A stretch of 34,181 bases of DNA from Pseudomonadales bacterium (lineage in GTDB: Bacteria > Pseudomonadota > Gammaproteobacteria > Pseudomonadales > Azotimanducaceae): assembly GCA_022827905.1 (NCBI GenBank), contig JAJEIQ010000048.1:1-34181 (forward strand), read 5' to 3'. Positions 1-34,181 of this stretch are shown piece by piece. The notes beneath the pieces are model-generated. The model worked only from the letters and a program-made list of their open reading frames with translations. It had not been told where the DNA came from and made no database searches. The stretch's first letter is position 1; each line of letters begins with the position of its first letter. A program made the translations under genes and the position numbers.

Positions 1-15
1 CCTCCAAGGGCCGCC

Positions 16-31
16 CTCCGCTTGCGCGGAG
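16..31. repeat. short hairpin at the window edge
   Basis: CTCCGC (16-21), loop TTGC, GCGGAG (26-31) form a perfect 6-bp stem. No T-run follows, so a rho-independent terminator is not supported. It may be the edge of a palindromic repeat or the tail of a neighbouring gene outside the window. The rest of 1-119 shows no gene I can support. Confidence 0.3.
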
Positions 32-119
32 CGCCCGGAGGGACCATCATCAGCGCTCAAACCAACCCCCGGAGACCGGCCCGGCAGGACTTCCCCGCAA
101 CCCCCTTCCTTCAGGCTCA

Positions 120-134
120 TTTCCATATTGGAAA
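120..134. promoter_or_regulatory. dyad TTTCCA-TAT-TGGAAA, possible operator
   Basis: TTTCCA (120-125) and TGGAAA (129-134) are exact inverted copies around TAT, about 40 bases upstream of the small gene at 176. It is AT-rich in a GC-rich setting, as operators often are. A further hairpin, GCACC-GCC-GGTGC (151-163), lies between it and the start codon. No regulator gene is adjacent, so the function is inferred. Confidence 0.25.
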
Positions 135-175
135 ACACTACCGGCGCACGGCACCGCCGGTGCTACCATGGGGCG

Positions 176-442
176 ATGTTCTGCCACGCCTTTGCCTACC
201 GGGGTCGCGATTTCGCCGTTCGCCAAACCGCTGAGGGCGAACTGGCGCTGATGCTCGGCAAGGTGGTGCGCAAGCAGTGCCCGCCGTCCGACCGCGAGCC
301 CCAATACCTATGGACCAACGTCGAGTTGGAGTGGGAGGAGCACCACTACATCGAAGTGCGGTACTGGGCCCGGAGCGGACGGCTGCGCATCACGGCGAAT
401 GGACAGCCGCTGCACGATGATGCGGTCGCTAGGGCAGGATAG
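176..442 (+). CDS. small hypothetical protein (88 aa)
   Basis: I do not recognise the family. The frame is open from a TTG at 128, but the ATG at 176 gives the more natural start, MFCHAF. The 88-residue product has no signal peptide or membrane segment. It is rich in charged and aromatic residues, and the second half (LEWEEHHYIEVRYWARSGRL) alternates in a way that suggests beta strands. It ends 22 bases before the convergent alcohol dehydrogenase, so the two share a terminator region. It could be a spurious frame, but codon composition and the lack of a better frame argue for a real gene. Confidence 0.45.
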   Translation: MFCHAFAYRGRDFAVRQTAEGELALMLGKVVRKQCPPSDREPQYLWTNVELEWEEHHYIEVRYWARSGRLRITANGQPLHDDAVARAG

Positions 443-463
443 CTTGCACTCAAACTGCGGTGT

Positions 464-1486
464 TCAACGCCGCGGTTCCACGATGATTTTCGCGTGTTGC
501 TGCGGCGAGCCCAGCACCTCGAAGGCATCCGCCACCTCGTCGAGGCCGACTCGTCCCGTGACCAGGCCCTCCACCGCCAAGGTGCCCTCGGCGATGCCCT
601 TCAGGGTTTCGGCGAACTCCGCCAGGCTGTAGCCGAGCACGAACTGGACGTTGAGCTCCTTGTTGACGGCGATCAGGGGCCGGACGCGGTCGGTTTGCAA
701 GCACACGCCCACCACGACGATGCGGGCGTTGCGCGGCGCGCCGAGAAAGACGCCGTCCAGCATGCCGGGCACGCCGACGCATTCAAATACCACGAGATCC
801 TTGGCGGCACGGATTTCCGGCTGCTCGAACGGGTCGGCCTGCGCCGGGTCGAGCAGCAGGTCGGCCCCTTGGGCGGCGGCAAAATCCCGCCGGCCGCGCG
901 AGAAGTCGGTGGCGATGACGGCGCCAGCCCCGGCAGCCTTCAGCGCCGTGATCACCGCCAGCCCCACCGGCCCGCAGCCGAGCACCAGCGCCGTCTGGCC
1001 CTCGCCCACCGCCGCCTTGCGCACGGCATGCAAGCCCACCGCCATGGGTTCGGTCAGCGCCGCCAAATCGGCCGGCGTGCCCGCCGGCACCGGCAGCGCC
1101 AAGCGTTCCGATAACAAAAAGAACTCGGCAAACGCCCCGTGGGCCTCGTTCGAGTAGCCAATGGGCAAGGCCGCAGCCCTAGTGAGCACGGGAACCGAGC
1201 AGAGCACGTCCCCTGCCTTCAGCCGGCGCTCGGTGTCCGGCCCGTAATCAACCAATTCCGCGGCAAACTCGTGGCCAAGCACCACGGGATCAAAGGTGGT
1301 GAGCTTGAAGGCGCCGCCCGCCTCCCGGCTGGTGGCCACAAACTCGTCCGTGTGGGCGGCGGCATGGAGGTCGGAGCCGCAGATGCCGCAGGCCAAGGAG
1401 CGGACCAGCAGTTCGCCCGGCCCCGGTTCGGGCATTTCCAAGTCGTCTACCCAGATGCGACCCCTTTGCATCAGCGCGGCGCGCAT
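464..1486 (-). CDS. zinc-dependent alcohol dehydrogenase (MDR superfamily)
   Basis: A 340-residue medium-chain dehydrogenase/reductase, expected to oxidise an alcohol or polyol with NAD(P). Catalytic-zinc ligands are visible as Cys36 in the CGICGSDLH motif and His72-Glu73 in LGHEF, with a further conserved Glu146. The Rossmann motif is GCGPVG (170-175), and Asp194 after the second strand favours NAD over NADP. The four-cysteine structural-zinc lobe expected near residues 95-112 is missing; only Cys96 is present. The family therefore resembles MDR enzymes without structural zinc. Translation starts at ATG 1486 with only a weak ribosome site. It is divergent from the PhyH pair across 67 bases, suggesting shared control and perhaps a shared pathway. 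The substrate cannot be told from sequence. Confidence 0.85.
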   Translation of the reverse strand: MRAALMQRGRIWVDDLEMPEPGPGELLVRSLACGICGSDLHAAAHTDEFVATSREAGGAFKLTTFDPVVLGHEFAAELVDYGPDTERRLKAGDVLCSVPVLTRAAALPIGYSNEAHGAFAEFFLLSERLALPVPAGTPADLAALTEPMAVGLHAVRKAAVGEGQTALVLGCGPVGLAVITALKAAGAGAVIATDFSRGRRDFAAAQGADLLLDPAQADPFEQPEIRAAKDLVVFECVGVPGMLDGVFLGAPRNARIVVVGVCLQTDRVRPLIAVNKELNVQFVLGYSLAEFAETLKGIAEGTLAVEGLVTGRVGLDEVADAFEVLGSPQQHAKIIVEPRR

Positions 1487-1513
1487 CAGGCAATGGCTCG
1501 CGTTTCAAGCTTC

Positions 1514-1526
1514 ATGGTGTCACCAT
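1514..1526. promoter_or_regulatory. palindrome ATGGTG-T-CACCAT in a divergent promoter
   Basis: A perfect 6+1+6 dyad lies in the middle of the 67-base gap between the divergent alcohol dehydrogenase (start 1486) and the first PhyH gene (start 1554). Its position fits an operator for a dimeric repressor controlling both directions. No regulator gene is nearby, so the role is inferred. Confidence 0.35.
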
Positions 1527-1553
1527 ATCCAAGATGGGCGTTGGCGTGAAGTG

Positions 1554-2372
1554 ATGCTGACCACTGAGGACATCAAACAGTTCCACGAATCGGGGTATTG
1601 CGTTGCCCCAGTCGTGTTCAATGCGGAACAGATACGCCAGGCGCGCCATGCCGTGGACCGGGTCTATTCGGGCGATCTGGACGACGGGCGATCGTGGCCC
1701 TTTATCGAGCCGGTGATGGGGAACGGGCCGCATGACGTTCGCACCACCTTGTTTTCGGCCCATGTGAACCGGACCATCCGGTCCATGGCGGCCAACGAAG
1801 AGCTCGTGCGCATGGCGGCGGCGTTGTTGGGTTGCGAGGCGGTGCGCCTATGGCAAGACCAAGCCATCTGGAAGCCGGGCACCGGCGGCGTGCTGGTGGA
1901 TGAGGGCAACATTGGCTTTCATCAGGATTATTCCTATTGGCAGGACAGCTCCACGACCAACATGGTCAGCGCCAACATCGCATTGCAGGACGTGACCGTG
2001 GAAAACGGCGCGTTGCGCATGATTCCGGGCTCGCACAAACTGGGCTTGATCGACGACCTAATAGGCGGGTTTTTCGAAGGCAACTTGAGCGAGACCCGCA
2101 AGCGGCTGGATGCCGAACTGGACCTGCAGGTGGATGTGCCGCTCGAACTCAAGGCCGGCCAAGTCTCGTTCCACCACTCGCTGACGGTACACGCTTCGGG
2201 GCCCAACACAACCGCGCTCCCTCGCTTGGTGCTGGCTCCGGCCTACATCGCTGACGGTACCTACTACCGGGCCGAAGGGCAGCCGCCGTGCCCGCATAGC
2301 CTGTTCCTGGGCGACGATCGCCAGCATGGGACGCCGTTTGCCGGTGAGTTTTTCCCTCTGCTGCGGCAATGA
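1554..2372 (+). CDS. phytanoyl-CoA dioxygenase (PhyH) family protein
   Basis: A 272-residue non-haem Fe(II)/2-oxoglutarate dioxygenase of the PhyH type, expected to hydroxylate a small organic substrate. The facial triad is readable: His123 and Asp125 in FHQDYSYW, and a distal His213 in TVHASGPN. Arg224 in LPRLVL is positioned to bind the 2-oxoglutarate carboxylate, and NGALRMIPGSHK (151-162) is a PhyH signature. The frame stays open back to 1296, but that stretch lies antisense to the dehydrogenase. The start MLTTEDIKQF at 1554 matches the usual PhyH beginning. It overlaps the next gene by ATGA, so the two are translationally coupled. The substrate is unknown. Confidence 0.88.
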   Translation: MLTTEDIKQFHESGYCVAPVVFNAEQIRQARHAVDRVYSGDLDDGRSWPFIEPVMGNGPHDVRTTLFSAHVNRTIRSMAANEELVRMAAALLGCEAVRLWQDQAIWKPGTGGVLVDEGNIGFHQDYSYWQDSSTTNMVSANIALQDVTVENGALRMIPGSHKLGLIDDLIGGFFEGNLSETRKRLDAELDLQVDVPLELKAGQVSFHHSLTVHASGPNTTALPRLVLAPAYIADGTYYRAEGQPPCPHSLFLGDDRQHGTPFAGEFFPLLRQ

Positions 2373-3142
2373 GCGCAGAGCCCTATCAAGCAGCCTCGCT
2401 GGCGGCATCCGCTCTGGAGCGCGACGGCTACTTTGTGGCCAGAGCGCTGGTCGATGCGGATTTCATTCAGGAGGCTCGCGCAGCGGTTGAGGCGGCATTG
2501 CATCCGCTCATGGGGCCGGTCGAGTTCGAAGCGGAGGTGGGCTACCCGGGCGCTCCCGCGCACCTTGAATCCCAAGGTGGCCGCACGCCGCGCCGACTGC
2601 TGCACGCGGCCTCCCGCTTTCCGGAACTCGGCGACTGGGCGCGCAGCGCCGAAGTGGCCAACCTGCTCAAACCCTGGCTCGGTGCCGAGGCGCTGCTCTC
2701 CCAATGCCACCACAACTGCGTGATGACCAAGCACCCCGGCTACAGCAGCGCCACGCTCTGGCATCAAGACATCCGCTACTGGTCCTTCGACCGGCCTGAA
2801 CTGCTCTCAGCTTGGCTGGCGCTGGGCGAGGAGAACAGCCGCAACGGGGCGCTGCGAATCATTCCCGGCAGCCATCGGCTGCATCTCGACCGGGGACGTT
2901 TCGACCGGGACCTGTTCCTGCGCCCGGACCTGCCAGAGAACAAGGCCCTCATCCGCGGTTCCCGGGAGGTGGCCTTAGCGCCAGGCGACGTGTTGTTCTT
3001 CCATTGCCGGGCCATGCACGCCGCCGGGGTCAACCGCAGCGACCGGATCAAGCTGTCCTGCGTGTTCACCTACCACGCGGCAGATAACCGCCCCATACCC
3101 AACACGCGCTCCGACCGCTATCCGGGGCTGCCGCTGGGCTAA
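2369..3142 (+). CDS. second PhyH-family dioxygenase
   Basis: A 257-residue paralogous dioxygenase that shares an ATGA stop/start with the first one. The iron ligands are His132 and Asp134 in WHQDIRYW and distal His217 in RAMHAAGVN; the PhyH signature NGALRIIPGSHR is at 159-170. Overall similarity to its neighbour is low outside these motifs, so this looks like two different catalysts in one route rather than a recent duplication. It ends convergently with the acyl-CoA dehydrogenase: the two stop codons overlap by two bases (3139-3142). The substrate is unknown; tandem PhyH genes next to a dehydrogenase suggest stepwise oxidation of one compound. Confidence 0.87.
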   Translation: MSAEPYQAASLAASALERDGYFVARALVDADFIQEARAAVEAALHPLMGPVEFEAEVGYPGAPAHLESQGGRTPRRLLHAASRFPELGDWARSAEVANLLKPWLGAEALLSQCHHNCVMTKHPGYSSATLWHQDIRYWSFDRPELLSAWLALGEENSRNGALRIIPGSHRLHLDRGRFDRDLFLRPDLPENKALIRGSREVALAPGDVLFFHCRAMHAAGVNRSDRIKLSCVFTYHAADNRPIPNTRSDRYPGLPLG

Positions 3143-4236
3143 ATCACTCCTTTGTCCAAGTCCAGCTTGCCGCGGGCCAGGTTGAGCCGCAGCACGTCGG
3201 AGGCGCCCTCCGCCAGCCGCCAGGCGCGTACCCGGCGGTACAGGCTTTCCAAGGGGTGGCCCACCACCAGGGCGCTGCCACCGACCAACTGGATGCCCGC
3301 ATCGACGATCTCGGTGATGGCTTCGGTGGCGAACACCTTGCACATGATGCCTTCGTTGACGGTGTTGGCGCCGCTTTCCGCCAAGCGGGCGGTGCGGTAG
3401 AGCATGCTGCGGGCGGCAAACGCCTTGATGCGCATGTCCGCGTAACGCAGCCGCACACCCTCCTTGGCGCCCCTCGGCGTGCCCTTGCGGTCCGCTTGGT
3501 GCAGGTGGGCGGTGACCTCATCGACCACCCAGCGGGCGAGGCCCACGCATTGGGCGGCGATCAGCAACCGGGTGTCGCCAATTTGGCCGAGCGCGCGGGG
3601 CAGCCCTTCGCCCGGTTGACCGATGATGTGCGCCTTGGGCACGCGGACGGCGTTGAACTCAAAGGCGGCATGGTGGCTGCCGTCCAAGGACTCGAAGCGC
3701 TGCGTCATTTCAAGGCCGGGGCTGTCCGTCTCGACCACCACCAGCGCGGGGCCGGCCCCGTCGATGCGCACCAAGGTGTTGATGAAGTCGGCGTCGGCGC
3801 CGCCGGTGACGTAGGACTTGCAGCCGTTGACGATCAACGTCTCGCCATCGAAGCGGCCCGTAACCGGCCTTTCCTCCGGTTCCGTGAAGCCGAATGCGGC
3901 CCGCTTCTCGCCGCGCAGCATGGGCTCGAGGAAGGCGCTCGCCAAGGGCTCCCCGCAGTTGGCCAAAACCCCAGGGCCGGGGCCGAAAACCGCCTCCAGC
4001 CAAGGCGGATTGTGGGCCGCCAGTTCCTCACGCACGACGGTCAGCGCCAGCGGTCCCGCTGCCGTGCCGCCATACTCCCGAGGTTGGGTCATGGCGTGGA
4101 AGCCTTCCGCCTGGGCCGCCGCAATCACTTGTGCCCGTGCGTCGGCCTGGCCCGCTAAGGGCAGCAGGGTCGATTCCGCGAAGCGTTTGGCGCGCTGGCG
4201 CAAGGCCTCAAGTTCGGCGTCCAGGGATTCGGGCAT
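3139..4236 (-). CDS. acyl-CoA dehydrogenase family protein (365 aa)
   Basis: An FAD-dependent acyl-CoA dehydrogenase, on the short side for the family (usually 380-400). The central beta domain carries FGFTEPEERPVTGRFDG and VNGCKSYVTGG; the C-terminal helical domain ends in LAEGASDVLRLNLARG, where Glu343 takes the position of the catalytic base. The N-terminal alpha domain is compact. The start at 4236 has an excellent ribosome site (AAGGAG, 9 bases upstream). It is the last gene of the cmoA-cmoB-wHTH run, 24 bases after the previous stop. The link to tRNA modification is probably transcriptional only. Acyl chain preference is not readable. Confidence 0.88.
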   Translation of the reverse strand: MPESLDAELEALRQRAKRFAESTLLPLAGQADARAQVIAAAQAEGFHAMTQPREYGGTAAGPLALTVVREELAAHNPPWLEAVFGPGPGVLANCGEPLASAFLEPMLRGEKRAAFGFTEPEERPVTGRFDGETLIVNGCKSYVTGGADADFINTLVRIDGAGPALVVVETDSPGLEMTQRFESLDGSHHAAFEFNAVRVPKAHIIGQPGEGLPRALGQIGDTRLLIAAQCVGLARWVVDEVTAHLHQADRKGTPRGAKEGVRLRYADMRIKAFAARSMLYRTARLAESGANTVNEGIMCKVFATEAITEIVDAGIQLVGGSALVVGHPLESLYRRVRAWRLAEGASDVLRLNLARGKLDLDKGVI

Positions 4237-4245
4237 TGGGGGTTT

Positions 4246-4257
4246 CTCCTTAAGGAG
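4246..4257. promoter_or_regulatory. ribosome site embedded in the palindrome CTCCTTAAGGAG
   Basis: A 12-base perfect palindrome lies immediately upstream of the acyl-CoA dehydrogenase. On the minus strand its right half is the Shine-Dalgarno AAGGAG. Paired on itself it would hide the ribosome site, so it could tune translation within the operon. It may equally be coincidence. Confidence 0.35.
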
Positions 4258-4260
4258 GTC

Positions 4261-4632
4261 TTACAGCGCCGGCGCGACCAAGATGGCGACGATCAGCAAC
4301 AGGAACAGCACCATCGCCGCGAAGGCGTAGAAGACCAGGCTCTCCCGGCGCGCTTGAGCCTTCAGGAACTGCTCCACCTCTTCCGGTTCGCGGGCCGTCA
4401 TGGCGCTGGTGAGGCGGTAGCGGGTGATGCCGTCACGCTTCGGCAGCCGCACGAACAACTCCGGGGTGCGTTCCAGCATGCGCGCCACATCGGCGAAGGC
4501 AATGCCCGTGTGACGGGACAACTGGGTGGGATGCAGGCCCTTGCCCGGGTGGTTCAAAAAGCACTGGTACAGGTCAAACAGCCGGCGAATCCTGCCGCGA
4601 AACCTGAAGTTGAAGGGAATCAGGCCGAACAT
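4261..4632 (-). CDS. winged-helix-like protein with C-terminal membrane anchor
   Basis: A 123-residue protein I cannot name. Residues 8-24 are strongly basic and aromatic. Residues 32-75 look like a winged helix: a helix around HPTQLSRHTGI, a second around FADVARMLERTPELF, then a wing (RLPKRDGITRYRLT). A charged linker (EPEEVEQFLKAQARRE) leads to one hydrophobic helix at 99-120. The expected topology is a cytoplasmic DNA- or protein-binding domain tethered to the inner membrane. It starts 6 bases after the cmoB stop and lies in the same operon. It could be a membrane-bound regulator or simply use the fold for protein contact. Confidence 0.65.
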   Translation of the reverse strand: MFGLIPFNFRFRGRIRRLFDLYQCFLNHPGKGLHPTQLSRHTGIAFADVARMLERTPELFVRLPKRDGITRYRLTSAMTAREPEEVEQFLKAQARRESLVFYAFAAMVLFLLLIVAILVAPAL

Positions 4633-4638
4633 GGCACT

Positions 4639-5586
4639 TCAATTTAGGTTCCTTGCCACCGCAACGCAACGTCTGGGCGCCGGATGCCCTTCGATGGTTT
4701 GCCCGGAATCGTCGGGATTCAGGGCTTCGGCCAGGGACTCGAACCGCATCCAAGGCGTCGAACGCTGTTCCGTCCCGGTGGTGGCCGCAATGTCGATGAT
4801 CCGCGCTTCCTCGAACCCGGCCGCAACCAAGGCGTTCAGCAAGCTGTTCGGGGTCGGAATCTCGGGCACGTTGCGCATGCGGGCATAGCGTCCCGTCGGG
4901 CGTAGCGGCGCGGCGCGCTCGACGATGAGGGTTTCCACGATGACTTGACCGCCGGCCTTGAGGCTGCGGCGCAGGCGCTTGAGATGCTCGTCGGGGGTGC
5001 GCTGATGGTAGAGCACCCCCATGCTGAACGCGGCGTCAAAGCGGGCTTCGATGAGCCGCTCCGGCAACTGCTCGAAACGCACCGGCAGCACCGCATTGCG
5101 TTGGTCGCCCGCGTAGTGGTTGATGGCCTGGTGCTGCATGTGGAACAGGGGCGTGGCGTCGATGCCGACCACCCGCTCGGCACCCGCCTCAAGCATCCGC
5201 CAACCGAAGTAGCCGTTGCCGCAGCCGACATCGAGCACCGCCGCGCCCACCAAGTCCACCGCAGGCGCCACCCGGCGCCACTTGAGGTCCGAACGCCATT
5301 CCGCATCGATGCGCACCCCGAACAGGTCGAACGGCCCCTTGCGCCAGGGATGCAGGGCTTGGAGGGCTTCCCGCAGCCGGGCGCGGTCCTTAGCAGCCAA
5401 GTCGCCTGCAACCGCAACCACATCGCCGTACTCGGCCCGAACGCCGCAGGCCGCGGGCAAGCGGTCCAACGCAGCTTGCCAGCGGCGACAGTCGCCATGC
5501 CGGTTGAGGTGGGCGAACAGCGCTGCATCAAGCTCGGCCCAATCCGGCAGCGCCTCATAGACCGTCGCGAAGCGGGCGTCCGGCAC
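4639..5586 (-). CDS. cmoB: tRNA U34 carboxymethyltransferase CmoB
   Basis: Transfers a carboxymethyl group from carboxy-S-adenosylmethionine to 5-hydroxyuridine-34 of tRNAs, giving the cmo5U wobble base. Recognised by PWRKGPFDLFG and IDAEWRSDLKW before the methyltransferase core, VLDVGCGNGYFGWRM, FSMGVLYHQRTPDEHL, and the C-terminal signature around TEQRSTPWMRFESLAEAL and EGHPAPRRCVAVAR. Its 315 residues match the usual length (about 323). It starts with GTG at 5586, with TGGAG six bases upstream inside the spacer. It follows cmoA by 10 bases, so substrate synthesis and use are co-transcribed. Confidence 0.96.
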   Translation of the reverse strand: MPDARFATVYEALPDWAELDAALFAHLNRHGDCRRWQAALDRLPAACGVRAEYGDVVAVAGDLAAKDRARLREALQALHPWRKGPFDLFGVRIDAEWRSDLKWRRVAPAVDLVGAAVLDVGCGNGYFGWRMLEAGAERVVGIDATPLFHMQHQAINHYAGDQRNAVLPVRFEQLPERLIEARFDAAFSMGVLYHQRTPDEHLKRLRRSLKAGGQVIVETLIVERAAPLRPTGRYARMRNVPEIPTPNSLLNALVAAGFEEARIIDIAATTGTEQRSTPWMRFESLAEALNPDDSGQTIEGHPAPRRCVAVARNLN

Positions 5587-5596
5587 AAGTGCTCCA

Positions 5597-6316
5597 TCAA
5601 CCCTTAATGGCGACCATCGAGCACCAGTTCAGGCAGCAAAACCAGGTGCGGACGGTTTTGAATCCGGCGCGTTCAAGCCGCTGGCGGTGCTCGGCCTCGG
5701 TATCGACGATCATCACGTTTTCCAGCGCCTCCCGCTTTTGGCTGACTTCCAAGTCGCTGTAGCCGTTGGCCTTTTTGTAGGCGATGTGCAGCGATTCGGA
5801 CCAAGCTTGGTCCACCTTGCCGCTGAAGCGGATTTTCTCGGAAAGAATGACCAGGCCGCCCGGCAGCAAGGCTTCGCAGCAGCGATCGAGCAAGCCTTGG
5901 CGGTCGGCCGGCGGAATGAACTGCAGCACGTAGTTCAGGAGCACGACGCTGGCGCCGGCGACGTCCGTTTGCCGGATGTCCTGCTCCCGGAAGGTCACCC
6001 GCTCATCCTCGATGTTCGCCGCCGCCCGGTCCAGCATCGGCGCCGATGAGTCCACGGCGACTATTCGGCAGGGCTTGCTGCCCAAGGCACGCAGCAGCGC
6101 CAACGTGGTGGCACCTTGGGAGCAGCCGAGATCGAAGGCCAATCCCCCTTCCGGCAGGCTTTCGGCGGCAATCAGCCCGGAGATGGGAACGACGGTTTCA
6201 AAGCCGGGCACGCTGCGCCGAATCATGTCGGGGAACACCTCAGCCACCGCTTCGTCGAAGGCGAAGTCCACGATCTGCGGGCGCTTTTGCTGAAAGAGGC
6301 GGTCCTTGCGGTTCAT
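5597..6316 (-). CDS. cmoA: carboxy-S-adenosyl-L-methionine synthase CmoA
   Basis: Converts S-adenosylmethionine and prephenate to carboxy-SAM, the donor used by CmoB. The 239-residue chain carries the family phrases FDEAVAEVFPDMIRRSVPG, FDLGCSQGATTL (SAM-binding loop), LNYVLQFIPP, YKKANGYSDLEVSQKREAL and the closing WFCCLNWCSMVAIKG. It is the first gene of the four-gene minus-strand operon and is divergent from ppk1 across 61 bases, so its promoter must lie in 6317-6377. No clear -35/-10 pair can be read there. Confidence 0.96.
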   Translation of the reverse strand: MNRKDRLFQQKRPQIVDFAFDEAVAEVFPDMIRRSVPGFETVVPISGLIAAESLPEGGLAFDLGCSQGATTLALLRALGSKPCRIVAVDSSAPMLDRAAANIEDERVTFREQDIRQTDVAGASVVLLNYVLQFIPPADRQGLLDRCCEALLPGGLVILSEKIRFSGKVDQAWSESLHIAYKKANGYSDLEVSQKREALENVMIVDTEAEHRQRLERAGFKTVRTWFCCLNWCSMVAIKG

Positions 6317-6377
6317 GAGCGGGCTGTAGGCAGTGATAGACTGGTTGTTCGGTCACAACCTATTTTAGCCGCAGCCC

Positions 6378-8447
6378 GTGGACGCCGAAGCGCTTAACAG
6401 TCCGGACCTCTACATCAATCGGGAGCTCTCCCTGCTGGAGTTCCACGGCCGGGTGCTGGCCCAAGCCCGGGACGAGGCCCTGCCGCTGCTCGAACGGCTG
6501 CGCTTCCTTTGCATTTCCAGCTCGGTGCTCGATGAGTTTTTCGAGATTCGGGTGGCGGGACTCAAGCAACAGGAGGCCTACGGGGTGGTGCAGCGCGGGC
6601 CGGACAACCTGTCGCCCTCAGAACAACTGCGCCGCATCGCGCCGCAAGCCCGGGCGCTGATCGACGAGCAGTACCGGGTGTTGAACGAGGAGTTGCTGCC
6701 GACCCTGGACGAAGAGGGCATTCACTTCATCAACAAGGCTGATTGGAACGCCGCCCAGCTCAAGTGGATCAAGCGCTACTTCAACCACGAGCTGGCGCCC
6801 ATCATGAGCCCCATCGGGCTCGACCCCGCGCACCCCTTCCCCGACCCGCTCAACAAGAGCCTGGCCTTCATCGTCAACCTCAAGGGCAAGGACGCCTTCG
6901 GCCGCAACAGCGGCAAGGCCATCGTGCAGGCGCCCCGCGCCCTGCCGCGGGTGGTGCGGCTGCCGGAGTCCTGCGCCGACGGCCCCAACGACTTCGTGCT
7001 GCTGTCGTCGATTATCGACGCGCACATGGATGAGCTGTTTCCCGGCATGCAGGCCACCGGGGTCTACCAGTTCCGGGTCACGCGCAACAGCGACTTGTTC
7101 GTTGACGAGGAGGAGGTGGACGACCTCTTGCGCGCCTTGGAAGGGGAACTGCCCTCGCGCCGCTACGGCGACGCGGTGCGCCTCGAAGTGGCCCAGGACT
7201 GTCCGGAGGAGCTCGAGGCCTTCCTAACCGCCCAATTCCATCTCTCCCGAGAGGACGTGTTCCGCTGCAGCGGCCCGGTCAATCTCATGCGCTTGGCCAC
7301 CGTGCCGGACTTGGTGGACCGGCCGGACCTCAAGTATCCGGGGTTTCGGCCCGGCGTCCCGGACCGGGTGCGCCGCGCCAACGACATGTTTGAGGCCATC
7401 GCCGCTGGCGATGTGCTGCTGCACCACCCGTTCGAGTCCTTTGCGCCCTTCCTCGAGTTTCTGCGCCAAGCCGCCAAGGACCCCGGCGTGCTGTCCATTC
7501 GTCAAACCCTCTACCGCACCGGCGCCCAGTCGGCGGTGGTGGAGGCGCTGACCGAGGCAGCCTCCAACGGCAAGGAGGTGATGGTGGTGATCGAACTGCG
7601 GGCGCGCTTCGACGAGGCCGCCAACATCGAGCTCGCCAACCACTTGCAAAGCGCGGGCGCGCAGGTGGTTTACGGGGTGGTGGGGCACAAGACCCACGCG
7701 AAGATGTGCATGGTGATCCGCCGCGAGGGGCGGGCGTTGAAGCGCTACGTGCATCTCGGCACCGGCAACTACCACACCAGCACGGCGCGGCTCTACACCG
7801 ACTACGGCCTGTTCACCTGCGACCCGGCGATGGGCAACGACGTGCAGAAGGTGTTTGCGCAGTTGACCGCCATGGGTCGGGCCGGGCGTCTGAAGAAGCT
7901 CTTGCAGTCGCCGTTCACCATGCACAAGTCGATGCTGGAGTACATTGACGCGGAGGCGGAGAACGCCCGCAACAACAAGCCCGCCCGGGTGGCAGCGAAG
8001 ATGAACTCACTGATCGACCGCACCATCATCGAGGCGCTTTACCGGGCAAGCCAAGCGGGCGTCACCATCGACCTGATCGTGCGCGGCGTTTGCGCCCTGC
8101 GCCCCGGGGTGCCCGGGGTGTCGGAGAACATTCGAGTGCGCTCCATCGTCGGCCGCTTCCTCGAGCACACCCGGGTGTTCTACTTCGAGAACGGCGGGGA
8201 ACCCAAGGTTTACCTGTCCAGCGCCGACTGGATGGGGCGCAACTTCTTCAACCGCGTGGAGGTGTGCTTCCCGATCGAGGACGAAGAGCTGAGGAAGCGG
8301 GTGGTGCAGGAGTCCATCGACAACTACCTCAAGGACAACTGCCAAGCCTGGCAGCTCAGCCAGGACGGCAGCTACCAAGCCACCGCCGGCCCAAGAGCCC
8401 AGCGGCGCAGCGCCCAGCAATCCCTACTGGCCAAGTTATCCAATTAG
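6378..8447 (+). CDS. ppk1: polyphosphate kinase 1
   Basis: Reversibly transfers the terminal phosphate of ATP to polyphosphate, at the inner membrane or cytosol. The 689-residue chain has the PPK1 layout: an N-terminal domain (YINRELSLLEFHGRVLAQA, LDEFFEIRVAGLKQQ), the head domain, then two phospholipase-D-like catalytic domains. His440 in GHKTHAKM corresponds to the autophosphorylated His435 of E. coli, and His597 in LEHTRVFYFENGG to His592. YVHLGTGNYHTSTARLYTDYG and VYLSSADWMGRN are also family hallmarks. The start is GTG at 6378. In many relatives ppx follows directly; here a TonB receptor intervenes and ppx is on the other strand. Confidence 0.96.
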   Translation: MDAEALNSPDLYINRELSLLEFHGRVLAQARDEALPLLERLRFLCISSSVLDEFFEIRVAGLKQQEAYGVVQRGPDNLSPSEQLRRIAPQARALIDEQYRVLNEELLPTLDEEGIHFINKADWNAAQLKWIKRYFNHELAPIMSPIGLDPAHPFPDPLNKSLAFIVNLKGKDAFGRNSGKAIVQAPRALPRVVRLPESCADGPNDFVLLSSIIDAHMDELFPGMQATGVYQFRVTRNSDLFVDEEEVDDLLRALEGELPSRRYGDAVRLEVAQDCPEELEAFLTAQFHLSREDVFRCSGPVNLMRLATVPDLVDRPDLKYPGFRPGVPDRVRRANDMFEAIAAGDVLLHHPFESFAPFLEFLRQAAKDPGVLSIRQTLYRTGAQSAVVEALTEAASNGKEVMVVIELRARFDEAANIELANHLQSAGAQVVYGVVGHKTHAKMCMVIRREGRALKRYVHLGTGNYHTSTARLYTDYGLFTCDPAMGNDVQKVFAQLTAMGRAGRLKKLLQSPFTMHKSMLEYIDAEAENARNNKPARVAAKMNSLIDRTIIEALYRASQAGVTIDLIVRGVCALRPGVPGVSENIRVRSIVGRFLEHTRVFYFENGGEPKVYLSSADWMGRNFFNRVEVCFPIEDEELRKRVVQESIDNYLKDNCQAWQLSQDGSYQATAGPRAQRRSAQQSLLAKLSN

Positions 8448-8520
8448 GCGTAAACTAAATTGCCCAAAGGCGTAGCCACCTAGGCTTCGGTTTTCACAAA
8501 AAGCAATTCGGGAGACTCTC

Positions 8521-11154
8521 ATGCTGAAACAGCTTGGTGTTAAGACGGCCAGCTTGGCGGCCTTCGGGGCGTTGCTGGCCACCTTCGGCACTCTAACAGC
8601 CGAACGTGCGGCGGCCCAATCCGCTCAAGGCGTGGAAATGGAAATTGAGGAAGTCGTGGTGGTCGGCTCCCGGCGCCGCGACCGATCAGCCTCCGATTCG
8701 CCGGTGCCGGTGGATGTCATCGGCGGGAGTGACTTCGAGGCTCAGGGCGGCTCCAACATGGACGACCTGATCGCCAGCCTAGTGCCTTCCTACAACGTCA
8801 GCCAAGAGCCCATCAGCGACGCCGCCACCTTCATTCGCCCAGCCACGTTGCGCGGCCTCGCGCCAGACGCCACGCTGGTGCTGGTTAACGGCAAGCGGCG
8901 CCATCGGGCGGCCGTGATCGCACTGCTCGGCGCCGGCATTTCCGCTGGCTCCCAAGGGCCCGATGTCTCCGTCATCCCCGCCATCGCCCTCGACCGGCTC
9001 GAAGTGCTGCGCGACGGCGCCTCCGCCCAATACGGCTCCGACGCCATCGCCGGCATCATGAACTTCGTGCTCAAGGAAGATAACTCCGGCATGGCCTTCG
9101 ACGCCAAGTGGGGCAGCCACTACGAAGGCGACGGCGATGCGCTGACGCTGTCCACCAACGTCGGCCTGCCCTTGACCGAGTACGGATTCGCCAACTTCAG
9201 CTTCGAGTGGAAGGAATCCGACCCCACCAGCCGCAGCCGTCAGCGCGGCGACGCCCAAGGGCTCATCGATGCCGGCAACACCAACGTGCGCCAGCCGGCG
9301 GCACAGATCTGGGGGGCGCCGGAGTATTCCGACGACTTCAAGCTGTTCGGCAACTTTGGCCTCGAACTCGGCAACGGCATGGAGGCCTACGCCTTCGGCA
9401 ACTGGGCCGAGCGCCAAGTGGAAGGCGGGTTCTACTACCGCAACCCGCACACACGGGGCGGCGTATTCGAGGGGCCGAAAGTTGATCCGGCCACTGGCCT
9501 GACTGCCGCTCAGGGCGGCAACGCCAGCGTTGATAGCGTCAAGGTGGCCGACCTGAGCGGGACTTGGACGCCGGGGTCCACCACCTGTCCGGGCGGCGTC
9601 CCGATCATCGACAACGTGCCCCACGCCGGCATCATGGCCATGGTCCAGGGCAGCGCCAACTGCTACACCCTCTACGAGCGGTTCCCGGGCGGATTCACGC
9701 CCCAGTTCGGCGGCTACATCGACGACTACGCCTTGGCGGGCGGGCTGCGCGGACAACTCGGCGATTGGTATTTCGACGTCAGCGCGGTCGCCGGCCGCAG
9801 CAACGCGGAGTTTTACATCTACAACACCATCAACCCGCAGCTTCTTGGCCAGCGCAATGGGATTGACACCTACTACGAGGCCGGTGACTACACGGAAACC
9901 GACCGCGTGGTGAACATCGATCTGTCCCGGCCCTTGGACATCGGCAACCTCTACGGGCCGGTCAACCTAGCTGTGGGCTTCGAATACCGGGATGAGACCT
10001 TCAAGATCACCAACGGCGAACCCAACTCCTTCTACATCGATACCGACTACGGGCTTGCGCAGCAGGGCTTTGGCGTCGGGTCCAACGGCTTTCCCGGCTT
10101 CCAGCCCGGCGACGCCGGCAGCGACAAGTCGAGCTCCATTGCCGCCTACATCGACTTGGAGTCGAACGTCACCGAGCAGCTGCTGCTCGGCGCCGCCCTG
10201 CGCTACGAGGACTACAAGGAATTCGGCGACACCCTGGACGTCAAGGGCGCGGCTCGATTCCAAGTGACCGAGCAATTCGCCCTGCGCGGCGCGGTAAGCA
10301 CCGGCTTCCGGGTGCCGACCGCCGGGCAGGCCAACCTGCGCAACGTGACCACCGCGTTCATTGACGGGAAGTTGGCCGATGTTGCCACGCTGCCGCCCAC
10401 CCATCCCGTCGCTCAGCAATTGGGGGCCAAAGCCCTGACACCCGAGGAATCGGTAAACATCACGATTGGGGCTGTTTTTGACGCAGGTCCGGCGGCAGTC
10501 ACCATCGATTACTACAATATCGAAATCAAGGATCGGATCACGTTTACCAGCGAATTTGCACTTTCTCCGGACGACATCCAGGCGCTGCTCGCCGCAGGCG
10601 TCAGCGATGCCACCAGTTTCAGTTCCGCACGGTTCTTCTCGAATCAGCAGACCATTGAAGCCCAAGGCGTGGATGTTGTTGTTACAGTGCCCTTCGATCT
10701 AGGTGGGGGAACCTCGACGCTCACGGCCGTGGCCAACTGGTCGGATATCGAAATGAGCAAATACGACCCGGCGTTCACCGGCGAGAGGACACGCCTGCAA
10801 ATCGAAGAGGGACGCCCGGACACGCGGTTTGTGGTGAGTTGGACACACCTTCAGGGACCATGGCGAGTCATGGCCAGGGGCCGCTACTACGGTGAGTTCT
10901 TCGATGCGCCCACCAACACCGACAACCCTGCACAGTGGTTCGACCCAGCGGATTCGAAGTTCCTAGTTGATCTGGAGGCATCATTCGACTTGAGCGATAC
11001 CGTAACTCTGACAGCAGGTGCGCAGAACGCCTTCGATACCTACCCCGCAAAGAACTCTTCAGGCAATGTGGCCGGCCTGATCTATCCCGAAAGCTCACCG
11101 TTTGGCTTCAACGGCGGCTACTACTACGTTCGCGCCATGTGGCGACGGCAATAG
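8521..11154 (+). CDS. TonB-dependent outer-membrane receptor 1
   Basis: An 877-residue receptor for active uptake across the outer membrane, powered by TonB-ExbBD. Residues 1-32 form a signal peptide ending near ERAAAQ; a TonB box (EIEEVVVVGSRR) follows at about 41-52. The plug domain contains TLRGLAPDATLVLVNGKRRH and VIPAIALDRLEVLRDGASAQYGSDAIAG; the rest is a 22-strand barrel with many aromatic repeats. The ribosome site GGGAG sits six bases before ATG 8521. The chain ends VRAMWRRQ rather than in the usual terminal aromatic residue, and its stop lies in a 15-base tandem repeat. Codon use relaxes after about 10370. The substrate is unknown. Confidence 0.92.
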   Translation: MLKQLGVKTASLAAFGALLATFGTLTAERAAAQSAQGVEMEIEEVVVVGSRRRDRSASDSPVPVDVIGGSDFEAQGGSNMDDLIASLVPSYNVSQEPISDAATFIRPATLRGLAPDATLVLVNGKRRHRAAVIALLGAGISAGSQGPDVSVIPAIALDRLEVLRDGASAQYGSDAIAGIMNFVLKEDNSGMAFDAKWGSHYEGDGDALTLSTNVGLPLTEYGFANFSFEWKESDPTSRSRQRGDAQGLIDAGNTNVRQPAAQIWGAPEYSDDFKLFGNFGLELGNGMEAYAFGNWAERQVEGGFYYRNPHTRGGVFEGPKVDPATGLTAAQGGNASVDSVKVADLSGTWTPGSTTCPGGVPIIDNVPHAGIMAMVQGSANCYTLYERFPGGFTPQFGGYIDDYALAGGLRGQLGDWYFDVSAVAGRSNAEFYIYNTINPQLLGQRNGIDTYYEAGDYTETDRVVNIDLSRPLDIGNLYGPVNLAVGFEYRDETFKITNGEPNSFYIDTDYGLAQQGFGVGSNGFPGFQPGDAGSDKSSSIAAYIDLESNVTEQLLLGAALRYEDYKEFGDTLDVKGAARFQVTEQFALRGAVSTGFRVPTAGQANLRNVTTAFIDGKLADVATLPPTHPVAQQLGAKALTPEESVNITIGAVFDAGPAAVTIDYYNIEIKDRITFTSEFALSPDDIQALLAAGVSDATSFSSARFFSNQQTIEAQGVDVVVTVPFDLGGGTSTLTAVANWSDIEMSKYDPAFTGERTRLQIEEGRPDTRFVVSWTHLQGPWRVMARGRYYGEFFDAPTNTDNPAQWFDPADSKFLVDLEASFDLSDTVTLTAGAQNAFDTYPAKNSSGNVAGLIYPESSPFGFNGGYYYVRAMWRRQ

Positions 11155-11184
11155 TGGCGACGGCAGTAGCGGCGACGGCTAACG
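11140..11184. repeat. three tandem 15-base units at the TonB receptor/ppx junction
   Basis: TGGCGACGGCAATAG (11140-11154), TGGCGACGGCAGTAG (11155-11169) and the diverged CGGCGACGGCTAACG (11170-11184) are adjacent copies. The first supplies the receptor's stop codon, and the third supplies the stop of the convergent ppx gene. The unit looks like a local duplication of the receptor's last codons. Confidence 0.75.
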
Positions 11185-12693
11185 GGCCTTGACCTTCAAG
11201 GACAGCGGCGAGGCCTGCAGGTAGTGGGCCTCCTCCTTGAGGTCGAGCTTGGTTAGGGGGTGCTTGGCCAGCCACTCCTTAAAGAGCGTCACCTCCATCT
11301 GCCCGCCATCGGCCTCGATGGCGACGTGGGGCAGGGGATCGCTGCTGCGGCTGCGGTGCAGGATGACCGCCAAACGCAGCAACGCCGTCAATCTCAGGAT
11401 GGCGCCTTCCGCCGGCAGCGCTTCGTCGTCAATGGCAAACTTTCGGCGGTGCAAGCGCACTAGGGTGGCGAGTTGGCTCTGATCGAGCCTTGAGAAGCCA
11501 GGCATGTCCATATGGGCGAGCAGATAGCCGCCGTGCTTGTGGTACTGGTTGTGGGCGATGTCCATGCCGACCTCGTGGAGGTCCGCCGCCCAAGCCAACA
11601 GCAGCCGGTGCTCCGCAGCCTGCAGCCGCCAAGACACCGCAACCTGGGCGAGCAGGGCCAAGGCCGTGTCCCGCACCCGCTTGGCGTGGGCGGCATCGAC
11701 GTGGTAGCGGCCCATGAGGTTGCGCACGGTGGCATCACGAATGTCCTGATGATGCACCCGGCCGAGCAGGTCCTGGAGCAGCCCTTCGCGCAGGGCGCCC
11801 TGGCTGACCTCCAATGACTTGAGGTTCAAGGACTCGATGACGGCGGCGAGCACCGCCACCCCGCCGGGAAACACCGCCCGCCGCTCCGGTGACAGGCCCG
11901 GCAAGTCAATCCGATCCGTGTGCTTGGCGTCGATCAGGCGGTCGATCAGGTCCGCCACCCCCGCTGGCCGGATGTCGCCGGCCTCGCCGTTTTGCAGCCC
12001 AGCCAGCACGTTGCTCACCGCCAGCACCGTGCCGGACGCGCCGATGGCCACATCCCAGCCGGAATCCACGTATTGGCTGCGCACCGCCTCCAACTCCCGC
12101 AGGCAATGGTTGATCGCTTTTTTGAAGGCCCGCTGGGTCAGGGCGCCGTCGGCAAAGCACTGCTGGCTCTGGGCGACGCAACCGATGTACAGGCTCTCCA
12201 TGACCTCCGGTTCAAAGTGGCGGCCGAGGATCAACTCCGTGCTGCCGCCGCCGATGTCGATCACCAGCCGCCGGTCGTGGTTGTCCTCCAGCGCGTGGGA
12301 CACGCCAAGGTAGATCAGCCGCGCCTCCTCCCGCCCGGAAATGATCTCCACCCGGTGCCCCAAGGCCCGCTCGGCGCTGGCGATGAAGGCTTCCGAATCG
12401 TGGGCCTTGCGCAGCGCGTTGGTGCCCACCACGCGCACGTTTTCGCGGCGCAGGTGGCGCAGGCGCTGCCCGAATCGCTCCAGGCACTCCAAGGCCCTCT
12501 GGCTCGCTGCTTCAGTCAGCCTCTGACGGTCGTCAAGCCCCTCGGCGAGCCGCACCATCTCGCGGATCTTATCGAGCGTCTGCAGGTGGCCGCCCGACTC
12601 CTGCGCGACGATGAGATGAAAGCTGTTGGAGCCCAAGTCCAGGGCAGCGAGCTCCCGGGGAGCTCCGTTGGCAGGAAGGGCAGGTTCGGCCAT
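11179..12693 (-). CDS. ppx: exopolyphosphatase Ppx/GppA family
   Basis: Releases orthophosphate from polyphosphate ends, the counterpart of the nearby PPK1. The product (504 residues from ATG 12693) shows the ASKHA ATPase fold: AALDLGSNSFHLIVA, then RVVGTNALRKA, EIISGREEARLIYLGV, LVIDIGGGSTELILG and GASGTVLA. The C-terminal HD-like domain contains WAADLHEVGMDIAHNQYHKHGGYL, typical of the long PPX form rather than short GppA types. An upstream in-frame ATG at 12720 adds nine residues but has no ribosome site and lies in a small GCGCA/TGCGC hairpin, so I prefer 12693. It converges on TonB receptor 1. Confidence 0.93.
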   Translation of the reverse strand: MAEPALPANGAPRELAALDLGSNSFHLIVAQESGGHLQTLDKIREMVRLAEGLDDRQRLTEAASQRALECLERFGQRLRHLRRENVRVVGTNALRKAHDSEAFIASAERALGHRVEIISGREEARLIYLGVSHALEDNHDRRLVIDIGGGSTELILGRHFEPEVMESLYIGCVAQSQQCFADGALTQRAFKKAINHCLRELEAVRSQYVDSGWDVAIGASGTVLAVSNVLAGLQNGEAGDIRPAGVADLIDRLIDAKHTDRIDLPGLSPERRAVFPGGVAVLAAVIESLNLKSLEVSQGALREGLLQDLLGRVHHQDIRDATVRNLMGRYHVDAAHAKRVRDTALALLAQVAVSWRLQAAEHRLLLAWAADLHEVGMDIAHNQYHKHGGYLLAHMDMPGFSRLDQSQLATLVRLHRRKFAIDDEALPAEGAILRLTALLRLAVILHRSRSSDPLPHVAIEADGGQMEVTLFKEWLAKHPLTKLDLKEEAHYLQASPLSLKVKAR

Positions 12694-12756
12694 GGAACGC
12701 TCGCTGCCGGAAAGGCGCATTTTAGTGCGCCGCCGGGCAAATGGATAGGCCCCGGC

Positions 12757-13950
12757 CTAGTCAGGCAAGCCCAGAACCCGCTTGGCGATGACGTTGAGTT
12801 GGATTTCGCTGGTGCCGCCCTCGATGGAGTTGGCCTTCGAGCGCAGCCATTGGCGGGTGGTGGCCAGTTCCCGCTCGCTGAACGAAGCGCCATCCCAGCC
12901 GAGGCCGGCCAGGCCCATGGTTTCCTCCATGAGTTCGTACTTGCGCTTGTTCTGCTCGGTGCCGTAGTACTTGAACATCGACGCCAGATGGCCGCTGGCC
13001 AAGCCCGCCTTGGCCTCCTCGCCACCTCGGGACAGGGTCAGTTGGAAGGCGCGGTCGTTCATGCGGTGATTGGCTATCCTGCCGCGCAGCACCGGGTCGC
13101 CGATGCGTCCGTCCTGCTCGCCGACGTAGCGTTTGGCAATGTCCTCCATTCGGCGGCCTGTGCCGCCGAGCGCCGAGTTGCCGCCGATGCCGGCCACCAT
13201 GTTGCGTTCGTGCTGAAGCAGGCGCTTGGCGATGGTCCAGCCTTGGTTGATCTCGCCCACCAAGTTGGCCTTGGGCACCCGCACGTTGTCGAAGAAGGTC
13301 TGGCAAAACGGCGACGAGCCGCTGATGAGCTCGATCGGGGAGGTGCTGACCCCCTTAGAGGCCATGTCGAACAGCAGAAAGCTGATGCCCTGATGCTTGG
13401 GCGCCGCCGAATCGGTGCGGACCAAGCAGAAGATCCAATCCGCTTGATCGGCGTAGGAAGTCCAGATCTTCGCACCGTTGACCAGGTAGTAGTCCCCACA
13501 GTCCTCGGCCTTGGTCTGCAGCGCCGCCAAGTCCGAGCCATGGCCAGGCTCCGAGTAGCCTTGGCACCACCGAATCTCGCCGCGCACGATCTTCGGCAGG
13601 TGCTCCTGCTTCTGCTCCTCGCTGGCGAACTCCAGCAGCGCCGGCCCCAGCATCCACACGCCGAAGCTGTTGAGCGGCGTGCGGGCGTTGATCCGCCCGA
13701 GTTCCTGGTGCAGCACCCGGTCCTCCTCGAAGGACAGCCCGCCGCCGCCGTAAGCCACCGGCCATCGGGGCGCAGTCCAGCCGCGCTCGGCCATGCGGTC
13801 CAGCCAGACCTTGGAGTCCGGATTCTTGAACCGCTCCCCGCGCCCGCCCCAGACGACTTCATCATCCGGCGTCGGGGTGCGCATGGACGGCGGACAGCTC
13901 TCCTCGAGCCAAGCCCGCGTTTCGGCGCGGAACTCTTCGATTGCAGGCAC
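12757..13950 (-). CDS. acyl-CoA dehydrogenase family protein (397 aa)
   Basis: An FAD acyl-CoA dehydrogenase with EEFRAETRAWLEE at its N-terminus, then APRWPVAYGGGGLSFEE, CQGYSEPGHGSDLAALQT, VNGAKIWTSYADQADW and the closing SIEGGTSEIQLNVIAKRVLG, where Glu377 is the predicted base. It resembles the larger FadE-like group often used for branched, cyclic or sterol-derived acyl-CoAs, but substrate is not readable. The frame is open from a TTG at 14007; I chose GTG 13950 because AAGGG lies nine bases upstream and the protein then begins at the usual family position. It is a monocistronic unit between ppx and the divergent membrane-protein cluster. Confidence 0.9.
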   Translation of the reverse strand: MPAIEEFRAETRAWLEESCPPSMRTPTPDDEVVWGGRGERFKNPDSKVWLDRMAERGWTAPRWPVAYGGGGLSFEEDRVLHQELGRINARTPLNSFGVWMLGPALLEFASEEQKQEHLPKIVRGEIRWCQGYSEPGHGSDLAALQTKAEDCGDYYLVNGAKIWTSYADQADWIFCLVRTDSAAPKHQGISFLLFDMASKGVSTSPIELISGSSPFCQTFFDNVRVPKANLVGEINQGWTIAKRLLQHERNMVAGIGGNSALGGTGRRMEDIAKRYVGEQDGRIGDPVLRGRIANHRMNDRAFQLTLSRGGEEAKAGLASGHLASMFKYYGTEQNKRKYELMEETMGLAGLGWDGASFSERELATTRQWLRSKANSIEGGTSEIQLNVIAKRVLGLPD

Positions 13951-13951
13951 G

Positions 13952-13972
13952 TTTTCAAACCCTTGTTGAAAA
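13952..13972 (-). promoter_or_regulatory. hairpin presenting the ribosome site of the acyl-CoA dehydrogenase in its loop
   Basis: TTTTCAA (13952-13958) and TTGAAAA (13966-13972) pair perfectly around a 7-base loop that, on the minus strand, contains AAGGG, the Shine-Dalgarno of the gene starting at 13950. Such placement could expose or protect the site. The arrangement is visible; any function is inferred. Confidence 0.4.
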
Positions 13973-14017
13973 GGAGGGGTGCGGATTTTAGGAAACCCAA
14001 GGCCCAAGGCGCAATCG

Positions 14018-14064
14018 CGCGTCGCCGGAGGCGACGCGTTTGGAGTTTCGCTACGCGAAACTCC
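14018..14064. repeat. pair of REP-like hairpins
   Basis: CGCGTCGCC-GGA-GGCGACGCG (14018-14038) is a 9-bp perfect stem with a 3-base loop. Three bases further, GGAGTTTCGC-TAC-GCGAAACTCC (14042-14064) is a 10-bp stem with a 3-base loop. They lie in the divergent gap 13951-14128, where terminators are not expected and no T-runs follow. The tight paired layout is that of a REP doublet. The remainder of the gap shows no clear promoter. Confidence 0.7.
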
Positions 14065-14128
14065 GCGCCGCGGCGTCGATGCTTAGAGTGCCCTCGGATT
14101 GCCTGTCATGCAGGCTAGAATGGCGCCG

Positions 14129-14704
14129 ATGCTGAACGAACTGCTATTGAGCTTGGCGCACTGGCTCGACGCGATGACCTGGAGCACGGCGCTGCACGAG
14201 TCCCTCTATCTCTACGCTTGGGTGGAATCCACCCACGTGCTCACGCTGATGGTCTTTTTGGGCATGCTGTTCATCATCGACCTGCGCATGCTGGGCCTCA
14301 TCTTCACCGAGGTCCCCGCCTCCGCCGTCGCCGAGCGGCTCGATGTGCCCATGCTCATCGGCTTCACGGTCATGGTCGCCACCGGCTTCATTCTCTACTT
14401 CGCCATTCCGGTGCGCACCACCCAAAGCCTGTGGTTTCGCATCAAGGTGGTGCTGCTCATCGCCGCGGGCATCAACGCGCTGCTGTTCCGGGCCCGCATG
14501 AAGGCAGCGGACGGCAGTTGGGACCGGGACCCGAAGCCGCCCCAGCGCCTGCGCGTCGCCGCCGGCCTTTCGCTAGCCTTGTGGGCGGGGGTGGTGATGA
14601 CCGGGCGCATGATCGCCTACGATTGGTTCGACTGCCACAAGCAGTTGCCCTACTTCCTGTATTGGGCGGCCGGCTGCGTGGACGAAATGGCCCGATTCGA
14701 GTAG
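14129..14704 (+). CDS. DUF6644-like integral membrane protein
   Basis: A polytopic inner-membrane protein of about 191 residues with four to five hydrophobic helices: one around STHVLTLMVFLGMLFIIDLRMLGL, then PMLIGFTVMVATGFILYF, FRIKVVLLIAAGINALLF and GLSLALWAGVVMTGRMIAY. A His in the first helix and LRMLGL after it recur in the next gene, so the two are paralogues. I recognise the layout as that of the uncharacterised DUF6644 group. In-frame starts exist at 14099 (TTG), 14108, 14120 and 14129; the last matches the usual short N-terminus. It leads the run of genes to 18390. Confidence 0.7.
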   Translation: MLNELLLSLAHWLDAMTWSTALHESLYLYAWVESTHVLTLMVFLGMLFIIDLRMLGLIFTEVPASAVAERLDVPMLIGFTVMVATGFILYFAIPVRTTQSLWFRIKVVLLIAAGINALLFRARMKAADGSWDRDPKPPQRLRVAAGLSLALWAGVVMTGRMIAYDWFDCHKQLPYFLYWAAGCVDEMARFE

Positions 14705-14711
14705 GCCAAAC

Positions 14712-15191
14712 ATGGAGTTGCTGCCCTTTTTTGAATGGCTCGAAGCCTCCGCACTTGGCGAAGCTGCCAAAGCCTACGGCGGCGTGTTCGCGGTGGTGCA
14801 GATGTTCCACCTGCTGGCGCTCGCCCTGCTCGGCGGCACGGTGATCCTCGGCGACCTGCGGCTGCTCGGCCTGGTAATGACCGACGTGCCCTCCGAGACG
14901 GTGATCCGCAACACCCAAAAGTGGTTCAACGCAGCGCTGGCCCTGATCGCCGCCAGCGGCATCTTCATGAGCGGCGCGGTGGCGATCAAGCTCTACTACA
15001 ACGAGATGTACTGGGCCAAGATGACGGGGCTCGGCCTCGGCATCGCCTTCGTCTACGGGGTTCGCCGACCCCTGCTGCTGCGTTTCGAGCACGCTACGAT
15101 CAATCCATGGGCGCTGCGCCTGCTGGCGGTCACCAGCCTGATCATCTGGTTTTCCGTGGCCGCCTGCGGACGTTGGATTGGCTTCTCCTGA
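14712..15191 (+). CDS. second DUF6644-like membrane protein
   Basis: A 159-residue membrane protein starting MELLPFFEWLEASALGEAA, seven bases after the previous stop. It has four hydrophobic helices: VVQMFHLLALALLGGTVILGDLRLLGL, NAALALIAASGIFMSG, MTGLGLGIAFVYG and LLAVTSLIIWFSVAACG. The FHLLAL...DLRLLGL signature mirrors the THVLTL...DLRMLGL of its neighbour. It looks like half of a heteromeric membrane complex. No cofactor motif is proven; the conserved His in the first helix could bind haem, which is speculation. Confidence 0.75.
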   Translation: MELLPFFEWLEASALGEAAKAYGGVFAVVQMFHLLALALLGGTVILGDLRLLGLVMTDVPSETVIRNTQKWFNAALALIAASGIFMSGAVAIKLYYNEMYWAKMTGLGLGIAFVYGVRRPLLLRFEHATINPWALRLLAVTSLIIWFSVAACGRWIGFS

Positions 15192-15210
15192 AGGCAATGG
15201 CGGCAGCGGC

Positions 15211-15336
15211 ATGAAGAAAAAGACCTTGGAAAGAGCGGTGTTCGGCTTTGCCGCGGTGGTCATCGCGGCCGCCCTCTGGTTTTGGAGCCGTCAGGTCGGG
15301 GACGTGATCGACCTGCTGCGCTTGGCCTACGGCTGA
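15211..15336 (+). CDS. 41-residue single-pass membrane peptide
   Basis: A small frame of 41 codons beginning MKKKTLERAVFGF. A basic N-terminus is followed by a hydrophobic helix (VFGFAAVVIAAALWFW, residues 10-25) and a short acidic/basic tail, SRQVGDVIDLLRLAYG. This is the typical shape of a small accessory subunit. It lies 19 bases after the second membrane protein and 31 before the hydrolase, in the same direction. No ribosome site is strong. It might help assemble the two membrane proteins. Confidence 0.55.
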   Translation: MKKKTLERAVFGFAAVVIAAALWFWSRQVGDVIDLLRLAYG

Positions 15337-15367
15337 GGTTGGCAATCGACAAAAGGGGGACGGAAGG

Positions 15368-16327
15368 ATGCAGTTTGAGACGGTGGAAAACGGCGACATC
15401 AGCCTGTGGGTGGCGAGCCAGGGCGAGGGGCCGGTCATTCTCTGCGTGCACGGCTGGCCGGAACTCTGGTATTCGTGGCGGCACCAGATGGCCTACTTTG
15501 CCGAACGCGGCCACCGCGTGGCGGCGATGGACGTTCGCGGCTACGGCGGCAGCTCCAAGCCCCACGCCATAGCCGCTTACACCCTGCGCGAACTGGCCTC
15601 GGACGTGGCCGCCGTGGCCCGGCACCTATCCCCTGAACCGGTCACTCTCCTCGGCCACGACTGGGGCGCCCCCATCGTGTACGCCACCGCCCTGCTGCAT
15701 CCCCGCGTAGTGCGCGCCGTGGCGGGACTGAGCGTGCCGTTCACGCCGCCGGGTCCGCAGTCCTTTCTCGACTTGGCGAAGCGCCTGTTCGCCAACCGCT
15801 TCTTCTACCAACTCTACTTCCAGGAGGAGGGCGTGGCGGAGGCGGAGCTGGAAGCCGACATTCCGACGGCGCTGCGCAAGATTTACTTCTCGCTCTCCGG
15901 CGAAGCGCCGCCGGACATGTGGCTGCAGGAGCGCCCGGCCACGGAAACCCTGCTGCAGCGCCTGGAGGCCCCCGACCCCTTCCCCGGCTGGATGACCCCG
16001 GAAGACTTGGCGACGTACGCCGACGCCTTCGAAGCAGGCGGCTTCCGTGGCCCCCTCAACCGCTACCGCGCGCAACGCCTCGACCCCGAGCAGCTCTCCG
16101 CCGTTCACGGCCTGCGACTCAAACAGCCCACCTGCTTCATCGCCGGCGAACGCGACCCCGTCCGCCGCTTCGCACCAGACGGCGACTTTTATGCCCGGGC
16201 CGACGCATCGGCGGATGACTTTCGCGGCACCACCATCGTGCCAAACGCCGGCCACTGGGTGCAGCAGGAAGCGCCCGAAGCGGTGAACAAGGCGCTGGAA
16301 ACCTTCGTTGCCGAAGCGGGACCATGA
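15368..16327 (+). CDS. alpha/beta hydrolase, epoxide-hydrolase-like
   Basis: A 319-residue alpha/beta hydrolase resembling soluble epoxide hydrolases. The oxyanion motif HGWP is at 28-31, the nucleophile is Asp98 in LLGHDWGAP (Asp, as in epoxide hydrolases and dehalogenases, rather than Ser), and the catalytic His is 296 in NAGHWVQQE. A cap domain with PLNRYRAQ could supply the ring-opening tyrosine. The ribosome site GGAAGG directly precedes ATG 15368. No signal peptide is present. Its stop overlaps the next start (ATGA), so it is coupled to the dehydrogenase subunits. A haloalkane substrate is less likely because of the HGWP motif. Confidence 0.87.
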   Translation: MQFETVENGDISLWVASQGEGPVILCVHGWPELWYSWRHQMAYFAERGHRVAAMDVRGYGGSSKPHAIAAYTLRELASDVAAVARHLSPEPVTLLGHDWGAPIVYATALLHPRVVRAVAGLSVPFTPPGPQSFLDLAKRLFANRFFYQLYFQEEGVAEAELEADIPTALRKIYFSLSGEAPPDMWLQERPATETLLQRLEAPDPFPGWMTPEDLATYADAFEAGGFRGPLNRYRAQRLDPEQLSAVHGLRLKQPTCFIAGERDPVRRFAPDGDFYARADASADDFRGTTIVPNAGHWVQQEAPEAVNKALETFVAEAGP

Positions 16328-16758
16328 GGCAATCCATCGAACCCTTAAGCCGCCGGTCGTTCGCGCTTTTCTGCGGATCAGCGAGCGTGGCTGCGGCCTT
16401 GGGGGCTTCAATGCCACGAGCCCCGGAATTGTATCCGTTGCAGAAGCTTTCCGCGGAGTTGACCGGATTCCCGGCCTCGGCGCTTGATGCCCAGTTCGCC
16501 CGCAATCTGGCAGAGGCATTGACCGTGGGTGGGCGCCGCGATGAGTTGGAGCGCCGGTTGGAGGCGCCGGGCAGCGAGCTCGGCGACTTGGAGACAGAAA
16601 TCATTGCCGCTTGGTACTCGGGTGTCCTGCCCACGCCATCCGGGTCGATGGTTGGCACCTTCCGGGAGGCATTGATTTGGGCTGCCCTGGGCTTCGCCAT
16701 GCCGCCGGGCATTTGCGGTGCGCCGCAAGATTGGTCCAAGCCGCCGCTTGACGAATAG
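16324..16758 (+). CDS. Tat-exported small subunit of an FAD sugar/alcohol dehydrogenase
   Basis: A 144-residue protein with a twin-arginine leader (PLSRRSFALFCGSASVAAALGA, residues 8-29) and a helical mature part ending LIWAALGFAMPPGICG. This matches the small subunit of membrane-bound FAD dehydrogenases (gluconate 2-dehydrogenase subunit 3, sorbitol and glucose dehydrogenase gamma type). That subunit carries the only export signal, so the large subunit crosses the membrane piggy-back as a folded, cofactor-loaded complex. It lies directly before that large subunit, 9 bases away. Confidence 0.78.
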   Translation: MRQSIEPLSRRSFALFCGSASVAAALGASMPRAPELYPLQKLSAELTGFPASALDAQFARNLAEALTVGGRRDELERRLEAPGSELGDLETEIIAAWYSGVLPTPSGSMVGTFREALIWAALGFAMPPGICGAPQDWSKPPLDE

Positions 16759-16767
16759 CCCGTCGCT

Positions 16768-18390
16768 ATGAAAACGGTAGAGGCCGACGTCATCATCGTC
16801 GGGTCCGGGGTGGCTGGGGCGCTAGTGGCCGAGCGGCTGGCCCGTGCGGGCATCGGGGTGGCGGTGCTGGAAGCCGGTTCGCGCGTTGATCGCGCCCAAG
16901 CCTTGGGGCGTTATTTCAACGCGCCGATCAAGACGCCCGAGAGTCCCTACCGGGCTACGCCGGAAGCGGACTTCCCGTTAAGCGCTGACCGCAGGCACTG
17001 GTATCGGCAATCGGGTCCGGACACCTTCAAAAGCACCTACCTCAAGGCCGTGGGCGGCACCACCTGGCATTGGCTCGGCACCTGCCTGCGCTTCCTGCCC
17101 AACGACTTTCGCCTGAAAAGCCTCTACGGACAGGGCGTTGACTGGCCCATCGGCTATGGCGATCTTGAGCCGTTCTACCTGGAGGCGGAGAGGGAACTCG
17201 GTGTCGCGGGCGACTCCAACGAGGACTTGGGTTCCCCCCGGTCGGGCCGCTTTCCGCTGCCGGCCATTGCGCCGTCCTATCTCGACCAAGTCTTTGAGCG
17301 GGCGCTTGACGGTACCGGCTTTGCAGTCCGGACAACGCCCCAAGCGCGCAACTCCGTAGTCCATGACGGCCGTCCCGCCTGCTGCGGCAGCGCAAGCTGC
17401 ATTCCGCTGTGCCCGGTTCAGGCCAAGTACGACGCCACCGTTCATCTGCGGAAAGCCGAGCGCCAAGGCGCCGTGGTGCATGAAAGCACCACAGCCACGG
17501 CGGTGGAAGCCGACGCGAACGGACGCATCGCGGCCATTCGCTTTCGCCGGCCGGACTTAAGCGAGGGGGTCGCCCAAGGCCGCCTCTACGTCCTTGCCGC
17601 CCATGCCATGGAGACGCCGCGGCTGCTGCTTCATTCCCGCTCCGAGCGCACGCCGGCCGGGGTGGCCAATCGCTCGGACCAAGTGGGACGCCATCTCATG
17701 GACCATCCCATCAAGTTGAGTTGGGCGCTGTCGGGTGAGCCCGTGTGGCCCTATCGCGGCCCGCTGTCCACCGCCGGGATCGAAAACCTGCGCGATGGCC
17801 CGGTGCGCGCAAGCCGCGCCGGGCTGCGCATCCAGATCGGCAACGCCGGCTGGACCTGGGGCACCGGCGGGGCGCTAACGTTGCCCCGCACCTTGGCCGA
17901 ATCGGGGCTGCGCGGCAAGGCGCTGCGCAACGCCGCCGTTGATCAGGCCGCCCGGCATGTGGAGTTGGCCTCCCTGATCGAGCAGTTACCGGACGCCGGC
18001 AACCGGATGGTGCTGGACGCTCGGGACAAGGATCACTACGGGGTGCCGCTGCCACGTCTGCGCTACGCCATTGGCGACTACTCCCGCGACGGCTTGGCCG
18101 CGGCGCAGGGCATCCATGACCGCATCTTGGCCAAGCTGGGCGCCACGGACATCCATCACCAACCCGAGTTTCAAGGTGCGGGGCACATCATCGGCACCTG
18201 CCGCATGGGTGAGGATCCGGCTCATTCAGTGGTGGACCCGGCGCTGCGCTGCCACGACCACGACAACCTCCACATCCTCGGCTCGGCGGTCTTTCCCACT
18301 TCAGGCACCGCCAATCCAACCCTGACCATCGCCGCCTTGGCACTGCGGTTGGCGGAGACCATGAAGGCCAGGCTGCAGCGGGGGGAATAG
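16768..18390 (+). CDS. GMC-type FAD dehydrogenase large subunit with [3Fe-4S] motif
   Basis: A 540-residue GMC oxidoreductase. FAD binds at VGSGVAG (11-17) with Glu35 after the second strand; GGTTWHWLG (96-104) and the C-terminal GSAVFPTSGTANPTLTIAALA are family signatures. GHIIGTCRMG supplies the active-site His region. CCGSASCIPLCP (205-216) reproduces the Cys-Cys-x4-Cys-x3-Cys pattern that holds a [3Fe-4S] cluster in FAD-glucose dehydrogenase; the cluster carries electrons out to a cytochrome. It has no signal peptide of its own and must rely on the Tat leader of the preceding gene. No multihaem cytochrome subunit is encoded nearby. The substrate is likely a sugar, polyol or alcohol. Confidence 0.9.
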   Translation: MKTVEADVIIVGSGVAGALVAERLARAGIGVAVLEAGSRVDRAQALGRYFNAPIKTPESPYRATPEADFPLSADRRHWYRQSGPDTFKSTYLKAVGGTTWHWLGTCLRFLPNDFRLKSLYGQGVDWPIGYGDLEPFYLEAERELGVAGDSNEDLGSPRSGRFPLPAIAPSYLDQVFERALDGTGFAVRTTPQARNSVVHDGRPACCGSASCIPLCPVQAKYDATVHLRKAERQGAVVHESTTATAVEADANGRIAAIRFRRPDLSEGVAQGRLYVLAAHAMETPRLLLHSRSERTPAGVANRSDQVGRHLMDHPIKLSWALSGEPVWPYRGPLSTAGIENLRDGPVRASRAGLRIQIGNAGWTWGTGGALTLPRTLAESGLRGKALRNAAVDQAARHVELASLIEQLPDAGNRMVLDARDKDHYGVPLPRLRYAIGDYSRDGLAAAQGIHDRILAKLGATDIHHQPEFQGAGHIIGTCRMGEDPAHSVVDPALRCHDHDNLHILGSAVFPTSGTANPTLTIAALALRLAETMKARLQRGE

Positions 18391-18580
18391 CGCTCTTAAC
18401 GAGGGTGCAAGGAACCGAAGGGTTGCGCGGAGTGGGGGCGATGTGTTCCCATGCCGGTGAGGCCGGGTGAGGGTCCGGCTAGTAACAAATCAAGAGGCGC
18501 GCCCAAGGTCGCCAAGGGTCGCTCGAAGTTTGCGAGGTTGGCTGAACGGGCCGCCCCCGACCAACGTGGGGAGATTCAGC
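18391..18580 (+). other. structured 190-base leader between the dehydrogenase and TonB receptor 2
   Basis: No gene is evident. The segment contains GCCGG (18453-18457, again at 18462-18466) that can pair with CCGGC (18475-18479), and an AACC-GAAG-GGTT hairpin around 18413-18424. The open frame from GTG 18467 runs through it into the receptor but has no leader-like features. A cis-acting RNA is possible; I do not recognise a known riboswitch core. Confidence 0.3.
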
Positions 18581-21205
18581 ATGACCATAGCGCGAAGCTT
18601 GGCTCACATCTTTAAGTCACTCGTTCCATTCTTCATCCTTACCGCCGTGGCGCCAGCGCCGTTCGCGGCGGAAATCGAGGAGATCATCGTCACGGCGCGG
18701 GCCACCGAGGAGTCGGTGCGCGAGATTCCCGTGGCGATCACGGCGGTTGGGGAGGAGCGCATGGACACCTTCGGGCTGGAAGGGTTCATGGATCTGGAGG
18801 CCATCACGCCGCAACTCAGCATTGGCCGCGGCGGCAGCGGCAACGGCGCCGCCATCGGCATCCGCGGCATCGCTTCGGCCACCAGCAGCATCGGCATCGA
18901 GTCGTCCGTCGGCGTCATCATCGACGGCGTCTACATGCCCCAAGCCCGCGCCATCAACGAAGGATTGTTCGACACCAGCCAAGTGGCGGTGCTCAAAGGC
19001 CCGCAAGCGCTCTACTTCGGCAAGAACTCCACCGCCGGCGTGGTCTCGGTGATGACCAACAACCCAGGCGAGGAGTTTGAGGCGAGCGTTCGGATCAACA
19101 ATGAGTTCGAGTCGGAGGACTTGACCCTGGAGGGCATCATCTCGGTGCCGGTCAACGAGAAGCTCGGGCTGCGCGCGGCGGTGCAGACCTCGGACATGAA
19201 CAAGGGTTGGATTCGCAACAACGCCGGCGCCGACCGATACGCCACCTTCGATGCGGCCACCGGGCAAATCAACGTCTGGGAGAACCCGGCGGCTGCGGGC
19301 GAGTGGTGGCCGGGCGAGGAGACCACCTATGCGCGGCTGACCGCAGCAGGCGACCTGAGTGAACGCTTCAGCTACAACATCAAGGGCTCCTACGCCAAGT
19401 TCGCTCAGCACGCCTCAAGCGGCGGCGGCGAACTGTTCAGCTGCCCCACCCTCGACGGACGCCAGCACATCAGCCTGCCAGTCGATCCGCAGCCCGAGGG
19501 ACGGCAAACCACGCTATTCGAACCGCGCCCAGTGCCGGACTCGGACTGCGAGATCAACTTGGCCCGGGGCATCAACGACGTGCCGCCGGGCATTGGCAAC
19601 GTCAATTCCCTGCTCAACCAGTTCGGCGACGGGGATCTCGGCGAGAAGTTCACCTCCTGGAACCTCACCGGGACGTTCGACTACGCGTTCGATTCCGTGG
19701 ACCTCAAGACCATCATCAACTACAACGACGCCACCGAGCGCTGGGTCAGCGACTTCGACGGCGGCGGCATCACCAACATCTTTGCCGGCGAACGCAACAC
19801 CTTCGAGCAGTTCGCCATCGAGTCACGCGCCGTCACGCGCTTCGATGCGCCGGTGAACCTGGTGTTCGGCGTGTACTACCAGCAAACCGACCGCTTCTTC
19901 GACCAGGACGTTATCTTCGCCTTCCTGCCATTCCCTGGCTGCGTTGTCGGCACCGCCACGGTGTGCGGGCCGGAGTTCACTGGGCCGCTTGAGGACCCGG
20001 ACGACCAGTTCACCGCCTACAACAAGATCTCCGAAACCGACGGCGAGACCGTTTCGGTGTACGGCGAGGTGGCGTGGCAAATTGCCGAGCAGTGGGAGTT
20101 GACGGCGGGGGCCCGCTACATCCACGAGACCAAGGACTCATTCTTCATCCAGCCCTATGTGTTCCCCTTCGTCACGGGCCTGTTCATTCCCTACGACCCC
20201 GGCAACCTGCTGACCAGGGCCGCGTCGGACCAAACCTTCAAGAACCTGATTCCCGAAGCGACGCTGACCTGGACCGCCACCGACAACCTCACGGTCTATG
20301 CCGCCTACAAGGAAGGCTTCAAGTCCGGCGGCTTCTCCAACAGCGCCATCCTGAGCAACCTGTCACCGCCGCTGTTGAACGGCGCGCCCTGCATCTCACC
20401 GGGTCTCGGCGGCACCTGCTCGGCCAGCCCCGGCGATGACCTGGTGTTCAGCGACTTCGTCTTCGACCCGGAGGAGAACAAGGGCGGCGAGGTTGGCGTG
20501 AAGGCCTCGTTGCTCGACAACTCCATGCTCGCTTCAGTGGAGGTGTACTACTACAAGTTCCGCGACCTGCAAGTGGACTTCTTCAACGACGCCCAATTCG
20601 CCTTCGTGACGTCGAATGCGGGCGGCTCGGAAACCTACGGCGCCGAAGTGCAGGTGGATTGGGCGACGCCGGTTGAGGGCCTGTTCCTCAGCGGCTCCTT
20701 TGGCTGGCTGGAATCGAAGTTCACCGAGTTCTTCCAGTTCTGCCACGGCGGCCAAACGCCGGCCCAAGGCTGCGGACCACTGCAGCCCGGCCAGACGGAG
20801 ACGGACCTGCGCCAGAACCTGGCCGGCAACACGCGCCCAGGCGCACCGCGCTGGTCCGGGCACCTAGTGGCCAACTACGAGCGCGGCATCGGCAACGGGC
20901 TGGTGCTCGGCGTCACCGGCAACGTGCAGTACAAGAGCAAGACCCACTTGAGCGCGGACATCCCGTCGATCACCTACCCGGCCTACGCGACGCTGGACGC
21001 CAACGTCCGCATTCGCACCCAGGACGGCCGCTGGCAATTGGCCTTCATCGGCAAGAACCTCACCGATAAGCTGGCCATCCGCGGCGCCGGCGACGTGCCG
21101 TCAACCGGCGGCAACACCGGGACTGCGGAGGGCTTCCTAGGCGACCTGTCCGGCGGCACCATCCGCCCCCGGCAGTACGAACTGGAGTTGACTTGGCGCT
21201 TCTAA
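18581..21205 (+). CDS. TonB-dependent outer-membrane receptor 2
   Basis: An 874-residue receptor. The ATG at 18581 is supported by GGGGAG eight bases upstream and gives a clean signal peptide (SLVPFFILTAVAPAPFAA, ending near residue 29), followed at once by the TonB box IEEIIVTARATEES. The plug domain has IGIRGIASATSSIGIESSVGV and VAVLKGPQALYFGKNSTAGVVS; barrel strands follow, including YAAYKEGFKSGGFSN, and the chain ends LELTWRF with the canonical terminal Phe. It is of the same broad class as receptor 1 but clearly not a recent copy. Its position after the exported dehydrogenase suggests it imports that enzyme's substrate or product. Confidence 0.92.
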   Translation: MTIARSLAHIFKSLVPFFILTAVAPAPFAAEIEEIIVTARATEESVREIPVAITAVGEERMDTFGLEGFMDLEAITPQLSIGRGGSGNGAAIGIRGIASATSSIGIESSVGVIIDGVYMPQARAINEGLFDTSQVAVLKGPQALYFGKNSTAGVVSVMTNNPGEEFEASVRINNEFESEDLTLEGIISVPVNEKLGLRAAVQTSDMNKGWIRNNAGADRYATFDAATGQINVWENPAAAGEWWPGEETTYARLTAAGDLSERFSYNIKGSYAKFAQHASSGGGELFSCPTLDGRQHISLPVDPQPEGRQTTLFEPRPVPDSDCEINLARGINDVPPGIGNVNSLLNQFGDGDLGEKFTSWNLTGTFDYAFDSVDLKTIINYNDATERWVSDFDGGGITNIFAGERNTFEQFAIESRAVTRFDAPVNLVFGVYYQQTDRFFDQDVIFAFLPFPGCVVGTATVCGPEFTGPLEDPDDQFTAYNKISETDGETVSVYGEVAWQIAEQWELTAGARYIHETKDSFFIQPYVFPFVTGLFIPYDPGNLLTRAASDQTFKNLIPEATLTWTATDNLTVYAAYKEGFKSGGFSNSAILSNLSPPLLNGAPCISPGLGGTCSASPGDDLVFSDFVFDPEENKGGEVGVKASLLDNSMLASVEVYYYKFRDLQVDFFNDAQFAFVTSNAGGSETYGAEVQVDWATPVEGLFLSGSFGWLESKFTEFFQFCHGGQTPAQGCGPLQPGQTETDLRQNLAGNTRPGAPRWSGHLVANYERGIGNGLVLGVTGNVQYKSKTHLSADIPSITYPAYATLDANVRIRTQDGRWQLAFIGKNLTDKLAIRGAGDVPSTGGNTGTAEGFLGDLSGGTIRPRQYELELTWRF

Positions 21206-21347
21206 CCGGCGGGGGCGTAGTTCAGGGTCGTGCCGTTCGCCCGTGCAGCGGCCTCCAGGAACTGCCGAAACGGATCCATCCGCCGAACGACCCACTCCGC
21301 GGCCTGACCCTCGCCGCCGCGACCCCCCCCCATGCGGACCAGCACCC

Positions 21348-21386
21348 GCCGGGGCTTTAGCGATTCCGCGGAATCCCCCGGCTAAA
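21348..21386. terminator. nested inverted repeats at the receptor 2 / LRR-protease convergence
   Basis: GCCGGGG (21348-21354) can pair with CCCCGGC (21376-21382), TTTAGC (21356-21361) with GCTAAA (21381-21386), and GATTCCGCGGAATC (21362-21375) is itself a palindrome. They lie at the end of the minus-strand LRR gene, facing the plus-strand receptor. No T-run follows in either direction, so a bidirectional terminator is only a suggestion. Nothing else is clear in 21206-21356 apart from a run of nine C at 21323-21331. Confidence 0.3.
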
Positions 21387-24300
21387 CAATCCCGGCTGGG
21401 CTGCGCTGCGCAGAGCAGCAGCGGCTTTTGGCTCGCGGATGATGGCGGTAACTTCCCCAGCCGGTCCGTTGCGTAGCACCGTTACCGGCCGGTCGGTATC
21501 CTTGTTCAGCATTACGGACCGGTCGCGGGGGCCCGAAAGCCGGATTGAATCGAGCTCATCCGGCCAAGTGGCCTGCATCGGCAGCGCAAAGGCGAAGCTC
21601 GAACGTCCCCCTGCGTCGCCCGCCGCCGGCATGTCGAAACTCAAATCGAACAGCACCGTGCCGTCCGCGGCCGTTCCGCTTATGCGGTAGGGTCCGGGAA
21701 CTTGCGGGAGTGCGGGCGGGGCTTGGGTAATGAAGGCCGACTCCAGAAACAGTGCCGACCCGCCACCCTTGCCACCCCAAACGATAAGGGATTGGACGGC
21801 GCTGTGGGCTTGCGGCCGGTGGAGCAGGCCCGCGGCGTTGAGCCGGTAGCGCAGAGCTTTGTCGAAGCTGAAATCACTGATCCAGTAGGGCGAGCAGTAC
21901 GACATCAGATCGACGTATTCATCGGGCGGCACCAGACGCTTCTCAGCGAAATCGTAGCCCCAACCTCCGGTGGAACCGTTGATGTATGGAAAAGCGGGCT
22001 CTAAGCCCAGCGGATCTCCGCAGGGCGTATGTTGCAACGAAAGATTGTGTCCGAATTCGTGCGCAATCACGTCAGCGTTGGTTATGGAATACGCTGTCTT
22101 GTGGCCGATGATGCCGATTCCCGAGGCGCCTGAAAACTCCCCGGCTAGAAGTCCCATGTAATAGTCTTCGCTGCCCTCCATGGTGGCGATCAGTTGAACC
22201 TCGCTGATCAGTTCATGCCCCCAGTTGGTGGAGGTTCGGACCGGATCATGGGCGGTGACCGTGAGGGCCGCAACCGGCAGCAGCGTGCGGGTCTGACCCA
22301 GCATCTCGTGACCCATGGGATCGGCCTCCATGGCGTTTACGAGATCAACCACCGACACATCGGGGTTGGTTTCCCACAAAAACGGGACGAAGGTGATGCC
22401 GAACGCGGGCATTTCCCGCACCTCCACCGCCAGTCGACCAGTTTCGGGAATTCGGCGAGCCACTTCAAGGCTGCTGTCCAGCGTTCCATCTGGATCAATT
22501 TCGATCACGACTTCCAGTCCCGGTTGCACAATCTCCGCCGGAACCGTGGCGTCGGCCGACCGCTCCAGCGAACTCTCGTCCAGCAGGGTCGGAACAGGCC
22601 CTTCGCTGGAAGGGATATCGACCTCATGAGTGAGTTCCCCTCTCAGATAGAAGTCGGCCCGGACGGGCGGGATGCGCTCGGAGTTGCTCTGCGCTGCAGT
22701 CGGGAAAACCCGCAGCAGGGCTTCCTCGTCCGCCACCAAGGCAATGGGAAGTTCGCGGGACTGGATGGCTTGCGTGAGATAGGCCGCTACCGGCTGAACG
22801 TCGCACTGCCTCACGCGACGGGTAAGCAGTTCGTTCAGCCAGCCGAGCATCCTGGCGTCTTGGGGTGCGCACAAGGCGGTGCCCGCAGCTTGGAAGTGAG
22901 CCAACTCACGGAGATCCGCCAAACGGACCGGCAAGGGACCCGACAGGTCCATATTGCCGGTGAGGGCCAGCGAACGCAGCCGCGTCAGATCCGCCAGCTC
23001 GGGCGGAATCGGACCGGAAAGTGAATTGCTGCCAAGATACAGTTCGGTCAGGCTGGCCATTTGCCCCACCTCCTCGGGGATGGCGCCGGCCAAGCTGTTG
23101 TAGGAGAGATTCAGGTACTCCAGCGCCGGGAAATCGCCAAACGATAAGGGGAGGCCGGCGGAGAAGTCATTGTTCGAAAGGTCCAGAATTACCAGTTTGT
23201 CAAGCTTGGCCAGCGTACTGGGCAGCACCCCCGAGAGATTATTGCCGGGAAGGTGAATTTCCCGTAACTCTGCCGCGTTGCCAAGTTGCTGCGGAATCGA
23301 ACCATTCAGACGGTTCCTGTCCAGATAAAGCTCAACCAGCGAAGCGAGATTGCCGAATTCAGAGGGAATGGAGCCCGTAAGCCCATTGCCTGAAAGATCC
23401 AGAGTCCTGAGGTGCTCAAGTTGGCCGATCTGCGGCGGAATGGATCCGGCGGCGCGGATGCCCGCCAGATCGAGAATCTCCAGATTGGCAAGTTCTCCCA
23501 GTTCCGGAGGTATTGGCGAGCGCTGGGTGTCATTGCCGACAAGTCTCAGTTCGGTGAGCCTTTCGAGCGCTACGATATCCGCCGGAATGGGCCCCACCAG
23601 GCCATTGTGGGTCAGATCGAGGGCGACAACCCGGCCCTGTCCGTCTGCCTTGACGCCGAACCATTCGCGAAGCGGCGTCTCGCTCAGCCAGTTGCTGTTG
23701 TCATCCCACAGCTCCCCACTCATCGAATCGTAGATTTTCTCAAGGATGTCGCGGTCCTCCGAGGGCGGGCAATCGCTGCCCGTTCCTTCGTGCCGGGGCA
23801 CCTGCTCCAGCCATTCGCGGAGAAATGGCTCCCGCGGTACGCAAAGATCCGTTCCGGCGTAGCGAATCTCCTGTAGTGCGTCGATGCGGGGCAGCGTGTA
23901 CGGCAGACGCCCCGAAAGTTCCGGATTGCCGCCTAAGCGCAGTTCCATCAAGACGTCCAGATCGCCCAGCTTCAGCGGCAACTCCCCCACCAGTCCGTTG
24001 GAGGAGAGATCGATCGCGATCACGCGGCCGCTGGAATCCACGCTGATGCCGTGCCGAGATTCCAGTGGACCATCGGGCCAGCCGTCCGCAGCGGTCCAGC
24101 CGGAACCTCCCGTGGCCTCGTAAAGCGCCTCCAGCACCCCACGGTCCGCCCGGTTGCAGTAATGGCCAGCGTCATGCTGTGCGATATCGTCAAGCCAAGC
24201 AGAAAAACCGGACGTATCGGGCAGGCAAAGACCGGGGTTTCCCGACCACCAGAACCTTTTCAGGAACAGCCCGGTCAATTCCGCCGGCAAGGCGCCTGAC

Positions 24301-25424
24301 AGGCGGTTATTGGCAATATTGAGTTCGGCAAGGCTGGTCAGATTTCCGAGCGCGGGAGGAACCGGCCCGGTGAGCCGATTTAGGTCCACGTACAGGTAAA
24401 TCAGACGCGGCAGCCCACCCAGCTCCGGGGGAATCGGCCCGGATAGTTGATTGACGTCCAGCCGAAGCGTTTGTAGCTCGGCGAGATTCCCGATCTCGCG
24501 AGGTATCGGGCCTGAAAGCCCGTTGGAATGAAGAATGAGGTGTTCCAAGGTGTTCAGCACACCAAGTTCCTCCGGAATCGCCCCGGAAAAGCTGTTCAGA
24601 CTCAGATTAAGGTGTTGAAGCCTCGGCAGGCTGGCTATTTCGCGCGGTATGGGACCGGAGAACTGGTTGCTGTACAGGCCGAGCCTTATGAGCCTCCTCA
24701 GATCGCCCAGTTCCTCCGGCAGGCGACCTGAAAGCTCGTTGTAACCCAGCGACAGTTCCTCCAAGCCAGTGAGTTGTCCGATTTCCGGCGGTATCGAACC
24801 CTCAAGACCGTTATTGCCGAGATCAATGGTCACGACCCGGCCGTCGTCGCCGATTCGTATTCCGTACCATTGCGCCATCGGCTGGTCGCTGAGCCAGTTG
24901 GTTCGGGTCACCCAGTTGTCGCCGCCAGCGCTTTCGTAGAGTGCAACGAGCACTTCCCGGTCGGCGGCGGATTCGACTAGGATATCGACTGTCACGATTA
25001 CCCGGCCGGACACGGCCCCGGCGGTTGCCGTGATCGTGGCCGTCCCGGAGTCCACAGCGGTTACCAGTCCGTCGCCGTCCACGGTGGCTACCCCGGGTGT
25101 ATCGGTGGCCCAGGTTACTTCGACGTCCATCATCACATTGCTGTCGCTATCCTTGACCTCAGCCGTGAACTGTACGGTTTCTCCCTTCATGGTGAGCCGC
25201 GAGCTGCTCGGAGCAACGGTCACAGATTCCACCATCGGGGCGGTGGGGTTGGGTGCAGGCTGGGGGTCGGCGGTTGGGGTTGGCGGACCGCCCGATTCCG
25301 ACGATCCACCCCCACAGCCCCAGAGCAGCGCAGCAAGGGCCGAAACCAGCCATCGTTGACGCGAAGCGGCGATCCTGAATGCCGCCGCACCGGGTTGGGG
25401 GGAGCGACCGTTCATTGGCGACAT
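21357..25424 (-). CDS. lipoprotein: Big-2 domain, three LRR modules and metzincin protease domain
   Basis: A 1355-residue surface lipoprotein. A basic leader and hydrophobic stretch end in LLWGCGGG, so Cys37 is the predicted lipid site; a Pro-rich linker (45-63) follows. Residues 64-146 form a bacterial Ig-like (Big-2) domain. Three modules follow (about 154-423, 427-552, 557-874), each opening with a plant-LRR-type cap (DREVLVALYESAGGDNW, DRGVLEALYEATGGSGW, DRDILEKIYDSMSGELW), continuing with GxIPxxLGxLxxLxxLxLxxNxLS repeats and closing with an LCxP...WL...C cap. The C-terminal third holds HEFGHNLSLQH (1122-1132), a metzincin zinc site with Ser in place of the usual Gly, and a Met-turn DLMSYC (Met1174). 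Likely a secreted or surface protease with a protein-binding arm. The start at 25424 has no clear ribosome site; ATG 25415 is an alternative. Confidence 0.88.
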   Translation of the reverse strand: MSPMNGRSPQPGAAAFRIAASRQRWLVSALAALLWGCGGGSSESGGPPTPTADPQPAPNPTAPMVESVTVAPSSSRLTMKGETVQFTAEVKDSDSNVMMDVEVTWATDTPGVATVDGDGLVTAVDSGTATITATAGAVSGRVIVTVDILVESAADREVLVALYESAGGDNWVTRTNWLSDQPMAQWYGIRIGDDGRVVTIDLGNNGLEGSIPPEIGQLTGLEELSLGYNELSGRLPEELGDLRRLIRLGLYSNQFSGPIPREIASLPRLQHLNLSLNSFSGAIPEELGVLNTLEHLILHSNGLSGPIPREIGNLAELQTLRLDVNQLSGPIPPELGGLPRLIYLYVDLNRLTGPVPPALGNLTSLAELNIANNRLSGALPAELTGLFLKRFWWSGNPGLCLPDTSGFSAWLDDIAQHDAGHYCNRADRGVLEALYEATGGSGWTAADGWPDGPLESRHGISVDSSGRVIAIDLSSNGLVGELPLKLGDLDVLMELRLGGNPELSGRLPYTLPRIDALQEIRYAGTDLCVPREPFLREWLEQVPRHEGTGSDCPPSEDRDILEKIYDSMSGELWDDNSNWLSETPLREWFGVKADGQGRVVALDLTHNGLVGPIPADIVALERLTELRLVGNDTQRSPIPPELGELANLEILDLAGIRAAGSIPPQIGQLEHLRTLDLSGNGLTGSIPSEFGNLASLVELYLDRNRLNGSIPQQLGNAAELREIHLPGNNLSGVLPSTLAKLDKLVILDLSNNDFSAGLPLSFGDFPALEYLNLSYNSLAGAIPEEVGQMASLTELYLGSNSLSGPIPPELADLTRLRSLALTGNMDLSGPLPVRLADLRELAHFQAAGTALCAPQDARMLGWLNELLTRRVRQCDVQPVAAYLTQAIQSRELPIALVADEEALLRVFPTAAQSNSERIPPVRADFYLRGELTHEVDIPSSEGPVPTLLDESSLERSADATVPAEIVQPGLEVVIEIDPDGTLDSSLEVARRIPETGRLAVEVREMPAFGITFVPFLWETNPDVSVVDLVNAMEADPMGHEMLGQTRTLLPVAALTVTAHDPVRTSTNWGHELISEVQLIATMEGSEDYYMGLLAGEFSGASGIGIIGHKTAYSITNADVIAHEFGHNLSLQHTPCGDPLGLEPAFPYINGSTGGWGYDFAEKRLVPPDEYVDLMSYCSPYWISDFSFDKALRYRLNAAGLLHRPQAHSAVQSLIVWGGKGGGSALFLESAFITQAPPALPQVPGPYRISGTAADGTVLFDLSFDMPAAGDAGGRSSFAFALPMQATWPDELDSIRLSGPRDRSVMLNKDTDRPVTVLRNGPAGEVTAIIREPKAAAALRSAAQPGLFSRGIPRNR

Positions 25425-25429
25425 TGTAG

Positions 25430-25452
25430 GGTCTGAGGCGAAGCCTCGCTAG
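25430..25452. repeat. direct repeat, left copy, with GAGGC-GAA-GCCTC hairpin
   Basis: A 23-base sequence exactly repeated at 27252-27274. The inner 13 bases (25435-25447) are a 5-bp stem with a GAA loop. It lies 6 bases upstream of the LRR-protease start codon (minus strand), where the ribosome site would be expected. Confidence 0.85.
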
Positions 25453-25492
25453 AATCCTTGAGCCGGGTTGACGTTTTCAGTTGGGTTGCATT

Positions 25493-27097
25493 TTAGGCTG
25501 CGAGTTGGCGGCCGTGCCACAGTTGCTGTATTTCGCGGTCGAAGGAGTCGACGGCGCGGCGGAGGCGGCAGGCCGTGCGCGGCGGCGCGTCGAACACCAC
25601 GGACAAAGTGGGACGAAAGACGCGGGCATAGGTGCGGTGGTAACACAGGGCGGTGCGCAGTCCGTCGTCGGTGACGCGATAGCGGCGCGTATGGGGGATG
25701 CGCTCGATGAGTCCATGCAGGCGCAGACGGCGCAGGTCGTAGGTCATGCGATTGCGGCCGTAGGTCTCGAGGGACCAACCCATCAGGGATGCAACGGTCT
25801 CGCGCAGGTCCCGGTTCTGGAAGCCGTCGGGCAGCACCTTGAAGGTGAGCAGCGCCGCGAGCAGGGCCTGGACCCGGGGACCGCCGAAGCGGAGTGCCGA
25901 GGCGCGCTGGGCGTTGACGATGCACGGCCGATGGAGGTCGTCGAACCGTTGAGCCCCGATGGCGCAGTCGTGGCTGATGCGTTGCACGCGCAGCAGGCGT
26001 CGGTTGGCGGTGAAGCCGATCTTCTTCAGATCATCGAGGTTTTTCAGCCGTCTGCCGACATCGAAGTCGTAGGTGTCGTTGACCACCGTCTCGGTGCGCA
26101 GGGTGCGCCCTTCCTTGTGGTACTGCTTGATGCGGGAGTGTTTGTAGTCGACGTGCAGCGACGGGATGACCCCGTCGGTTATCACGCGGGTCCGGTGCCG
26201 CGATGGGGTGCGCTTGGTGACGCGTCTGTTGAAGATCAACTGCACGTGGTCGGGACGTCCCAGGTCGACGTTCTCCCGGATGATCTCCTCGAACAGCACA
26301 CGCCCCTGGACGGGGCGGTCGAGAACCTGGGTCAGTGCGAACTCCGCCTGCAGGACGGAGAGGTCGTAGCGGATGCCCGCCGCCCGGTCGGCGGCGGTGA
26401 ACGGGTGCGGCAGGCGCTTGAGCCACTTGCGCAGCAGGCGCTCGATCGCCGCCGCCGTCAGGCCGTCGGCCAGACGCTGCATCAGTGCCGGGTCGGCACA
26501 GCTCAACACCCCGTTGTCCAGTGGCTCAAAGGCGACGCCCCGCTTGGCGAGCTGGCGCTTTACGTACTCGTGCCCGTTGATGCACAGCTTGGCGTTGTAG
26601 GGGAAGTACGAGCAGAACTTGATGAACAACGGTCCGAAGTCGTCGTCGACGATGTGGATGTAGTAGTGGTTGACCATCGCCGTTTTAGACACCAGCCACG
26701 GGTACGGGCCGTGTACGGGATCCTCGCGGCGCTCGGTGCGCACCACCCGCGCCTTCTCCTGCGCCTTGCCGATGTAGAGCACGCCCTCCGCGGCTTCGAA
26801 ACGGCGCAGGTACGTCTGCGTCCGGTCGTCCTTGCGCTCGAAGCGCTCGAAACGAACCAGGTCGACGCCCTCGCGTTGCGCGAAGCGCTCAATGGCGGAC
26901 ACAAAGCGCCGCGTCATCGGCGCCATCAATGCCGAGGACGGCACCGGATTGCCGCGCACACCGCGAAAGAAGGCCGACGTCCCGCCACCCGACTGCAAGA
27001 GCGGCACGTGGACGTTCAGGCACATCCGGTCGATGCACTCCAGTTCCAGGGTGGTGTGTTCCGCCAGCACTTCGCCGGCATTTCGTGCTACGTTCAT
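25493..27097 (-). CDS. uncharacterised multi-copy-type protein family, predicted nucleic-acid-binding C-terminus
   Basis: About 534 residues from ATG 27097 (ATG 27100 is adjacent; an in-frame GTG lies at 27127). GGAG is placed 4-7 bases upstream of the ATG pair. I recognise the phrases HTTLELECIDRMCLNVHVPLL, FFRGVRGNPVPSSALM, GVLYIGKAQEKARV, FIKFCSYFPYNAKLCINGHEY, RLPHPFTAADRAAGIRYDLS and RNRMTYDLRRLRLHGLIERI as belonging to a widespread family with no known function. It is often seen as scattered orphan genes. The last of these phrases, with the following PHTRRYRVTDDGLR, reads as a winged helix. No DDE, tyrosine or serine recombinase motif is seen. The flanking direct repeats hint at mobility. 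Confidence 0.7.
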   Translation of the reverse strand: MNVARNAGEVLAEHTTLELECIDRMCLNVHVPLLQSGGGTSAFFRGVRGNPVPSSALMAPMTRRFVSAIERFAQREGVDLVRFERFERKDDRTQTYLRRFEAAEGVLYIGKAQEKARVVRTERREDPVHGPYPWLVSKTAMVNHYYIHIVDDDFGPLFIKFCSYFPYNAKLCINGHEYVKRQLAKRGVAFEPLDNGVLSCADPALMQRLADGLTAAAIERLLRKWLKRLPHPFTAADRAAGIRYDLSVLQAEFALTQVLDRPVQGRVLFEEIIRENVDLGRPDHVQLIFNRRVTKRTPSRHRTRVITDGVIPSLHVDYKHSRIKQYHKEGRTLRTETVVNDTYDFDVGRRLKNLDDLKKIGFTANRRLLRVQRISHDCAIGAQRFDDLHRPCIVNAQRASALRFGGPRVQALLAALLTFKVLPDGFQNRDLRETVASLMGWSLETYGRNRMTYDLRRLRLHGLIERIPHTRRYRVTDDGLRTALCYHRTYARVFRPTLSVVFDAPPRTACRLRRAVDSFDREIQQLWHGRQLAA

Positions 27098-27251
27098 CAT
27101 TCGGACTCCGGCCGATGGGCTCCCCACAGGCCACTATACGGCCACCGACGCCTTGGGCGACCACAACGGCGGCTTCGTGCCGCAGAGAGGAGCAGCGGCC
27201 GGGGTCCGTCTCAGGCAACTGTCAATCGGTCGGAGGAACACATGCATTGTC

Positions 27252-27274
27252 GGTCTGAGGCGAAGCCTCGCTAG
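27252..27274. repeat. direct repeat, right copy
   Basis: Exact 23-base copy of 25430-25452 in the same orientation, with the same GAGGC-GAA-GCCTC hairpin. The preceding CATTGTC (27245-27251) also matches the left flank CATTGTAG apart from one substitution and one extra base. Confidence 0.85.
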
Positions 27275-27408
27275 TGCTTCTTTGGAACATGGCGCAACAA
27301 TATCATCAGAAATACGGAACATACTCCTGACTTCGATTCGAAAAAAGGAACTCGATACCGAAATCGGGTTATTGGAACGCCCAACGAACCGAAGGTTCAG
27401 GTTCCCGC

Positions 27409-27480
27409 GGGAAGTGGCTCAGTTTGAATAGCATCACGCTGAATCCACAGGCTGATGCTATTCAAACTGAGCCACTTCCC
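27409..27480. repeat. 28-bp perfect inverted repeat with 16-base loop (MITE-like)
   Basis: The arm at 27409-27436 (starting GGGAAGTGGCTCAG) and the arm at 27453-27480 (ending CTGAGCCACTTCCC) are exact reverse complements; the loop is CGCTGAATCCACAGGC. It is AT-richer than its surroundings and lies 8 bases from the end of coq7. No T-run follows, so it is a poor terminator. The CTGAGCCACTT motif is reminiscent of the ends of some IS21-family elements, from memory only. A miniature inverted-repeat element is the best guess. Confidence 0.75.
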
Positions 27481-27487
27481 TCCTGAA

Positions 27488-28108
27488 CTATAGACGGTAG
27501 GCCGTTTCTGTCATCAAGCGAGACAGCGCGGTCATGGCCGCCTTGACCGCTCCGGGGAATTCAGCACCCCCGGATTCAAGGGCCGCGGCGCCGTGGCGGG
27601 CTTCCTCGGCGCGCATGCCGGTGATGATGGCACGGCTACGGTCGTCGTCTTCCGGCAGCGCCTGCAAGTGGCGGTCGAGGTGTTCGCAGACCTGATCCTC
27701 GGTGGCTTCGACAAAGCCTAGGCTCACCTTGTCGCCCGCCAAGCCGGTTAGGGCGCCGATGGCGTAGGAGGCGGCATAGAACAGGGGGTTGAGCAGGCTG
27801 GGCGACGCATCGAGTTCATTGAGGCGTTCGGCGCACCACGCCAAGTGGTCGGACTCCTCCTCGGCGGCGCTCTTGAGCTTGGCCCGCACGTCATCCTGCC
27901 GGGCGGTGAGGGCCTGCCCCTCGTAGAGCGCTTGGGCGCACACTTCGCCGGTGTGGTTCACCCGCATCAGGCCACCGGCGTGGCGGCGTTCCGCATCGTC
28001 GAGCGGCGCCTCCGGCACATCCACGCCAGGACTGGGCCGCCGGGCGCTTAACCGCCCCGAAAGGGTTCGCAGCGCCCGGTCGAACTGGCCGATGGCCTCA
28101 TCAATCAT
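27488..28108 (-). CDS. coq7: demethoxyubiquinone hydroxylase Coq7
   Basis: A di-iron monooxygenase that hydroxylates 2-octaprenyl-3-methyl-6-methoxy-1,4-benzoquinol late in ubiquinone synthesis, at the inner membrane. The 206-residue chain carries the ligands Glu55 in [21 protein letters not shown]-type sequence, Glu85 and His88 in EEESDHLAW, and the second-half set around [11 protein letters not shown] and MRAEEARH. The signature [27 protein letters not shown] is complete. It begins 5 bases after the HIT gene stop, so the two are co-transcribed. It implies aerobic respiration with ubiquinone. Confidence 0.95.
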
Positions 28109-28113
28109 TCTAC

Positions 28114-28494
28114 CTACCCGAACCCCCGCATCTGACGGCCGCCCAGCAGGTGCAGGTGGATGTGAAAGACCGTCTGGCCGCCGCCGGCGTTGCAGTTGAG
28201 GATCAGCCGGTAGCCCTCTTCCTCGATGCCACGGGCCTCCGCCAGCGCTTGGGCCCGCAGCACCATCCGACCCACGAGCCCCGCATGGTCTTCGTCCAGG
28301 TCGTTCACCGTGGAGATGTGGGCCTTGGGCACCACCAGCACATGGATGGGCGCTTGGGGGCTGATGTCGTTGAACGCGACCAACTCATCGTCCTCGAAAA
28401 CGATGTCAGCAGGCACTTCCTTGTTCACGATCTTGCAGAAAATGCAATCTTCGACCAATTCGTCGTTCCTGTGCGGCGCACGTTGCAGGGTCAT
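28114..28494 (-). CDS. HIT-family purine nucleoside phosphoramidase-like protein
   Basis: A 126-residue histidine-triad protein of the HINT type, hydrolysing AMP-lysine or AMP-acyl phosphoramidates. [21 protein letters not shown] is the family N-terminus; [22 protein letters not shown] follows, and the catalytic triad is in [13 protein letters not shown]. The frame is open upstream to 28794, but that stretch is antisense to the next gene; ATG 28494 gives a normal length plus a short leader. It is the gene before coq7 in the minus-strand run. Confidence 0.93.
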
Positions 28495-28564
28495 GCGGAC
28501 TGTAGCCGAAAACCCCTTTGAGCGTAATGGTGGGTCGGGGCGAAGCTGCGTAGGCACGTCCACG

Positions 28565-29455
28565 TCAGACCCCCTCCATCGCCCAAGCGTCGAGGCCTTT
28601 TTGGGCCAGGATGAAGGTGGCCAGCGCCCGCTCCTCGGGACGCCCGCCGATGACTTGGTAGCGTTGCTTGGGGTCCAGCGCGACCATGGTTTGGCGGAGC
28701 CTGGCCAAGGCGCCGGGTTCGCCGATGTCAAGATTGACGCCCGCATCGGAACATTCGACAAAGCGCACCACCCGGTCGAGTAGCAGCGCCACAAAACGAT
28801 CCTTGGGCAGCCGCAGGACGGCGCCCGCCTCGAGCGCGCTGACCGTGGCGTTGCGGTGGCCGTTCATGATGAGGGCGTCCTCGCCGAAGAAGTCGCCCGG
28901 CACCAGTTGGGCCAGCGTGCGGCCATCGCGGCGCACGGCGGCGCGGCCCGACTTCAGAACCAGGAAATCGCTCGCCGGGTCGCCTTCGGAAATCAGGTCA
29001 TCGCCGGCCGCGAAGGGGCGCTCGTCAAGCTCGCTGAACAGCTTCTGCCACACCCCCGCGTCCAGGCGGCGCATGAGCGGCGAGCCGAGAAAGCGCTGCT
29101 CCCATGGCAGCAGCACTTCCTGCTTGGGCTGCAGGTCCGTCCGGCCCAACAGCATGGCCACCGAGGCGGTGTCCACATGCAGCAGGCGCGCGGCGGTCAG
29201 CGTGCGGATGGCGGCGTGGCCGGGATAGAGCGGCGCCCGGGCGTCACGCGAGCGGTGGCCAACCACTGCGGCGGGCAAGAACAGCCGCACCCGGCCTTGG
29301 ACCAAGTAGTAGCTGCCGGTGAGCGTTCGGCCTTCACGCAGCACCCAGCGATTGGCCGGAATGCTGATGATCTGGGTGTGGCGGGCGACGCCGGAAAGCT
29401 CGGCGGCGGCCAAGGCCTCGAAGGCCTCAAATCGTTTCAGTAAGTGCTTAACCAT
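28565..29455 (-). CDS. protein with two cyclic-nucleotide-binding-like domains
   Basis: About 296 residues from ATG 29455 (a TTG at 29479 is in frame). Two cupin-like cNMP-binding folds are seen. The first (about 8-105) contains NRWVLREGRTLTGSYYLVQGRVRLFL; the second (about 125-235) has ISEGDPASDFLVLKSGRAAVRR and VPGDFFGEDALIMNGHRNATVSAL. The second retains the GDFFGEDAL phosphate-binding cassette with a G-E pair, though the Arg usual for cAMP is replaced in RNATV. No HTH domain is present, so it is not a CRP-type regulator. It probably gates a partner by nucleotide binding. It follows purD. Confidence 0.78.
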   Translation of the reverse strand: MVKHLLKRFEAFEALAAAELSGVARHTQIISIPANRWVLREGRTLTGSYYLVQGRVRLFLPAAVVGHRSRDARAPLYPGHAAIRTLTAARLLHVDTASVAMLLGRTDLQPKQEVLLPWEQRFLGSPLMRRLDAGVWQKLFSELDERPFAAGDDLISEGDPASDFLVLKSGRAAVRRDGRTLAQLVPGDFFGEDALIMNGHRNATVSALEAGAVLRLPKDRFVALLLDRVVRFVECSDAGVNLDIGEPGALARLRQTMVALDPKQRYQVIGGRPEERALATFILAQKGLDAWAMEGV

Positions 29456-29456
29456 G

Positions 29457-29487
29457 CAGCCAGCATGGCAGGCGGCCAAGCTGGCTG
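29457..29487 (-). promoter_or_regulatory. hairpin just upstream of the cNMP-domain gene
   Basis: CAGCCAGC (29457-29464) pairs with GCTGGCTG (29480-29487) over a 15-base loop, ending one base before the start codon at 29455. No Shine-Dalgarno is visible, so this stem may control ribosome access. Confidence 0.3.
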
Positions 29488-29499
29488 GAAGTCGTTATC

Positions 29500-29516
29500 G
29501 CTTACCGCACCGTAAG

Positions 29517-29517
<1 letters not shown>
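29500..29517 (-). terminator. possible attenuating hairpin after purD
   Basis: GCTTAC (29500-29505) and GTAAGC (29512-29517) pair around CGCACC, directly at the purD stop. There is no T-run, so any termination would be partial or factor-dependent. Confidence 0.3.
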
Positions 29518-30806
<1,289 letters not shown>

Positions 30807-30846
30807 CAGCAGTTAAACCTCCTTACGTAGAACTAGACGCTACATT

Positions 30847-30978
30847 CGAGGGCGGGACGCCCTCGCCCCGACCTTTGCTCGAGGGCGGGACGCCCTCGCT
30901 CCGACCTTTGCTCGAGGGCGGGACGCCCTCGCCCCGACCTTTGCCCGAGGGCGGGACGCCCTCGCCCCGACCTTTGTT
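30847..30978. repeat. REP-like tandem array: four 33-base units
   Basis: Units start at 30847, 30880, 30913 and 30946. Each is the palindrome CGAGGGCG-GGA-CGCCCTCG (19 bases) followed by a 14-base spacer of the type CCCCGACCTTTGCT. They differ by one or two bases in the spacer. The unit length is a multiple of three, which keeps all frames open and creates spurious ORFs. The array fills the purH-purD gap, so both genes must be read through several strong hairpins if co-transcribed. Confidence 0.9.
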
Positions 30979-31028
30979 CGACGCCGTTCCCCGGAGCGAG
31001 GGCGACCTTCGTTCGAGCCCTCCCGGAG

Positions 31029-31047
31029 CGAGGGCGTCCCGCCCTCG
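31029..31047. repeat. inverted REP copy closing the array
   Basis: CGAGGGCGTCCCGCCCTCG is the exact reverse complement of the 19-base core of the four units. A degenerate spacer region (30979-31028) with further GGAGCGAGGGCG fragments joins it to the array. Opposed copies are typical of REP doublets. Confidence 0.85.
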
Positions 31048-31065
31048 AACTGGATGCATGGCACC

Positions 31066-32601
31066 TCAATGGCGGAAGTGGCGGATGCCGGTGAAGAGCA
31101 TCGCTATCCCGTGCTCGTTGGCCGCGTCGATCACCTCCTCGTCCCGCACCGAGCCGCCGGGCTGGATCACCGCCGTCACCCCCGCTTCGGCGGCGGCGTC
31201 CAAACCGTCGCGGAACGGAAAGAAGGCATCCGACGCCATGACCGATCCGGCCACTTCAAGCCCCTCGTCGGCCGCCTTCAGGGCGGCGATTCGGGCGCTG
31301 ACCACGCGGCTCATCTGGCCGGCGCCGACGCCGATGGTCTGCCCGCCCCTGGCATAGACGATGGCGTTGGACTTGACGAACCAGACCACTTTCCAGGCAA
31401 ATCGCAAGTCCCGCGCCTCGTCGGCGGTGGGCTGGCGCTCGGTCACCACCCTCAGCGCCCCTTCATCCACCTCTCGCTCATCGGCGGTCTGCGCCAGCAA
31501 GCCGCCGCCCACGGTCTTGAGCTCTACGCCTCGGCTGGCGCCGGCGAACGGGCCGCAATTCAAAAGGCGCAGGTTGCGCTTGGCGCGGGCAGCGGCGACC
31601 GCGGACGGCGCGATGGCCGGGGCGACCACCACTTCGGCGAACTGCCGCTCAAGCAAGACGGACAGCGCCGGGCCATCGAGTTCACGGTTAAAGGCGATCA
31701 CGCCGCCGAAGGCAGAGGTAGGGTCGGTGGCGAAGGCCCGCTGATAGGCTTCGCGAAGGTCAGCGCCGACGGCGACGCCGCAGGGATTGGCGTGCTTGAC
31801 GATCACGCAGGCCGGTTCGGCGAAGGTCTTGACGCACTCCAAGGCGGCGTCCGCATCGGCGATGTTGTTGTAGGACAGCGCCTTGCCTTGAAGCTGCTCC
31901 GCGGCGGCAATGGTCCCCGGCGGCACCGCATTGCCCGCGTAGAACGCTGCCTCCTGGTGGGGATTCTCGCCGTAGCGCATGGCTTGCCGCTTGCGGTAGC
32001 CCAGGTTGAACGCTTCCGGCAAGGGATCGCCGCGCCCGAAATAGCCCGCCACGGCGCTGTCGTAGGCGGCGGTGTGGCGAAACGCCTTGGCCGCGAAGCG
32101 CCGCCGCATGGCCTGATCAACGCCGCCCGTCCGCAGTGCGGCCAATAGGGCTTCGTAGTCCGCCGGATCAACCACCACCAGCACATCGGCGTGGTTCTTG
32201 GCGGCGGAGCGAATCATGGCCGGCCCGCCAATGTCGATGTTCTCAATGGCCAGGGCGTCGGTGACTTCCGCCTTGGCGATGGTGTCGGCAAAGGGATAGA
32301 GGTTGACGACGACCAAATCGATGGGGGCAATGCCATGGGCGGCCATCACCTCGCCATCGGTCGTCCGGCGCCCGAGGATGCCGCCATGAATCTTCGGATG
32401 CAGGGTTTTCACCCGCCCGTCCATGATTTCCGGGAAGCCGGTGTGGTTGGCCACTTCGGTCACCGGCAGGCCCGCCTCGGCAATCGCCCGGCTGGTGCCG
32501 CCCGTGGAGAGGATGTCGATGCCGAGTTCCCGCAACCCAGCGGCCAGTTCCACCAAGCCGGTCTTGTCGGACACACTGAGCAGGGCGAGTTTGGGGTTCA
32601 T
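31066..32601 (-). CDS. purH: bifunctional AICAR transformylase / IMP cyclohydrolase PurH
   Basis: Carries out the last two steps of IMP synthesis. The product (511 residues from ATG 32601) shows the N-terminal cyclohydrolase (MGS-like) domain, [46 protein letters not shown] and LVVVNLYPF, and the C-terminal transformylase domain with [65 protein letters not shown] and [19 protein letters not shown]. Its start overlaps the DUF3426 stop by one base (TGATG), so translation is coupled. Confidence 0.97.
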
Positions 32602-33191
32602 CACCAACCTATTGTAAATCGCGAAGGAAACGAAATCGTCACCTGCGCCGCCGCCGCGCCTGGGTGGGGGATGTTCAGCGTCACCGGGTGGGCGGTTTCA
32701 GGGGCCAGCAGGCGCAGGCTCGCCAGCCCCTCGATTGCCGAAGGCTCGGGGTCCAAGTAATCGCCGGGCCCGAAACGCAAGCTGCCCACCGGCTCACCCT
32801 CCGCGGTGGCGAACTCAACGTCCAAGGTGGGCAAGGGCGTTGAAATCGGCGCATCGTGTAGAACCACGAACCGCACGGCAAGCATGCCGGGTGATTCGGC
32901 GTGGCGGCTGACTGTCAATTCGCGGGCGCGGTAGTCGGCCTGCAGCCAAGCGATCTGCACGGCCAAGGCGGCCACGGCAAGAACGAGACCGACCACCACC
33001 CAAGCGGGGAAGGAGGTCCGAGCGCCGGAAGGCTCGTCGACCGGCTCCCATACATCGACTACGCGAAAGACCTTTAGGCAGGCCCCACAGCGCAGGCGCC
33101 CCTCCGCAGCCGCAAGGTCCGCTTGGTGGACGTGGAACCGGGTGCCGCAGTGGGGACACTCGACGGTGGAGCGGGGAGAAGGTTCAGTCAC
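32601..33191 (-). CDS. zinc-ribbon (MJ0042-type) membrane protein with DUF3426 domain
   Basis: A 196-residue protein with an N-terminal zinc ribbon ([34 protein letters not shown], Cys pairs at 12/15 and 35/38), a linker, one transmembrane helix (about 62-84, [21 protein letters not shown]) and a beta-rich exported DUF3426 domain ([24 protein letters not shown] to the end). Function is unknown. It starts with GTG at 33191 inside the end of prmA (8-base overlap), the usual prmA-DUF3426 neighbour order of gammaproteobacteria. The dusB and fis genes often found after it are absent; purH follows. Confidence 0.88.
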
Positions 33192-33684
33192 GACGCCGTC
33201 CCGTCAGACGTGCCCACTCGCCGTCAACGAATGGTGGATCAAACGCAAGGCCGGGGTAGGCGGGCAGCACGGCACCGACCTGCGATTCCAAAATGCCCGC
33301 CAGGACCAACTGCCCTCCGGATTTGAGGCAACCGCTGAGGGTCGGCCCCAACTCAATCAAGGTATTGGCGAGGATGTTGGCGAGCACCAAGTCGAACTCC
33401 AGTTGCGTCGGAAACTCCTCAGGAGTGATGACGGCATCCAAGGCAACGCCGTTGAAGCGTGCGTTCGCCTGTGTCGCCCAAAGCGCCTGTGGCTCGATAT
33501 CGACCGCCATCACGCGCGCTGCGCCGAGCAGGGCGGCGGCGATGCCCAGAATGCCTGAACCGCAACCGTAATCCAGCACCGAACGCCCCTCAAGACGGGT
33601 ATCCGCCAGCCAGGCGAGGCACGACCGGGTGGTTGGATGCTGTCCCGCGCCGAAGGCCAGGCCTGGGTCGAGACGCAACACGGC
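33184..33684 (-). pseudogene. prmA: 5'-truncated ribosomal protein L11 methyltransferase gene
   Basis: The last 166 codons encode the catalytic domain of PrmA, from AVLRLDPGLAFGAGQHPTT, through VLDYGCGSGILGIAAALLGA (SAM loop) and LVLANILANTLIELGP, to the end [10 protein letters not shown]. PrmA is normally about 290 residues, so the whole N-terminal L11-recognition domain is missing. The open frame continues to 33933, but those 83 codons run antisense through the REP fragment and the IS110 left end and have no PrmA character. The break lies between 33685 and 33709. The remaining part could only be made from a chance start and would lack substrate binding. Confidence 0.85.
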
Positions 33685-33708
33685 ACTAGGAAAGCTCCTG
33701 GCTCGATC

Positions 33709-33725
33709 CGAGGGCGGGACGCCCT
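33709..33725. repeat. REP core cut at 17 of 19 bases: IS110 target half-site
   Basis: CGAGGGCGGGACGCCCT is identical to the first 17 bases of the 19-base core in the purH-purD array; the next bases are TATCTG instead of CG. The match ends exactly after a CT dinucleotide (33724-33725), the expected IS110 core. Confidence 0.88.
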
Positions 33726-33740
33726 TATCTGTTAGATTTT

Positions 33741-33920
33741 CCCCTGCGGACCCGGAAACGGGATTGCCTCCCCGCCGCCCTAGGGCGGCGGGGAGGCGCG
33801 GCGGTCGGATCGTGGCGCCCTGGGTCATGAAGGACCGTGAGCGAGTGTGATCGGCCGCCGCCCGCACCCCAAACCCGTCCTGGATGGAAACGAGGGCATC
33901 AAGGCCCGCAGATAAGGAAA
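33741..33920 (+). ncRNA. predicted IS110 bridge RNA (boundaries approximate)
   Basis: Reading 5' to 3': a CCCG-GAAA-CGGG hairpin (33751-33762); a 32-base perfect palindrome (33766-33797); then a 13-bp stem (33798-33811 with 33849-33861, one bulged G808 and one G-U pair) closing a 37-base loop. In that loop GGCGCCCT (33814-33821) matches target GACGCCCT (33718-33725) in 7 of 8 bases, the exception being wobble-compatible. GGTC/GACC (33823-33826/33833-33836) forms an inner hairpin, and GAGCGAG (33839-33845) is complementary to CTCGCTC right of the core in REP unit 2 (30895-30901). Downstream, CAGATAAGG (33909-33917) is complementary to CCTTATCTG (33723-33731), the element's own left end. This is the left-target, right-target and right-donor guide order of a bridge RNA. 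The left-donor guide is probably near CCCGTCCT (33874-33881). Confidence 0.82.
33766..33797. repeat. 32-base perfect palindrome in the IS110 left end
   Basis: GCCTCCCCGCCGCCC (33766-33780), TA, GGGCGGCGGGGAGGC (33783-33797): every base pairs. It sits between the GAAA-loop hairpin and the target-binding stem of the predicted bridge RNA. It could be part of the scaffold, a DNA site for the transposase, or a REP of another family captured by the element. Confidence 0.85.
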
Positions 33921-33931
33921 GGAGACGGTTC

Positions 33932-34181
33932 ATGGATCATAGCACCGTTGGCGTCGACGTATCGAAGGCGCACCTGGACGCGCACTTGGCCCCCGAGGGC
34001 CGGGCGGCGCGCTTCCCCAACACGGCGGACGGCATCCGCCGGCTCGTCCGGTGGATCGGCGACGCGCCCGTGGACCGCGTCGCCTACGAGCCGACCGGGC
34101 GCTGGCACCGCCCGCTGGAGGCGGCGCTGCTGCGGGCCGGGCTGCCGGCCGCGGCGGCCAACCCGCTGCGGGCGCGGCGCT
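33932..34181 (+). CDS. IS110-family transposase, N-terminal part (runs off the window)
   Basis: 83 codons of the DEDD recombinase are present. STVGVDVSKAHLDAHL contains the first catalytic Asp, and RVAYEPTGRWHRPLEAALL the Glu of the RuvC-like domain; AAAANPLRARR is also typical of the family. The ATG at 33932 has GGAG eight bases upstream, directly after the right-donor guide of the bridge RNA. The C-terminal Tnp domain with the catalytic Ser and the right end lie outside the window. Confidence 0.92.
   Translation, partial: MDHSTVGVDVSKAHLDAHLAPEGRAARFPNTADGIRRLVRWIGDAPVDRVAYEPTGRWHRPLEAALLRAGLPAAAANPLRARR

What the first reader, a model, noticed from the sequence alone, without database searches (positions are those of the whole stretch)
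33741..33920. Bridge RNA of an IS110 element readable by eye, with guides matching its REP target and its own end
Three independent matches are found in the expected order. GGCGCCCT (33814-33821) agrees with the target left of the core (7/8, with the difference wobble-compatible). GAGCGAG (33839-33845) is complementary to an intact REP right of the core. CAGATAAGG (33909-33917) is complementary over 9 bases to the element's left end (33723-33731). The first two lie on either side of a hairpin inside one closed 37-base loop, which is how target-binding loops are built in IS621-type bridge RNAs. The chance of all three with a shared CT register is small. The guides here differ from IS621 as I recall it, so this may be an undescribed bridge-RNA specificity aimed at GC-rich REPs.
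Basis: partly seen in the sequence, partly recalled or inferred. Interest (0 to 1): 0.92.

Follow-up and report, generated by a model that had tools for sequence, protein, structure and literature searches.

The report
IS110 bridge RNA targeting REP palindromes
The end of this contig carries the left part of a small jumping gene whose non-coding RNA matches both the short palindromic repeats it lands in and the jumping gene's own end; it is a new, well-supported example of a recently discovered and already known kind of RNA-guided DNA recombination.

Summary
Window 33724-34181 is the left part of an IS110-group insertion sequence, cut by the contig end 83 codons into its recombinase gene. A covariance model from 13 relatives (12 from other genera, one distant element from the window's genus) finds a bridge RNA at 33796-33922 (77 bits, E about 6e-16). 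Its left donor guide (33874-33881) is wrong: that is a stem, and the guide is 33883-33891. Five other left ends in the genome sit at the same point of the palindrome GGGA(C/T)GCCC-CT-CGCTC. Across relatives with other sites, target guides follow their own flanks (0 of 20,000 permutations as good, left n=14, right n=9) and left donor guides their own ends (4 of 20,000, n=9); right donor is not significant. The recombinase of a full sister copy matches the IS621 and ISCro4 sequences. This is a new member of a known kind: IS110 insertion into REPs and bridge-RNA guidance are published. Whether these target letters are undescribed is open; supplements were not searched. No transcript or activity was tested.

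The parts
33709..33725 (+). Left half of the target palindrome (REP-like), CGAGGGCGGGACGCCCT, ending in the core CT (33724-33725)
   Evidence: four whole units lie at about 30842-30981 of the window; genome holds 161 exact GACGCCCTCGCTC and 103 GATGCCCTCGCTC
33726..33738 (+). Left terminus of the element: right donor TATCTG (33726-33731) and a -10-like TAGATT (33733-33738)
   Evidence: Six left ends share it; left of it they share only the palindrome; promoter reading from the sister copy's joined ends
33766..33797 (+). 5' stem-loop of the non-coding left end
   Evidence: Perfect inverted repeat (self match 33766-33797) and fold
33796..33922 (+). Bridge RNA target loop and donor loop
   Evidence: Model R1 from 13 relatives, without the window, C50 or L017: 77.1 bits, E 5.8e-16, E-values rough; pair counts of those relatives
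33814..33821 (+). Left target guide GGCGCCCT
   Evidence: 7 of 8 with own flank, the eighth rG:dT; family test over 14 elements
33839..33845 (+). Right target guide GAGCGAG
   Evidence: Complement of CTCGCTC, found after the right end in 5 of 5 right-flank contigs of sister copies
33875..33881 (+).
   Evidence: fold; helix 3 of the relatives: 94.2% of cells paired, one pair changed on both sides
33883..33891 (+). Left donor guide GATGGAAAC
   Evidence: Matches the sister copies' right end GATAGAAAC(T) in 8 of 9, the ninth wobble-compatible; family test n=9
33909..33917 (+). Right donor guide CAGATAAGG
   Evidence: 9 of 9 complement of 33723-33731; the A-to-G difference in C50's left end is matched by T-to-C in its guide
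33932..34181 (+). 5' end of the IS110 recombinase gene (83 codons, cut by the contig end)
   Evidence: PF01548 E 4.8e-7; 90% identical to the copy in C50
33184..33708 (-). prmA remnant (methyltransferase domain), interrupted by the palindrome plus insertion sequence
   Evidence: PF06325 profile positions 130-295 only; three relatives show a longer frame with an N-terminal part

Best explanation
This is the left end of an IS110-group insertion sequence with its bridge RNA gene. By analogy with IS621, the element excises as a circle; joining its ends places a -35-like box next to a -10-like box, so that the bridge RNA and recombinase can be transcribed. The RNA's first loop pairs with both sides of the palindrome GGGA(C/T)GCCC-CT-CGCTC, its second with the circle's own junction, and the recombinase exchanges strands at CT, placing the element inside one of the at least 264 copies of this palindrome in the genome. 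Shown by sequence: gene, RNA structure, guides, core, target. Suggested by sequence: the promoter. Inferred: transcription, binding, recombination.
For: Recombinase of the full copy on C50: PF01548 and PF02371 above cut-off; phmmer E 1.9e-33 to ISCro4 (9t56) and 2.5e-32 to IS621 (8wt6). Six left ends and five right-flank contigs in the genome join at the same point of the palindrome. Covariance-model hit without the window's own type in training. In 13 relatives 12 of 28 pairs change on both sides, 0 of 500 shuffles as high. Own against other flanks: left target n=14, own mean 6.79 of 8 against 4.37, 0 of 20,000; own flank best or tied best in 12 of 14 rows, strictly best in 6. Right target n=9, 5.89 of 7 against 4.61, 0 of 20,000. 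Left donor n=9, 7.67 of 9 against 6.26, 4 of 20,000. The best sigma-70-like pair spans the joined ends in 7 of 7.
Against: Right donor guide is not significant as a family test (1,449 of 20,000), since that end hardly varies. L047 fails the left target test (4 of 8) and L060 matches another element's flank better than its own; L018 and L053 fail the right target test (3 and 4 of 7). Elements from one genome are related, so permutations overstate independence, above all for the left donor, where four of nine guides agree over the whole compared stretch. The window copy's own right end and right flank are missing. Copies with guide GATGCCCT sit in GATGCCCT sites in 4 of 5 cases against 103 of 264 in the genome, not significant (binomial about 0.08, my arithmetic). 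The promoter score is ordinary for 3 of 7 junctions, C50 among them (89, 87 and 150 of 1,000 shuffles). Model R1 found nothing in 8 of 24 sources at E 0.1 or better, among them the relatives L023 and L024 with about 30% protein identity.
Confidence: 0.95

Rival explanations
1. The target-like letters in the left end are remnants of palindromes or chance G+C-rich similarity, and the recombinase finds its site by protein contacts alone.
For: The palindrome is very common here; 2,943 of 20,000 shuffles give a 7-of-8 match to the left target alone.
Against: In relatives with other sites the same loop positions carry the letters of those sites; structure covariation; 0 of 20,000 shuffles give all three matches in order.
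Confidence: 0.03
2. The ncRNA is real but acts mainly as a regulator of recombinase expression rather than as a guide.
For: PMC8450116 (listing and start of abstract) reports two small RNAs regulating the ISPpu9 transposase; the RNA lies directly upstream of the gene here.
Against: A pure regulator would not need guides that vary with the insertion site. The two roles do not exclude each other.
Confidence: 0.02

Closest known systems
IS621 of E. coli and its bridge RNA (PMC11208160: abstract, sections 5, 6, 7, 12 and passages seen; PMC11208158: passages seen)
   Same: DEDD plus serine-domain recombinase, ncRNA in the left end, target loop and donor loop each with left guide, inner hairpin and right guide, CT core, REP target, tolerated rG:dT in the left target guide.
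   Different: Distant recombinase (E 2.5e-32); target letters GACGCCC-CT-CGCTC instead of ATCGGGC-CT-AC; right target guide of 7 bases (4 in the IS621 structure; longer ones are already reported for some orthologues); right donor pairing contiguous over 9 bases, where IS621 has flipped-out bases.
ISCro4 (PDB 9t56)
   Same: Best solved relative of the recombinase by sequence, E 1.9e-33.
   Different: Only the protein sequence was compared; its guides were not examined.
REP-inserting IS elements ISPpu9, ISPpu10, ISPa11 and others (PMC1525189, abstract seen)
   Same: Specific insertion into REP sequences.
   Different: Other hosts and elements; no sequence was compared here.

Membership tests
IS110 family | Recombinase with N-terminal DEDD (PF01548) and C-terminal serine domain (PF02371) | tested here: met
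   both above cut-off in the full copy P0001 from C50; the window copy shows only its first 83 codons (PF01548 just above cut-off)
IS110 group (as against IS1111 group) | Bridge RNA in a long left end, short right end | tested here: met
   RNA at 33796-33922 in the left end; in C50 about 138 bases of element follow the gene, and model R1 gives no match there
IS1111 group | Bridge RNA in the right end and subterminal inverted repeats of 7-17 bp | tested here: not met
   RNA is in the left end; the only inverted match seen by eye is CAGATA (C50 right end) with TATCTG (window left end), 6 bases, 5 of 6 within C50
Bridge RNA | Two internal loops, 5' side matching the top strand left of the core, 3' side complementing the top strand right of it | tested here: met
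Bridge RNA | Guides covary with target and donor across homologues | tested here: met
   left target, right target and left donor; the right donor is not significant (1,449 of 20,000)
Bridge RNA | Promoter formed across the joined right and left ends | tested here: inconclusive
   best pair spans the junction in 7 of 7, but 3 of 7 (C50 included) are ordinary against shuffles, and three of the typed right ends began at or within a few bases of the -35-like box, which favours it
Bridge RNA | RNA is made, binds the recombinase and is needed for recombination | not testable with these tools
   No expression data or assay
Rfam families | Match to a curated RNA family | tested here: not met
   0 matches at gathering score in the window; 7 matches in 33600-34050 at E up to 10, all below their gathering scores
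REP (repetitive extragenic palindrome) | Short palindrome in many, mostly extragenic copies | tested here: inconclusive
   Palindromic and in at least 264 exact half-site copies; extragenic position not surveyed, copies also occur inside prmA; no associated RAYT enzyme was sought

The most novel reading that the evidence does not exclude
The gene for the right donor guide is, on the other strand, itself a copy of the element's right-donor site (CT-TGTCT). In a relative, one copy (L101) shows a right end joined exactly at CT to that site, with the recombinase gene turned round relative to the RNA. Bridge-RNA elements may thus carry a built-in pseudo-site at which their own recombinase can invert, invade or disable them.
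Probability: 0.15. Interest if true: 0.6.

Novelty: new member of a known kind. Interest (0 to 1): 0.38.

Why it matters
It shows that bridge RNA guides can be read from raw sequence and then checked with natural copies. It adds a family with natural target loops for a G+C-rich palindrome and, in relatives, for other sites: a ready set of matched guide and target pairs for choosing recombinases to test. It does not change the known mechanism.

Tried and rejected
Left donor guide at 33874-33881: rejected, it overlaps the donor-loop stem. RNAalifold's own small helix inside the donor loop (columns 85-97 of A2) was set aside for the closing stem 87-90 with 128-131; model R1 was nevertheless built with the RNAalifold structure. 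Finding the window's right flank through PrmA failed, so loss and assembly gap are not told apart. Preference of guide variants for matching palindrome variants: 4 of 5, not significant. Right-donor covariation: not significant. Genome contigs gave 3 relatives, viral contigs none. Plasmids gave 36 records, 35 of them under 60% identity, not followed up. Rfam gave nothing at threshold. Literature searches: IS110 and bridge RNA; palindromes in genes. In the titles and abstract starts listed I saw no mention of this palindrome as an IS110 target; supplements could not be looked up.

Rows dropped before the counts: 14 of the 19 aligned left ends were tested. L017 was dropped because its junction is anomalous; L057, L058, L062 and L063 because they repeat a target already present. 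L003-L006 were not entered: their visible RNA is the C50 type and stops in the target loop, and since contigs end in shared repeat sequence their letters may not be independent. The right target and left donor tests hold the 9 of 14 whose right end was known. Guide windows were cut by eye from the alignment. In one search only 150 of 3,857 first-look candidates were scored.

Full report
What is there. The contig ends inside an insertion sequence that starts at the core CT, 33724-33725. Six contigs of the genome share it from there on; left of it they share only the palindrome. 83 codons of an IS110 recombinase are visible. A complete copy lies on contig C50 (L002, 92% identical over the 458 bases compared) and encodes a 317-residue recombinase with both IS110 domains, whose solved relatives by sequence are ISCro4 and IS621. 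Four further left ends (L003-L006) and five right-flank contigs (L010-L014) are of the C50 type. This fits five C50-type copies plus the window copy, whose right side is not in the assembly.

Target. The six left flanks end in GA(C/T)GCCCT, two with C (window, C50) and four with T. The five right-flank contigs all continue CGCTC after the right end GATAGAAACT. Contig C31 shows further whole units TCGAGGGCGGGACGCCCTCGCTCCG beside the insertion, so the unoccupied site is GGGACGCCC-CT-CGCTCC. Exact GACGCCCTCGCTC occurs 161 times and GATGCCCTCGCTC 103 times in the genome, against 0 and 1 for the patterns read backwards.

RNA. 13 left ends of relatives were aligned: 12 from other genera and L019 from another species of the window's genus, whose protein is 51% identical. 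The structure has a target loop and a donor loop, each with an inner hairpin. For the structure I named, 97.5% of cells are paired, 12 of 28 pairs change on both sides, 0 of 500 shuffles reach that, and sliding the partners destroys it. A covariance model from these 13, without the window, C50 or L017, finds the window at 33796-33922 (77.1 bits, E 5.8e-16), C50 (87.1 bits) and L017 (78.9 bits) (calibration was short, so E-values are rough). Of 24 sources, 16 gave a match at E up to 0.1, among them the order-level relatives L080 (1.3e-6) and L064 (2.2e-6); 8 gave none (L020, L021, L023-L027, L079). In the whole genome the model gave two matches, window and C50 (150 of 3,857 candidates scored). 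Folding the window alone gives the same two loops.

Guides. The left donor guide is not at 33874-33881, which is one strand of the donor-loop stem; it is GATGGAAAC, 33883-33891, like GATAGAAAC(T) at the right end of the sister copies. Own-versus-other tests: left target n=14, right target n=9, left donor n=9, reached by 0, 0 and 4 of 20,000 permutations. Examples: L052, target GTGCACCT with guide GTGCACCC, and right side CTCACTTG fully complementary to its guide; L053, GCGTGTGCT in both target and left guide, though its right side fails; L051, right end ACGGATTCT with donor guide ACGGATTGT where G225 copies have ACGGATACT and ACGGATACA. Failures: L047 left target (4 of 8), L060 matched better by another element's flank, L018 and L053 right target (3 and 4 of 7). 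The right donor is not significant as a family test (1,449 of 20,000), as that end is nearly invariant; but the window and L017 carry TATCTG with guide GATAAGG and the other 17 aligned left ends carry TGTCT with GACAAG or GACAGG, a matched change that may have arisen only once.

Mechanism. Published work on IS621 shows that such RNAs, made from a promoter that forms when the ends join in the circle, guide recombination at a CT core (PMC11208160, sections 6, 12, 7 and 5 seen; passages of PMC11208158). In 7 of 7 joined ends assembled in a script the best sigma-70-like pair spans the junction; in four at most 18 of 1,000 shuffles are as good, in three 87 to 150, C50 among these. Transcription, binding and recombination of this element are inferred.

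Consequence. In three relatives (G007, G008, G004) prmA has a longer frame with an N-terminal part. In G008 the palindrome sits in frame in the stretch between the two parts of PrmA; in G007 it is absent. In the window the gene is cut at a palindrome in that same stretch. The N-terminal part was not found in the assembly (weak negatives), so prmA is probably broken here.

Novelty. Insertion of named IS elements into REPs was published in 2006 (PMC1525189, abstract) and RNA guidance of IS110 and IS1111 elements in 2024 (PMC11208160; PMC11187229, listing and start of abstract only). New here, as far as I could look, are this element family and its target letters. The right donor pairing of 9 contiguous bases differs from IS621's, which has flipped-out bases; 5 of 19 aligned elements lack the extra base at that place and 14 have it. 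Longer right target guides are already reported. That makes it a new member of a known kind.

Noticed in passing
L101 (G226:C1:2272500-2282500), about 2443-2650: A left end and bridge RNA run up to the right donor guide and are joined there, exactly at the core, to a reversed right end, so that the (truncated) recombinase gene points the other way; inversion and insertion of a second copy are not told apart. The pattern ACAYGGATWCTTGTCT, which excludes right ends of the window's type, occurs once in 206 genomes of the family, here.
   Followed up: partly
L017 (G004:C40), both junctions: The half-sites look exchanged: left GAGGGCGGG then AAACT-TATCTG, right GACAAGACGG then GACGCCCT-CC, as if the crossover lay about six bases left of the CT core. 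One G is unaccounted for, and the draft assembly has a run of N in this copy.
   Followed up: partly
L018, minus strand, about 620: The right end ATAGGTACT is followed by TGTCTGGCGG, like the element's own right donor, and not by the site its right target guide predicts.
   Followed up: no
L095 (relative G008) prmA; window 33709-33725: A REP-like palindrome lies in frame inside PrmA in one relative and is absent in another; the window's insertion lies in a palindrome in the same stretch.
   Followed up: partly
window 30842-30981: Four palindromes at 33-base spacing; one has CTCGCTCC on the right, the other three CTCGCCCC.
   Followed up: no
L055, L058, L061, L062, L063 (G225): Several copies sit in one repeated target, left side TTCAGGCG(C/T)T (L055, L058, L062, L063), right side CTCGCCGACC (L055, L058, L061, L062), which looks like part of another transposase gene (recalled resemblance, not tested).
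   Followed up: no
L065, L073, L075, L085, L086: These more distant relatives share the right-hand junction CACAGTCACT-TGTTA and then differ, which resembles integron attC ends (recalled, not tested).
   Followed up: no
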